From Parelaphostrongylus tenuis (taxonomy: Eukaryota; Nematoda; Chromadorea; Rhabditida; Metastrongylidae), in the NCBI GenBank assembly GCA_019055375.1, contig JAHQIW010007074.1, positions 186,001 to 250,000 of the forward strand: DNA of 64,000 nt. Direction: 5' to 3'. Numbering within the stretch: the stretch's first letter is position 1; every line of letters begins with the position of its first letter. The notes beneath the pieces are model-generated. The model saw only the letters and a list, made by a program, of their open reading frames with translations. It had not been told where the DNA came from and did no database searches. Both the position numbers and the translations under genes were made by a program. This document shows positions 1 through 64,000 of the stretch, in pieces.

Positions 1-566
1 AAGGAAATATTTTCCTTGTAGTTCACACCAGAGAATTGTCTTTGTAATGTGCCGAGAGATACTCTTTTAATGTGACTCCTGCGTGACCCATTTCGGCCCT
101 GGGTTTGTTCGTATCTCATTGGTTTCACCGCTGACATCGTAAAAGAAGGGCTCACCGTTAGAGGCACTGAGGCTGGCTCTTTTCTTGATCGAGATTTAAG
201 ATAACTGTGCTAGGGTACTCTCAAGTTGTCACCATAGACCTATAGGCTAAAGTGCGGTTTCTTACTTACCGCTTGGGTTTCTTTTAGAACGAGGATAAAT
301 CTTGGAGGTGCATTTTCTTGTGAAAATTGCTTAATTCAGAAAAGGCTTGAATATTTATTTGCAGTGCTAACTAGAGTTGTTTTGTTAATCTCAGGTATCC
401 GTTTAAGTACATAAATGTAATAAAAAGAAAAGTAGGTTGTTCTTCACTCTTATATAAGTGACTTTACATGATTGCAGTGATCATTACTACAGCAAATTTG
501 GAGTCAATCCCAACCACTTTTTTCTAAAACATTTTGCAGAATTGTGCAAATAAATTTGTTGTATAG
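1..566 (+). other. 5' intron sequence of the fructose-bisphosphatase gene
   Basis: The first recognisable exon starts at 567 in the middle of the protein (about residue 58 of a normal enzyme). I looked here for the missing N-terminal residues, including the conserved AISSAVRKAG-type stretch, and found none, so the upstream exons lie outside the window. Nothing else stands out in this stretch. Confidence 0.6.
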
Positions 567-3500
567 GTATGGTATTGCTGGCTCAACGAATATGCAAGGT
601 GAAGAAGTAAAAAAGCTTGATGTACTATCAAATGAGCTTATGATCAATATGTTCAAATCCAGTTACACGACATGTGCGCTTCTATCAGAGGAAAACGAAG
701 AGCTAATCAAGGTATTCCTGTAACCGAGTGAATTTTATAGGATATATCAATGATACGCTATTTTTTCAGGTCGAAAAAAGCAAACAGGGCCATTATTTTG
801 TGGCGTTTGATCCTCTCGACGGTTCGTCGAATATTGATTGTTTAGCACCAACTGGAACAATTTTTGGAATCTATAGGAAGGTGGGATATAATTCATTTTC
901 TTATTTGCATGAAAAAGCACGTTTAGCACTGATTTGGCGTGTCGTGCACTCTTGATCCCTCATTCGAATCTTCACATTGGGCCAGCCAAAGACTCCATGA
1001 GTTAGCCAGTTTTATAAGAGACTATAAAAATACTGATTTGGTACATTGGAGGATCATTTGAGCGAGCTGTATAGTCCGGTATGCATTCAGTCAGCTTTGA
1101 AGTGCTACATACGTAGTCGGATGCGTAGTGTGTAGAAGCAGTCTTAAATCTTTTTGAGATGAATATTCTTTTTATAGGGGAAGAGGAAAGAGCTCGACGT
1201 TCTATGTTGACTACGAATGATACGTTTTATGGGGCTAGTGGGCGACTGAACTTTTACTCTTATCGTGCAAATGAAGTAGCATATGTCACATAGCGGAAGA
1301 AAGAAGACCCTCAATAATGACAAGAGTAGCGTTTAGAGTAATCTATTTATAGAAAAGTGATGGTGACGTCACACTGGACGATGTACTAAGACCAGGAAGA
1401 GAGATGGTGGCTGCTGGATATGCTCTCTATGGTTCAGCGACCATAGTTGTTTTCACTACTGGTAACGGTGTAAATGGATTCACTCTCGATCCAGTGTGTC
1501 CATTCACTTGTTTCTTCCTCTTATCGCTAAAATGTTCTCTTTTTCTATTTTTTCTAAGTTTGAATTTTGTTTTACGACGCTTAACATTCATATAAGGTTC
1601 TAATGTGGAGAGAATTTTGTATTTCTCTTTTCAGATGATTTTTTGTCCTTTTCGCCTATACTCAACAAATATTTCATTTCAGTCTATTGGTGAATTCATT
1701 CTCACTCATCCTAATATGAAATGCAAACCGAAAGGCTCCACTTATTCGGTTAATGAAGGATACACAGCAACTTGGAGCAAAGGAATAGCGGAGTATATTC
1801 GCACACGAAAAGAAGATCACCCAGGAAGGAAGGTAATTATTGTGAATTCATATCCCAAAATGATGCAGGCTTTTCTTGCACATATTACAATCATTATTGC
1901 TATCGTACTGCAATTGAATTCAAGATTTCTTATATATTTATTGCTTTTTCGCCGCGTTTCAATGCTTCAAACTCAAAACGGGTTCAACTCCCGTCCGAGG
2001 TCGAATTTTTGCTTACCACTAAGGTCTCTCAGGTTGATTTGGAACAATCATTACTATCATTGCTAGCATTATCATCACCGCTCATTACTACTAATATTAT
2101 CACCATTGCTATTATTATCATTATTAATGTGACCACTTGTCACATATACTGTGCATCGCAGCACTTTGTGCATTCAATTAGTTTCCTCACGTCAGTGGTC
2201 TCAACGGTCTTCCAACGCTTCTCATGTTGTTTTGACTGCTGTTTCAAGATTTCCTCTTGCTCATGAAAGTCTACTAAATTGCTGGACGAGATGAATTATC
2301 CTGTTGTCTTGAAGATAGTCGAGCTAAAGTCATATCATTTGATTGCAAGAGAGTATCGAGGGTGGGCTTGCAATTGGCAGCCTTCTTGGATTTACCCTGA
2401 AATCTCCTAGATAAAAGCGGTCTGTGCTAGAAAATAGTACTTATGTGCTACTAGTGAGTCCCGGTAGGATGAAGCAGGCACCTGCACAGCACTAGACCTC
2501 AATGGCTCAGAACATGTCATATACTTACCAGATCATCATTACCTGAGCGAGGTTTTTTAAAAAGCGGTAGAATGGAGAGGTATGATTCATTTTGAAAAGC
2601 CACAACCTGGACTACCGATTACTACAATGTCAGATAATTTCATCGTCTGACTTGGGGTAATTTATTGCTCGGCGTTGATTCCCTCACATCAGTCTCAAGG
2701 GATCGGCTGAACTGAGGACGGCGCTTCTGGTGAATCCCGGTACGATGAAATAGGTTCCTGTATAGCAATTAGGCCTTGATGTCTCAAAACACGCTGTATC
2801 TTTACAACATTCAGTAGTAATTTCAGTATTTTCCAGTATTTTATAGATTTGGTGATCTCTAGAAATTCTAAAACTTGAAAAAAAGCTTCATTACCGAAAG
2901 TCGAGCGTGATTTTTCCTTCTTTTTTGAAAAAAATAAAGCCTCTCTTGTCTATGGAATTTTTGGGTGATGTATGAAAATGGAACGGGAATTTCCAAGGCA
3001 AGGAAAATGGCATCGCTAACACTGACCTGTTCACTATCAAGGATTTTAATCTAGCACTTTTTTCATCCGTCTCACAGTTTTTTTTTTTACTGTGCGGATC
3101 CAAGTACTAGCATTATGTTCGTTTTTCGTCTTCTTCGTGAATGTTGTAGATTACTAGTCGATCACGTCTCATTCGATTCGAGGATAGGTTTTCTATGGCG
3201 TTCCACAGGCTGTTCGTTGTTGACTATGACTAGCATGGTCAAAAACTTTGTACTCGAGCTGCATACTGTACTTCTGAGAAACGTGTTCTGTAGGGATATT
3301 TTGAATTTAACACTGTAGGCCTGAACAGGAGAATGTGTATTACGATGGTTAGAGGTTATGTGTCAGATCCATGTGGTATTGCTTTGATCCATCACCCTGA
3401 GTAAGCCATTTTTCCTCTTTCACTACAGAATAGAAGTGTATTTGCGCCAGACTTGTTTGGGAAGACGAAATTCATATCGGTTGTTAATGGAAGATATTGT

Positions 3501-5205
3501 ACAGGTCAAATGTGTATTTAGTCAGTTGTGCACAGAGAACTCGAATACATGACTCATCCTTAAGCAGTTAATCGACACCATACATCCCATCTTTTATTTT
3601 TCACCTCTGGAACGCTGATTTCAGGCTATGGGTTAACGATATGTTGGATCAATGGTAGCTGATGTTCATCGAGCACTATTAAATGGTGGCATCTTTCTAT
3701 ATCCGGCAACTGCAAGTTCACCAAATGGCAAAGTAAGAGTAAAAGATATCACTGAATAGACCAAATGATATTCTTTTTATTTAACCGCTTATAGCGGTGG
3801 AATGATGTTCCAAAGATATACCCATTGATGTAGAGTGATGTGCAAAACTTTCGAGTCAGCCGGGACTAGAACCTGCACCTTACCTTTCCGGTAATGTGTG
3901 CTCTATCCGTTTCACTATTGACGCCCATTTTGCACATCGCTCTTTTTGCGCTACAGCGCACCTATCTGTCAGCCGCCAGCCGTCAACGGCCTGGCCCGGG
4001 TGGTCGGTTTCAACATTGAACCCAGTCACACTGACAGATTTTGGGTATTATAGATTAAATGATATTCTTTTTATTCAACCGCTTATACTGGTAGTATGAT
4101 GTCTACTTTGACTTTAAGGTGGTATGATGCCGACTACCCGGGCCAGGCTGTTGTCGGCTGGCGGCTGACAGATAGGTGCGCCGTAGTGTAGAAAGAGCGA
4201 TATGCAAAATGGGCGTCAATAGTGTAACGGATAGAACACGCATTCCCGTGAAGAGTGAGGTGCAGGTTCTAGTCCCACCTGACGCGAAAGATTTGCACAT
4301 CACTCTACATCAATGGGTATATCACGAAAGTGTTTCGTTTTTCATAGGTTCAATGTCATTTTGCAGTGAAAATCTAATAACACTGGTTGTCCTGTTAGAG
4401 GATTTTGTTGTCAACCTATCGCTTTAAAAAAGCTGAATTTTTTGTTTTCGTCGAAGATTTAGCTAAGAGATGACCATCTCGCTCGTATTTCTTGTCATTC
4501 GAAACATTCGTTGGTTGAGAAATGTTACACTGTGTTAGAAAATACAGAATATCAGGGCAATCGTACATAGTTTATCATTAAAGCTAACAGTATACTGCTA
4601 AATTATGTTGCTTAATACCTGAACATTTTATTCTCGTCACCTTCCAATAGTATGACAACTGATGAGTCTGCAAAATTTGAGATGACACAAGATGTCTAGG
4701 GTTATCATCAATGATCCACTGGGGACCACCTACGTTTTTCCCATAAAGAAGTGGAAATTTTTGCAACAGACTCCAATATACATTTCGATCTTTTTTTCGC
4801 AGCTTGTAATAAAAAGGAGAAATAAGTACCCAGTTTATAGAAAATCAGGAATAGGTAAAAAATAATCTCTTTGTTTGGAATCTAGTTCGGAGATGATATT
4901 ATCAGATTTGCAGTAGTTTCTTTCCTTTCCTATCTTCTGCGATTTGAGACACTACGGTTACAGCTACGGCTTCTTTACGAATGTAATCCGATGGCAATGA
5001 TCCTTGAACAAGCCGGAGGTGTAGCCACCACTGGAAAAATGCGCATATTGGACATTGTTCCGAAGAAGGTTTAAAAGTTCAAATTTTTCAATACTATATG
5101 TGATTTGACAAGTGATTTCAGATTCACGAGCGTGCTCCGGTTATACTCGGTTCAAGGGATGACGTCACGGAAGCGATGGAATTCATTGAGAAATATGATT
5201 CATAG
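567..5205 (+). CDS. fbp-1: Fructose-1,6-bisphosphatase, 5'-partial, seven exons, with an in-frame stop
   Basis: Class I fructose-1,6-bisphosphatase removes the 1-phosphate of fructose 1,6-bisphosphate, the committed cytosolic step of gluconeogenesis. Exons: 567-711, 770-880, 1353-1493, 1683-1832, 3625-3732, 4964-5068 and 5122-5205 (TAG). All internal junctions are GT-AG and phase 0. They encode 280 codons, matching about residue 58 to the C-terminus of the roughly 338-residue animal enzyme; the N-terminal AMP-site region is upstream of the window. Visible landmarks are YGIAGSTN at the start of the first exon, the acidic LLSEENEE metal-site segment at its end, the active-site motif [13 protein letters not shown] in exon 2, [12 protein letters not shown] in exon 3, [11 protein letters not shown] and GGIFLYPA in exon 5, and LLYECNPM followed by LEQAGG (metal-binding Glu) in exon 6. 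Codon 4 of exon 5 is TAA (3634-3636). This is therefore a nonsense allele, a pseudogene or an assembly error. Identification is very secure; functionality is not. Confidence 0.93.
1965..2035 (+). repeat. S4 tRNA-like repeat fragment
   Basis: Contains the B-box-like GGGTTCAACTCCCGT, then CCGAGGTCGAATTTTTGCTTACCACTAA, shared with copies near 52060, 54080 and 54665. Only the 3' half is present. It lies in intron 4 of the fructose-bisphosphatase gene. Confidence 0.55.
2038..2132 (+). repeat. Imperfect ATT/ATC trinucleotide repeat
   Basis: A run of interrupted ATT, ATC and ACT triplets in intron 4 of the fructose-bisphosphatase gene. It produces long spurious open frames and is not coding. Confidence 0.6.
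2445..2492 (+). ncRNA. Degenerate hammerhead-like motif, family F4, copy 1
   Basis: Stem I GTGCT/AGCAC closes the motif. The core reads CTAGTGA instead of CTGANGA, so two catalytic positions are changed. Stem II is GTCC/GGAT over a CGGTA loop, followed by GAAG and a long stem III CAGG/CCTG. It lies in intron 4 of fructose-bisphosphatase, about 280 bases before a second, related copy in the same orientation. Predicted inactive. Confidence 0.45.
2721..2766 (+). ncRNA. Degenerate hammerhead-like motif, family F4, copy 2
   Basis: Core CTGGTGA (2727-2733, one change from CTGANGA), stem II region with the same CCCGGTA loop as copy 1, an intact GAAA (2747-2750) and a stem III AGG/CCT. Upstream it shares GGGATCGGCTGAA with the F2 repeat at 38620. 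Downstream both F4 copies carry a TAGRCCTTRATG segment and then CTCA-AACA. Predicted weak or inactive. Confidence 0.45.
3075..3245 (-). repeat. S2 tRNA-Ser-type SINE, 5'-truncated
   Basis: Matches other S2 copies: a poly-T tract, CTGTGCGGATCCAAGTACT, then a segment ending in GTTCGTTGTTGACTA. The tRNA-like head is missing. It lies in intron 4 of fructose-bisphosphatase. Confidence 0.55.
3634..3636 (+). other. In-frame TAA inside fructose-bisphosphatase exon 5
   Basis: After the acceptor at 3623-3624 the phase-0 reading is Ala-Met-Gly-stop, then Arg-Tyr-Val-Gly-Ser-Met. The family normally has a short Pro-Tyr-Gly-like segment and then Arg-Tyr, the residues that contact substrate. The other two frames hit stops within 40 bases and lose the conserved sequence, so no alternative acceptor rescues it. 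The bases TATGGGTTA followed by CGA would read Tyr-Gly-Leu-Arg in a shifted frame, so a missing base before TAT and an extra A after TTA could also explain it. That looks like either two sequencing indels or two compensating mutations. Confidence 0.75.
3757..4040 (-). repeat. S3 tRNA-derived SINE, nearly full copy
   Basis: Read on the minus strand it has a GGCCAGGCCGTTGACGGCTG head, an A-box-like region, GTGCAGGTTCTAGTCCCGGCTGAC as B box, then TTTTGCACATCACTCTACATC and a tail ending in ACCGCTATAAGCGGTTAAATAAAAAG. It lies in intron 5 of fructose-bisphosphatase and forms a palindrome with the copy at 4125-4330. Confidence 0.7.
4045..4130 (-). repeat. S3 SINE 3' tail fragment
   Basis: Repeats the AAATGATATTCTTTTTAT plus AACCGCTTATA tail segment also seen at 3757-3797, in direct orientation to it. 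It sits between the two opposed S3 copies. Confidence 0.55.
4125..4330 (+). repeat. S3 tRNA-derived SINE, inverted partner
   Basis: CTACCCGGGCCAGGCTGTTG head, GGCTGGCGGCTGACAGATAG, a degenerate tRNA-like centre with GCAGGTTCTAGTCCCACCTG as B box, and GCACATCACTCTACATCAATG. It is complementary to 3820-4010 over about 190 bases, so the pair can fold into a long hairpin in the pre-mRNA. Confidence 0.7.
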
Positions 5206-5329
5206 ACTACCTTTTCTTTGAGAATTTAGTTTTCAACGGTGTTGCATGTATAGCAGCGGGGGTATAGCCCGTCATAGCCAGTGATTTGATCTCTTTGTTT
5301 GAGTGTTGCCGTTGACGGGTAGTGATGTT

Positions 5330-6412
5330 GACGTCTCGAATGAATATTAGTTGTATTACAGAGGATAATTAGACAACTCAAAAATATATACATAAGTACA
5401 ATAATAATACATTAAGAACATAAAAATAAGAACGACGCATAGCTGTATAATACGATAATACTGCGATATGAATAAGTGCGTAGTGATAAAGTGAAACGAT
5501 ATAAACTGAGGATTGGTGAGTGGATATAAACTGAGGATTAGTGAGTGAAGTAAACTGATAACGTGAGCTGAGATTGCGGGGCTAGACTAGGCGGTACACC
5601 TCCGGGTGCAGTTATGCTTGCCTCGAGCAAGACCTAAACACCGAGGATAGCAGCCAGTGGGTGATTACATACGTCGGAATTCTTCTCGTAGGCTTTATAC
5701 ATGGACTGGATCCCATCCCCGGTGGCGGGTTAGGCAGAACCCATATGGATTTGGTCAGCCGCCGTAGCCGTGAGATCCGTTTACCATGCTATGGGCTTCA
5801 TTAGCAACTAGTAAAGTGAGAATATAATGAGAAATAGAACGACTAGAAGAGAACATATCAAACCATAACGGACGGGTGTGAATAGCGACCGCGGGAGATT
5901 ACGAAATTGTCCCGAACCTCGATGACACCTCAGCACCTTGACCATTTACGAGAGCACATAACGTTTTTCTCTCTGTGCTACCACGGCGCTCTCAGAGAAG
6001 TAGCAACGGCTCCATGGAACCAAGTGGGGTCACTACTGATTATATATGGGCAGGATCTCTTAACCGAGGTGGTGGGCCTAGCATAGCCTAAGTGAGTTTG
6101 CTCCTCCACTGAAGCGCTATGGTCCTCTGACAATTCGACTGGGTTCAGTTAACAATTGTACGAACACAACCTTATGATAGGAGTTAGGTACACGACAACG
6201 AGATTGTGTGGAGAGTGGTCCGGATGAAGTCAAACGACCGTTCGGACGATGCCCCGTGATCGAACTGACTGAGGTTCGTGGCAGCTGGGTCCCGCCCGCG
6301 CCGCTTGGACCATTTTCTCTCCAAGGTCCTCGAACCTCTGCGATACCACTTGCTCTCTAAGGTAATGAAGCATCTGCGTTGCCTAAATTATCATGTAATT
6401 ATAAGGATTCTA
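5330..6412. repeat. LTR-like repeat, copy 1
   Basis: The right 470 bases match 53290-53768: shared blocks include GATATGGGCAG, GTGGGCC followed by AGCATAGCC, GTGAGTTTGCTCC, a block ending in CGACCGTTCGGA, the CTCTGCGATACCACTTGCTC block and the terminal CCTAAATTATCATGTAATT. The left part is more divergent and has a 25-base direct duplication (GATATAAACTGAGGATT plus GTGAGTG, twice near 5497-5550). GC content is higher than in the flanks and there is no open frame. Possibly a solo LTR; class not proven. Confidence 0.5.
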
Positions 6413-7905
6413 TAGTCAAAATCAATTCAATCTGAACGATGTATTTTATCCCTTGAATGACCTCCTTTCTTCAATGTAACGGTCGAAAAAAATTCTGTTT
6501 CACATTCAAGCACTCCTCTGCGGATGAAGGTTTTTTTTTCTAATGAGCACCAATAATCATCAAATAGGACGAATCTGGTGTACTTGGTTCTCGAAAAGAA
6601 CTTTTCGGAGTGCTGTAACAGTCAACAGGAGATAAGATTTTAGAAATGTGGGCCATTTTCGACGTCCGTATCATTTTGACCTCTTGGAAGGAACGAGTTG
6701 ATTTTTTAGAGTTATAGTAGCCATTCAAAATTTAATATCTTGAAAATTCTGACGATATAATTCATTTTCAAAACGACTCCCTTAATACACTCTAACAGTT
6801 TTTTTTGCTGAACTTTCAATAATTCTTCGATAGCCTAAATATCGACGATTTCCATAATAACTTTGTTTTTTAGAAATAACTCTTTATTGCACCTTAGCAG
6901 TCAAAAGAAGATTACGTTTCGCAGTCAGCTGATTTTGCTAAAGCACGGTGACTTATGGCCAATGTCGCGAAATCCCTCCTCTCTAAAAAATACTCTTCAA
7001 TAAAAAAACATATTTTTGAAACCGCTGATATTTCTACTATCGAATGGTAATTAATTTTCTGTGGGAAAGCTGTATCTAGCGCGAAATCCTTAAGTGTGAA
7101 ACAGAGTGTTATTTTGATTGTTGCTACGCTAAAAGCAAGCCATTTGAGAAACAAAATACACTGATCAAATTTACTTGATTTCAACTATCGAATGAATGCT
7201 AATAACTTAGTGGAATTGGTCTCTTCTAGAAAAAACCAAAGGCTCACGAGCGCAGTCCTTAAAATGCGATTGCACGTGACGGGAATTGTTCTTAAAAGGA
7301 AGGATTTTTAAGACAGTCTGTTGTAAGTCTTTTTGGATATACGTCAACATAAGTTCTGTTAATGATAATTTGTTTTTCTAGGAATAAAGTTTGTAATAGT
7401 CAAAATCTAACTGTATAAACCCAAGCCCTCCATGAAACAGAAAAATTGGATTGCGATTGCAAAATGTATTTTTTTTACCTATTAATAGAACGTACTGTGG
7501 AATTAATTTCAAACAACGAGCTTGGTGTAAGAATTAGATATTTCAAAGCTATCGATTGACTTTAGAAACATCAAGAAAGTAAGAGAAATTGTCCAATAAC
7601 AGTTGAAATTATACTTCCTTTCTCCAAGAATGTGGCTTTTATCCTTCGAAAAGGCAAGATTTTGGGAAGCATTAGTATTAATTTTGGCAAAATCTTCCTA
7701 GTCTTTTGAGAAATATTTCATCGTGTTCGGATAATTACTTTTTATTGAGGACATGATCAACTCGAATTTGTACGCACCAATCTTCGTAATCAGTCCGATC
7801 GGTGCGCTAAGCTGAGTTCATAATGACCCTCATCGTCCGCAATGGGATATGTAAGAAGTAGAGTTCCAAGGAGGGTTTTCATTTTCACAAGGTACTTATT
7901 TCAGG
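6413..7905. other. Intergenic, nothing recognised
   Basis: AT-rich, with short chance open frames on both strands (for example 6912-7184, minus). I see no splice-framed coding, no repeats shared with the rest of the window and no RNA genes. Confidence 0.4.
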
Positions 7906-7910
7906 TTGTA

Positions 7911-8012
7911 CAAGAGCTCCTTACCAGACCACATGACATGTTGGTTCAAGAATAATGAAGAGATCTATTGAAATTTCAGCGTAGTCCTAATAAAACACTC
8001 GAAATGAAGGTT
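7911..8012 (+). repeat. F1 foldback element, 3' end fragment
   Basis: CAAGAGCTCCTTACCAGACC and ACATGACATGTTGGTTCAAG, then a segment ending in CACTCGAAATGAAGG, match the sequence downstream of the ribozyme in other F1 copies. The ribozyme itself is missing. Confidence 0.65.
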
Positions 8013-9840
8013 CCTTATTTTATTTGTAAGCTGAACACTCATGAAATGATTCAATAAAACCATCGCTGTCTGCCTTGTATTGAAGATTCATTTGTGAAAT
8101 GTACCGCAACATCTTCACAAGAATTTCGCTGTTCTCATCCACTTAATTAGTCAATACAGCAAAATAAAAACAGATTCAAGAGAAAATATATTCTTGTCAA
8201 AGTGTATTTACCTCCATCACAGAGAACGAAAAATTGCAATGGAGCTATGAGAAGAACAACATTACTGGCAGAAAGTGCATGCCACAAATTAACTATGACG
8301 TATGTTTTTATTCATAGGCACTCTTTCGAGCGGATTTGCCGGACATCATATGTATTTCTTGATATTGTTTCTCCTCAAAAACTGAAAATTACATGAGGAG
8401 CGGTCACAAAAAGTTAGTGGTCAACACTCCTGCCCTCTAATCCCTCTAGATACGTGTAGAAGAAATTAGGGTAGCCAAAAATTGCTCTCATACAATTCAC
8501 TTTCTGTGATTCTCAGAAGCTTTTAGAGCATTGCTCTTCAGAGCGGTTTTGTAGAACTAAATGAAATATTACGAAGATCAAGATCGCTTATTTTAAATAG
8601 AACTCTGATTTGGATATTTATCAAACTCCTCGATTAGCTTATGAAAGTTCTAAAAATGGATTCGGTGCCACTTACCTCCACTTAATGCCCTTTTTCTTAT
8701 GTTTCGTGGTCATTCTAAGGATAAAGCATTAGAAATCAGAGATAGATAAATGAATTTTTAGAGCAAGTATACGGCTGAGAAAAGATATGAGGACCTTGGA
8801 TATCTCGGCATCCTTATAGAGAAATTTTTGGAGTGAAAAAGGAAGGAAAAGCAAAATATACTGTAGAAAAACTGCATGCTCGGGCTGTTCATTCCACAGA
8901 ACCTCTTGCACAAGAAAGGTTTGATTGCTGGTAGACCCCAAAGTGAAAGAAACCCGCCACTGTCACTCAAAAATCTGATGGTGAATCAAACGAAGTGAGG
9001 GTCGTCTTTATGGTAATAGATTAATCCAAAGGTGGCCATCCTTCTTTTGGCTAACATAAATCGATGAATACTTTTGAATTCAAGCCACAAACGTTTCAAG
9101 ACAGGTCTAACTTAGAACTTTAGAAAAGAGAATTTTTTCACAGTCATCATGATGCCAACAAATGAAATTCCAAGATATCAGTGACGCTAAATCGTTCTCT
9201 TATGCTGATATGACCCTCTGTCACCCAACTTTGTAGATGTCTGGAAGCCGTTTAAATATAATGCGCTAGCGCCTAACACGAATCTATACAATTCATTCAG
9301 CTTAGTTGACTAATGGATAGGTTGCACGCCATTCTCAGGAGTAATTTCATTTCGTTTCACAATCATTCGCATATCAAACGAGAGCACCACTTGAGTGTAT
9401 TATGGTGACATGTCGTTGAGATGTGCTCAAAGCGAAAGAAAGCCAGTTAATGAGAGCGAAAGAAAGCCAGTTAATGAGAATGAACTCTTAGCTGACGAAT
9501 CGCAGCGACATGACTGCGTTTGAAGTTAGTGACTGCTTCCAAAGTCAAACCACCATGCCATGGATTGTAGTGAGTTTAATAGAACTCCGTGGAATCTAAT
9601 GATCTTAGCTTCACGTACGTGCTCCGTACCCTATTAAGGAAGCTTCTGATTTTTTGAGATCCATGAATCACTCATCACGAAGGGGTTGAATGCCTTGCTA
9701 TACCAAGTAATTACGTTTATTTGTTGTTTTTTAACGATTTCTTCTTGTTTGCTGCCGCGTTTGTTTTGAAAATTAGACAACATTCGGTGCTGACAGATTT
9801 TCAAAAACATTTAGAAGATAATTAATATACCAGTTTTTGA
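8013..9840. other. Intergenic; one local duplication
   Basis: No gene recognised. A 24-base unit beginning GCGAAAGAAAGCCAGTTAAT is duplicated in tandem at about 9430-9479. The rest is AT-rich and featureless. Confidence 0.4.
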
Positions 9841-9870
9841 CGTTATTGATATATAGTAGCAGAGATTTCG

Positions 9871-10272
9871 TTGTTCTTTGTATGGTTAGTTGAGAAGCAG
9901 TTACAACTTGTTATTTGCTTTATTCTCATTTGTTATGAAACCATAATCTATACGAAAATATCAGTACGAGAAGGATCAACGTCTAAACGGGTTTTGTCCA
10001 GCAATCATTCACGAAAACCTACAACTCGCAAGCGGGTGGGAATTCACAAAGATCGTCGTCCGAACAAATGGGTCAAGAAATGCCTCGTCAATGCTGAACT
10101 GCTACGTATTTGGTTTTTATGCTTGGAGCCCCTAATCATGAATCCGCCCGCGAGTTTCATACGAGAATCTATTATTTTCAATTACAGGAAAACGGAAGAT
10201 TTATTTAATGGCCTCACTTTTTTGGAAGGTGAAGAACTATTCACTCAATGGACTAGTCTTACATTACCATGA
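9871..10272 (+). other. Open frame of 133 codons, unrecognised
   Basis: A longer than expected open frame for this AT-rich DNA, with a basic centre (SRKPTTRKRVGIHKDRRPNK). Its N-terminal third is hydrophobic and AT-rich. An acceptor-like TTTCAATTACAG falls inside it at about 10176-10187, so parts may be exons read in other frames. I recognise no family. It may be chance or an eroded element. Confidence 0.2.
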
Positions 10273-10851
10273 CATGAATTGAACTACGCATTTCTTGATA
10301 AACATTACAACGCAGAGACAGCCTCGTTCTCATTTTCTGATTGGGAACATCTAGAAATTTTTCAGGCTATCTCAATCATGGAAATCCCTTCTATGGTCAC
10401 CGAAGCCTCAAGTCAAGTATTCAAAATCCTCTCGACTATTTTTCTTAGAGGTTTTCTATCCCGAAATTTTCGCTCAAAATGGTTAAGCGTTGGTGAATAT
10501 TTCGAAAATCTATTCATTTACTGAAACTCTATCAATGCTTGGAACAACATTTGAAGTTTAATAAAAGGAAAGGAAATGCTTTTACAGACTAGCTACCAAT
10601 TCAGAACAGTGGTTTGGAAATCCTGGCTACACCTTATTACTGCTATTTTCCTGGGTAAAAGCCGTGAATATCCTTGTTCATTGTTTCCCCGGATCTCAGT
10701 GACATCTGAAACGATCATCCTGGTTTTTCATTTCACAACTTGTCACCACACGCCTCGCCCTCCAGCATCTGTCACCATCATTGCTGATTCTCTTTTATGG
10801 TTACTCGCTACGATATTTTGCTTCTTGTAAATTTTGAGGTAAAATTCATTC

Positions 10852-11077
10852 AGGAATTTCGGCTTTCACATCATCCTTACGCTGTCGGTTGACTTTCCTT
10901 CCTATTTCTGCTTTTGACTTCGGCCTACCATCATCTCCGAATCAGCAAGCAGGAAACCCGGCCAAGCCACCGCCGAAATCACTCCGACATCGTGAAGACC
11001 TGAAAACGCCTTTGCAAGATTACGTCAGGAAACCAAAGAGTATCTTAAGTACGACCAGCAATATAAAAAAAGGATAA
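10852..11077 (+). other. Candidate coding exon cut by a SINE
   Basis: After the acceptor ATTCATTCAG the frame stays open for about 75 codons. The second half has balanced third positions and a proline-rich then basic composition: NQQAGNPAKPPPKSLRHRED, then LKTPLQDYVRKPKSIL. The frame ends inside an S1 SINE inserted at 11066. Without the SINE the frame would run on past 11356 for about 20 more codons. No family recognised; intron-exon structure uncertain. Confidence 0.3.
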
Positions 11078-11342
11078 AGCTCTCGGCGTTGATCAATCCC
11101 TGAGGGATGCGCCATGCATTCGACTTCAATTTTTAACTTTGTTTGAGGTGATTGAATGCATATCTGGCTTTTACAATGACTCGCGGAGGCCTCCCGCTGA
11201 ACCGAGTCAGTGCTGCTCATCATTCCAGACAAGTCTGAGACCTGTCTGGTACCAATTTACCGACCCCGGAGGGATGGATGGCTTGGTGAGCCATGAGCGC
11301 GAGATCGAACCATTGACCTCTAACCACTGCGCCACATGCGCT
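11066..11342 (-). mobile_element. S1 tRNA-derived SINE with target-site duplication
   Basis: Minus-strand order: GCGCATGTGGCGCAGTGGTT (A box), GGTTCGATCTCGCGCTCATG (B box), GGCTCACCAAGCCATCCATC, body, then a tail ending in CTTTATCCTTTTTT. The 14-base repeat CGACCAGCAATATA flanks it exactly at 11052-11065 and 11343-11356, the mark of target-primed retrotransposition. It is the cleanest S1 copy in the window. Confidence 0.85.
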
Positions 11343-11904
11343 CGACCAGCAATATACCACTTGGAATATGTGTTGGGGTCCGCAGAACTAGTGAGGACGG
11401 ACTATCTAAGTGTCTAAGTGTCTAAATTCATTCAGAAGTAATTAGATAGTGTTAAACTTAAAGCATCTTTCTGCTCAGTAGTTTTGGTTTTTTTGTGTGA
11501 ATTCAATATAGAGTTTTCCATAATGGAAAGGTTGCTCCAAAAGTGATCTCATATCTCACCAAAAAACTCCACTGACAATGAATTAAGTTGACAAGAAAAA
11601 AAGAAATGCTTTCAATAAATTATACTGTTAGAGAAAAACTAATTCTTCTATCATTAGAAAATTACAGTTAATTAGCTACACACAATCTAAGCTAATTTTT
11701 TGATTTTCCGAGAGTGCAAAGTAAAAAGAGCAATTTTCCTAAAAGTCTCAAAGATTTCAAAACTGAAGTAAAAAATGGTCTTCTGCCTTAATTAAATCAC
11801 TAACAGCTGCAATGTGGCAAGCAGAGGATACTGCGGAAAGTCTTCTTTATGATCCGTATAATATTGTTAATTTCACTTATTTTTTTACGTTATTTGATCT
11901 ATCT

Positions 11905-12150
11905 TCACAGTGTTTTCTCTTTTTTTTTCATTGTGCGTGTCCCAGTACTTCTGACATTTAATTCGTTTTTCATCATAATCATGAAAAGTGTAGAGCACTG
12001 GTTGAACGACTCTCCTTGCAACTTCGAGGATAGCCCTATTGTGGCATTTTATAGGACGTTGTTGTTGACTGTAGGAGAGAAGTGGGGAATGGAACTCGGT
12101 TCCACAGGCTCCGTGGCCAACATGACAACCACCCGGCACCGCCGCCACAA
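11905..12150 (-). repeat. S2 tRNA-Ser-type SINE
   Basis: On the minus strand the head reads GTGCCGGGTGGTTGTCATGT (A-box region of a type II tRNA), then a cysteine-poor linker, CAGTCAACAACAACG, and a tail ending in AGTACTGGGACACGCACAATG plus A-rich sequence. It is about 75% similar by eye to the copy at 13055. Confidence 0.65.
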
Positions 12151-13054
12151 TATTGTTGTTACACTATTTATTCACTATTCTCCTCAATGAACAACGCATT
12201 AAAAAATTAGTGTTTAAAAATTTAGTGAATTACTGATCATAGCAAAAGTTAAATTGGTCCTACGACTTATGACAAGCTTTCTATAGGCGAGTTTGTCATT
12301 GGTGAGTGATAGCTCGGAATCCGTAGACTGAGCTTTTCTCCAGGATGTATTGTTTACCAGTTTCAAATAAGTAAATAGGTTTCACAACATAAGGGCTACT
12401 AGCCCTGTAGTTCTAGTTTTTTTAAGAGAGTACACACATATACACGTAAATGAGATGGAAAAGAGTGATAAGAATTTTTCTTTTTGCATAGCTCTCAGCA
12501 TGAGCGCGCTGTTGGAGGTAATGCGTTTAATTGTACTGGATTGTATCTCGAATTCCAGAACAACGAAATCCAAGAGTTCGGATCTACATGAAGATTTTCC
12601 AATCATCACTTTTTTAGCACATAAAAGCTTTGCGCTGCCAGATGACTCCATGAATGCCCTAGTAGCGGCAAAGATGAACATAAATCTACTAGAACTTTTT
12701 TTTGTGAATTACGATCGCGCTTGAAAAATATGAATGGAATCGAATATTTTTCCATTTCACGACCTGCTCAGCTTTTTAATTGTGTTTGCCTTTCTGCTTT
12801 TCCTACTGCATTTGTGTTTTTTTGCACCACGCTTTTTATTTAACTCATTTCATGATTATCTTTTCTCTGTCATACATACTGTTTTTGATGTTTTGTTTTC
12901 GAGAGAAGCAAAAACTTGCTGAAACAAGAATTAGGAGTTTCAAAAAGGTTATAATAGGCACTAGATTACGGAAGGATGGATTCAGTGCTAAAAACAAATA
13001 TAGCTACCTTGAGCGTAGAAATGGAACTACTCCAGCACTTTATATGATCCGTCA

Positions 13055-13293
13055 TCAGAGTGTTTTTTCTTCAGTGTGCGGATTCCAGTACTTCTAGCAC
13101 TTGATTCGTTTTTTCGTCTTCTTCTTAAACGGCGTAGAATACTGGTTGAGCAACTCTTTTTGTAATCTCGGGGATAGCCTTGCTGCGGTTTTCCATAGAA
13201 CGTTGTTGTTAACTACCAGAGAGAGCTGGGGCTAGAGCTCGGCTCCACGCGCGCCATAACCAACATCACAACCACTCGGCCATGGCCCCCAAG
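13055..13293 (-). repeat. S2 tRNA-Ser-type SINE, well preserved
   Basis: The minus strand begins GGGGGCCATGGCCGAGTGGT, a good match to the tRNA-Ser/Leu A-box (GGCCGAGTGGTT), then passes through the shared S2 body with GTTAACAACAACG and a tail with GTACTGGAATCCGCACAC. Nothing suggests it encodes protein. Confidence 0.7.
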
Positions 13294-13511
13294 TGTCCTA
13301 GATAAAGCATAAATAGGAAAGTCAGCAAGGTATCCTTGATGTTGCATAAACTTGGATGAAAGCCCCATTAAAGTAAGCCGACTTGTCGATCCTGAACTCC
13401 TTTCGCAGAAAGCGTTAATTTCTTCTTGGAAACGCTAATACAGAGCTGTAAATCTATATGTGATCTGTTCTGGAATCACGTAGGACGAGAATTTTGTTAA
13501 GGAGGTGTTAA

Positions 13512-13772
13512 TCATTGCAAATAACGGAAGTCTGAAATGCCGTCAAAGGCGCTGATCACATTGGACGACGGCAATAAACCAACATCGGTTTTGTAAAGAA
13601 GGATATCTCCGAGTGAGATTATGTAATCTCGGAGCAGTATTTCACTCCAGGCAATTTGACTCGATGGGACGAGCGTCCACATCATGACGACGACCGAGTG
13701 TAGACCATCGTTTTCAAATAACGCAGCACTGGAGTTGACGAAAGAATCAAAGCATTGGCCGAGCAAGCACTC
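13512..13772 (-). CDS. Candidate 3'-terminal coding exon, unknown protein
   Basis: On the minus strand, an acceptor-like GGAATAG precedes a phase-0 frame of 86 codons ending in TGA at 13512-13514. Codon use is rich in GTC, CTC, GCC and TCG, unlike the flanks. Segments include CFDSFVNSSAALFENDGL, HSVVVMMWTLVPSSQ and SEILLRDYIISLGDILLY. Composition is that of a soluble or partly membrane-associated protein. I do not recognise the family, and I could not find the upstream exons, which would lie at higher coordinates. Confidence 0.35.
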   Translation of the reverse strand, partial: ECLLGQCFDSFVNSSAALFENDGLHSVVVMMWTLVPSSQIAWSEILLRDYIISLGDILLYKTDVGLLPSSNVISAFDGISDFRYLQ

Positions 13773-13869
13773 CTATTCCAACCTCATGTCAGCTTATTGC
13801 TAAACAGTTGCTTTCAATGGGGTCTTCAAAACATGTACGAGTGCCAATGGCCCTTATGCTTAAATCATT

Positions 13870-13950
13870 TTATAGCTGAAAAGCGACTAAACGTGCCACT
13901 CAACACACCAGTATTGAGCATCGGAGGGTTCGATCCCACTCCGGGGTTAT
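13870..13950 (+). repeat. Possible tRNA-like pol III box pair
   Basis: TAGCTGAAAAG matches the A-box consensus and GGGTTCGATCCC matches the B box about 55 bases later. I cannot fold a full cloverleaf, so this is at best a tRNA-derived repeat remnant. Confidence 0.25.
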
Positions 13951-14857
13951 TGTGCCCTTTATCACTGTTCAGGGCTAAAAAAATATGAGATTGACTTGCG
14001 AAAGTAAAATCTGGCTCACGAATTCGCAGTCTACTGCTAGCCGTTGCACAGACAAAGTATGCATTCAATCATCTCCACTATTCTTGTTATTTGTATGAAG
14101 GAAAAGATAATATTTTAATAAGAAAGGAGCAGGAAGATTCTGGCAGCATTCTTTGAGATGCCAGGCACGCTCAATTATGGGATCTGAGTGCGTTTACTAA
14201 CTCGGTATCAAAAGCATAAAATCTGAAATTTTCATGTAATTTACACTATGTCTTCAGCATTTCATTTAGATGCAGCTGGTTTTCGTTGTTGTCGGGCTTG
14301 ATTTAATCGTCATATCCAGACTACTCCATATTTTTTTCTATTTGATCTAACTTTCAGACTTTTCTACTTCAATAATATTTTTTTTTACAGAGAATCAGCA
14401 AACTGTCAAAAAATTGGGAGAAAAATAGATAAAAAGTTCAGAAACTGGTCAAGAATTAGTTCTAACTGCTTATAAGCTATAAACAGCGTTAAAATTCGCC
14501 AGTTAAGCGGTGCATTAGCTCTTATTTGTAGTAGTATATAGGTAATCGAATGTACATCTGACCTTACAGTAGTATGCCGATGCACAGCCACTGTTTTAAC
14601 TCGAAGACAAGTTCTTTATTGATTTTTATACTTGGATAGATGGACGATTATCTTGCCACAGACACCTAGTCAAATCGAGGACTACGTGTCTGTTGCAGAC
14701 ATCTTTAACCAATGCGCTAAGCCCGCACTTCTTAGACGTCGTCGTCCAAAATAATTGAAATTCTTCCAATTCTTGTACAAACAATATTGCTCCAATAGAA
14801 AGAATCACTTTCACCAAACCCAGACATCGACAATTAAAACTATCTGAGGAAGGGTGC

Positions 14858-15090
14858 GCGTGGCGCAGTAATTAAAGGTGTCCCGCGAAGCACACGTAGT
14901 AAATGGCACGATCCCTCGCTTAAGACTCATTAACTTTTTCGTCCCTGCGGTCCTGACGAATTGATGCCGGACTTGTCAGGAGGATAACAGCAATGATTTT
15001 ATGCATCTATAGGCCACCGCGAGTCACTTTGAAAGCAGATATGCATTGAAACACCTCACACGATAATTGAAATGTTGAGTGCACGCTGCA
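14858..15090 (+). repeat. S1 SINE, diverged
   Basis: GTGCGCGTGGCGCAGTAATT is the A-box head, then the B-box region and GGACTTGTCAGGAGGATAAC. GGCCACCGCGAGTCACTTTG and GCAGATATGCATTGAAACAC follow in the same order as in other S1 copies. Confidence 0.6.
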
Positions 15091-15365
15091 TTACTCAGAG
15101 CTATATCAATGCCAAAAGTTCTGTATTTTATTCTTTTTATTTGGAAAACTATCCTTTTTATAAGTGGCTCGAGGTCGGTGCCGCTTCCTCAAAAGCGATG
15201 GCTCACGTTTATGCAATAGCGTCCTCCTAAAAACTACATATCTTACCAAATCTGACTTGTCAGTTAACGTTTTTCCAGTCTTATGGAAATCTGTTTCAAA
15301 AATCGATTCAGATATGAAAAGCTCAAAACGTGTTGTCTTTATTTCATCTTATTTTATTTAATCCG

Positions 15366-15535
15366 TCTTCACAGTGTGTTTTTTCACTGTGCAGATCCCA
15401 GTACTTCCAGCATTCAGATAGTTTTATCTTCTTCCTCACCGTCCTGATACTGCTTTAGCAAGGCTCTTCGCAATCTCAAGGATAACCATGCTGTGGCGTT
15501 CCTTAGAGCTACCGGGTAGTGTTGGGGACGGGATT
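15366..15535 (-). repeat. S2 SINE, head missing
   Basis: Shares CACTGTGCAGATCCCAGTAC, TTCCAGCATTC, and the AATCTCAAGGATA and GTGGCGTTCC blocks with the other S2 copies. Confidence 0.55.
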
Positions 15536-15539
15536 TAGT

Positions 15540-16325
15540 AATATGTTATCAAATCCAAACATTTACTTACCAAAAGGAACATATCGTTTAGCTTCCATAC
15601 AAAAAGGTCGCTAGTGTGCTGTCTCAGCTCGAGTTATCCCATGATTTACTTCCCACTACTACTCTAATCAATTTCCTATGTCTTAATGAGCTACTATCGA
15701 GAGTTCTGGTATGATGAGGTTTATTCTAGTAACTTGATTAGACACTTCGATACGGCGTAGCACCAGTTCACTATCTATAGAAAATGATCGGCCTCAAAGT
15801 AATGTTTTGATGGATTACAAAATTACTCGTCACATTTTGGAGAAACTAGGCCAACCAAGCTACCACATTCACCGTGTAACCATGATATTGCTCTATCAAA
15901 TTATCATCTCTTAAGCGCTTTGAAGCAGAGTCTGCGAGAGGAAAAATGAGAACCACAACCGCCTTGAAAATGCCCCCAACTCCTTTTCTTTAAGGTCATC
16001 CTCACTCTTTCTGGAAGGAAGGTATTCAATCCTTGCCCAGCAATTTATTGACTATCATTATTTATGATTACGGATATATTATCAGCTAACTTGTTTAAAA
16101 ATAACAGCCGAATTCATAAATGCCGGAATGTCAAAGAAAATTTGAGACAACCCTATGATTGACGAACTTTACACAAATTAGAAACTGAATCTGAGGTAAG
16201 ATATATCAATTGCTATGTTCAAACACTCCTTGTTTCATTAGTGTTCATTTTTTCCACATTTCTAAAGTTTCATTGATGGATTTTATAATTCATTCAAAAA
16301 GCGTCAAGATTTTCCGTATTGATGT
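15540..16325. other. Intergenic, nothing recognised
   Basis: AT-rich, short open frames only, no shared repeat detected. Confidence 0.35.
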
Positions 16326-16329
16326 TGTT

Positions 16330-16560
16330 GACCCACGTCTTATATACCTAAGAGAATTTGAGCGGAAATACGGCCTCAGACTGGAGTCGAATCAGCGCTC
16401 CATTCATACCGCGACGTGTACTATCACTACGCCACAGTGGTACATCTGCTTCACCACTCATCCTTCAATATCCTTGTGTTAGCTGTCAACCAGCAACCCA
16501 TAACAGGCTTGGTCGGGTATGCGATTTCGCTTCATGAACACAGTTGAGCTGGCACCCATT
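16330..16560 (-). repeat. S4 tRNA-like repeat with S3-like flank
   Basis: The minus strand has CCACTGTGGCGTAGTGATAG (A box) and a B box TGATTCGACTCC, then CTGAGGCCG and the S4 border ATTCTCTTAGGTATATAAG. The other side carries CTGTCAACCAGCAACCC-type sequence resembling the S3 head, so S3 and S4 may share a 5' module. Confidence 0.5.
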
Positions 16561-16624
16561 GTGATATCTAGTACTCAAAATTTCCAGTATTTTTTTACTG
16601 CTTTTTCGTAGTGTTATATTGTTT

Positions 16625-16720
16625 TATATACGTCTAAGAGAATTAATTGGTGACAAAGTACGACCTTAAGATGGAGTCGAACCTGCGTTTCATCCTTACG
16701 GGGAAATTTCGCCCATACTC
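16625..16720 (-). repeat. S4 tRNA-like repeat fragment
   Basis: CGTCTAAGAGAATTAATTGG border followed by GATGGAGTCGAACCTGCG, a B box on the minus strand. It is a second, shorter copy next to 16330-16560. Confidence 0.45.
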
Positions 16721-17089
16721 ATTTTCTTGCACAACGTCGTCATCGTCTTGACTATATGTCCGCAATAAAAAAAAACTAACACTTGGGAGGTTTCAAAACT
16801 TGAACACTACTCAGCCAAGTAGACAAAGACGCACTTTTTGCTGCAAGCTATTGGATATTGTGGCAGTTCTCTGTGGCAAATAAATAAATTGCTCAATCTG
16901 TAGAATTTTACACAGCTCATTTACGTTTGCAATTAGAAATATAAAAAAATCTACGATCCCAACACAGGACAATAGGATTCATGTGTTTTAGTGAGCGAAC
17001 AAAATCTGCATTTACGTTGTTCTTATTTTCACAACTAGGCATCGAATTCTACTACAGTGCATTTGAAATGTAGTAAAATGCATTTGAAT

Positions 17090-17272
17090 ACAGCTCCAAA
17101 TACAAATGTACCCATATTGTGCTTGCCCCATTTGGGAAAAAAAGCACTTCAAAGTTTACAAAAATTGTAGAAGAAGCTGAGTACAGCTCCAAGTTCAAGT
17201 GTACTTATATTGTGTTTGCCCTATTTGAGAAAAAAGCACTTCAAAGTCTAAAAAAATTGTAGATTCAATCTG
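17090..17272 (+). repeat. 93-base tandem duplication
   Basis: Two adjacent copies, starting at 17091 and 17184, share CAGCTCCAA, GTGTTTGCCC/GTGCTTGCCC, ATTTG-GAAAAAAAGCACTTC and AAAAATTGTAG. Divergence by eye is about 12%. Confidence 0.75.
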
Positions 17273-17835
17273 AATTGTGACGACTATAGCTAAGTTGTTT
17301 CCCTGACTATTCTTCTAGCCGCTGAATAGTGCCTCATTCCTACGTTTCATTTGAATTGAAAGCCATGTCAACAACAAAAAGCAGAGCTGTTTGAAAAGCA
17401 CTCAGTAGACTGCTATTTTGAAGGGAAATGAAAATAGGAAAAGTGTTTTTCGATTAGATTGCTTTTTCTGATTACAATTCTATTGTCCACTATGATTTGA
17501 TTCTACTATCCAAAGTGATACACCAAGCGCTTTTAACGGCTTTTAATAGAATCTCGCATGTGTACACTGCCCAGAATGTCCACACCTTATCCTTATCATA
17601 CACTACAATTTTGTATATCAGTTGAACAAGCGAGTTTGTTGTGAAACTTTCTCGGCTAACGTGATATTTCCATTATTGAAAGTTTTTTTTTGCTTTGAAA
17701 ATTAAGTAGAACCAAGGAAATTATTGACGCCCATGAGCTGAGTATTAGCGTAGGTTTTCAACAGTACTAAGATATCGGAGATTATCAACGTTATATATTT
17801 TTACTCTATGCTACTGGGGCTTTTCGGAGACATTT

Positions 17836-18178
17836 CAGATCTTATAAATATTACTTGAGCCAACATGTCATGGGGTCTGTTAAATGGGCAATTGTGTGTA
17901 CAGCACTGTCTTTTCAGTGACAATTTCACTTGACTTACAGTGTAAAATGTTCGTCGTCGGCTAATCTTAGTATAGGAGGCTGAGCGCCTCAGAAAATTGG
18001 CTAAAGACGAAGGGCACCACCCAACTGATGAGACCGTCAAGGGCGAAACAAATCTATTGGGCTCTATAAGTCAGCCCATTTAACAGACCACATGACATAT
18101 TCGCTCAAATAATAACTCTGAGATATACTGAAATTTGAGCGTGGTCTAAAAAAACTAGAAATAAAGGTATAACATTTT
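17836..18178 (+). repeat. F1 foldback element with inverted ends
   Basis: The left end (AACATGTCATGGGGTCTGTT) is inverted relative to the right end (AACAGACCACATGACATATT). The centre has CACTTGACTTACAGTGTAAA, GGCTAAAGACGAAGG and the hammerhead motif at 18020-18061. The right end continues through GTGGTCT into AAATAAAGGTATAA. Confidence 0.7.
18020..18061 (+). ncRNA. Hammerhead ribozyme motif, F1
   Basis: Stem I CCCAA/TTGGG, core CTGATGA (18025-18031), stem II GACC/GGGC, GAAA (18045-18048), then ACAAATCTA with predicted cleavage after 18056. The stem I pair differs from the CCCGA/TCGGG of other copies at both strands, a compensatory change. Position 16.2 is C rather than G, which weakens stem III, so activity is doubtful. 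Confidence 0.6.
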
Positions 18179-18343
18179 AGACCATCTATAAATCCAGATC
18201 TGCCGATATGGCCATAAATGATAATAAATCGTGCTGTTCTTTCATACAACCCATATTATATATTACATGAATAACACTTCTTTAATTTATTTCTCCACTT
18301 GCACAGTCATAAAAGTTTCCGGATTTATACGAAGGTATGGGTG

Positions 18344-18550
18344 CTACTTCAAAATCCCGATATTCTTAGTGCATGACATAGATCTAGTCGCGTCATTTGC
18401 TTTTATGTTATCGTAGTCAAAGCATGATATTGTATGCCACCCTGAATCCGGAGACGGAGGCGCTGAGAAGCTGTTAGGTCTTCGCCACAGGAAGTTAATG
18501 ACCTTGCCAATGTCGATCAGTCGTAACTCCAAAGGCGAATTTTGTGCCAT
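18344..18550 (-). CDS. Candidate first exon or short gene, unknown
   Basis: ATG at 18550 on the minus strand opens a 68-codon frame beginning MAQNSPLELRLIDIGK and passing through NFLWRRPNSFSAPPSPDSG. The first 55 codons have coding-like composition. A GTCATT donor-like site falls after the sixteenth codon. No family recognised. Confidence 0.3.
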   Translation of the reverse strand: MAQNSPLELRLIDIGKVINFLWRRPNSFSAPPSPDSGWHTISCFDYDNIKANDATRSMSCTKNIGILK

Positions 18551-19307
18551 TTTGTCGTCGTCGAAGTGTCGACGGGTCTGAATGACAAGTGTCGGAATTG
18601 ATTTACAACCTTATGCATGGTAAACGGCATCTCAACCACAGCGCTACGTGAACTTGCGAGTATTTTCTATTATCAGCTACCTTTCAAAAGTCTAAAGCAT
18701 TCTCGAGTTGTATATCATAAATTTCAGTCCACGATAATATCGAAGCTGCTAATCAATTTTGAATTACTAGCACGTATCGTCTTTTCAACGAAACTACTGT
18801 GATGGGATTCTTCGCGGCTAGGGAAAACCTTTCTGTGAACTACTCTTCACAGTGAGACTTTTCATCAAATAATTCAAATATATGAAAAAATGAGTTCCAT
18901 TATAATTAGAAATAGTCGCAATAAAAGAACGCCTGTGTTCAAATGTATGAAGATCGCATGAGAATCTATTACTTGAGTCTCCACAATTTCTATCAAACTA
19001 GAAGAAGTCATCTTTTGTGTTCACAACATCGTCGACTGATTAAGGCAAAATTTTAGAAAACCTAGTTGCAATCTTTTATCGTTCTGTCCTTCATACTGCT
19101 GAGACTCGCCATTTAGTACTCGCTCTAATATTAAATTTGATAACTTCAATCATACATAGCATCTCAGATTCGCTGGTGGTCACAATCCATACTAATAGAA
19201 AATTGACTTTTGAGTTGCAAAAAAGTCGGAATTATCTTCATCAATGTAATTACTGCAATTATCTGTTCCAAGAAGCACTTTTCATAGTTTTGAACATTCG
19301 GGTGTGC

Positions 19308-19429
19308 TTATTTCTTGTTCACTAGAATGACTCGAGTCCCATCAGTTGGTCGGACCACCACTTCTTCATTCCAGTTCGTTTGCCCGCATCCGTCATTTAT
19401 GAAGGCTGTCGGATTTGGATGTGGTACAC
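19308..19429 (-). CDS. Candidate 3'-terminal coding exon, unknown protein
   Basis: On the minus strand the acceptor CTTCATCTCATAG is followed by 40 codons (one split codon first) ending in TAA at 19308-19310. It includes PHPNPTAFINDGCGQTNW, then EEVVVRPTDGTRVILVNKK. Composition and low stop density are coding-like and unlike the flanks. Upstream exons would lie above 19430; none was proven. No family recognised. Confidence 0.35.
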
Positions 19430-20714
19430 CTATGAGATGAAGAATTTGTCGTCTTCACGAAATATATGTCGTTGATCTTTATTCAAGATACACACATATA
19501 ATCCCGAGATATCGCACTGTATACTCTCAAATCAATCTTCTCCATAAGCACTCTCTGAATTTTGTGAAGCCTGGAGTGATTTTTTCTGAATTAAGTTTAG
19601 CACGAAATGTAGATCGTAGGCGATCCGAGCAATCATTGGTGCAGGGCGGGGCCTCGCCATTGACTACGCGTGTATAACATGACGTTCCTAGCCACTGCGC
19701 TTCCTATAGTCTAATACGAAATGCTAGCAACTCATTACCAGTTTATATCGTTTCAATAGAAAGCTACTATATTCTATACGTAACTAGTGTAGCCAAATTT
19801 CTAGTGTCCGACATTAGAGTGATTGATAGCGGACTCCTCATATGCATGGACGCGTGTGATAATTCGACATCGCAGTCGTATTCATGCTACCGCAGCGGCT
19901 GTCAAAAATGAGGGCCAATAACTTATCGGCCTCATTATCTCAAAGAAAATGCTTGCATCGTAGTGGTAACCAATTCTACAAAGTCACCATAGCGTGACTG
20001 ACCACTTCTACTACATCCGCTACGTCAATGATGGATCACCACGAGCAGGTTTTTAAACCCTCGCTAACGTAGTCTGACTGATCTCATCAGTTTTCATCTA
20101 GATTCTGTAACTCAACAACAAGCAATTTTTTCTTGATTTTTTGATCATACTCATCCCTATCGCTAAGGGCGCGGAATTAAATCTAATTTATTTGTTTATT
20201 CAATCGTAAATCAACAATGACAGCTGCGGTAGCACTGTGTTGATCATCTCCTTACTAATTGCGGAACACGTCATGAAACCTACCCATTTCTCTGGGAACT
20301 TATCGAGCTGTCTTCCCAGAGTATTCACATCAAAATTCCAATTAGAATTTTGATTCAGTGGCTAATATTAAATATTGTTTTGATATAAAGAAAAGAAAAA
20401 TTGTTGCACTCGCATGTGGCCGATCCGTGCTTTATCCAGCTTCATATATGAATGAATGAGCGCTAATAGGAGAAGCACAAAAGATGGTTTTCTTCGTAAA
20501 TTTGCGATTTGTTCACTTATTGTCAAATCAGATTTTTCGTTCTCACATTATCCATTTTTCTTCCTCGTTTTTCGAATGAAACATATGATTTTTCTTGTCA
20601 GTCTCGTTGTACCCTTCAAGTTTTCCTATATACGACTTTATCAAAATGTTTAGCATTTCTCAGTGTTGCTAATGATTTCAATCGATGACCCTATGAAGAA
20701 TCCGTTTGATCTTC

Positions 20715-20717
20715 CAG
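20715..20717 (+). promoter_or_regulatory. Predicted trans-splice acceptor of flp-21
   Basis: GATCTTCCAG ends directly at the ATG (20718). A splice acceptor with no in-frame upstream coding, abutting the start codon, is typical of nematode spliced-leader addition. Confidence 0.55.
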
Positions 20718-23700
20718 ATGCGAATCAGTGGATTTATCGTGTTCGTCGCCTGTGTCGTCGCTTGGGCGTTTGCCGTTCCAGTCAGCGATTCTGAAGCAGC
20801 CTACAGGATATGTGAGTACTGCCTTCTCCTACCAACTTAACTTATTTTTCAGTTCCGAACACGAAGAAAATCATATGTAAGAATATGTAATAGTAAATAT
20901 TACATAAGAAATATGTAAGAATCTCATTTTGTGCGTTTTGAAAGCGAAAGATACTAGAAACGACACAAATTCTCTACTTGTTAGCATCATCATTTGTATA
21001 GTAATGTAGCTATCTGCAATGTCAATTAGTAAATTCGTTGTTATGGTCGTTACCTAGGGCGGAAGTAATTTTTAATTGGCTGGAGAGCATATGGTGTATT
21101 GGACCAGATTTGTAATTTTCAAAATTGAAGCAGATCTTCATTTCATCAGCTGACGAATAGCTCAAAACCCAACTCATTCATCGTTCAAACAGTGCTAGTC
21201 AGAACATTTTGAGTCGTCAAAAATCCACGATATGAAATTGGAATCCCGATTTATGGGAAAGCACTACACGTGGGAATCAAGAAAATCTAACGTTAATAAT
21301 TTCCTACATAACTAAAACCATCTAAAATAACTCTAAATTCAAATGATCTCTTGACTTCACCAACTCTGTATACCTTTTTTTCATGAAGTGATCCCTAAGA
21401 AAGAGTGCAAGTGCGAATCTGTTACCAGTTTTGCGATGAGTCGGAATAATCAGACCTCAAAAGTGACAGATTTTTCTCACTTTTAGTCACATTATCGCAC
21501 CAGAATTCATTTTTTCCGATGAAGTTAGCCCATAACGCACAGCAGTTATTCTATAGTGTACGTGGGTCTGATGATTATGACCTCTCAAATTCACTTTTTG
21601 AGATCCTTTAGTCCTTCTAAAACTCACTTCCCATTTTGTTAGCCTAAGAATAGAGCGATTGTTTTGAAAAACCAGAGCCACGCCTTTACTGTTTATTAAA
21701 TAAATACTGATTTGAGTGCAATGTTGTAATTGGGCTGACCGCTCTGGGTTAATTAATCACTCTGAAGGAGCTCCACTTCATCAGTTGACCGATAAGTCAC
21801 ATCTGACATTGTGTAGAAAACTCACGGACTGTACAGATGACTAGACGAATATCGGTATCTTTCAAATAGCATGCGATATTTTCTTGGTTTATCTGACTTT
21901 ACCACAAGCCTGTCAGCTTGAAGAAATTTGAAAAAATTACAATTGATCATTTTTTCAGTGAATCAGTATCTTCAACGGTTCGGCGCCGAAGATTTAAGAG
22001 ATACGTACTTCATTGGAGACCATGGGTGAGCTAGTGATTTTATTTAATAAATAGTAAACCGCTCAAAATAGACAGTATCATGTGGAGCAGTGCATTACTC
22101 TTGTCATACAAAAGGGCTACTTGATCCCAGGGTAAATCAAGCCCTACATCTTGAGTTCAGCACATTGATATTAGACATTTCTGAAAGATGAAAAAATTGA
22201 GCTAATGCATTGAAAAAACCTCACTCGTTACGTGCTCATAATATATGTATTTGTATTTGGGGTAAATTAATCACCTCAAAGTTTCTTTATGATGACGAAT
22301 GCATGGCTGATCTCAAACGGGTTAGTGGGGGCCAAAAAAATTAATTATTTATTTTTTAAGCCCCTATCTATTACACAAGTCGAGGCTATGTGAGGCATAA
22401 CGGCCTAGCGAGTTTTATGAGGACGGAATTAACTCTTTTTATCTTTAATTTCGAGTGTTCTATTAAGACCACGCTCAAATTTTGATATAACTCAAAATTA
22501 TTATTTGAGTTAACATGTCATGTGGTCTGTCAATGGGCTCTTGTACAGCCCGATCACGTGTTTCGGCCTTGCAGCCTCGTCAGTCGGGCAGGGCAGGCGC
22601 TTCGTCTTTGGCCAATCATCTCGGGGGCCCCTACACCCCTTATAAAGAGATAGACGAAGACGAACGATTTACACAATCGCAGTCAGGTGAAAAATTGATG
22701 GACTTAACCGTGCTAAAAAGTTGGCAAATTAGCCATCAAATTTCTTCTGACCGAGGTGTCTTTGAATATGTGCTAAATCATTGAAAATCTAGGAATTGCA
22801 TTCTCGAGAAAATAGGAACCAATTTCAACAGGGCAGTATCTAGGTGCATGGTGGTTGAGTTTTGATCGGTTCATGGCTTGTTTAGCCAGCAGAATAATCA
22901 GCTATAAAATTTTAGAATAACATTAGAAATGAGCAAATGTAATCCTCACTTCTCCTTCAGTTCTGTGACTTTATACTTGTGGAACAATAAGATTCGTCAG
23001 CGTACAAGTGACCTGAGAGTACTACGATTGGCCATTAGATTGCTTCGCTTATAAAATTATCATTGTGGTCATTTGACTTGGAATTTGCTATTTCCTATTC
23101 TTCAGCATGAATAGAATATTTAATAGCTCTATCAAGCGCGTAAATAAATAAAACGAAGGGACTATTGGAAATCACGAGAGTATGAGCTCACCGGTGGTTG
23201 TCGGATCTAATGAATAATTTATCTCATTTCACGCCACTCACCTTACGCGGTTCTTGATTCCTGTGGGAATTTGACTTTGGTCGAATTCTTCTCTTCTTTT
23301 ATGATTTAATATAAATATCAATACGTTCGTTCGCGAGGACTGCGCCTTGATTGTTAATAATTGACTACTAAAACAAGAAAATAATTTGATAAATTCGAAA
23401 TGGTCAAATGTTTGAAGTACGTTGTTCTTTTTTAGAGAGAGAAAACAACGGCGATGTAATCACTTGAATTGACAACGAGTCAGCTGCGGACTTGTTTGTT
23501 TTAAACCGAAAATTCGGTCCCGAGATACTTTCCAAACATTTAGATGAACGCTAATAGATCAATATCGCGATATCAAACGACGAAGTTGTAAAGCTGGAAA
23601 CTATTATCCAAAACTTATTAGTGAATAGCAGCCAGAAGTTACAGATATTTTCTTTGAATTTTTGTAGATCGAGGAAAACACCGCAAACTGATTGAGGTTG

Positions 23701-26700
23701 AAAAGCATTTGCGCTTTTGGATTATGAATTTCAATTTTTTCGACTAGACTCATCTACATCCAAATGTGTTGAATGGATTTTGGATGTTCTAGAATGGTCG
23801 AAATCTCCTCGTATTCTTAGCATCGGTGCCAATGCTTAAATTTTTTGCTATTCATTGGAATAGTGGAAGCACCATCTCGCTAGTGCGAAGCCCAAGAGTA
23901 TGGTGGTGAGGAAAAGCTCCATAGCCTAACTCATTCCAATCTTACAGCGCCAGATGTGCATTACATGGCTAAAGTTAGATATAGAAGAAGAGTGACCTAT
24001 TGTTTAGGTCATATCGGACATACAAACCGAAGTATTTGCAGCACACCCAGTCTGTCTCAGCACTTTTCAAATGTGATGGTTCTGCTGGGTCCGTGACGCT
24101 TTCATTGAGAAGTCCATCTGCAGATCGGCAGTCTCACTATAGCCATTTGAATCAAATTGGGCTCACCAAAATGTTCAAAAGCTGTATCAATTGTTTACTT
24201 GTCATCATATATATAGAATCTGTTTCACAACATGCTTGGAAAAGTCGTCTAAAATCAAACGCTCTTGATTAAAGAAGGAAGTGCAGACGCAGAACAGAAT
24301 TCTTGACGATGTTGTCCTTACCGTTTGATCAGGCCATGCAATGTTCATTCATTGCTTATATTCATCTTTTCGATGCCTTTCTGACGACGAGCGAATGATA
24401 TGTCTTGTTCATGCTCTACAAGAGCTGAGGTAGTTCTTGGAGTGATAGCTCCCAATATTCTCTCTATATGATCGCTTTGAAATGCTGCTGCGAGCACTCG
24501 ACCGTCGGCATCGTAAAGACTCATATTTTTGATAAGCAACCCTACTAGTCATCTATGCATTGCGTGCTCCAAACTTTTTTCCTAGCCCAGATGCTTAGAT
24601 GTCTTGTGGCTGCTACTGCCGATTCTACTTCTCAATCAGCTCATGAAGTAGGACATGTAAGTGGTTTTCATTTTTCGAGATCATCATTCATTCGAATAAA
24701 AATCATTGCAAATTAGATAATAGATGTAAATAATGAGTATAAGTATGAATATTTAGTTATGCCGAGGTCCGAAGAAGGCCAGCCTGCAATAATTGAATAT
24801 CAGGTTCGAAATAAGTGTTATATGGAGCACTATAACCCAAAAATAAGCTGATAGAACTTTTACATGTCCTTCAGAGATCTGCCATGGCACCGAGAGCACA
24901 AGACGTACCTTTTAGCTTACGGCTTGATTTTTCAAATTTAATATCTGTCAGTGTAAATGTGTTCAGTCAATAGCCGACTACCAGGCCAAAGCCGTTGCCG
25001 GTTGGTTGCTGACAGATTGAAGCGTTGTAGCGTAGAAAAAGTGCAGAGCAAAACAAGAGTCGGTAGCGCAACGGGTCAAGGCACGCGTTCCCAATAGAGT
25101 GAAATTTGGGTTAAAGTCTCGTCTGAGGCAAAAATTTTCCGCATCACTCAACATCATTGGGTACACCTGAATTAGGGAATGATTATTTAAGATGCTTTTG
25201 TGAATTTCATGGTAACAAAATTTGTCATAACGCACTGATCCAGCTTTAACTCAACTGATAGTATTCCCAGCAGTCATGTTAATACATTCGATAAGCTTGT
25301 ATCCTTTTGATTGAACACTTTTAGACTTGCTAGCGCAGCAAGAAACGAACGTACTATCGCATAGCGAAAATTTCAGTCTAAAGCTCCTGACCATAGGTCA
25401 CAAGTATTTACTGTGTTTTCGGAAATTATACATGTTATGTATTCACAACCACAAGGAAAGATAAAAAGCTTGTACGATTGTTTTAGTCGGAGCACTGACA
25501 TTCTAGCACATTTACCAGCTGTTTTACCAGATTGGCGAACATGTGGAGCTTATAGATCTTATAGGCACGGCAAACACGGCATTTCAAAAACATTAAGTCT
25601 TTCAAGAGATTTTCCTTAGTTTGTCAATCAAAGATTGAAACAGCGATTTCCATAAATTAGTTTGTTGCAGTAAAAATTGACAATTGAATGCTAAAACAAT
25701 AGTTCATGAAAACGACAATCACTCAAGCTGTGATTGGCGCTTGCTTAACCATTAATATTCTTACAACGAAAATCTGTCTAAATCGTTACTGCCTTGAAAC
25801 GAAAAACTCGCAGGACGTGTTCGCAATCTATCATCACCAATCACTGCTGTCCACGAACGGATAAGTTTTGGCAAGAATGACCTGGGATCTCTCTTAAGGA
25901 TGGTCGCGGCGATCGACATACAATAAACCGTTTCACTTCATAAGTGTTAAATTAAAAGCGTTTTACTTTCCTCTGTAGACTTGTCCAGTTGTGGAAGAGT
26001 TTCGCTAATTGTCGTGGATTTCGTAAGCTTTCTCTTTTTATATCGCATCATAATAATAGTTTCAATATTTTCAATACGGTAACAGCACTCTAAAAAATTG
26101 TAGCTTCCGGTTACGCTTACGTAAATTGAAAATAGTTGGTTACGAATACAATTTTGAATTTGAACTTTTTACCTTTGTTGTGCCAACGAAAAATAAGTTT
26201 CTTTTTCTTGTAGCATGAAAACTCTTGTCTCGCGACTCTATGAACTTTTGAAAGACGGCTTCAGCATCCCGTTGGATGTGAAAGTGTCCTCTTTACAAAA
26301 AGCTATCGAGATTCCCGAAGAAAGAAGATATAGTAGTGGGTGGGCGCTGGGTTTGACAAATTTTAAAGATGAAAAATGAGGCGAAACATCGTAGTCCAAT
26401 TCATTCGACTTTTGAAACGTTCGTTGTGCGACGTATGGCTGTCGGCCAGCTGCAATCTAACCGTCAATACTTTTGCACCAACTTAGTAGATTAGACAAAT
26501 AAGTGTGACAAAAAGTATTCAAGTTAGTGCAATTGATAATACCAAATAAAATTAAAATAGTGACGAAAGTTTGTCGCAATTTATTCGCGTTTATTCTAGT
26601 TTTGCGTTCATCAATTACAAAAAGCGTTGAAGAAGATGAACATAAGCAAGAGTTTAGTTTTGTATCTTTGACGGCCATGTGTACTGATTTCATATATGCG

Positions 26701-27079
26701 TCAAGTGAATGAATTAACATTTTGCTCTCTGAAGTCTACATTTCCTTGGACTTAGTCTTCTTTACGAATAAATCAAGAAAAAACCGAACTGGTTAATAGA
26801 ACGATGATCGTGAAATAATCACATTGCCTCGCATTCGCTCATAACTAAGTAACCACTGATTTCGGTGCACATGAAAACTGTGTTTTAAGCACAAGCAATG
26901 AAGTTGCATCCACATTGTGATTGGATAGGGCAATGGGGTTGAACAGAATTGAGCGGTCGTTTTTGGTTGACGCGCGTTGATCTATTCCGCGCGTAATGAT
27001 TTGATTTCGTAAGTCGAATCGTTCTCATTGCAGATCCGACAAACGTGGGCTTGGACCGCGGCCACTTCGATTTGGCTGA
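20718..27079 (+). CDS. flp-21: FMRFamide-like neuropeptide precursor FLP-21
   Basis: Exons 20718-20811, 20853-20876, 21959-22025 and 27034-27079 (TGA 27077-27079) join in frame across GT-AG introns of 41, 1082 and 5008 bases to give 76 residues. The start is MRISGFIVFVACVVAWAFA, a typical signal peptide with likely cleavage before VPVSD. A spacer follows (LNQYLQRFGAEDL, RDTYFIGDHG). The C-terminus is Ser-Asp, the dibasic Lys-Arg site, then GLGPRPLRF and a terminal Gly that donates the amide. In C. elegans the single flp-21 peptide GLGPRPLRFamide is a ligand of the receptor NPR-1, which sets feeding and aggregation behaviour. Precursor length, single peptide copy and the C-terminal placement agree with that gene. 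The peptide-bearing exon is only 46 coding bases and easily missed. Identification is strong; the small exon 2 is set by phase and splice sites. Confidence 0.93.
22441..22697 (-). repeat. F1 foldback element in flp-21 intron 3
   Basis: Minus-strand F1 copy: ACGATTTACAC and GACGAAG blocks, the ribozyme at 22548-22589, then GTACAAGAGCCCATTGACAG, ACCACATGACATGTTAACTC and the end GTGGTCTTAATAGAACACTC. Confidence 0.75.
22548..22589 (-). ncRNA. Hammerhead ribozyme motif, F1, nearly complete
   Basis: Minus strand: stem I GCCCGA/TCGGGC (6 perfect pairs), core CTGACGA (22577-22583), stem II GGCT/GGCC over GCAA (GNRA), GAAA (22561-22564) and a CACGTG stem III. One base is missing just before the cleavage position compared with sister copies, so it may be inactive. 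Confidence 0.7.
24345..24541 (-). CDS. Candidate 3'-terminal coding exon on the minus strand, unknown
   Basis: Inside flp-21 intron 3 but on the opposite strand. After an acceptor-like CTAGTAG the frame is open for 65 codons to TGA (24345-24347). It includes KNMSLYDADGRVLAAAF, DHIERILGAITPRTTSA and EHEQDISFARRQKGIEKM. Codon use (GAT GCC GAC GGT CGA GTG CTC GCA) is strongly coding-like. SLYDADGRVLA faintly recalls acyl-CoA thioesterase strands, but I would not assign it. Would be a nested gene or a retained fragment. Confidence 0.4.
24970..25175 (+). repeat. S3 tRNA-derived SINE
   Basis: CCGACTACCAGGCCAAAGCC head, GTCGGTAGCGCAACGGGTCA (A box), AAATTTGGGTTAAAGTCTCG (B box), then GCATCACTCAACATCATTGG. 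It lies in flp-21 intron 3. Confidence 0.65.
26215..26379 (+). CDS. Candidate short coding exon, unknown
   Basis: CTTTTTCTTGTAG (acceptor at 26212-26213) is followed two bases later by an ATG and a 54-codon frame: MKTLVSRLYELLKDGFSIPL, then DVKVSSLQKAIEIPEERR. The amphipathic, well-balanced composition is coding-like to about codon 45. It lies in flp-21 intron 3 on the same strand. It could be an alternative exon or a nested gene; frame does not continue from flp-21 exon 3 in an obvious way. Confidence 0.35.
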   Translation: MKTLVSRLYELLKDGFSIPLDVKVSSLQKAIEIPEERRYSSGWALGLTNFKDEK

Positions 27080-27196
27080 AGTGATGCCCATCAAGGGATT
27101 CAGTCGCTATTAAATAACATCATATCAACTTCGAGGACAAATATCCATGAAATAATATCCATAATTCCTGATTTTGCTATCTGATGTTGTTCTATC

Positions 27197-27202
27197 AATA
27201 AA
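27197..27202 (+). terminator. Polyadenylation signal of flp-21
   Basis: AATAAA, 118 bases after the flp-21 stop codon; a normal distance for a nematode 3' UTR. Confidence 0.6.
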
Positions 27203-27332
27203 GATCAGTTCGTTCGCCTCTAAAAATCGTTCCGAAATGTTAAAGTGATGTTGATTATCATTATACAGTCATCTTTCCAAATTTGAAAAATCTTGGATTA
27301 ACCTAATAATTTTTACCTCATAACTCTTAAGG

Positions 27333-27645
27333 AGGAGCGCGTATAGCGCTGAGGTTAGAGGTGTTCTTCGTTGTGCAAAAGGCCGTTGGCTCAATCTCGC
27401 GCTCATGGCTCACCAATCCATCCATCCCTCCGAGGTTGGCATAATGATATCGGACTGGTCACAGACTTGTCAAGAAGGATAAGCAGCAGTGATTCGATAC
27501 AGCGGGAGGTCACAGAGAGTCATTGTAAAGGCCAGATATGCATGCAATTTACTCAAACATTTAGAATTTGAAAACGAATGCATGGCGCGTCCCTCAGGGA
27601 TTGATCAATGCCCAGAGCTTTTTATCCTTTTGATTCTTGAGGTGA
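27333..27645 (+). mobile_element. S1 tRNA-derived SINE, plus orientation
   Basis: Diverged A box (GCGTATAGCGCTGAGGTTAG), B-box region (GGCTCAATCTCGCGCTCATG), GGCTCACCAATCCATCCATC, GACTTGTCAAGAAGGATAAG, GTAAAGGCCAGATATGCATG, CCTCAGGGATTGATCAATGC and tail TTTTTATCCTTTTG. It begins about 250 bases after flp-21. Confidence 0.75.
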
Positions 27646-27883
27646 AAGCCAGCTTACTGTCCTTGAATGTCTTTTCAGTCTGAAACAAAAAAGTAGTATT
27701 GTTCATTCCACCTGCCATTTTATGAAGTAGACTACAGCTTGCTAAAATCGTGTAAATTTTATACGTTTGATTTTTTTATAATGAACTAAATGTGAAGCTT
27801 GATGGAATTGCCTGTGATCGTTTATACCGTAAAATTCATCCATAAGAGGTTCATGATAGGAAATGTACAATTTTCAGACTGCT

Positions 27884-28073
27884 CAGCACTCCACTCACCA
27901 GCGCAAATTGAGTTCTGTTCTGAGTGGAAGTTTAAAAGCAAAATTCAGTACATCGTCAAATTAACACCGCTTAGAGATATGGCAGAAAAGGCCAGTTCAA
28001 GCGCACATGCAGAACTCTTCTTTTTAGATCGACCGAAGAAAAATGAACTCACCATTAGCTGTGAAGATTTCTG
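27884..28073 (+). other. Candidate coding exon, unknown
   Basis: CAATTTTCAG is followed by a 63-codon frame ending in TGA at 28071-28073, including ALHSPAQIEFCSEWKFKS and KIQYIVKLTPLRDMAEKA. Coding-like but unrecognised; upstream exons not found. Confidence 0.3.
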
Positions 28074-28539
28074 AATTTTGAAGTCAAAATATCTCTGGCA
28101 TAGTCAGCGTATTACCCCGTGGTAATAGGCGCACTGTGATACAAAAAAGGGCGTCAGCAATCTGATCTCAAGCCAGGGATCAACCAGTTTCTTATTTTTT
28201 GTACAGGATCTGCGGAGATATAGATTATATTTTGATAGATCATACCTTGTATGGGCTGGATTTGTGTTGAGCCCTAAAGATGGCGAATGTGCTGAAACGT
28301 CAGCAGTATAAATGCTTCATAACAATCTCAAGTTACCTTAATCATAAAAAAAGGGAAACAACATTTAAGACAGAGTTCATATCGATGGGTAATGCACCTC
28401 TCACATCAGAATATGACCTGGGATACTGCGTGAAATCATATGTGATAAAGAGTAATTTCTTTTTGCTTTCCATTTTCGAATTGTTGGAGTTTACGCAGCA
28501 TGCCTTAGGGCTTGATGCGCCAATTTAAAATTCCTCTCC

Positions 28540-31500
28540 GATCATGGTACCTTCTAATCTCAGATTTTCCCGAAAATTTGCATACCAGTATCACGTGACT
28601 ATGCTGCTCCAAGTAATAAATTTTGTAATTCCACACCAACTACCTGACAAATTTTCTAACAAGTTAGCTGCATCTGATCATGCTTTCAAAGAATTCTTAT
28701 GCCCGGAGACTTAATGATTCATTGTGTCAAAAAAAAACTTCTTTCCCCTTATAAAAAGTGCAAGCTATTTAAACTTTTCTTCAAGGCTTTTGTAAGCTAA
28801 CATGTGCACTGAATTTGTCAAAGCTGTCTAAAGAGGTAAGAAATTGTAGTTTAGAGCTCTAGTCGCTACTAATTTGCAACACAAAGCCCAAAACCTCCCA
28901 CTCCTTTTCAATGTCGATATTTTGGATAAAAAGTATCTATGTTGCCATACGACTTGGCCTTGCTAGTATATGATTGATTATTGGATCTTCCGATTTTCTC
29001 CACATCTTGCTTCCTTCCCTCTTGCATCGCCGGTGACAGAAGAGATGAAGGCTGTTCTCATATTTAATTGAGAAATACTTTTTATAAAGTTGCCACTTTT
29101 TTAGAAAGGGTGTTGAGTTCTAACTGGATAGCAGTGCCATTCACAAAATATGTTCTCTACTTAGTACGGATAGAAAGAACTGTTCAAAAACTCCTCCTGT
29201 CCTCTGCTATTTGGAAAGTTAAAGTGCTATATTGAGAAAAATCGGATGCAGTTCATTCGGTTTTCCGAGTGCAAATGAATAATTCGACCTTATTTGCTAA
29301 GCAAGAACTTTTCATACGAGTGCTAGTAATCATTCAAAAGCTTAACCATTTAACTAGGTAGCCATTTTTTGAAAAGACCCTTTTACGACACCGTAGCATA
29401 TAAAATAAAATTATGTTCCACACCCGTCGCGCACCTTGATTTTCATCGCGCGCATAATTTACTGAAAGCGTGAAAGCATATGAATGTGTAGGTGCAGTCT
29501 TTTAGTATATGACTCAACCGTTTTATCTAGAGTTTCTTTTAAAGCGTAAAGAAAATTCCCAAATGAATAAAAAGTTGAATCCCACATGTCTAACGCGCCA
29601 GGACATAGGTTGACCTCACCGCACGTGTGCTTGTAGATTAGCCGGCAAACAAGCCGCCAGATATGCGAAACCCGATATTATTTTTAAAGTCTAGAGAAAG
29701 AGCTCCGTCCGGTGATGTGTAAAACACGTTTTCCTTCACCTACAGTGCAATCAAATGAGCTTTTCTTGAAAGCAAGCACATTTTTGAGTTCTTTAAGACT
29801 TGTGCTATTGAAAGAGTATTGAACCTCCAAAAAGTTTTATCCAATGAGATGTAAACGAAATACTTAAAAAAAAAAAACGCGTGGTCGTGTCATACATCAT
29901 TTCATTTTGAATTTCATAGCGTTATAAAAGGGTATTTGGAAAGGCCGACCACGTTTCGCCTTAGCCAGAGTTTTAAGCTACTAAATGATTACTAACATTC
30001 GTATGAAAAATTCACCTTCAACGGATGAGGTCGAATATCGATTTGTCCGGAGTAGCTGAAAAAAACCTCGGATTTTTTGAATAGATGAGAAAATTTTCAG
30101 CGAAAGTTATCAATATGAGTATCCTTTATACATCAATAGTAATCTCACTGAACATCAAGTGAGCTCAACGGAAACACAAAAATCTGTTGCTTCATATCTT
30201 ACTGATGAACTGTTAGCTTCACTCGCTCTCCGGACAAAATGCGTACTATATGTTTGAAGAAGAATTCATTATTTTCTGACTTTCAGCAATCGTACTATCA
30301 ATAGCAATAAAATTTTTGCTCATATTATTATACCGAAACTATTGAGAAAGATATACATCGTTTTGAAAATGTCAAGCAAGGATAATATAATAGCGTGCAA
30401 AATAGATCAAGGGTTTTCCTTTCCAAAGCTCCACTATGATCAGAACAAGAGCACCAAGTGGTTTGGAAGAAAATATAGTTTCGCTGGAACCCAATAAATT
30501 TATTGAATTTCTTCTGTAGCGAGTTTGTTCGTTTTCTAGTAATGACGTGATTGCATATGACTTTCAATACACGTGGTCGTTAATTTGATCTCTTGTCCTC
30601 TTCAGGTAAAGTTCTCAATTATTCATGATCCGAAAAATGATAGCAAACTTTTTTGCGAGGGAAAAAAACACCAAGCCGTTATGTTGGTAGAGCACAGAAA
30701 AGCTTTGTATGCGACATAAACAACCTATCACATTTAGGACACTCAATGGAATCAGATGGACATACGACATGTCCCTAAAGAACTGATGGATGACGAACGT
30801 TCTAATTTCTTTTCAATCTTTTCATTTATACTACTTCTCATTGCATATGCACGATTTTCATAGCTCATTTTTTTGTTCGTCTGGTTCACTGTTTTAAATC
30901 CGTCATTCAAAATGTCCTTGGCTATGCGTAAGAGTTTGGCTGCTGGTTAGAGCTTTGCCTTCTTCGTAGGAGCTAGTCCACGTACCTTCTAAATGAGATT
31001 TTGGTACAGTTCCAACTTAATCATTTTTACGCCTTATTACAGCCAGCTACCGAATTTTCCAATAGGAATCAGCTCTTTCAAAGAAGCATAACATGATTTT
31101 CCTGAAGTGATGGGCGTCTAGTTCACCCGGAGGAGGTCGATCCTTCCGGTGCTTATGTTGCACTTCATCTCAGATCACTGCTTACCTCTCATCGTTCTAA
31201 ATACAATGAGCTCGATAAAGTCATCCTCTTTGATTTTTTTTTTCAATGTCATGCATTAAAGAATTTAATCCAGTGAAGTTGAATAACTCAAAACCCGTTG
31301 AAAAACGTATATGAAGAAAGGCTTTGATAAAGCATAAAGATTGAGCGCCTTTGTGATGTGCAGTGTGGTATCATTGAAGTGTCTATCTTAAAAAAGTCTA
31401 AGCTAATTCACATTACTTCCCTCAATTTTCACAACAATTTCATCTATTCCAAACAACTATTTTAGTACAAAAAAAAATACTCATTTCGTAGCCTATGTGA

Positions 31501-31960
31501 ACTTGAGCTTAAGGAGCAGAATAGATTCAATTCAAAAAGACCTGAAAGGCGAGTAAGTACACATTGCCATTCAAAAGCTCATGACTAGCTTTCTTTGGTT
31601 TTCAAAGAGGATTTAGTGGTGTTCTCTTTCTCTTATGAAGGCGTCTAGTATTTTTCAAAGAGTCTCACTACTCACTACGAAAGCTCCTCTTTTCGGTAAT
31701 AAAACATTAAGTTGATGCCTAGATTTCTCAAATCCAATGAGAGTATTCCAAACAAAAATAGAACACCATAGTTGTTGGAGAGGACCAGCTGGCAGGAAAT
31801 AAAGCTGTGTTTTTATAAATAACAGTAGTGCTGATTAGCCGAGTTGACCAGTTCGATTGACCTTCGGATCAAGTTGTCTGCACTTGTTTACTTTCAAATG
31901 TTCCTATTAATTCACCTGGTACTGTAACAATGTAAGCAATCCTCAATGAAACTTTAAAAA
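28540..31960. other. Intergenic, nothing recognised
   Basis: AT-rich with homopolymer runs. Only short chance frames, no shared repeats that I could see and no RNA genes. Confidence 0.35.
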
Positions 31961-31969
31961 GATTTCAAT

Positions 31970-32176
31970 TCAAAGGTAACTTCTTGAATGCAAAATCAAA
32001 GAAGTAAGACTGTCACTTCTACAACCTGTTTTGTGTAACATAATGCAAACCGGCTTTCCTTTAACTTCGGTATTACCAATATAAGTTTCCGATACGTTCC
32101 CCGCCATCCGTGCCCATTCACAGCCTTCTAAGGAAAACTCGGTTTTTTTGCTTTTTTCTGGAGGTTTAGTAGTCAT
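31970..32176 (-). CDS. Candidate first exon, possibly thioredoxin-like
   Basis: Minus-strand ATG at 32176 opens 68 codons: MTTKPPEKSKKTEFSLEGCE, then a segment with KGKPVCIMLHKTGCRSDSL. The Gly-Lys-Pro, hydrophobic strand, His-Lys-x-x-Cys order faintly resembles the active-site region of TXNDC12/AGR-type thioredoxin proteins, but the second cysteine of CxxC is absent here. Treat the resemblance as a guess. Upstream sequence is short of a clear acceptor. Confidence 0.3.
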   Translation of the reverse strand: MTTKPPEKSKKTEFSLEGCEWARMAGNVSETYIGNTEVKGKPVCIMLHKTGCRSDSLTSLILHSRSYL

Positions 32177-32179
32177 TCG

Positions 32180-33685
32180 TTAGCATAATTCTCGAGAATT
32201 TCAGGTAGTCCTCGGAGAAAAACTTTTTGCGCACTGAAATGAAAATGAAATCATGTTTCACATTCGGGTTTCGCTAGAGACAGCTTTTCTTATGAACTTT
32301 TGATGACCTTCGGTGGCATAAATCTTGAAGAGTCAGATAATATGCTTGGTTTCAAAAAGGGCTTCTCTAGTGCGTTGTTGCCGCCAAAGTATGATTGGGT
32401 ATCGCACTTGGTGCCTATTTCTTGTCAGGCAGTGCGTATGTAAAATTCCAAAAGCGTGGCTTGATGCTTATGTTGCGATATCCCATCTACATACCGGAGC
32501 GAGGAATGCACACTGCGTGTGAAATGCAACTTTATTTTCAGTGTTACAGCACAACAAAAAATTTTTTCATGAAACTAAGTATACCATTGAAAACTTCAAA
32601 ATTCAAGCTATCTAATGACTTCTAAAAGTTCAATTGGAATGCTCTTTTTAGCAGGAAATGCTTTACTGTGAAATATAATTTTATTTTCACTGTCACAGAG
32701 TAGTCAATAACCATTTTAAAAATAATTTACACTATTAAAATTTTCGAGAGTCAGCTGTCGAACACTAGAACTCTGAGAAAAAGCAGAATAGTAGTTTTCC
32801 AAGGTACTAAATATGGGTGCGGATAAAGAAACGACCATATAATCTTTGTTGATTTAGCTTTTAGCTCGAATTTTATATCGTTGTTTGTATAACGCAGCAG
32901 AACTGGTTCCTTGGAATCTAGGCCAGTTGCAGTCGTTGAAACTCTCGATCTGTTCTGTCACTGTTCTCTCAGTTGTGCATTGTAATGAATGGCTAGGATT
33001 GAATGTGATGACTTCTTTATCGAAAGACAAAGTATTTGCTTTCCGTTAGCTCCACTCAATTGTTAACTTTGGTTTCTTCATTTAGTTTTGCGTAAGAGTT
33101 CTCAATGGATCATTGCAACTGATTCATCTTATTAGAAGGAAAAGTCTTGAGAAAGGTTCATCACCCATAGTAGCGCCTCGTTCACTACAGTTTTATTCTC
33201 AAGGACTACATCGCCAAAATTTCTTGTCTTTTAGAGCCTCGAAATCGTTAAACCAACTAGGCCTATTTTACACACTGGTTTATCTTAATACAGAAAAAGT
33301 ATTCCACTATTTTTCCCTTCTCAATAACTTCTTATTTTCAATCAGTTCAAATAAAATTCAAATTAGCCTCCCGTCAAAAATGTTTACGTAAAAACATAAA
33401 ATTTGAATGTCTGGCTCAAAATTGTATATGAAGTATTTTTAAAATTGAGATTGACAGGGGCAAAAATTACCCATCATGTTGACAGTGGAAATTCAGATGC
33501 ATCAAGCTGAAGGTGCAGTTGAATGAACTACCGAAAGATATGTCTTAGATCTTGATGCTGGAAGTTCCTTCTCTCATTATTGACCTTATCTGTTTACAAT
33601 CTATATTTAGAGAGCACAACTTTTCTTAATTCAATCCGTGACACGAGGTCTGTATAAAAAATTTGATTTACAAAATATTATAGCT
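32180..33685. other. Intergenic, nothing firm
   Basis: Contains a 76-codon open frame at 32395-32625 with a short hydrophobic start, not recognised. The rest is AT-rich. Confidence 0.3.
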
Positions 33686-33689
33686 TTAT

Positions 33690-33915
33690 AGTTGGTGATA
33701 ATTTCACTTGACATATAGTGTAAATTGCTCGTCGCCACTTACTTCTTCATAGGTAGAGTAGGGGCTCCCAAAAGGATTGGCTTAAGATTAAAAGACGAAG
33801 AGTTCTGCCTTACTGGCGAGACTGTAAGGGCTAAACACGTCTATCGGGCTGTACAATAGCCCATTAACAGATCACATGACATGTTGGCTCAAATAATAAT
33901 TATGAGATATGATTG
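33690..33915 (+). repeat. F1 foldback element
   Basis: GGTGATAATTTCACTTGACA, GTGTAAATTGCTCGTCG, GTAGAGTAGGGGCTCCC, then the ribozyme remnant at 33807-33849 and CCCATTAACAGATCACATGA. Ends near 33915. Confidence 0.7.
33807..33849 (+). ncRNA. Degenerate hammerhead motif, F1
   Basis: Core CTGGCGA instead of CTGANGA, stem II ACT/GGG over GTAA, CTAAAC in place of CGAAAC, then ACACGTCTA and TCGGGC. Two catalytic changes make it almost certainly inactive. Confidence 0.5.
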
Positions 33916-34636
33916 ACAAGAGTTTCGACGTCTTCTTCCTCTTCAGAGCTGATTACGGGGTCGATTGCCTACTGTCGAACTTACTCGTTGTGCTCCGTTT
34001 TTGTTTTCGATTGTGTCAGAACTTTTCCACCGGCATCGCGCAAGTGAGGAACTTCACTCGGCGGTCCTCAATAAACTATGGTTGCTGGTGATCGCGATTG
34101 TGCGACGGTTTCTTTTTTTGATTTTTCTTATTTTTTAATTTTTTCTTGTTTTATTTATTATTTTTATATACTTTTTTACTTTTTACTGGGCAATCCACCC
34201 TGCAGTAGTCGGTACATTTATTGATTGGCACGGAACAGAATTATATTTTGAAAAATTCACTTTTCTTAAAATTCGTCATATTACCGATCAATCACTTTTT
34301 TGTTGAATAGGAGTGTAGCACAAGTTTAAGTGTAGAAAAATCTTTAGAATATTTTTGGAAAGATTAGGGCAAGCGAATGAGGACAATTTTTACTCAGTGG
34401 AGAAATTCGTGAGCAGTTTGGAATCCCTCAACCAAAGTGTTTTTCCTAATAGCCCCAAATTCGTTACTGAAGTTCGCCGAACAATCGGCATTCGTTCGCA
34501 TAATTCACAAACGTTTCTCATGACAGAAATCCCGTCATAACATCAGCTGACATTTAATTATTCACTCTTCCTCTTTTGTTTAAATTTGGCGTATAATTAA
34601 GGGGCGATCTCTGATTAACCTTTTCACGATGACGCT

Positions 34637-34779
34637 TTATTTCATGTGGCCCACCCGGACCACGCCTATCTTCCGGCCATTACGAACCTGCTCGATCTCT
34701 GACATGAAGAAGTAATTTTCCCGCAAGAAATGAAGGAGAACGAAGGTATCGTAATTGTAGAAGAAATTTTGCCTCGTCG
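34637..34779 (-). CDS. Candidate 3'-terminal coding exon, unknown protein
   Basis: Minus strand, 47 codons to TAA (34637-34639): NFFYNYDTFVLLHFLRENYF, then FMSEIEQVRNGRKIGVVRVG and HMK. Codon use is clearly coding-like (GAG ATC GAG CAG GTT CGT AAT GGC). The proposed acceptor (TTAAG) is weak, so the 5' limit is uncertain; an overlapping frame is also open. No family recognised. Confidence 0.35.
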
Positions 34780-35194
34780 CTTAAGTGCATCCTCCTCGCT
34801 ATGGCATGAATGATGCTATTTACTACGTAATACTTTTGCGCTTCATTACATAAATGAAATACTAGCGAATATGAAAGTGTGATATTACATCCCCTGTCTC
34901 TTAGCGTCTCATATTGCGTACTCTATATGATAACCATGATTCATTAAAGCAACTAGAATCGAAATAATCGATCATCAACTTTATGGTCAAAGGACATAGA
35001 GAATGCTTTGTTAATTGCTTGTTAGAGCAGACTAGAATTACTTGGCCAGGAGCCCAGACTGAAATTAAACAATGATAACAAATCGTCGCAAAGCTATTAA
35101 GGTTCAAGGCCATTGGTTGGTGAACCAAATCCTCCAACCTCTCTTAATCTACGGGTTGAACAATTGATAGAAGATATCAGACTTCTCAAACGAT

Positions 35195-35335
35195 TTATTC
35201 TACTCGGTAGTGAGGCCAGAAAGAGTGAGAGCTGGATTCAAATCCCAGCTGACGCACACGTTTTTTGCACACCACTCTACATCCTTCGGTATATTGTAAC
35301 ATCATATCACCGCAAGAGGCGGTCAGATAATAAGA
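35195..35335 (+). repeat. S3 SINE, 3' half
   Basis: AGAGTGAGAGCTGGATTCAA into ATCCCAGCTGACGCA (B box), TTTTTTGCACACCACTCTAC and ACCGCAAGAGGCGGTCA. Confidence 0.65.
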
Positions 35336-35799
35336 ATTCTGATACATTTTGTAGTAAAAATCTTTTAGCATATAAACTATACTGAACATTTGTTCCCCTC
35401 AAAGAGGAAACAGTAGTAAGCAATTCGAATGCAGGTCAAAACTAGTTTTTACCTCTTAATGAATTTCTCTAAGAGTTCTGTATCCCGCCGTTTCTACGAC
35501 ATATAATTGTCTTCACGGCGGTGACGGCGGCTACTTCGCCTGTGAGACAAGAGAAGTTGGTGAGGCCTGGCACTTGAACGCCGACTATGAACATTGCTTG
35601 CTAAGATGCTCGTTGATAAACTTTGTACTTCGTCTCTTTACATTTTCTTCGAGAATGTTCAATGTTTTTCTCTTACCTTCAACTTCTTTCGCTCGTTCCG
35701 ATTTTATCCTGCGAATCTTGCGTGGCCGAATTTCTTTCATGCAATCACAACTGCTTGCTTCTCTTGGGTCTAAATGGCCCATATAACTCTTAACTATTA

Positions 35800-36210
35800 C
35801 GGTCGGAAAGAAAGTCGTGGGGCACTTGAATGACCATGCAGTAACTCCTATGCATAATATGAGAATATTACAGTTTCTCATGTAGGATTTTCGCCTGAAG
35901 GCCTAGATATTATTCGTCTCTGTTTTCACTTTGTTGCAAACCTCCACCATGTTCAACGATACAATCAAAGTTCGTATTTTGTTGAGCTATCGTTAAAGAA
36001 AGGAACTTTCACAGTGAGCTGCAGACGATGAATTCTTCGAAGTTGAAGGTATGGTACTTCGATCAGATCCGAAACTTGGCGAACCGATGGCAGAAAGTCG
36101 TAGAAAACGATGGTCTTTATTTTGAAAATAGTTATTATTGCTTTTGTTTCAAATTCATAGATGAACTTTCAAGTTTTTTACTAGCGCCCCAGAACTTTCT
36201 ATTCAACCTG
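35800..36210 (+). mobile_element. Internally deleted mariner element
   Basis: Terminal inverted repeats CGGTCGGAAAGAAAGTCGTG (left) and, inverted, AGGTTGAATAGAAAGTTCTG (right), next to TA. The 5' 140 bases align with the minus strand of 43870-44011. The right half keeps the C-terminus of a mariner transposase: WYFDQIRNLANRWQKVVEND then GLYFE. The body between is deleted, so the 411-base copy could move only with help from an intact relative. Confidence 0.8.
36028..36132 (+). pseudogene. Mariner transposase C-terminal remnant
   Basis: SSKLKVWYFDQIRNLANRWQ and KVVENDGLYFE correspond to the end of mariner (DD34D) transposases, where the consensus is a W-x-x-GI-x-x-L-x-x-RWQ-K-x-x-x-x-x-G-x-YF pattern. 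All catalytic aspartates are deleted. Confidence 0.75.
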
Positions 36211-36825
36211 ATTAATATCAGGTGAAACCAGCGTGCGATTGAGATAGTATAAAAGTGCATTAGATCAGCTTTGCGAAGGTACATAATTAAGTGTCATTCG
36301 AAAAAAGCTATTATCAGAAAGTGCAAAAGTGAATTTAAAACCACAAATTGGCCATAAAATCCCGACTAGCCCAGTAATATTTCTTTTTGAAACAAGCGCT
36401 TCTTCTACCCTGGCATTCCTAATCATTAAAATCTTCTCATTAATTCAGTCATGAGAGAAAATACTATCCATCGACAGAGCGAGGATAAAGGGAAGTTTGT
36501 TTTTCAAACATTATCACGCGTTGTACTACTTGATAATGATACTGACTGCCGCATGATATACTGTCTAAGAAAACAAGTCATTGTCAACACGCCCTTAGCA
36601 AAATAACCATGTACTATGAAAGGGATCACCTAGCGAAGATTCTGCATTCGGGAGTAATCCATTGAAGATTATTTCACTTAAACGACAAACTATTGCCGAC
36701 AGTCGCCTCAAATCATCACCTCTGTAGAAGCCAAGGACGATGAAATGTCAGTCGAGTAACATGTTTACATCAATCTCGTGGTGTTAGTTCACAATTCTGG
36801 AAGAAAAAAACTAATGGATATGGAA

Positions 36826-37060
36826 AAGAATGGGGTATAAAGCTTTCGGAGTGGATCAGCTCCCTGATGGATGCGAGAACATACGACTTTAGTACAATTC
36901 ATCAGAGGTGTTTTCAATGCATATATATCTTCAACAATGACTCGTGGAGATCTATTAATATACATATAACAAAGTTAGTGCTGCTATCTCTCCAGGCAAG
37001 TCTGGTACGAGATCACCGACTTGGGAGGGTTGGAAGGCTTGACGAGGTCTAGAAGCGGAA
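36826..37060 (-). repeat. S1 SINE, diverged
   Basis: GGGTATAAAGCTTTCGGAG, CCCTGATGGATGCGAG, CAATGACTCGTGGAG, CAGGCAAGTCTGGTACGAG and TTGGAAGGCTTGACGAG follow S1 order. The tRNA-like boxes are decayed. Confidence 0.55.
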
Positions 37061-37249
37061 TAGAGCCAACGATCATGAGAGTTCATGGTCTAGAAGAATT
37101 CATTATCTCATCGATTTGAAGAAATCATTCAATCAACAAGATAATCGCCATCATAATCATTGACACAACCACTTGTTGAGCAAATATTGAATGCCTTATT
37201 TCAAGAAAAAAGAGTTTAGCGGCTAAAGAATTTGATGAGATTACATTTG

Positions 37250-37880
37250 AGCAGTCTGTAGCTATTAGACTTCCTCTCCCGCAGATGCAGCTTCAGCAAG
37301 CGGAGGAGACGTTACTTCGAAGGAGCAATGTCAGGGCTATACAGTGGATGTGGTATAGTCCAGCTCTTTTGTCTTCAAAATAAGGAGAGTTGACATTCTA
37401 ATGTGAGTTCGTGAGTTATCTTTGGGAAGCGCCACACAATCGTTCGGACTCTCGCACTGCAGCGGCCAACCTCCGGAGTCGTTCCTCGTAGCCATCGGTA
37501 ATGATCGTCTGTTTGCTGACGAGCATTTTGGAGTCAACATGCTCTGCTAATCCAAGATAATCGAAACCATAAATATGTGAGCAAGGGACCTAAGATTTGG
37601 TTGAGCCGACGGGTCTTTACTGCAAGATGGCTACTAGGCGAGGAGCGTGTTGATCTTGTAGTAGACCGAGGACTCATCTCCACTAATGTACATTCTGAGA
37701 AAGTTATGCCTGTAAGGAAACACTAAAGGACATTAGCAAATCTTCGCGCGTCAACGCGGTCGATGTCGGTCAGTACATGTGGGTTAAGCGAAACAACACT
37801 GCGGCAACACTTTTCATTTAGATGGCAAGCGATGGTACTAAAGCTGTATCCAAGTTTTAGGCTATAGTCACTAGAACGTT
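37250..37880. other. GC-richer coding-like relic
   Basis: Both strands have stop-poor, coding-like stretches and composition differs from the flanks. The best is the minus-strand frame listed separately. May be an eroded retroelement or a fragment of a real gene. Confidence 0.25.
37416..37543 (-). CDS. Candidate coding exon, unknown
   Basis: After the acceptor-like GGATTAGCAG on the minus strand, 42 codons run to TAA (37416-37418): SKMLVSKQTIITDGYEERLR then RLAAAVRESERLCGASQR. The C-terminal half is helical and charged. No family recognised. Confidence 0.3.
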
Positions 37881-38351
37881 CCTTAGTATGTCATAATCCA
37901 GCCTTCTAGCAATGAATTTTTATATAATAAAAAGACCGAATAATGCAATATTGTATGCAATATTGTAAAACTTCGTAACACATATGAAAAAATTTTCATC
38001 TGTGCCGCTTCAAGAGTATGATGAGTTTTGATGAAATGTCCTACCGGATGTAATCTTCTCAGAATTTAAATAGATCGTAAATTCTAAACGATGTTCAGAT
38101 GCTTGACCTCTCTGTTTGTACAATTTGGTGAGAAAATCAAACTATCATCCTCATAGATTGAAGAAAGCGGGAAGCGTACAAATCGTGATCAATAATATCC
38201 AGTGGTTTCCATTTCTACAATAAAATTGGTATGAGTCGAGATGAAATCATGTGAAAGGGGCTTTTCGCATTACGCAACTTCATGTAAGGTCGCAGTATCT
38301 CGTATTTCACTCTAATTCCCAGGAAAAGAAAAGTCATTGTGATAGTTTTAT

Positions 38352-38760
38352 AACATGATATTTGAGCTTTTATGAGGTGTGGTAGTGCACTTATACAGTG
38401 CTAGACAGTTGCTATTTCGTCCTTGCGCACTCTTCAATATCACGGTGCCTTTCGATACAGGTGATTCTTGTAGGGAGATATCCCCTTACTTATTAAGAAA
38501 TTTTATAAGAAAAAGAAAGGAAATAAAAGAGAAAAAGATCAGAGATATAAAAGGGTTTTCACTCGACAAGCAGCGATTTAATAATTCGGAGTCGATTCGT
38601 TTATAAGTAGGATATATCCCCTTACAAGGATCGGCTGAATCGAAATTCACTATGCTACTGATGAGCTTGTAAGGGCGAAACAGCAGCTGCCTAGTACTGT
38701 ATAAGTGCCTTAATAGGCTTCATAAAAGGCGCGCAACATCTTGCCGTGTATCAGATTATC
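38352..38760. repeat. F2 foldback element
   Basis: Ends AACATGATATTTGAGC (left) and, inverted, GGCGCGCAACATCTTG (right). Internal ATATCCCCTTA and ACAAGGATCGGCTGAA blocks occur in each arm. A ribozyme remnant lies in the left arm (minus) and a better one in the right arm (38652-38697). Confidence 0.65.
38652..38697 (+). ncRNA. Hammerhead ribozyme motif, F2
   Basis: Stem I TGCTA/TAGTA, intact core CTGATGA (38658-38664), stem II GCTT/GGGC over GTAA, intact GAAA (38677-38680), stem III CAG/CTG. Base 16.1 is C rather than U next to the predicted cut after 38691, which should reduce cleavage. Confidence 0.65.
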
Positions 38761-38779
38761 ACATTGTTATTGTTTTTGA

Positions 38780-39780
38780 GCAAGGTCTTCATATACAGTC
38801 GAGAGTAAAAGAAGTTCTGGTTTACTTCTGAGTGAAAGGAGACATTATTGCTGGGAAACAAGCAAGGATATAGAGGTTTTTTATACTCTGTTAAGGCGTG
38901 AACTTCTGTAAGTATTTAGCTAGGCTCTTAACCCATAGATTTCATGTTTTATTAATATTGAATGGACGTGTTTACGTCAGACCATTTATCTTGTTCTTCA
39001 CACAATAAATGACACTCGAGTGAACAATATCTGAATATCTGAATGGTACAAAACATTTCAGTCATAACAATCTTGCTGAAGTTTCCCTATAAGAATGGTG
39101 CAACGTACTTTCACAAAAAGTGTCAGGGTGAATGACGTTGTCGCAATAAAAGTGCTGAAGAAAAGATTAGCGAATGGTTCAAAATTTTCTATCCCTACAA
39201 CAACTTTTTTGATTATCTGGAAACGATTCAATGTAATGGGTGGCTCTATTTTTTCGTTTTTTTTCTGATTGTATCAAACTACGAGCTCGAAATGAAATTA
39301 ATGAAAGCGAAATGAAAACTAAGTTACTAAAAATAATGAAAGGTGTGTGAAGAACTTTGAGCGCAGAAGGGAAGTATTAACATAAACTTTGTCATTTTGT
39401 TCGATGTTCCCCTCTTTCAAAGTAAGTTTGTAGCTCTAAAACGCTCTTCACTTCTCCGGTCAATTACGTATCAAATAAGTTTGAAATTTTACTTCCGATA
39501 CAAAAATTGACTCTCTATTTAATTACTTTTTTCCATAACTAATAACGCAGCTATGTCCGCAATTTAGTGATTCACCTAGTCATCAGTCCTCTTGATGATA
39601 TTTCCGTCTTTAATACTGTCACTGCCGCTGTTGTTCTGAGAAAACGACTATTTACATCAATGAATTGTTTGCCTACGAGAGTTTCTTCGGTCAAGCAAAA
39701 TCATCCATCATTTAAATTTGCTCATTTGAGGACCATCGACAATTGTCATTGTCATTAACTTCAAAAAAAGAAAACATAAA
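38780..39780. other. Intergenic, nothing recognised
   Basis: AT-rich, short frames only. Confidence 0.35.
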
Positions 39781-39784
39781 ACAT

Positions 39785-39950
39785 TCAGCTTTGGTTAATC
39801 CCTGAAGAATGCTCCATGAATTCTGCTTCATCAAGTAAAATACTGAGTGCATTCTTCACCTGTACAAAAATTTTTAATGGGCTACGGAATCGAGTCGTTA
39901 TTTCAATTTTTTTTAGACAGGTCTGCTACCAGTTTTGCCAACTCCATAAG
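39785..39950 (-). repeat. S1 SINE fragment
   Basis: TTGGTTAATCCCTGAAGAAT and GCTCCATGAATTCTGCTTCA, later GACAGGTCTGCTACCAGTTT; strongly diverged. Confidence 0.4.
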
Positions 39951-40767
39951 GGCGATTTCAATAACAAGCGACGAACGTGGCCGCTAAATTGAGCTAGATG
40001 GACAAGAGAAATTGCTACGTCATATAATATTTGAACCAATGTGCCCACAGAACTGGATCACGTCCGGGTGACCTTTACTTGAGCTGCTTTGTGAGAACGA
40101 GCTCTTCAACTGAAGTGTTTTTCTGGTTACGGTCGATGCGATAGGTGTGAATGAATACGTAATGAGTTCCTTTACCTCGATAATGGCAAGATTAGCACTC
40201 TTATACAACAAAATATTAGCATTTGTTAAAGCATTCCATAGGCTTTTTGATCGACATGACGAAACAAATAAAAAAGTTGGTAATCGAAAAGCGTATTGAA
40301 ATGTGATTCAAGTGGACTCGCAAGCCGAAAATTCACTATTGATGATACCTAGAAATTTAGAAATACCTATTATCACAGAAAAGCAACGCATCGGTAATTA
40401 TGCCGCTCCTGGAAGGAACGATTCTGGTTCGACTTTGCACTCAACAAACTTTTCTTCCACCCAAGGTTGAGAGACTGGCACCTGACGTGTCTCGCAGCAT
40501 TCCACTTGGTGTATTTCAGGTGGAAAGTTTCTAGCCTACTTATCTGTACACTCCAAAGTGAATCAACTTGACTAGCGTTAAACGACATTCATTAAGAAAA
40601 ATACTATAGAGGTGGAAGACATTTATAGAGGAGCGATGCAAAAGAACGATTCAGGTGAGGACGATGCAGGAATTAGCATGGTATATTTGAGGACGGGTCA
40701 TTCAAAAAATTCGTTGGGAACGAAATGCTGTGCGATGATCAATTTTACTCTAGTGTGGAAGCTCTAA

Positions 40768-41060
40768 AAACGCTCTCGGCGTTGACCAATCCCTGAGGAA
40801 TGGACCATGCATTTGTTCTAGATTTTTAACTTCATTCAAGGTGATTGAATGCATATCTTTCCTTTACAGCGACTCGCGGTAGCCTCCCGCTGTACCGAGT
40901 CAGTGCTACGTATCCTCTCAGACAAGTCTAAAACGAGTCTGGTAGCATTTCACCGACCCTGAAGAGATGGATGGCTTGGTGAGCCATGAGCGTGAGATCG
41001 AACAATTGACTTCGTTTCCAAAGCAGAGCACCTCTAGCCTCTGCGCCACATGCACTCATT
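40768..41060 (-). repeat. S1 SINE, near full length
   Basis: Tail AAAACGCTCTCGGCGTTGAC, then CCCTGAGGAATGGACCATGC, GACTCGCGGTAGCCTCCCG, CCTCTCAGACAAGTCT, GGATGGCTTGGTGAGCCATG, AGATCGAACAATTGAC (B box) and CTCTGCGCCACATGCACTC (A box), all inverted. Confidence 0.75.
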
Positions 41061-42146
41061 ACTCTGAAATAGTCTGGAATACACTGGAGTCTTCGGAATT
41101 AATTAAAAATATCTTACAAGCAGATTTTAGCTCATACATAAATTTAGTTGCTCTTCTCAATGGTTTTCACAATCACTGATGAGCTTACAATCGTAGGTTC
41201 TCAGCTTATAAAATATGTAGGCTAGCACATGTATATGTTGCACAGGTAACGGCTTGTAAGTGGATAACTAGAATGTGGCATGCGTCCCAGTGAGGACTCA
41301 TGATTATTAGAAATGATAAACAAGGAGCTGATCAGCTGCATTGGTCATTAATCCAAACAATCATGCTTAGAAACGAAAGGGCTGGATGACAACGCAGATA
41401 CTTAACAGAAAAATTGATTTTATAACTACGGTATTAATTTTCAGTGGGAGATAAGCAACACGTAAAGGCAGCGTAAAATAGTCGACGAAATTGCCCAGAC
41501 ATTTATTAAAATGCTATTTCCGCAAATGATAAAGTGAACTTCCCGTTTGTAAAAGAAAGAACTTTGAAGGATTCGGCTACATAGTTCATGATAGCATGTT
41601 CTGCGATGTTTTTTTTCTATCATTAATGTAGTCGTGCGCTTGGGCGAACCTGAAAAGATTTTTACGAGTGTACCTTATGAGCGCGCAATAACTATAGTTG
41701 TTGTGAGCATTCTTAAGATCAAAGAAATAATAAAAACATGCCATGAGGTACTATAAACATCATCCTAGCAAAAAAAAAGCAATGAGGTAATGACAAAGCA
41801 TAAAAATGATATTAATGGAGTAAATTTTACAGCATCCATTTCATAAGTGTCGTCCATCTCCGAGATTACTCGACGAAAATCTTAGTCAAATTAAGAAACT
41901 ACGATTCGATTAACCATTTGCTTTTTGTTGATTGCAAATTTTTGTTGTCATTATGCTTGTCTAGTAAGTAGTGGATAATTGATTAGCTCAAAATGGTTGA
42001 TCTGATCATCTCTGGCGTTCAAGTGATGACTTTAGGTGATACATTTTCCGAACTAAGCCTTTTCGTGCATCTGAAGTTGGCTAAACATTGGAAGACTTAC
42101 TTGCTTATTACTTTTTCCAAATAGGTGACAAGTCGGTAAGAGTTTT

Positions 42147-42300
42147 AGGCACTTCGTCGGTGGGTCTCTGCGAGTCATTGTAAAGGCCGGATACGCATCA
42201 GACCACCCTCAAACAAAGCTGAAGATTGAAGACGTATGCTTAGCGCATTCCACAGATACTGAACAGCGCCGAAAGTGTTATCCTTTATCCTTTATCCATA
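42147..42300 (+). repeat. S1 SINE, 5'-truncated, with TTTATCC tail
   Basis: CTGCGAGTCATTGTAAAGGC, GGATACGCATCAGACCACCC and a tail with TTATCC repeated three times. Variable tail repeats are usual for SINE 3' ends. Confidence 0.65.
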
Positions 42301-42389
42301 ATAGTTGCAAACGGGCTGCCCGCGAATTCCAAGAGTTATAAACGTCGTAGATGATAATGTCACATTGAATGCATACTAATGGTTGAAAA

Positions 42390-42680
42390 AGGATAAAGCT
42401 CTTGACATTGATCAATCCGAGGGATGCACCATGCATTCGTCCTCAATTTTTAACTTCATTTGAAGTGGTTGGATGCATATCTGGCCTTTGCAATAACTCG
42501 CGGTGGCCTCCCTCTGTATCGAGTCAGTGGTGCTTATCCTCCCAGGCAAGTCTGAGGCCAGTCTGATACCACTTTACCGACCCCGGATGGATAGTGGCTT
42601 GGTGAGCCATGAGCGCGAGATCAAACCACTCACCTCTTGTGCGACGTAGAGCACCTCTAACCACTGTGCCACATGCACTC
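42390..42680 (-). repeat. S1 SINE, near full length
   Basis: AAAAAGGATAAAGCTCTTGA tail to ACCTCTAACCACTGTGCCAC head (inverted A box), with GGCTTGGTGAGCCATGAGCG and GAGATCAAACCACTC (B box). Confidence 0.75.
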
Positions 42681-42882
42681 TTGGATGCATGCTATCGAAT
42701 CAAGTTCACTTTCTCTTTGATTTGAATAGGTGGAGAAGACGGAAGTTTGGTTACTGAGCTAGAAATTTAGCAGCAATGATTGGTGTCAAGATGCAGTACT
42801 TTTTTCGCTTTCTTCACATTCATGGCCACACTTTCATTTCCGAGCAACAGTTTTGTCTATGAAATTATGCGAGATTAAAGGA

Positions 42883-43050
42883 TGTCCTGACTTAGAGCAC
42901 GTTTACCACTTTTCCAAAATCGAATGAAGTTCGAAAAAATCCATTTTACTTGCATCCGAACTTCAAAAGATCGTTTTGACTTATGGCACGCTTACCGCTC
43001 TTCCAAAAGCGATTAGAGTTGGAATAAACCGTTTCACTTGCATTCGAATG
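42883..43050 (+). repeat. About 84-base tandem duplication
   Basis: Both copies contain TGACTTA-GCACG, TTACC-CT-TTCCAAAA-CGA, and TTTCACTTGCAT/TTTTACTTGCAT followed by CGAA. Confidence 0.6.
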
Positions 43051-43436
43051 CCTCTAGCTGACCGCTGCCTCTTTTCCCATGCAAATCAAAAGGCCATATG
43101 AGAAAAGAGCATGAACAGTGGACATTCGCTTAATTCCAGTCAAGGTTCTAGCTGAGGCGACGATATTGCCACACAGATGTGTGAAAGTGTGTCGCCGCGA
43201 GACATTATTGAACATATCTTCGAATCAGGTCATCAACTGAGCCGATTGTTTTGCGAAGAAAGCACCCTTCATCTATTGTCTGCCCAAAGTTTCTTCTAGT
43301 TCTTAGATCGTCTAGTTTTTTGTCCAACTTTTTTCTTAGTTGAATGTTTCTGATCCGAGAAGGCAAGTACATTCAACATTTTTTTCCAAAAAAAATCACA
43401 AAAAAAAGATCACAAAAAAAAACGCATGACTCAGTA

Positions 43437-44011
43437 GATTGGAAAGAAAGTTCTGCGGTACCTGTAAAAAAAGTGAAAATTCATGCGTAAATTCCAAGTA
43501 AAAAGGAAATTAACTATTCTTCAAATTGATAGCCATCGTTTCCCAAGGCTTTTTGTCATCGGTCCGTCAAGTTCCGGATCTGGGTCGAATGCGGCCATTG
43601 CTTCGACTTCGAATCGAAGAAATCTTGACATGCTTCTTCAACATCATCAAACGATTCAAATCGGCGGTCCTTCAAAGCTGCTGCAATGATAGGAAAAGGG
43701 CAAAGTCGGATGAAGCGCAATGTGGATTGAAGGTGTGCTGCAGCGGAACCTCGACACCATCTGATTTATCAAGCTTGCCTTTGGTCTTTTTGGCAGTGTG
43801 TTGCCATTTGGCATTGTCTTCCAGCGTCAAACGCGCTTTTGTTCATTGTGCTCTAATTGGGCATGACGGAGGCTTGAACAAAGTGAAAATAAAGACGAAC
43901 AATATTGAGGACTTCAGTGAGAATATCGCCCATAAGAACTGTAATGAACCCATGATATGCATGGAAATTATCTCATGCTTATCAAAGTGCCCAAAACTTT
44001 CTTTCCAACCG
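43437..44011 (-). mobile_element. Mariner element with broken transposase
   Basis: Flanked by TA; ends are inverted repeats GATTGGAAAGAAAGTTCTGC (left) and, inverted, CGGTTGGAAAGAAAGTTTTG (right). Transposase sequence is on the minus strand. At 575 bases it is far shorter than an intact element (about 1.3 kb); the N-terminal two thirds of the gene are deleted. It is the same family as 35800-36210. Confidence 0.85.
43514..43765 (-). pseudogene. Mariner transposase C-terminal pseudogene
   Basis: Minus strand: the segment HTFNPHCASSDFALFLSLQ carries the third catalytic aspartate (PSD-F/Y position). After a frameshift the reading is LKDRRFESFDDVEEACQDFF, DSKSKQWP, TQIRNLTDR, then a stop where the family has Trp, then QKALGNDGYQFEE and the natural stop at 43514-43516. 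The order matches mariner transposases; the protein cannot be made. Confidence 0.85.
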
Positions 44012-44708
44012 TAGTAGAATTCTGAAAGAAAGGCCCCAACAATAGGCGATCAATCATTCTATCATTATTCCTATTTCTCTCTGGATTAGGATCAGTCCCT
44101 CATCATAAATCGACTTTCACTCAAGCTCACCATTAATTAACTCTCAAATTTTCGAGCCCAATCGAGAGTGCTATATAAATTCAATTCAACCCACGCTTCG
44201 ACGTCTTCTTCAAGACCAACCGATCCGGTTCGATTATCCATAGGAGCTCGTCATCGTGGTGTGTGTATTTGCAATTGCACCTAGTCCAGTCTTCTTGGCT
44301 GAAGCATTGCTCGGATGAATAAATTCCACTTGGTGGTGCCCTCTTACAAAGGATGAGCGTTTGCCACGTGTTTTTTACCAGATATGCTTAGAATGTGTCG
44401 CGACAGTATAGACGCATCGTCTAATCGTCCGAGAATACGCTTACGGTCGCATTTCCAATAGGACATTATTCACTAATAATTGCTCTCCCATACTCCCTAA
44501 ACGACGCTGTATCACGTCTAGGCTCTCCTATAAGGTAAACGATAGTCTTGTTACATCTCCGTGATAGACGCAACAGGCCACTACCATCAGAGTGGTTTCT
44601 GATCGCTGACGGGTGGAGGAAAACTTGTTCTCGACTTCAGACTACACTTCAACATCTCTAGCTCCTGCCGCCGTACTCCGCCCACATTCATATCGAAGAC
44701 GGCATGAA

Positions 44709-44998
44709 ATGCGGTGGTTGGCTATTTTCTTGCTGTTGACTGTCATATCGACCCAACTGTCATGTGAGTTACGAATAGTTTGAAATATTTCCATGTCTAA
44801 TCTACAACTTCACTGTCCTATGATTTGGTCTATTCTAAGCAATCTCATTAGAAAATATGTTCTACACATGTTGCGTATTCTATCGTTTCAGTCCGTAATC
44901 ATTTCACTAGGCCACGCTTTTCAAGCAACGTCCATAGATTCTCCGGCAGTCAAATAGAGATTTCTGGGGATGTCACCCCAATTTTCTATTGCTTGTGA
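44709..44998 (+). CDS. Candidate small secreted protein, two exons
   Basis: Exon 1 (44709-44763) encodes MRWLAIFLLLTVISTQLS, a near-ideal signal peptide, ending at a consensus GTGAGT donor in phase 1. A 128-base intron ends TCTATCGTTTCAG. Exon 2 (44892-44998) continues in the right phase: FRNHFTRPRFSSNVHRF, then SGSQIEISGDVTPIFYCL and TGA. Total about 54 residues. A TATATAAA box lies at 44172-44179, some 530 bases upstream. It is not a family I know; the lack of dibasic sites argues against a neuropeptide precursor. Exon 2 could differ if another acceptor is used. Confidence 0.42.
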
Positions 44999-45282
44999 AT
45001 TTTCAATTTCTTCCTTGATACGTATTCAAACAACATGTTGAGGGGCGGAGCAGAAGTTAAGCTAAAAGGTTTGACATTAAGACATAGTAATCTTTTATGA
45101 ACAGAATGTCCAGTGTTGACATAACATCGTTTCCTGGCTCAATTTTGAGATCTAGAGCAGATTTCGAACACACCAAGCCTCAACTCAAGCACCAGCCTAA
45201 ATTTTCGAATTACGTTGACAGTTAATAAAAGATCTGCACTGCTGTATTGAGAGATGAGGTTTACCCTCGTAGCGATAATTGG

Positions 45283-45480
45283 TCTTGGTAGATGTGTTAT
45301 GCAGCTAATTTCAATGAGTAGCTAGATGTGACTGAATGCATAATTGGCCTTAGCAGTCACCGTAGTGGCCCCAATAATGTATCAAGTCAGTGCAGCTATC
45401 CTATCACACAAGTCGGGTTAGGATTTTGTGACCTTTAGGAGATTAAAGGTTTAACAAGTCGTAGAAAGCGTAGTCAAACC
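45283..45480 (-). repeat. S1 SINE, diverged
   Basis: GACTGAATGCATAATTGGCC, CAAGTCAGTGCAGCTATCCT and CACACAAGTCGGG follow S1 order. Confidence 0.45.
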
Positions 45481-45736
45481 AGAGATCACTTGAATTTGCA
45501 GCGTACCTTTTACAATGCCGTTTGTCAGGCTTTGTCGTATGAAATGCAATGTAAGTTCTTCAATATTTTCGATATTTTCAAATGCTAAAGTCTAAAAACA
45601 AGGTTTGAAATAGTCGGTAAGATGGATTTCTATTATTCACTACCAGCCGTAATCCGTTCGACTGAGAAATTATCACATGCTATCAACTTCTCCCCATCTC
45701 TGCTATAAAGTTGGATTCAGTGTGGGGCGTGGGTCA

Positions 45737-45770
45737 CTGATAAAGCGGGTGAAACCGCCGAAACGTACAT
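45737..45770 (+). ncRNA. Hammerhead-like relic
   Basis: CTGATAA, a GCGG/CCGC stem II with GTGAAA loop, CGAAAC and ACGTA (2-bp stem III type, like F3). Position G8 is A and no convincing stem I closes it. Low confidence. Confidence 0.3.
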
Positions 45771-46433
45771 GTGGCTCTGACATAGCAACCTCGAAAGCGC
45801 TCTAAACATTCTCACAGACTATGTTTCATTTTTCATTATTACATTCTTTGGTGCTAATAGATCAACAACCTTTGAGTTATTCGAATTCTGAAGTATCGTT
45901 TATCGTACATAACTTGTGATAGTTGCAAAAGGTGAATCTCCTCCGGAAATGGCAACTATTTGAAAACTATCGGCTTACTTTAGTGAGAGCAATGAAGTTT
46001 TGTGTAGCAGTCGCACACAGCCGCGCTTAAATATTCGCCCGCGCGCGCGCTATGCATTAAGTTCAATGCGTACGACCCTTTCTCCAATTAAATCGGGGTG
46101 TTTTCAAGTGTCTAATTAGATTTTATCGAAAATCTCGTTCATATTGAAATTCATGTTGCACTGTGGGTAGAAATGTTCAGCGAAACACACGTGGCATGTG
46201 AGTTGATCCTGTGCTCAGCAAAGTAAGCAGAAAGTCCTTCATTACCTCTAAGTTAGCAATTTGATATCACAGCAAAAAACAGTGGCTTGATACATTTAAA
46301 GATTCACACAAGGCATTAAAATCAACTCCACTATAAATACTTTTAAGTTCGCGCGACACTGGAGATTAACAACTACACATTATCTGATAACATATTTTTA
46401 GCCTTTCATGAGGTCTGATATAGCACTTATAAA

Positions 46434-46476
46434 ATGCTAGACACGTGTTTCGGCCTTTCATCCTCATTAGTAGCAA
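46434..46476 (-). ncRNA. Hammerhead motif in left F2 arm
   Basis: Minus strand: stem I TTGCTA/TAGCAT, core CTAATGA (G5 changed to A), stem II closing with GG/CC, GAAA, ACA/TGT stem III over CG, predicted cut GUC before TAGCAT. The G5 change should abolish catalysis. Confidence 0.6.
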
Positions 46477-46667
46477 GATGCCTTTGTTTTAGCTGCTGTC
46501 TGCCAGTCCCTTGTAAGAGGATATACTTATCACATATAGAGGTTTAGAAGACGAAGATGTTACGCTCTACGCTTAAAGTGAAAAAATCACCTCACATCAC
46601 AGAGATAACAAATCACTACATTTCCAGTGATAACGTCACCCACATTGTGGCTGAAATGCAAGGCACC

Positions 46668-46710
46668 GTGCTACTGATGAGGTTGTAAGGCCGAAACAAG
46701 TGTTTAGCAC
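46668..46710 (+). ncRNA. Intact-looking type I hammerhead ribozyme
   Basis: Stem I GTGCTA (46668-46673) pairs fully with TAGCAC (46705-46710). Core CTGATGA is at 46674-46680. Stem II GGTT/GGCC (46681-46692) has a GTAA tetraloop. GAAA is at 46693-46696. Stem III is three pairs (ACA/TGT, 46696-46703) over a 2-base loop, and the cleavage triplet is GUU with cutting predicted after 46704. Every position required in the hammerhead consensus is present. Such minimal stem III hammerheads are known from Penelope-like elements, where two molecules may pair to cleave. Confidence 0.82.
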
Positions 46711-46987
46711 CTATAAGTGCCATATCAGGCTCAAGAAAGGCTCAAAACATGTTATCAGATTACGTTGCTTCAAATAAGGTCTCAAAAAAACAATCGAATG
46801 AAGAGGTGTCTATCCCCGTAATTTTCCTTATCCGTTTCTAGGGAATTTTATATCCCACGCACCCACTGTGTTCTTCTGTTCAACTTTTGATGTCCTTCTA
46901 AGATATTTATATGTGGTATAAAAAATCTCAGCAACTACGTAAGAACATCGCATTGACTTTGTACTAAAAGACTAGTATGGTCAGATA

Positions 46988-46989
<2 letters not shown>

Positions 46990-47022
<33 letters not shown>
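46990..47022. repeat. AT dinucleotide microsatellite
   Basis: About 16 uninterrupted AT units. Confidence 0.95.
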
Positions 47023-47114
47023 TATACATACGTATGCATATGAAGTTGCTTTATTATTACATATATGTACATATATATCACTAAATCATTCACCGTCTGT
47101 ACGTCGATCCAATA

Positions 47115-47320
47115 AAAAGGGAAAATCCTTCAGCGCTGATCAGTCCTTAGCGGATGCTGCATGCATTCCATTCCATTAGTCATCGTTAGAGTTGATTGGA
47201 TGCATATCTGGCCTATTGAAAACTCTACTCAATAAATGCTACATTCAATGACACACTGGTGTACCAATGTGTCAGGTTAGTCCTATTCTCCTCTGGCACC
47301 AATTTGTTGACTAGGAAAGA
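47115..47320 (-). repeat. S1 SINE, diverged
   Basis: AAAAGGGAAAATCCTTCAGC, GCTGATCAGTCCTTAGCGGA, GATTGGATGCATATCTGGCC and TCCTCTGGCACCAATTTG match S1 in order. Confidence 0.5.
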
Positions 47321-47559
47321 TGGATTGATTCTTGACCTTAGGAACGATTGTTTCAACGACGACGAGTATCATATTGCAGGATTAACTTGCTGACCGCATA
47401 CTCGTCAACTTCCTACGATTGGAAATAAATCAACGACCAAATGCGGATCAAAAATGAATTCGAAGCTTGGATGCACATTATTTGTAGACCAATCCCACTC
47501 ATTGATTTCAATAGTCCATCAGTCACAACAGTCCAATTAGCAGAAGTTCATTTTCGACT

Positions 47560-48240
47560 AATGGCTCATTGAAGACAGAGAATGAGAAACCGTTTGGGTT
47601 GCCACTGAAGAGTCCTCGAAAAGTAAATTAAAGATTAGGGACGAAAGTAATGGTAGTGTGCACTGTGAGTGGTCAAGCAATGGCGGTGCCTACTGAATGG
47701 CAGAATTTCAAAGCTGTGAGCTTGGAGTGAACTACCAGCATTTGTATGGATGCATAGAAGCAATATATTCTCATGCATTGATTATGGCCAATATTTTGGG
47801 ACCTTTCACAATAGGATCCAACTTAAGGGGAATACTAGAAGTTCGTTGAAGGCATCATTCTTGGAACGAAACTTGTTCACAATCCGGCGATCGCAGTCTT
47901 TGGATTGCGTGTTCAATTTTTGTTGCTGATCCTCATGTGCCAAAGCGATGACGACTTGCAGATCTGGAAGGCTACAAGGAGAACTTGTTCATGGCCAGTC
48001 GACACGTTAGTCTTGTCAATGAGGACTGCAGTAGCCTGTATAGACTAGTCAACTAGGTATATACTGATAAATCCGTCATGCTCTTCATGGTAATCTCATT
48101 CCATCAAGATACGTCATATTACACGTGCAAACATGTATTCATATCATGCAAAGGTGGTGGCCAGATCATAGCACATGACGAAACGGGAACGAAAAGTTTG
48201 CCTGAGACGAATCACTTAGCTTTGTGAACAAGCAGCTGGA
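47560..48240. other. GC-richer relic, unclassified
   Basis: Composition closer to coding DNA than the flanks, but stops occur in all frames. May be an eroded transposable element; no motif recognised. Confidence 0.25.
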
Positions 48241-48394
48241 TCAAGGAAATTTTTTTTTTCAAGTGATAAATTTGTACACTGATACATCCTTAGCTGAGGA
48301 AGAGCTTAAGAAGATCATCTATTAGAGTGCTAAACGTTGGAAGCTCTCCACGAGCAGTAGTAAAGGGTATCTTAAATGAGAGTTTGAAGTGCTC

Positions 48395-48505
48395 AATGAT
48401 AAAGAGTGATGTGAAAAACATTTGCGTCTGTTGGGATTCGAACTCACATTTCACCCTATCCAGGAGCGCATGCTAAACCGTTTGCACTACCTACGCTTTG
48501 AGAAG
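48395..48505 (-). repeat. S3 SINE, head region
   Basis: Minus strand: GTAGGTAGTGCAAACGGTTT (A box), AGCATGCGCTCCTGGATAGG, GTGAGTTCGAATCCCAACAG (B box), ACGCAAATG. Confidence 0.7.
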
Positions 48506-48526
48506 TAGTTGTGATGTTTAATATAG

Positions 48527-48940
48527 ATGTTCTCAAGCACAACGCTCGCAACACTAATGAAATGTTGTGAAACTAAGAATAAAGGATCTGTGTTGCTGTC
48601 AGAATTGCAGACAAGCAAACTTCTATCTCGGGATTTAAAGGATCCGAAAAATTACGTCCGAACAGCCGAATTCTGGAAAACGCGAAATTTTAGAAATGGT
48701 TCACAATACTCATTTGACATAACATCTGTTTTTACATAAGCTATCGATCAAATGCAAATATATATGACGGAAAATTTTCACAGCAGAGTAAACAAGCGTC
48801 CAGAAACTCTATTATGCATTTTGAAATCAATGCATGCAATCGCATATTTGTTAGATGGCGACGTGGACCTCACGTATTACACCAAATGCATGGACTATTT
48901 GGCCATTTCGAGACTACTAGGCATGATACAATCGCGCTAA
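48527..48940 (+). other. Two adjacent open frames, unrecognised
   Basis: Frames of 70 and 62 codons separated by a stop at 48737-48739. The second includes SMHAIAYLLDGDVDLTYY. They could be exons or relics. No family or convincing splice pair found. Confidence 0.2.
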
Positions 48941-49317
48941 ATATTTCATGTCTAAACTCCAGTTTGACATAGAATATATCGCCGCATTTGACATGGAGGC
49001 TGAATAGAAACTCACGTCACACGAAAATTTCAACGATTACGTCGAATATTCAAATAGGATTGGGTCCCATTAAATAATTTCTTCTTTCGCCAAAGAATAC
49101 TAAAGATTGGAGCTGGTGGCAAGTAATATAACTCACTTCCCATTCTTATCTTAATCATGCTTTTCTTCACATGAAGACTAGTTCAAATTTTCGACGCGAA
49201 GTTTCTCTGACGGGCTGAGAACTGGATGCATTTTATCCAGATTCTATTACTTATATCCCCTTTTTTAACATGACCATTCATTATTTCATTGCTCTAGCCC
49301 CCTTTCAAAATTTATTA

Positions 49318-49601
49318 GAAAAGAATGAAAGTTTTCGGCGTCGACCAATTCCTAAGAGCTGCTCCATGCATTCGTCTTCTGTTTTTAGCTCGTTTGAGAT
49401 GGTTGTCTGTGTTGTCTGGCCTTTACAATAATTTGCGTTGGCCTATCGATGTATCAAGTCATGTGCTTATCCTCCCAAACAAGTCTGGCAGCAATTCACC
49501 GACTTCGGAGGCATGGAAGGCTTGGTGAGCCATGGGCGCGAAATCCATCCATCGACCGAGTATAGGACTCGGAGCACCTCTAACCACTGCGTCACATGGG
49601 C
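49318..49601 (-). mobile_element. S1 SINE with target-site duplication
   Basis: Inverted S1 copy from GTTTTCGGCGTCGACCAATT to CACTGCGTCACATGGG. TTCAAAATTTATTA (49304-49317) and TTCAAAATTTACTA (49602-49615) flank it, a 14-base duplication with one difference. Confidence 0.75.
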
Positions 49602-49639
49602 TTCAAAATTTACTATGCAAAGTTAAGAATGGTATTGAC

Positions 49640-51180
49640 TTTTAGCGTAATCATCATAATTTTTGACTATACTGATTTTTGAGTGGAAGGAGCACTTAAG
49701 GTGAAGAGTTTTTGCTTTATTACTCTATTTGTGTGATCGACACAGATTCTCACAAAGTTTAGGGTATCATCCTGAAATACAAAGAGAAACTTTTTGAAAA
49801 TCTCCAGCACAGTTCTTTCAACAACTCCCATTAGCGATCATATGGTGACACTCTCGTGTGTTGAGCAATATCCGGCCTATTTGGCGACTCCGCCTCATAA
49901 AAAAGCAGACAACAATGAAGCAAAAACAAACAATTGCGGTTATCTAGAATTCACGTTGACAGAAAAGTAAACTTTTACCTAACGGCAATATTATGTAGAT
50001 TGAAAGATTTCAATCTGAAGATAAAGCTTGCTGACCCGCATAACCTCTGTAGAGGACGTTTTATACGGTAGCGCATTTTGCTCAGTAGAAAATTTTCTAT
50101 ACTTCTTGTAATCAATCGATGGCCTATTCAAGGTAAATGTTGAGCTTTGGGTAATGGTAGGTAAACATTCTAGTATCCACTTTGGAGAAGTAGTATACGA
50201 AAAATTGCTTTTGAACAAGTACACTGATCACAGAAGTAGTAGTCGATTGCTCTTTTGATTCGTTTTGCTACTATGAATCAAAGTTATTATTTGGGTCGCA
50301 CAACTTGCAAAACGCATCCGAATCTTGACAGCAATGTTTTTCCGCGATGAAGGATACAATCACATAGTGAATAGCGTCATATAAAATGATGATACTCATG
50401 GAAAATAGGTCAGATCTTTTTTCAGTCAAGACTTTTTGCATAATTCTACTATGTTCACAATCGCACTAATCGTCTAATTATCGAAAAACTACTGTTTACT
50501 GTCGAGAAACCAGCAGATCCTCAATATTCCTCTGCCCTACGGAAACGCTAAGAGAATTAGGTGTCGTCACAAAAGTGTTAGGGGGAGCAACTATTGTAAA
50601 CAACTGTACGGTATATACAATGTTAAAATCCTCTGATTTGTTCGTGTTATTGCATGGATTTCAACACTTCCTCCATTTGATTCACTTTTTTGCATTCGTC
50701 ATTTTCGAACACAGAGTCTTGCACTGGTGCATTTGCTCTTCATTATCGCGTAAATTAGATGCAAAAGCAGTGTAGAACAAACGTCAAAGAATACGACACT
50801 TCTGACCACTAAGTTCCCTTATCCGCATTGTTTCATTATGAGTTCTATATTGCGAGATGTCTCGAAATTTTCAATACTTTTTTGTAATTTATTTCTGTTT
50901 TCATCTTGATGCCAAAATCAGCGATCAGAGGTAACAGAAACACCCGATATGCTCGGTAAGCCATGATCGTTGGAACAGAGTGGACAAAGTGTTATCGCAC
51001 CCAATTTAGTTACATTCTAATGGCTTGTATTGCTATGGAAAAATTTCTTCTCCATTTTTCAACGAATCGAAAGCTTGCCCAGCGAACATTTTGTCAGGAG
51101 TGGCCTTACGAAAAACTATTTTGTTTAGTTAATAATCTACAGATAACATATCTCATAATTGCTATTTGAGCCACAAGAAA
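49640..51180. other. Intergenic, nothing recognised
   Basis: AT-rich; only short chance frames. Confidence 0.35.
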
Positions 51181-51186
51181 AGCCAC

Positions 51187-51460
51187 AAGAAGAGCCCATT
51201 AACAGACCACATGACAAGTTGGCTCAAATAGCAATTATGAGAAATGTTGAAACTTGAGCGTGGTTTTGAGAAAACACTTGAAACGGAAGGTATAATATAG
51301 TCCAAAAGACCAGCCGGAGAGCAATCGAGTGTACAATACTGCTGATCTAGTTTTCACTTGACGGCAGTGCAAATCATTCATCGTCGCCTACACTTGGTGT
51401 GGAGACTGGAGCACCCCTAGAGGATTGGCTAGAAGACGAAGGGCTCTCACAGCGACGTTT
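51187..51460 (+). repeat. F1 element, ribozyme-less part
   Basis: Starts CCCATTAACAGACCACATGA, passes GAGCGTGGTTTTGAGAAAAC, ATCGAGTGTACAATACTGC, CACTTGACGGCAGTGCAAAT and GGCTAGAAGACGAAGGGCTC, ending just where the hammerhead should begin. Confidence 0.7.
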
Positions 51461-52059
51461 GATTTGGGCACTGTTCCAGGGTGACCTGATTTTTTTACTC
51501 TGCCTGTTCTGAGACCTAGGATATCACTCTGTACCCTCCTGATGGTCTCTTATGTAGCTATACAGCCCGACGGACACCTTTTGATGTAATTTGCGCTCTC
51601 ACAATCGGTATTTCTGCACATTGTACAAATTGTTCTGTGCCTCTCTTATTGCATATATGGTCTATATCATTCTAAATACACCCGTCCATGTCTTTGATTG
51701 CACGTGCACTCTTGTGCATGTGTAGGAGATAATCCCGACTGCACAATCATGCTTTCAGCATTCAATAGAGTTGCATATGTTATGCAGCGATTGTCACAGT
51801 GTTTACCTTGTAGCTTCTATGTGCTCTCATTCAAACAATGCCCAAAATCATCACACCGATCTGAAACTAGAAACAGCAAATCATTTATCAAAAATGATGC
51901 CATACATCGCATGCAATGCTATTTCATGAAGGCAAAAACATTTTTACGCTTCTTCAGTGGTTTCACTCTCTGGCGGCAGCAATTATCTCTCGTTGAAAGT
52001 TACAAAGTAATAGAAATTTTAAAAAAATTAGATGAAAAAATTCAAAGAATGAGTGGTTG

Positions 52060-52190
52060 CGCAAATGTACCTCTGTGGTGTAGTGGTAGCACGCGTCCCT
52101 GATGTGGATGCAATGCGGGTTCAACTCCGTCTGAGGACGTGTTTTTTGCTTACCGCTCAGTTCTCTTGGGAATATAGAAAATTTGTTACC
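52060..52190 (+). repeat. S4 tRNA-like repeat
   Basis: CCTCTGTGGTGTAGTGGTAG (A box), CACGCGTCCCTGATGTGG, TGCGGGTTCAACTCCGTCTG (B box), then TTTTTTGCTTACCGCTCAGT and TCTCTTGGGAATAT border. Confidence 0.65.
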
Positions 52191-52998
52191 AAGAGATCCT
52201 ATTTTCAAATGACACCTACTACAGTATCTGTGTTTGATAAACCAACTATTGACTGCAAGAATTTCAAAAGCAGCTTCTGTGCAAAGAGAGCCACAGGAAC
52301 GATTACGACACACCTACAGGTGTCACGCAAGATTGTTAAAGAGGACGTGCATCACACACACTCTAATCGTCGAGCAAGTATAAGAGTGCCTCTATTTGAA
52401 TAATGACAATCAAACACATCTTAACAACTTTTTCGTACGATTAGACGTGAAATTCCTAAGGAGACTTATTCAGGGTGGCTAAATGCTTACAGAGTAGACA
52501 TCGATCAATGCGCTTCAACACAGTTTGTTCATTTAAGTGCAGTGATTGACCCTTACTTGCATCACCTTTTGCTGCAGTTTAAAGGCTGTGCTCGAAAACG
52601 TTTATCGCAATGACTCTAATTGTTATAACATACAATTTAGATGATATACAAATATACGTTTCACAAGTTCTGCGGTAGAACTGATATCCTCGAGAAGTTT
52701 TCTATCCTTCAAATCTTCACATGCAATCACTAATTTTCACATGCAACTTGCAGCTCTTGCATTTGTTTAGTCTCTGGATCCAAATGCGCACTCTAACTCA
52801 AATGGTATATTTTGAGTGAAGAATATTGTAACGTTATAGATTTCTTTTCTAAATGGCTCTGTGGTGAAGGTTCAGTGGTTTTTGTTGTTGTGATCCGCTG
52901 CCGATTTGTGTCTCGCAACGGACAAGAGAGAAGAGTTTAAATCCTTTATATGGATTTATACCAAAACAACCTATAATATACATGCATTACTAAAATGA

Positions 52999-53023
52999 TA
53001 ATAATAATAATATATATATATAT
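52999..53023. repeat. ATA/AT microsatellite
   Basis: ATA triplets passing into AT dinucleotides. Confidence 0.85.
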
Positions 53024-53107
53024 GATCACGACATATCGTTATGCGAACATATGCGTAAGTCAATATGGGTGACCGACTGATGAGGAGTATCGAGGACAGT
53101 GTTATGG

Positions 53108-53240
53108 CAAGTGGTGTTATTGTAGCTGACGGTGTGTTATTGTAAGTGATGATGTTATCAAGTGATCATGTTATTGCATATGACATTGTTATTGCTTTTT
53201 GACATTGTTATGACAGATGACAATGTTATTGTAATTGACG
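53108..53240 (+). repeat. Minisatellite, about 21-base unit
   Basis: Six to seven degenerate units built around TGTTATTG and TGA-GATG/TGACATTG, lying inside the LTR-like repeat. Confidence 0.75.
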
Positions 53241-54079
53241 ATGTTTCGTAATTGTCGAAGCATGACTAAGCGGCGGAGCCCATTTGGGAATACTATGTTC
53301 GCCCCCAAGTAGAACACCGACGGCGGGATCCAGTGGGTGAGTATATAGTGTTAGCAGTGGGGTCGCTAGTGATTAGATATGGGCAGAATCCCTAAACCGC
53401 GGTGATGGGCCGAGCATAGCCAAAGTGAGTTTGCTCCGCCACGGAAGTACTATGTTCCGCTCACAAATCTATTGAATTCATCTGAGTTGTATGAATGCAA
53501 CCTTATGAAAGTAATTAGTTACAAGACAACGAGGTTGTTTAGAGAGAGCAATAATGGATCGACAATGTACTGAGGTGAGGTGGTCCGGGTGATGTCAGAC
53601 GACCGTTCGGATGATGACCCGCGATCGAACTGACTGTTGAGGTTGGTGGCAGCTGGGTGCCGCCCTTGTCACTTGGACCATTTCTGTCTAAGGTCCTCGA
53701 GCCTCTGCGATACCACTTGCTCTCTAAGGTCGTAGACCATTTGCGCTGCCTAAATTATCATGTAATTCCCGAAAAGATAGCAAAACTCCGTTGGGAGGTT
53801 TGCTATAGGCTCCATTAGACAATCCCATCGCAATGCGCGGCGTTTAGCATATCTGCAAAGTGGGCGACGTTTAATTTTCAACCTCTGAGGGCTTGCTAAT
53901 TTTCCAATAATAGATGGTGGCTAGCTTATCAAGCTAGAGGGCTTGTTAGATTTTGAACATTCATAACACTCAGAAGAGATCTGCCCTGTAACTTAGTGGA
54001 TACTGTTGGAATGATTGAAATCGTTAACTATGTGATGCTGTGATCCATCACGCAAACGCTTTGCTGTCTGCAATTGACA

Positions 54080-54195
54080 GTTTTACGTATACCTAAGAGA
54101 ACTGAGCACGAACTACCAGTGTGGGTGAAACGCGGGTTCAGTTCCCGCCTAAGGTCGAATTTTGCTTAGCACTAAATTTTCTTAGGTATGTCTAA
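54080..54195 (+). repeat. S4 tRNA-like repeat between inverted borders
   Basis: ATACCTAAGAGAACTGAGCA at left and AGCACTAAATTTTCTTAGGT at right are inverted partners; the centre holds ACGCGGGTTCAGTTCCCGC (T-arm-like). Confidence 0.65.
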
Positions 54196-54664
54196 AAATA
54201 TCATAACACATGCGAAAAAAAGCAGTAAAAACATAGGAATTATGACAGTTCTGCAGACTTGAGTATGACAGTTTTTACAATTTAGTCTCTATATTTTTGA
54301 CAGAGTGATATTAGTTTCATCAATTAATTGGGAAATTCACGTTATGAAAATTACTATCGCTTACAGCAGAGTACAAATAGACGGCCATCGCGAAGTTGTT
54401 TCAGTTTTGCGTTTCTCACGTACTTGCAAAGGATACTACACAGTGTTTGGATCCTGCTGAAATTTCCGCTGGTCATAGCTTCACTAATTTACCATACTAA
54501 TATGAATTAATGAAAACTGTTAAACTAAGACTTTGCACATAATAGTAATATCTTCCTTTGCATTCTACTTCTAACAATCAAATTTCACTGTGCTGCCTGT
54601 TCTTTCACCTCTTTAGAGTTAGGTGGATGACCCACTGGCATCTTTCTTGGATGAAAAATGTCGA

Positions 54665-54815
54665 ATTACTAAGAGAATCGAGTGGTGAGCAAAAATCCTC
54701 GGTGGCGTAGTGGTAGCACGCGTCCCCGACATGGATCAAACGCGGGGTTCGAATCCCGTCTGAGGTCATATTTTCACCCATTATTCATAATCTCTTGAGA
54801 ATGGCCACGAAACAT
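54665..54815 (+). repeat. S4 tRNA-like repeat, near-cloverleaf centre
   Basis: The centre (54697-54767) starts CCTCGGTGGCGTAGTGGTAG and ends GGGTTCGAATCCCGTCTGAGG. A 6-pair acceptor stem, D-arm, anticodon stem (GTCC/GGAT) and T-arm can be drawn, but the T loop has one extra base and position 33 is C. Inverted borders CTAAGAGAATCGAG and AATCTCTTGAG flank it, so I treat it as a repeat rather than a working tRNA. Confidence 0.6.
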
Positions 54816-54819
54816 CGTA

Positions 54820-56275
54820 ACTCTACGACAAAATGCAGTTAAATACTAGGAATTTCGAATACTGAATTCTTTACTAATGTTGACAAATCAATACAGTATG
54901 CCACGGCTCATCATCCAAAAATCACGACCGCATGCACCAATATGCGCTTATACCATTGTAAGAAAAAGTAATGTAGTAAAATAAACAAGTCAGTAACTTA
55001 TCAAGAAAACGATCCTACCAAGTAAGAAACGGGAAGCTGCAGCTTACATAAAGAGTTGATGGTCTATCTAGACCTGGTCTATGTCTATGGCTAGTTGTCA
55101 AAGCATTAGGTATAAGCTGGAAAGCAATGCCAGCCCTGGGCTTTTCTATGTTTTTTCTCAAAAAGAAACATTTGCGTAATTATAGTTAATCTCTGTGATA
55201 ATTGTAAATGAAAAACGCATGAGTATCTACAATTAATGTGAAACATTCTGACATTAGATGATTACTTGTTAATTAACGCAAGGAGAATCGCGATGTCAAC
55301 TAGAACAACTGGTGATCATCCAGATCCAACCCATCGGTTCAGACTAATTTCTATCCTATAGATCGTCCATGAACTTTATAACCACCAATATACTGCACTC
55401 AAATCCTCGAAATTGCAACACTCATGCTACCGTTTCCAGTGGAACTAGTGAATGACCCACAAGTTATAACGCTCTTTTCTATGTTATAATATCCGAAAAC
55501 ACAAGAACATTGTAGTAGAATTTATCTGCAAAAATGATCGTCATAATGTTTCGGTTTGTTTTTTTCTAGCTCAGTACAACAATCTGACATAATAGAGCCA
55601 CATTTAGTGTGACTTCCCTGAAAAGGAATTGAAGCATAAGTAATGAAAGTTACAAAGAAAATACCTGTCTATTTCTTCTGTGAAAATCACAATTCATTTC
55701 AGAATTCTATTTTCAGGCGTCGTTTTGTGCTTTAGCTTTTGTATTCCACTTTTTAATCTTCTTATGAAACACTTATTGTATAGCGCAGTTACGCATTCAG
55801 TCACTCTATCAATGCTTGATGAAGTTGAATGCATAAAGCAACCTTCAGGGAGGATCATGTTCTAGAACTCTACTCTATAAGCTTTTTACTGTTGACAAGA
55901 ATAACGAATAGGTGTACAGAGTTTGCTAAGGTATTCTGAGACCCAATGTATTCAAATGAATATCACTTTCCACCTAAGATACAATGCAGAAGATTTCCTA
56001 CTAGTTTCTCATAGTATTGCCAATCCCTGATGAGTGGTAAAAAAAAATGGTCGGCAGGAATTTTTGTGAGAAATAGTAGAACCATGAACAAAACAGTAGG
56101 AACACAAGTAAACTGTTGACCTATTGTAAGTGTTCATGTGAAGAATGGAAATCACAAATTGATGTGAAAATAAGTGTCAAAAATATCAGATGCCATCAAC
56201 AGCCTTATTAATGACATTTACAGCAACCATAATTCCTTTCTATTCGACTGTTTTTGAGACCTCGCTTGAAATTCA
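54820..56275. other. Intergenic, nothing recognised
   Basis: AT-rich; a 61-codon frame at 55680-55865 is not supported. Confidence 0.35.
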
Positions 56276-56278
56276 ATA

Positions 56279-56541
56279 TAATCTGATAGCATACTTCAAG
56301 CCTTTCAGTCTGATATGACACTAGTAAAGCTGGATGTACGTTTCGGTTTCATGTCAAGACTCATCAGTTGCACATGCCTTTTGACCCAACTGATGTTCGA
56401 CGCTGATTCTCTTATATGTAGGGATCTATTGGACCGAAAGGCACGTGCTGCTAGTATGCCTGACATAAAAAGTGAAACTCAATTTTAATAGTCTAAGTAC
56501 CATATAAGGCCTCTGAAAGGCTCAAAATATGCTATCAAGCT
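56279..56541. repeat. F2 foldback element, decayed
   Basis: TAATCTGATAGCATACTTCA and, inverted, GCTTGATAGCATATTTTGAG ends; AGCCTTTCAGTCTGATATGA matches other F2 copies. The right-arm ribozyme is lost. Confidence 0.6.
56325..56375 (-). ncRNA. Hammerhead relic in F2
   Basis: Minus strand: intact CTGATGA (+ strand 56361-56367) and GAAA (56341-56344), but stem II is almost unpaired and stem III is changed. Likely inactive. Confidence 0.45.
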
Positions 56542-56804
56542 ATAACATAATCGAAGTTGACAATATCAAAATGATATTCCCCATTATGGATGCTGCAGAA
56601 AGTCGTTTTTTCTTGATTTACTTATAATTCAAGTTCAATTTGGGACGAATCTTTGCAGCAAATTCGAAATTGCTAATTATCAGACTGCTTTAAAGAAACT
56701 ATGGCTTGAGAGCAACTTTGTGTAGCTATCGCCTTCACAACAATTATTTTGACTATTGCTGTATATGGCTAATGTGTCTTCTATATTCGATTTTTTTAGC
56801 TCAA

Positions 56805-56881
56805 ATGTCTACCCGCATTCGTTTTGACGATGAGATGGATATCCTCAAGCGACTATCAAAGAATTCTCATTTTCCTATAAG
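56805..56881 (+). CDS. Candidate first coding exon after trans-splice site
   Basis: A strong acceptor (TATTCGATTTTTTTAG) lies five bases before ATG. The frame MSTRIRFDDEMDILKRLSKN then SHFPI ends at a GTCAGT donor in phase 2. The charged, stop-poor composition is coding-like. No family recognised and the next exon was not identified. Confidence 0.4.
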
Positions 56882-57984
56882 GTCAGTTATCTTGCTAGTT
56901 TCACCGTTTTGAATCACTCGAGCTTTTCACCGATCAATGGAACAAAAAGGCTGGGCAACATCTACACCGACTGCCTTCATTTCATGTGTGAGCAGATATA
57001 AGCGTTAATATTTCACCTTGTTCATGTGTGGTTACGTGAATTTTGCATCATTGACGTGGCCTAACAGTATTCTGGGGCTACTGTGTTATCAAGAACATTT
57101 CTGAACCTTTTCGTCTTTACTGATTACTCTCCATGGATTTGAGTTTTCTTTTTTATTGTCGCATAGAGCAGCTTCTTGTGGTTATTTTAATTAAAAGAAT
57201 TTTTAAATTTGCCTCAAGATGGAAATCTACTGAGGGCAAAAACGATTGTTGACGTTACACGAATATCGCACGTGTTCAATTGCTCCTAAGACTTCCCGCC
57301 GGGTTAACGAGACTTGGGTGACGACCTGGGGTGGCGGAACGGTATGAAGACTGCAGTTTTTAATCGGTCAATGCAAGGCTGGAATTGGAGACTTGACGGT
57401 CACACAAGCAAGGAGCCGGTTTGCGCACAGGAAATGACTGGCAAGCTGTCTCAAATGCAATTGAGACGTCTTCATCATTAACAATACTCGTATAGCATCA
57501 AGAATAGTTTTGCTCTTAAAACATTTCCATCTTAGAACAAGTTTATAAGCGATATGTATTGTAATAACCGCAATAAGCTGCTTTAAGCAACAGTAACAAG
57601 AATCTTGCATACATAGAAAATAATTAACAACAACGAAAAAGTCCGGAAGTTTCTTGCCAACCGAATATTTTTATTGAACAATAATCAAGTATGCTTCTTT
57701 ATGAGAACTGTAAAAGTGGGAGAAGAGAATCTTTTTCTCTATTGTTCTTGAGCACAATCTTAGCTTGTATTCTATATGAACGTGCTAATTCCGACAACCG
57801 TTTTCAAAAATTCCTGAGATGATTGGGAGACAGAGCCATCTGAAAGTGGTCAACGCCCGACACGTGGTATGAAAATGAATAAGAGTTTTGGTGACATATC
57901 AACAGAGGACCTACGATAAAGATATTATTTGAGGTTAGGCGGCAGAAGTGTGCTCGGATTCACATTGCTTGAACATTTCTTTAT

Positions 57985-58193
57985 TATACCTTTATTTCGA
58001 GTGTTCTATTAAACCACGCTCAAATTTCAGTATATCTCATAATTATTATTTGAGCCAACATGCTATGTGGTCTGGTAATGGGCTCTTGTACAGGCCCGAT
58101 CCACGTTTTCGACCTTACAATCACATCAGTCGGGCAGAACCCGCCGTCTTTCAATCTTTTTAGCCAATTCTTTCGGGAATCCTACTCTACGAA
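57985..58193 (-). repeat. F1 element, inverted copy
   Basis: From ACCTTTATTTCGAGTGTTCT to TTCTTTCGGGAATCCTACTC; minus-strand F1 with ribozyme at 58094-58135. It abuts a plus-strand copy, making an inverted pair. Confidence 0.75.
58094..58135 (-). ncRNA. Hammerhead motif, F1 inverted copy
   Basis: Minus strand: stem I GCCCGA/TCGGGC perfect, core CTGATGT (A9 to U), stem II GATT/GGTC over GTAA, GAAA (58107-58110), then a stem III missing one base. Likely inactive. Confidence 0.6.
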
Positions 58194-58535
58194 CCACATG
58201 ACAAGTTGGCTCAAATAATAATTATGAGATATATTGGATTGAGCGCGGTCTTAATGAAACGCTCAAAATAAAGTTACAATATTGCAAAAATCCCAGCCAA
58301 AGAGAAATCGAGTACAACACTGTATGTTCGGTGGTAATTTCACTTGACTTGCAGTGTAAGTCGCTCGTCTTTGCTACCTCTCTATAGGGAGAGTAGGGGC
58401 TCCTGAGAGTACTTGAAAGACGACGGGTTCTGCCCTACTGACGAGACTGCAAAGTCGAAACATGTGCATCGCGCAGTACAAGAGCCCATTACCAGACCAC
58501 ATGACATGTTGCCTTATTGAATAATTATGAGACAC
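58194..58535 (+). repeat. F1 element, full unit with duplicated end
   Basis: Starts ACCACATGACAAGTTGGCTC and repeats ACCACATGACATGTTGCCTT 302 bases later at 58496, so one full unit plus the start of a second is present in direct orientation. The ribozyme (58432-58474) lies just before the second start. Confidence 0.75.
58432..58474 (+). ncRNA. Hammerhead ribozyme motif, F1
   Basis: Core CTGACGA (58438-58444), perfect stem II GACT/AGTC over GCAA, GAAA (58457-58460), stem III ACA/TG over TG, then CA and CGCGC. Base 16.1 is C and stem I has two mismatches, so it is probably slow or dead. Confidence 0.65.
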
Positions 58536-58724
58536 TTCTTTATTCTCTGTTGGTGCGATTCAAAATGCTACCACAAGGATGTTGAGGTCCGGGGAAAACT
58601 CGCGCTTTTAGTTGTACTTCTGACCCTCAATTGCCTTTCTGGAATCTCACATGCTATCTACAACGCCGACATGGATCTTTGTTTTGATACCTTCTCAGTC
58701 ATGTTTTTACCACAACGGTGCTAA
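58527..58724 (+). other. Open frame with a hydrophobic segment
   Basis: Contains KLALLVVLLTLNCLSGISHA, signal-peptide-like, but no ATG close before it and the frame overlaps the end of an F1 repeat. Unsupported as a gene on present evidence. Confidence 0.2.
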
Positions 58725-58904
58725 AAGCAATCACCAACAGTAAAAATAAGTCGCATCATGACATTGACGTCGTCGTGACATTGACTGCATCTTCAATCTA
58801 AATAGACTGAATGTCTATTTGTATTCCTTGATCATTCTCGCTGACGAGTGATTTCTGATAGTATCGATAAGATTGAAACGCAGCTGGAAAAAAGCAGAGA
58901 AAGG

Positions 58905-58985
58905 GCCTCGGTGGTGCAATGAAACACGTGAACCATCCCAAAAGGGTAGCCGTAAGTTCGAAACACATTTGAGCCTCCGAGTTCA
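58905..58985 (+). repeat. S4 tRNA-like remnant
   Basis: GGGCCTCGGTGGTGCAATGA and CCGTAAGTTCGAAACACATT, degenerate. Confidence 0.4.
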
Positions 58986-59453
58986 GCCCATACTGAAATT
59001 AATTATCGACGAAGTTTAACCTTCGACGAGTTTAGACGTGGCTTAGGCGAGTTTTTGGCTACTAATCAATTGAATAGCATAGTAGGAAGGGTCTGTGATT
59101 GTGTTTGGACTACTTATCAAACCTCATAAACTGAGATGTTTTCTTCTGTGGTCATTAGTTATCGACAAAGTTCAGCATTAACTGGGTGAATTTTTTGCTA
59201 CAAACTGGCTGAAGTCCGCAATAGACAAGGTAAAAGGTGATGGCCAGCCTTTGATGAAAGGAGTTTCAAGCAACAGATTTATTAGATATGACTTCGTATC
59301 ACTTGCCATGGCATGATGTTCGAATTGCCATAACACGAAAGCGGCTGAAAGTTTCTGGTCAAAAATACACACAGTTATTTGATTTGCACAAGTTATACAC
59401 ATTGCGTCACATCGTACATTTTATCTTCAATCCAACGGGTCTCGTTCGTATGA

Positions 59454-59560
59454 ACATGTTTCAAGCCTTTCATGAGGGTTTGATGGCATTTCTAAGTGGT
59501 AGACTTACGCTTCAGCTTTCTCGCAAGCCTCATCAGTACCACATGTCATTTGGAAAATCG
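59454..59560 (-). repeat. F2 element, single arm
   Basis: CATGTTTCAAGCCTTTCATG, GATGGCATTTCTAAG-GG and CATCAGTACCACATGTCA align with the left arm of 46383-46762. Confidence 0.65.
59496..59542 (-). ncRNA. Hammerhead ribozyme motif, F2 variant
   Basis: Minus strand: stem I GTGGTA/TACCAC perfect, core CTGATGA (59530-59536), stem II GCTT/AAGC, GAA then G instead of A at 15.1, which can still wobble-pair with U16.1, a GTAA loop on stem III, and the triplet GUC. A good candidate for residual activity. Confidence 0.65.
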
Positions 59561-60170
59561 TTACTCTCTAAAACACTCTATCAGATTAGAAACCTTCAGC
59601 GAGTTCTTAAAGTAGTTAGTAGATAGGTATTGTTACATGTGCCCAGTAACAACCGCCACAATAGTCGATTTGAAAGGTATAGCTCTCGTTCGCGTGTAAA
59701 CTTTTTTATTACGGTCACAGTGTAGAAGTCACTCATGTTAAGTCTGCTCGTTGAATACAGCTTCAGTGAGGAGGGGTATACAGGTGCTGCTAATGCTGAT
59801 GAGAAGTTGTCCGACAATGATGTGACATTCCAACAATAAAACCAAGTCCATTTAGCACTAATATTCAAAAGCGACTATTTATCAAATTACACATGGAAAG
59901 GATAACGAAGCGTTTCTTTCACCGAGCAGGGACGCGGTTATTATAAGTAGAATTTGCGGAAATACTCTGCTTTTTGCTATTTATAATACCAAATAAAATT
60001 TGCAAAGAAGTTTTATATAAATAATAAATATTAATATATTTGATAATTCAAAAGTCGACTATCTCTAACCTCGGTATGATTGAAGAAATGCAAAACTTCT
60101 CACAACCCTCCTGTTCTCTATTAAAAACTTCCACAAAGTTGATATTTTCCTTCTTTACTGAAAACTCGGT

Positions 60171-60206
60171 GGCTAACGTTTCGATGACAACGCCTTCGTC
60201 GGAGCA
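60171..60206 (-). ncRNA. Hammerhead-like motif, F3 left arm
   Basis: Minus strand: TGCT/AGCC stem I, CCGACGA (U4 changed), GAAACGTT with a two-pair stem III (AC/GT, no loop). Stem II is decayed. Confidence 0.4.
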
Positions 60207-60507
60207 TAGACGTATAGATCATATCATATCTGATTATTCGGGTAATATTATGCAAGCACCAAAAATCTAATAAAAAATAAGCAGTCCAATCTTCCTGGAA
60301 AACCCCACCTTATTTAGTTTTTGAGAGCAGACACCGATCTAATGTTACAGAATTTGAGGAGAATTACAATTTACTAAAAAAATTGTGTCACACCAGATCG
60401 GTGACCGCTCTCAAAAACCAAATAAAGTGGGGTTTTTCAGAATGAGTAGACCGTTGATTTTTTTTATTAGATTTTTGATGATCACATTTGGTATGAACTA
60501 TATGTCA

Positions 60508-60543
60508 GGCTCTGACGAAAGCCTTTCCGCCAAAACGTTAGCC
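60508..60543 (+). ncRNA. Hammerhead-like motif, F3 right arm
   Basis: Stem I GGCT/AGCC perfect, core CTGACGA (60512-60518), AAAA in place of GAAA (60532-60535), ACGT stem III and U before AGCC. The G12 change should inactivate it. The palindromic ACGT stem III fits the small dimer-type hammerheads. Confidence 0.5.
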
Positions 60544-60919
60544 ACCGAGTTTTCAGGAAAGAAAAGAAAATGCCAATCTCGTACAAGTTTCAAATAAAGA
60601 AAAAGACAGCTAGTATACTGAGTTTTTTGTTGTCACCATTGATGAACTCTCAAGAACTGCTTGTTTTAGGCCTGAGAAACCTCGTCCTCTTCGATTTGGC
60701 CGATGACGACAATATAAATGATCGTGCTCAACCTTGAGTCTTCGTATTGAACATGTTAAAATGAAACAGATACATAAAAAGTTGCCGTGTTTTTCGTCAA
60801 AAGACTTTGTGTATCAACCGAAAATTGGCAGCATAGAAGCTTTATTTTATATGCAGTATGTAGCCTTGTATAATTGTGTTTGAACCATTCTAGTGCTTTG
60901 GTATAGGTTTGAAATTCAT

Positions 60920-61090
60920 TTATTTAACCGCCTCTTGAGGTGTTATGGTCTTACAAATACCCAATAATGTGGAGTGCTGTGTAAAAACATTTGCGTCAGC
61001 CGGGATTCGAACCCAGATCTCACTCTTTCCGGAAGCGTATGCTAACCGTGACGTCGCCGACGCTCGCTTCTGCGAAGCACTCCACAATAT
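60920..61090 (-). repeat. S3 SINE
   Basis: Minus strand: CGGTTAGCATACGCTTCCGG, GATCTGGGTTCGAATCCCGG (B box), CTGACGCAAATG and tail ACCTCAAGAGGCGGTTAAAT. Confidence 0.75.
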
Positions 61091-61830
61091 TAAGTATATG
61101 TTTTTACTATGCACATATGGACGGACGTTGGTTTGATCTCGTGTAATAAGCACGTTCAGTCCTTTTCCTTCTAAGCGCACTTAATGCACTGATAAGTCTA
61201 GGATTTGAGTAGGCAAAATATGCATGTAATCATCTCTACGATGTTCAGTGGAGATGACATGACGAGCAGTACAGTCTTTGTGCAATCCTTTTCGATATCA
61301 CTGTTCTGGAGAGAAGATTGAAATGCTTGAGTTCTTGAACATTGCCAGAAGATCTGTAGTCACGAAATCTGAACTGTCACATACTACTGAAAATGCACTC
61401 AGATCGCTTGATCGAATCGGCGTATAGTATGCACGAATGTGAATACGTCAACAAAAGAGTACGAATCTGCCATTTATCTGTGAAAATATGAGTGCCAACG
61501 TCACCCACAATTGACCTTCTCTCAGTGCTTCATATAAGAACACATATGCAATATTGCGGCTAACTGATTATAGAATCGTGGCATAGGGACATGATCTAGT
61601 AAGACTCCCGCCACTGTAAAATTTGTGAAGATTTGGTGCTACGACCTATATCTCATTGTCAAATAGCTTTTCGTTTCTTGAAGAAAAAGTTACTACACAT
61701 ACTTCGCTGTTCTCCTCCAGAATGGTTTTGTGCAGTTACAGATGTCTTACATCCTACACACTTAGACCGTACTTGTGGCTTCGTGAACATTTCCCCACTT
61801 AATTCCCCACAGATTTTATCTTCTTTACAA
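61090..61830. other. Intergenic, nothing recognised
   Basis: No supported coding, repeat or RNA feature seen. Confidence 0.35.
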
Positions 61831-61834
61831 AGGT

Positions 61835-61985
61835 AATCCAACAGGTCTCTTTACAGTCTCAAGGATAGCCAAGCTAAGACACTTCATAAGGCGTTCGTTA
61901 TTAAAGGCAGAAGAATGTTGGTGGTGGCTGGGACTCAACCGTGAGTCGAAGCATCACTAACCACTTGCCACAGGCCCCCATAGTG
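61835..61985 (-). repeat. S2 SINE, head half
   Basis: AGTCTCAAGGATAGCCAAGC body; GGGACTCAACCGTGAGTCG and CACTAACCACTTGCCACAGG are the inverted B-box and A-box regions. Confidence 0.55.
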
Positions 61986-62199
61986 AACATTGATAAGTGA
62001 AAGTATAGAGCAATTAACCAACGATAACATCTGTTGCACACTGCACACAGCGAAAGCATGACGCGAATGTCGCAGCATGTGAGAAGAAAACCGTGCACAA
62101 ACTGCAAGAGAAATCATCGTAATTGTAATAAATTATGTATTTGTACGTATTGGTCTCTTATTTATTTATTACTATACTTAAATTTGAGAGAGAAGGACT

Positions 62200-62450
62200 G
62201 TGACTGAATGGCTAGGGTCTTGGCGTGGACCGCCGCATAGTCAAACCCCTCAGCTCCCAACACTCTTTAGCGATCAATAATGAACGCTCTACGAAACATC
62301 CCCAGGCTGACCATCCTCGAGTTCACAAGGGGACGTGCCTGGCCAGTATTCTACAGCGTACATGGAGATGATGATTCCTCAATCAAGAGATAGACGTGTG
62401 GAGAAGTTTTGAATTCTGGAAGTACGGGGACCCGCACAGCAAAATAGAGT
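62200..62450 (+). repeat. S2-type SINE, plus orientation
   Basis: GGACTGTGACTGAATGGCTA head, and a tail TTCTGGAAGTACGGGGACCC GCACAG typical of S2. The middle differs from other copies. Confidence 0.5.
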
Positions 62451-62564
62451 GTAATACAAACCAAATAAAGAATCAAGGTAAAACTCCGTTATATCCATGT
62501 CCACATTTATATTTATAGATTTTTGTGCATAAGTACAGGCACTTTATTGATCTGTCTTGACAAT

Positions 62565-62770
62565 GTCTTCTTACTGTGAGGATCTTAGTACTTCCAGAAT
62601 TCAATTCGTTTTTTTTTTTGCTTCTTTTTGAGTCTCGTAGAATACTGGTTGAGCGATTCTCTTTGCAATCTTAAAGCTAGCCTGGCTGTAGCGTTCCATA
62701 GAGCGTTGTTGTTGACTGCCGGAGAGAGTTAGGGGATGGAGCTTGACCGCCCGAGCGCAGCAACGAACAA
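62565..62770 (-). repeat. S2 SINE
   Basis: ACTGTGAGGATCTTAGTACT, GTAGAATACTGGTTGAGCGA, CGTTGTTGTTGACTGCCGGA and GAGCTTGACCGCCCGAGCG. It converges with the copy at 62200-62450. Confidence 0.65.
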
Positions 62771-63435
62771 AACAAACGAATAGCGCACTTCTCCGGGCAT
62801 TGCACTTTTTTGGGTCTTTGCGCGTTATCTCTCGTTTTTTCCTAGAACAAAGCTCTTCCCTTAGTATCAATAATCCTTTGACAGCATAAATTCTGGAAAA
62901 TAAAAAAACGTATTTACTTTCTAAAAAGCTTTTGCACAGCGTTTGTAGCAAAAAGAAAAGCTTCGTGTATTCCTTGTGAGGCAGACTTTTTCCTTAAACC
63001 ATAAGCAACAGTTTTATGATGTAGGTTACGACGATTTCAGTGTTGGATTTATCTTTGAAAAGACCGCTTCACTGCAGTGTGGGAAGATAAAACTAAGTTT
63101 CACTAAGGCCCCGCGTACTTAATCGGGTGGGATGTATGAGAGGTCGCGGATCGTAAGCGATACCCATGTGTAGCACAACTTTTCTTATTGAAATTGTGAT
63201 GTTTATTCCGCCATGACAAAAAATCTGGATAAAACGTATAACTCTGATAGAAGATTTCTTCTATACGCTCACACGCTTTTCATGCTTATGTTGAGATTTA
63301 AGTTTATTAGAGGATTATTTGGTGGCAGGAAATGAAAATGAAAAATCTAAGCTCTCAGACGATCCGACAAGGTTTATGTAGATCGCAGTGTAAAAAAAAC
63401 CTAAATATCTCTGGGAGGCGGAAAAAAGTTCTCAG

Positions 63436-63639
63436 ATGACTTACGAAAGCCCGCACGACATCGCCACGACGCGTGTGAACCATAACCTCGAACTCCCTGC
63501 TACAGTGCTCAAGCTTTTTAAGAAACCAAATACATTTCTAAATTCCCTGAGAGCTACGTTGTTTATAGTAATAAGTCAGGAGAAAAGACTTGTGTGGTCA
63601 AATATAAGCGCGATAATAATGAAAGCGCCGCGAGTGTGA
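63436..63639 (+). CDS. Candidate coding exon after trans-splice site
   Basis: AAAGTTCTCAG abuts ATG. The first 26 codons, MTYESPHDIATTRVNHNLEL then PATVLK, have balanced GC at third positions; the remainder is AT-rich. Like flp-21, the start abuts an acceptor. No family recognised. Confidence 0.3.
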   Translation: MTYESPHDIATTRVNHNLELPATVLKLFKKPNTFLNSLRATLFIVISQEKRLVWSNISAIIMKAPRV

Positions 63640-64000
63640 AAATAATTTCTTTGAATACTACAGTGCTATGAAGAGCTTTTTTCAAAAACAAGCATGCACA
63701 GTATTCCCTCGAAATTTGAGTTTCGAGTAATTGCTGTGAATGTTATGAAAGCTTTCATCCAGCGAAAATCTCTCCTTCTTCATTCCGTGCCGTCTAACGG
63801 AAAAGAACCACTTAAACTATGTTTTTGGAAAACGTCGTTTCAACCTCACTTTGAATTTTCTGACATTTTGTAATAAAATTTTCATGCTCAGCAAACTTTC
63901 TTGAGGTGGACAATAGACTGCTATCGTATGGACATAAGTAAAAGTACTTTTCAGTGGAAAGATCGCTCAACTTTCTTTGAAATTTCCATTTTCTCAATAT

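Follow-up and report, generated by a model that had tools for sequence, protein, structure and literature searches.

A hammerhead ribozyme motif on the plus strand at positions 46662–46721 of a 64,000-nucleotide stretch of the Parelaphostrongylus tenuis genome (hereafter the window, corresponding to positions 186001–250000 of contig C4776 in the 481.5-Mb assembly) is best explained as part of an old, non-autonomous, retrozyme-like copy that was moved by a Penelope-like protein through two-strand priming. We assign this joint reading a probability of about 0.8. Under the proposed mechanism, self-cleavage at the hammerhead would divide tandem transcripts into units of approximately 320 nt, and these units, circular or multimeric, would serve as templates for a Penelope-like reverse transcriptase/GIY-YIG protein. 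The protein would cut both strands of the target about 10–14 bp apart, and cDNA would begin on each strand at either of two fixed positions 3' of the hammerhead, 47–50 nt from each other. The two cDNAs would then meet 5' end to 5' end. The resulting head-to-head pair would have a short outer end and a long, tailed one, and a single target-site duplication would enclose it.

The hammerhead motif and its structural support

The initial annotation had described a hammerhead with every core residue in place at 46668–46710 (+), and the sequence of this segment is as given there: GTGCTA CTGATGA GGTT GTAA GGCC GAAAC AAGT GTT TAGCAC. The core is complete and of type I, with CUGANGA, GAAA and UH in order, stems I to III and an open stem I. 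Stem I (GTGCTA/TAGCAC, 6 bp) encloses the core CTGATGA, stem II (GGTT-GTAA-GGCC) has four pairs including a G-U, and GAAA is followed by ACAAGTGT and then by H17, a U at 46704. Cleavage of the RNA is predicted after this residue, in agreement with the position annotated previously. The six pairs first described for stem I are present, but the stem runs past the earlier limits: on the far side of an asymmetric internal loop, GGCAC (46662–46666) pairs with GTGCC (46717–46721). The bounds 46662–46721 therefore suit the motif better. The three pairs proposed for stem III are less convincing: they would leave a 2-nt loop, and stem III in many relatives consists of 2 bp and a palindromic tetraloop (ACGU or GUAC). 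It is therefore better read as 2 bp with the loop AAGU. With its 4-nt loop, the window copy differs from the minimal Penelope-type hammerhead, in which GAAAC is directly followed by GUH; this form without helix III is described in passages of PMC6155905.

A strict hammerhead scan of both strands of the window returned exactly one motif, at 46668–46710 (+), for a chance rate of 0.0025 such motifs per window (one match in 400 Markov-1 simulated windows). Single-strand folding was of no use as evidence (z-scores of -0.61 and -0.69). The minimum-energy fold of the 60-mer differs from the hammerhead (-15.1 vs -11.9 kcal/mol), and the same is true of a young copy whose motif is intact (-21.3 vs -16.0 kcal/mol). 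The usual stem III of young copies, ACACGUGU, is self-complementary over 8 nt (self-duplex of -10.3 kcal/mol) and would allow dimeric hammerheads. In the window copy, stem III is ACAAGUGU, the palindrome is broken and the self-duplex reaches only -1.8 kcal/mol, so dimer-assisted cleavage would be weaker than in young copies.

A search with Rfam covariance models, which the initial annotation had suggested as a check, gave a divided outcome. No hammerhead match reached the gathering score in the window, the best sub-threshold match of the window copy being to RF00008 (15.3 bits vs a gathering score of 48.5). Elsewhere in the genome, young A-type copies (described below) passed RF00163 (Hammerhead_1) in five of the eight loci searched, with 13 matches at 34.9 bits vs 34 in L009, L010, L011, L012 and L023 and none at gathering score in L028, L029 and L074. 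In the pairs L010, L011, L012 and L023, Hammerhead_1 was present in both arms. Because Rfam alone misses the window copy, a family model (R1) was built from an alignment of 47 representative copies, all located outside the window and obtained by thinning 86 copies at 90% identity. R1 matched the window copy with 77.8 bits (E 6.5e-19) and no broken pair; the training copies had been picked by their core, and hence the stems alone constitute a test.

The stems covary. Over the 47 copies, 83.7% of 784 cells pair as the hammerhead structure predicts, and 82 cells changed on both sides, compared with 30.9 in shuffled alignments. The covariation score was 0.357 vs 0.189 shuffled and 0.028–0.081 for slid partners, and both measures exceeded all 500 shuffles. 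Two other measures, a count of 8 doubly changed pairs and one of 29 further pair types, showed no excess over shuffles. Double-sided pair changes occurred in stems I and II, while stem III is nearly invariant among the copies and uninformative in this respect. Together, the R1 match and the covarying stems of the relatives support the type I hammerhead fold named in the initial annotation.

A dispersed family with frequent head-to-head pairs

The exact core CTGATGA-N12-GAAAC occurs 4,614 times in the 481.5-Mb genome (2,318 and 2,296 on the two strands), compared with 62 occurrences (27 and 35) of a reversed-pattern control. In the window, a pattern search allowing up to two mismatches found 11 sites, which is not above shuffle expectation (mean of 7.88, with 17 of 100 shuffles reaching 11). 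Six of these sites are alike far beyond the pattern itself, and BLAST and nhmmer revealed two related element types, A and B, dispersed in the window. The A-type unit is approximately 320 nt long with its core at U172 of the unit from locus L009, which served as our ruler, and the tails of the two types are alike. R1 produced 13 matches in the window, 12 of them with E < 0.05 including the window copy. The initial annotation thus lacked 11 further hammerhead-like matches.

These elements are small, non-coding type I hammerhead units, dispersed, tandem or monomeric, and associated with target duplications in 12 of the 26 insertions tested, as in metazoan retrozymes. Neither the 320-nt A unit nor the B elements encode a reverse transcriptase with a GIY-YIG domain, and we do not file them as Penelope-like elements because they are too short to do so. 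The link to Penelope-like retroelements proposed at the outset stands for the biology of the family, which has two start sites, an optional tail, head-to-head or tandem copies and a short target duplication. The motif itself belongs to a dispersed non-autonomous family and to no Penelope element proper. Single arms with 2.6–2.8 tandem units were found in L010 (4423–5301, minus strand) and L009 (4373–5219, plus strand). Their units are alike within the insertion, and such arms would fit a circular or multimeric RNA template. Overall, 11 of 12 values for tandem units within one insertion lay above the between-insertion median of 0.944, as did 16 of 20 values for inverted arms. We also considered whether the arms are exact copies of one template, and the values were too few to decide between one RNA and two.

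Measured against the 320-nt ruler, many young A copies consist of a minus arm followed back to back by a plus arm. A profile survey of 100 clusters gave 46 outward (head-to-head), 47 single-orientation and 7 mixed clusters, and neighbouring profile hits within 600 bp were outward in 57 cases, on the same strand in 28 and inward in 10. When the first 100 listed cores were examined for neighbours at most 600 bp away, 11 were outward, 7 same-strand and 1 inward (C66). The first 15 regions fetched had been chosen largely for holding pairs or neighbours; an unselected run from C2 to C41:62233 contained 9 head-to-head and 7 single-orientation A insertions (hand count, at least 85% identity to the ruler). 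The single-orientation and mixed clusters and the 10 inward neighbours are counted against our preferred explanation. A reading of the family as DNA transposons or MITEs was rejected on the basis of its scattered inner junctions, single-orientation and tandem copies and differing outer ends.

Of 16 head-to-head pairs, 10 had a word of at least 10 nt in common between their flanks, as had 2 of 10 single-orientation copies, compared with 3 of 650 mismatched flanks used as control. Judged by these words, a head-to-head pair usually appears to be one insertion inside one target duplication. It is very unlikely that the pairs arose instead from two independent insertions, with a later element inserting next to an earlier one. 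For 10 of the 16 pairs, the shared word encloses the entire pair, and outward neighbours outnumber inward ones by 11:1 among the first 100 listed cores and by 20:0 among the listed GIY-YIG matches presented below. Pairs that would suit independent insertions do occur: L018, L055 and L072 have no clear target duplication, L055 and L072 do not clearly obey the rule for outer ends, and the inward neighbours mentioned above are also in line with it.

Outer ends, inner junctions and the window copy

Outer ends fall at U258–273 (e1) or at about U308–325 (e2) of the ruler unit, 47–50 nt apart, and it is the e2 end that carries the tail. From the 46 outward clusters of the A and B profile search, 35 could be classified at both ends and 11 could not. 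One e1 and one e2 end were found in 30 of the 35 and ends of the same kind in 5 (p = 1.1e-5), a count that leaves out L001–L008 and L024 (which repeat other loci or the window), L040–L041 (near-duplicates of L035) and L074–L085. The five like-ended and 11 unclassifiable clusters weigh against the preferred explanation. In the window, four of five outward clusters were classifiable and all four follow the e1/e2 rule, including the element that carries the reported motif. Similarly, 13 pairs have flanks that share a word of 8 nt or longer, and 12 of these were e1/e2, the other one (L010) having an e2 and a truncated end; the L010 word was read by eye, and 8-nt words are weak alone (18 of 650 in the mismatched control). 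Whether every insertion uses both start sites, one per cut strand, with a dimeric protein acting on one or two RNAs and the cDNAs joining head to head, we hold at even odds. If so, the nematode hammerhead elements would be a genome-wide archive of the two-strand mechanism and of reverse transcription continuing beyond a single unit.

The inner junctions bear on how the two arms were joined. Their offset was 74–138 nt in 15 of 16 pairs and 22 nt in the last one (L023), so that a single pair lay within 30 nt of symmetry; the junction of L022 is approximate, as one of its arms aligned in two pieces. In fold-back self-priming, the second half of a pair is primed by the cDNA or antisense RNA itself. 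Palindromes at inverted junctions led to this proposal for the Penelope elements of rotifers (in passages of PMC3846280), and the nearly symmetric L023 could be such a case. For the family studied here, we consider it unlikely given the offsets of the other 15 pairs and the unequal arms, with about 2.8 units in the minus arm of L010 and one in its plus arm. Moreover, both outer ends lie at start sites about 50 nt apart, which the fold-back of one cDNA would not give. The junction positions, as read from the assembly, thus favour two-strand priming over self-priming. The model of two-strand priming does not predict that offsets are non-uniform (Kolmogorov-Smirnov p = 0.008 over 160 possible nt, for pairs among L010–L072), and this clustering could have arisen, among other possibilities, because near-perfect palindromes are lost or assembled poorly.

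Two open reading frames were noted in the loci inspected. An RVT_1 frame in L022, LINE-type by eye, lies beside an A copy, and a 784-aa repetitive open frame in L012 (3–2354, minus strand) has scattered weak Pfam matches and is probably a low-complexity repeat.

The reported motif lies in a B-type head-to-head element at 46374–46806 with e1 and e2 outer ends. Its right arm (46648–46806, plus strand; 5' start approximate, by eye) ends at e2 after the tail, and its left arm (46374–46595, minus strand; inner end approximate, by eye) has its outer end at e1. The left arm carries a hammerhead relic at 46423–46482 (-) with CTAATGA, in which G5 is lost. This relic sits approximately 200 bp from the reported motif in inverted orientation, with both lying within an imperfect palindrome at 46377–46765. 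R1 scored it above the window copy (match at 46492–46407, 84.2 bits, E 1.1e-20) although G5 is lost and two of its pairs are broken. For the element at 46374–46806, we recognised no target duplication, which is also counted against the preferred explanation. Two further B-type head-to-head elements were found at 38341–38810 (e1/e2, arms on both strands, with degenerate hammerheads at 38371–38459 on the minus strand and 38636–38724 on the plus strand) and at 56235–56548 (e2/e1, with a hammerhead remnant at 56302–56388 on the minus strand). A-type head-to-head elements occupy 17837–18155 (left end e1, right end unclassified, hammerhead-like match at 18003–18094 on the plus strand) and 57992–58533 (e2/e1, from profile clusters and R1). 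The latter is flanked by the near-identical 12-mers CATTTCTTTATT (57974–57985) and CACTTCTTTATT (58533–58544), which we read by eye as a putative target-site duplication. R1 and homology searches also identified A-type hammerhead relics at 22519–22604 (-) and 33791–33878 (+).

Among 40 scored relatives of 2,452 candidates, the window copy itself included, the nearest are 78–88% identical to it. Because of this divergence, the mutated sister arm and the lack of a recognised target duplication, the window copy is an old relic whose motif happens to be whole. The motif could instead be a functional host ribozyme under selection rather than a transposon relic, and no other copy in the window passes the strict scan. 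This reading is scarcely credible: the dispersed repeat around the motif has decayed, its sister arm is mutated, the stem III palindrome is broken, and no gene has been shown to contain the motif.

Elsewhere in the window, five weak tRNA matches (29.4–37.7 bits vs 29) were found at 4213–4286, 52069–52138 and 54696–54767 on the plus strand and at 48423–48496 and 60992–61063 on the minus strand. By eye, they are of two types and resemble the heads of tRNA-derived SINEs more than tRNA genes. Fructose-1,6-bisphosphatase exons (PF00316) were found at the left end of the window (about 481–5200, plus strand), identical over the shared part to P. tenuis KIN20_034048, with another P. tenuis entry at 96%.

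Autonomous Penelope-like elements and comparison with known systems

GIY-YIG domains (PF01541) were scored at 150 places of 1,723 candidates in the genome. Among these 150 listed matches, neighbours within 5 kb were 20 outward, 1 minus-minus, 1 plus-plus and 0 inward. At locus L074, a 902-aa open frame encodes RVT_1 and GIY-YIG domains between two direct 320-bp terminal repeats that are 99.7% identical; judging from its sequence, this is a full Penelope-like element. Each repeat holds a minimal hammerhead-like motif, CTGAAGA...GAAACGTC, with no loop (R1: 11.5 bits, E 0.085), and both flanks contain GACAATGGA. A B-type copy in L054 (1307–1392, minus strand) likewise has GAAAC directly followed by GTA, a loopless stem III like that of L074. 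The L074 protein had no sequence match among solved structures. Its relatives (93 at E 1e-20 or better, query residues 300–900) occur in Ancylostoma, Necator, Haemonchus, Nippostrongylus and others, mostly under hypothetical, reverse-transcriptase-domain or GIY-YIG-domain names. Angiostrongylus is also among the genera with proteins related to this frame or to portions of it.

The autonomous elements are built like the hammerhead family. The head-to-head copy L075 ends at positions 3884 and 3931 of the L074 element, and L044 shows the same short and long ends. All six outward GIY-YIG pairs fetched (L075 and five more of the 20 listed) were e1/e2, and they share flank words of 12–13 nt, compared with at most 7 nt in 30 mismatched flank pairs. 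The A and B tails have no significant similarity to the L074 Penelope tail (shuffle p from 0.09 to 0.95), so that no descent of the A and B elements from the L074 family is demonstrable, and this too is counted against the preferred explanation. P. tenuis adds a strongylid nematode in which autonomous Penelope-like elements and a high-copy hammerhead family occur together.

The elements described here resemble the metazoan (non-LTR) retrozymes with type I hammerheads (Cervera and de la Pena, 2020, PMC7229834). As far as the portions available of that article indicate, they differ in having a nematode host, in that about half of the examined clusters are head-to-head, and in being known from DNA only. 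Neither 'nematode' nor 'inverted' occurs in its main text. Likewise, the words 'Penelope' and 'ribozyme' do not occur in the accessible portion of the P. tenuis genome paper (PMC10940269), and no report of hammerheads in nematode genomes was found among the titles and abstract openings listed.

How Penelope-like elements insert is unsettled, with two-strand extension in vitro (passages of PMC11167929) on one side and the older self-priming proposal (passages of PMC3846280) on the other. Insertions that are short, datable and numerous, and that carry start sites, junctions and target duplications, make these models separable statistically. According to excerpts of PMC3846280, the endonuclease-containing Penelope elements of the rotifer Adineta vaga have inverted pLTRs, mostly head-to-head, with 8–10-bp target duplications and an optional 31-bp tail at one inverted pLTR; they are of low copy number, and self-priming was favoured. 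They have in common with the elements studied here the head-to-head insert, the short target duplication and the one-sided tail. In P. tenuis, however, a non-autonomous hammerhead family also forms such inserts, the tail measures 47–50 nt, the duplications are mostly 10–14 nt, and the junction asymmetry speaks against self-priming. Head-to-head copies with a one-sided tail were thus already known in rotifers, as the same excerpts indicate, and what is added here is the nematode host, the numbers, a hammerhead family with the same arrangement and the asymmetry of the junctions. As described in sections of PMC11167929, the protein of PAc, a Penelope-like element from Anolis, cuts and extends both strands in vitro (Frangieh et al., 2024). 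Its hammerhead lies beside two adjacent reverse-transcription start sites, the interval between which is the genomic tail, and the start site does not differ between strands in vitro. In contrast, the record presented here is genomic, and within one insertion the start site usually differs between the two ends.
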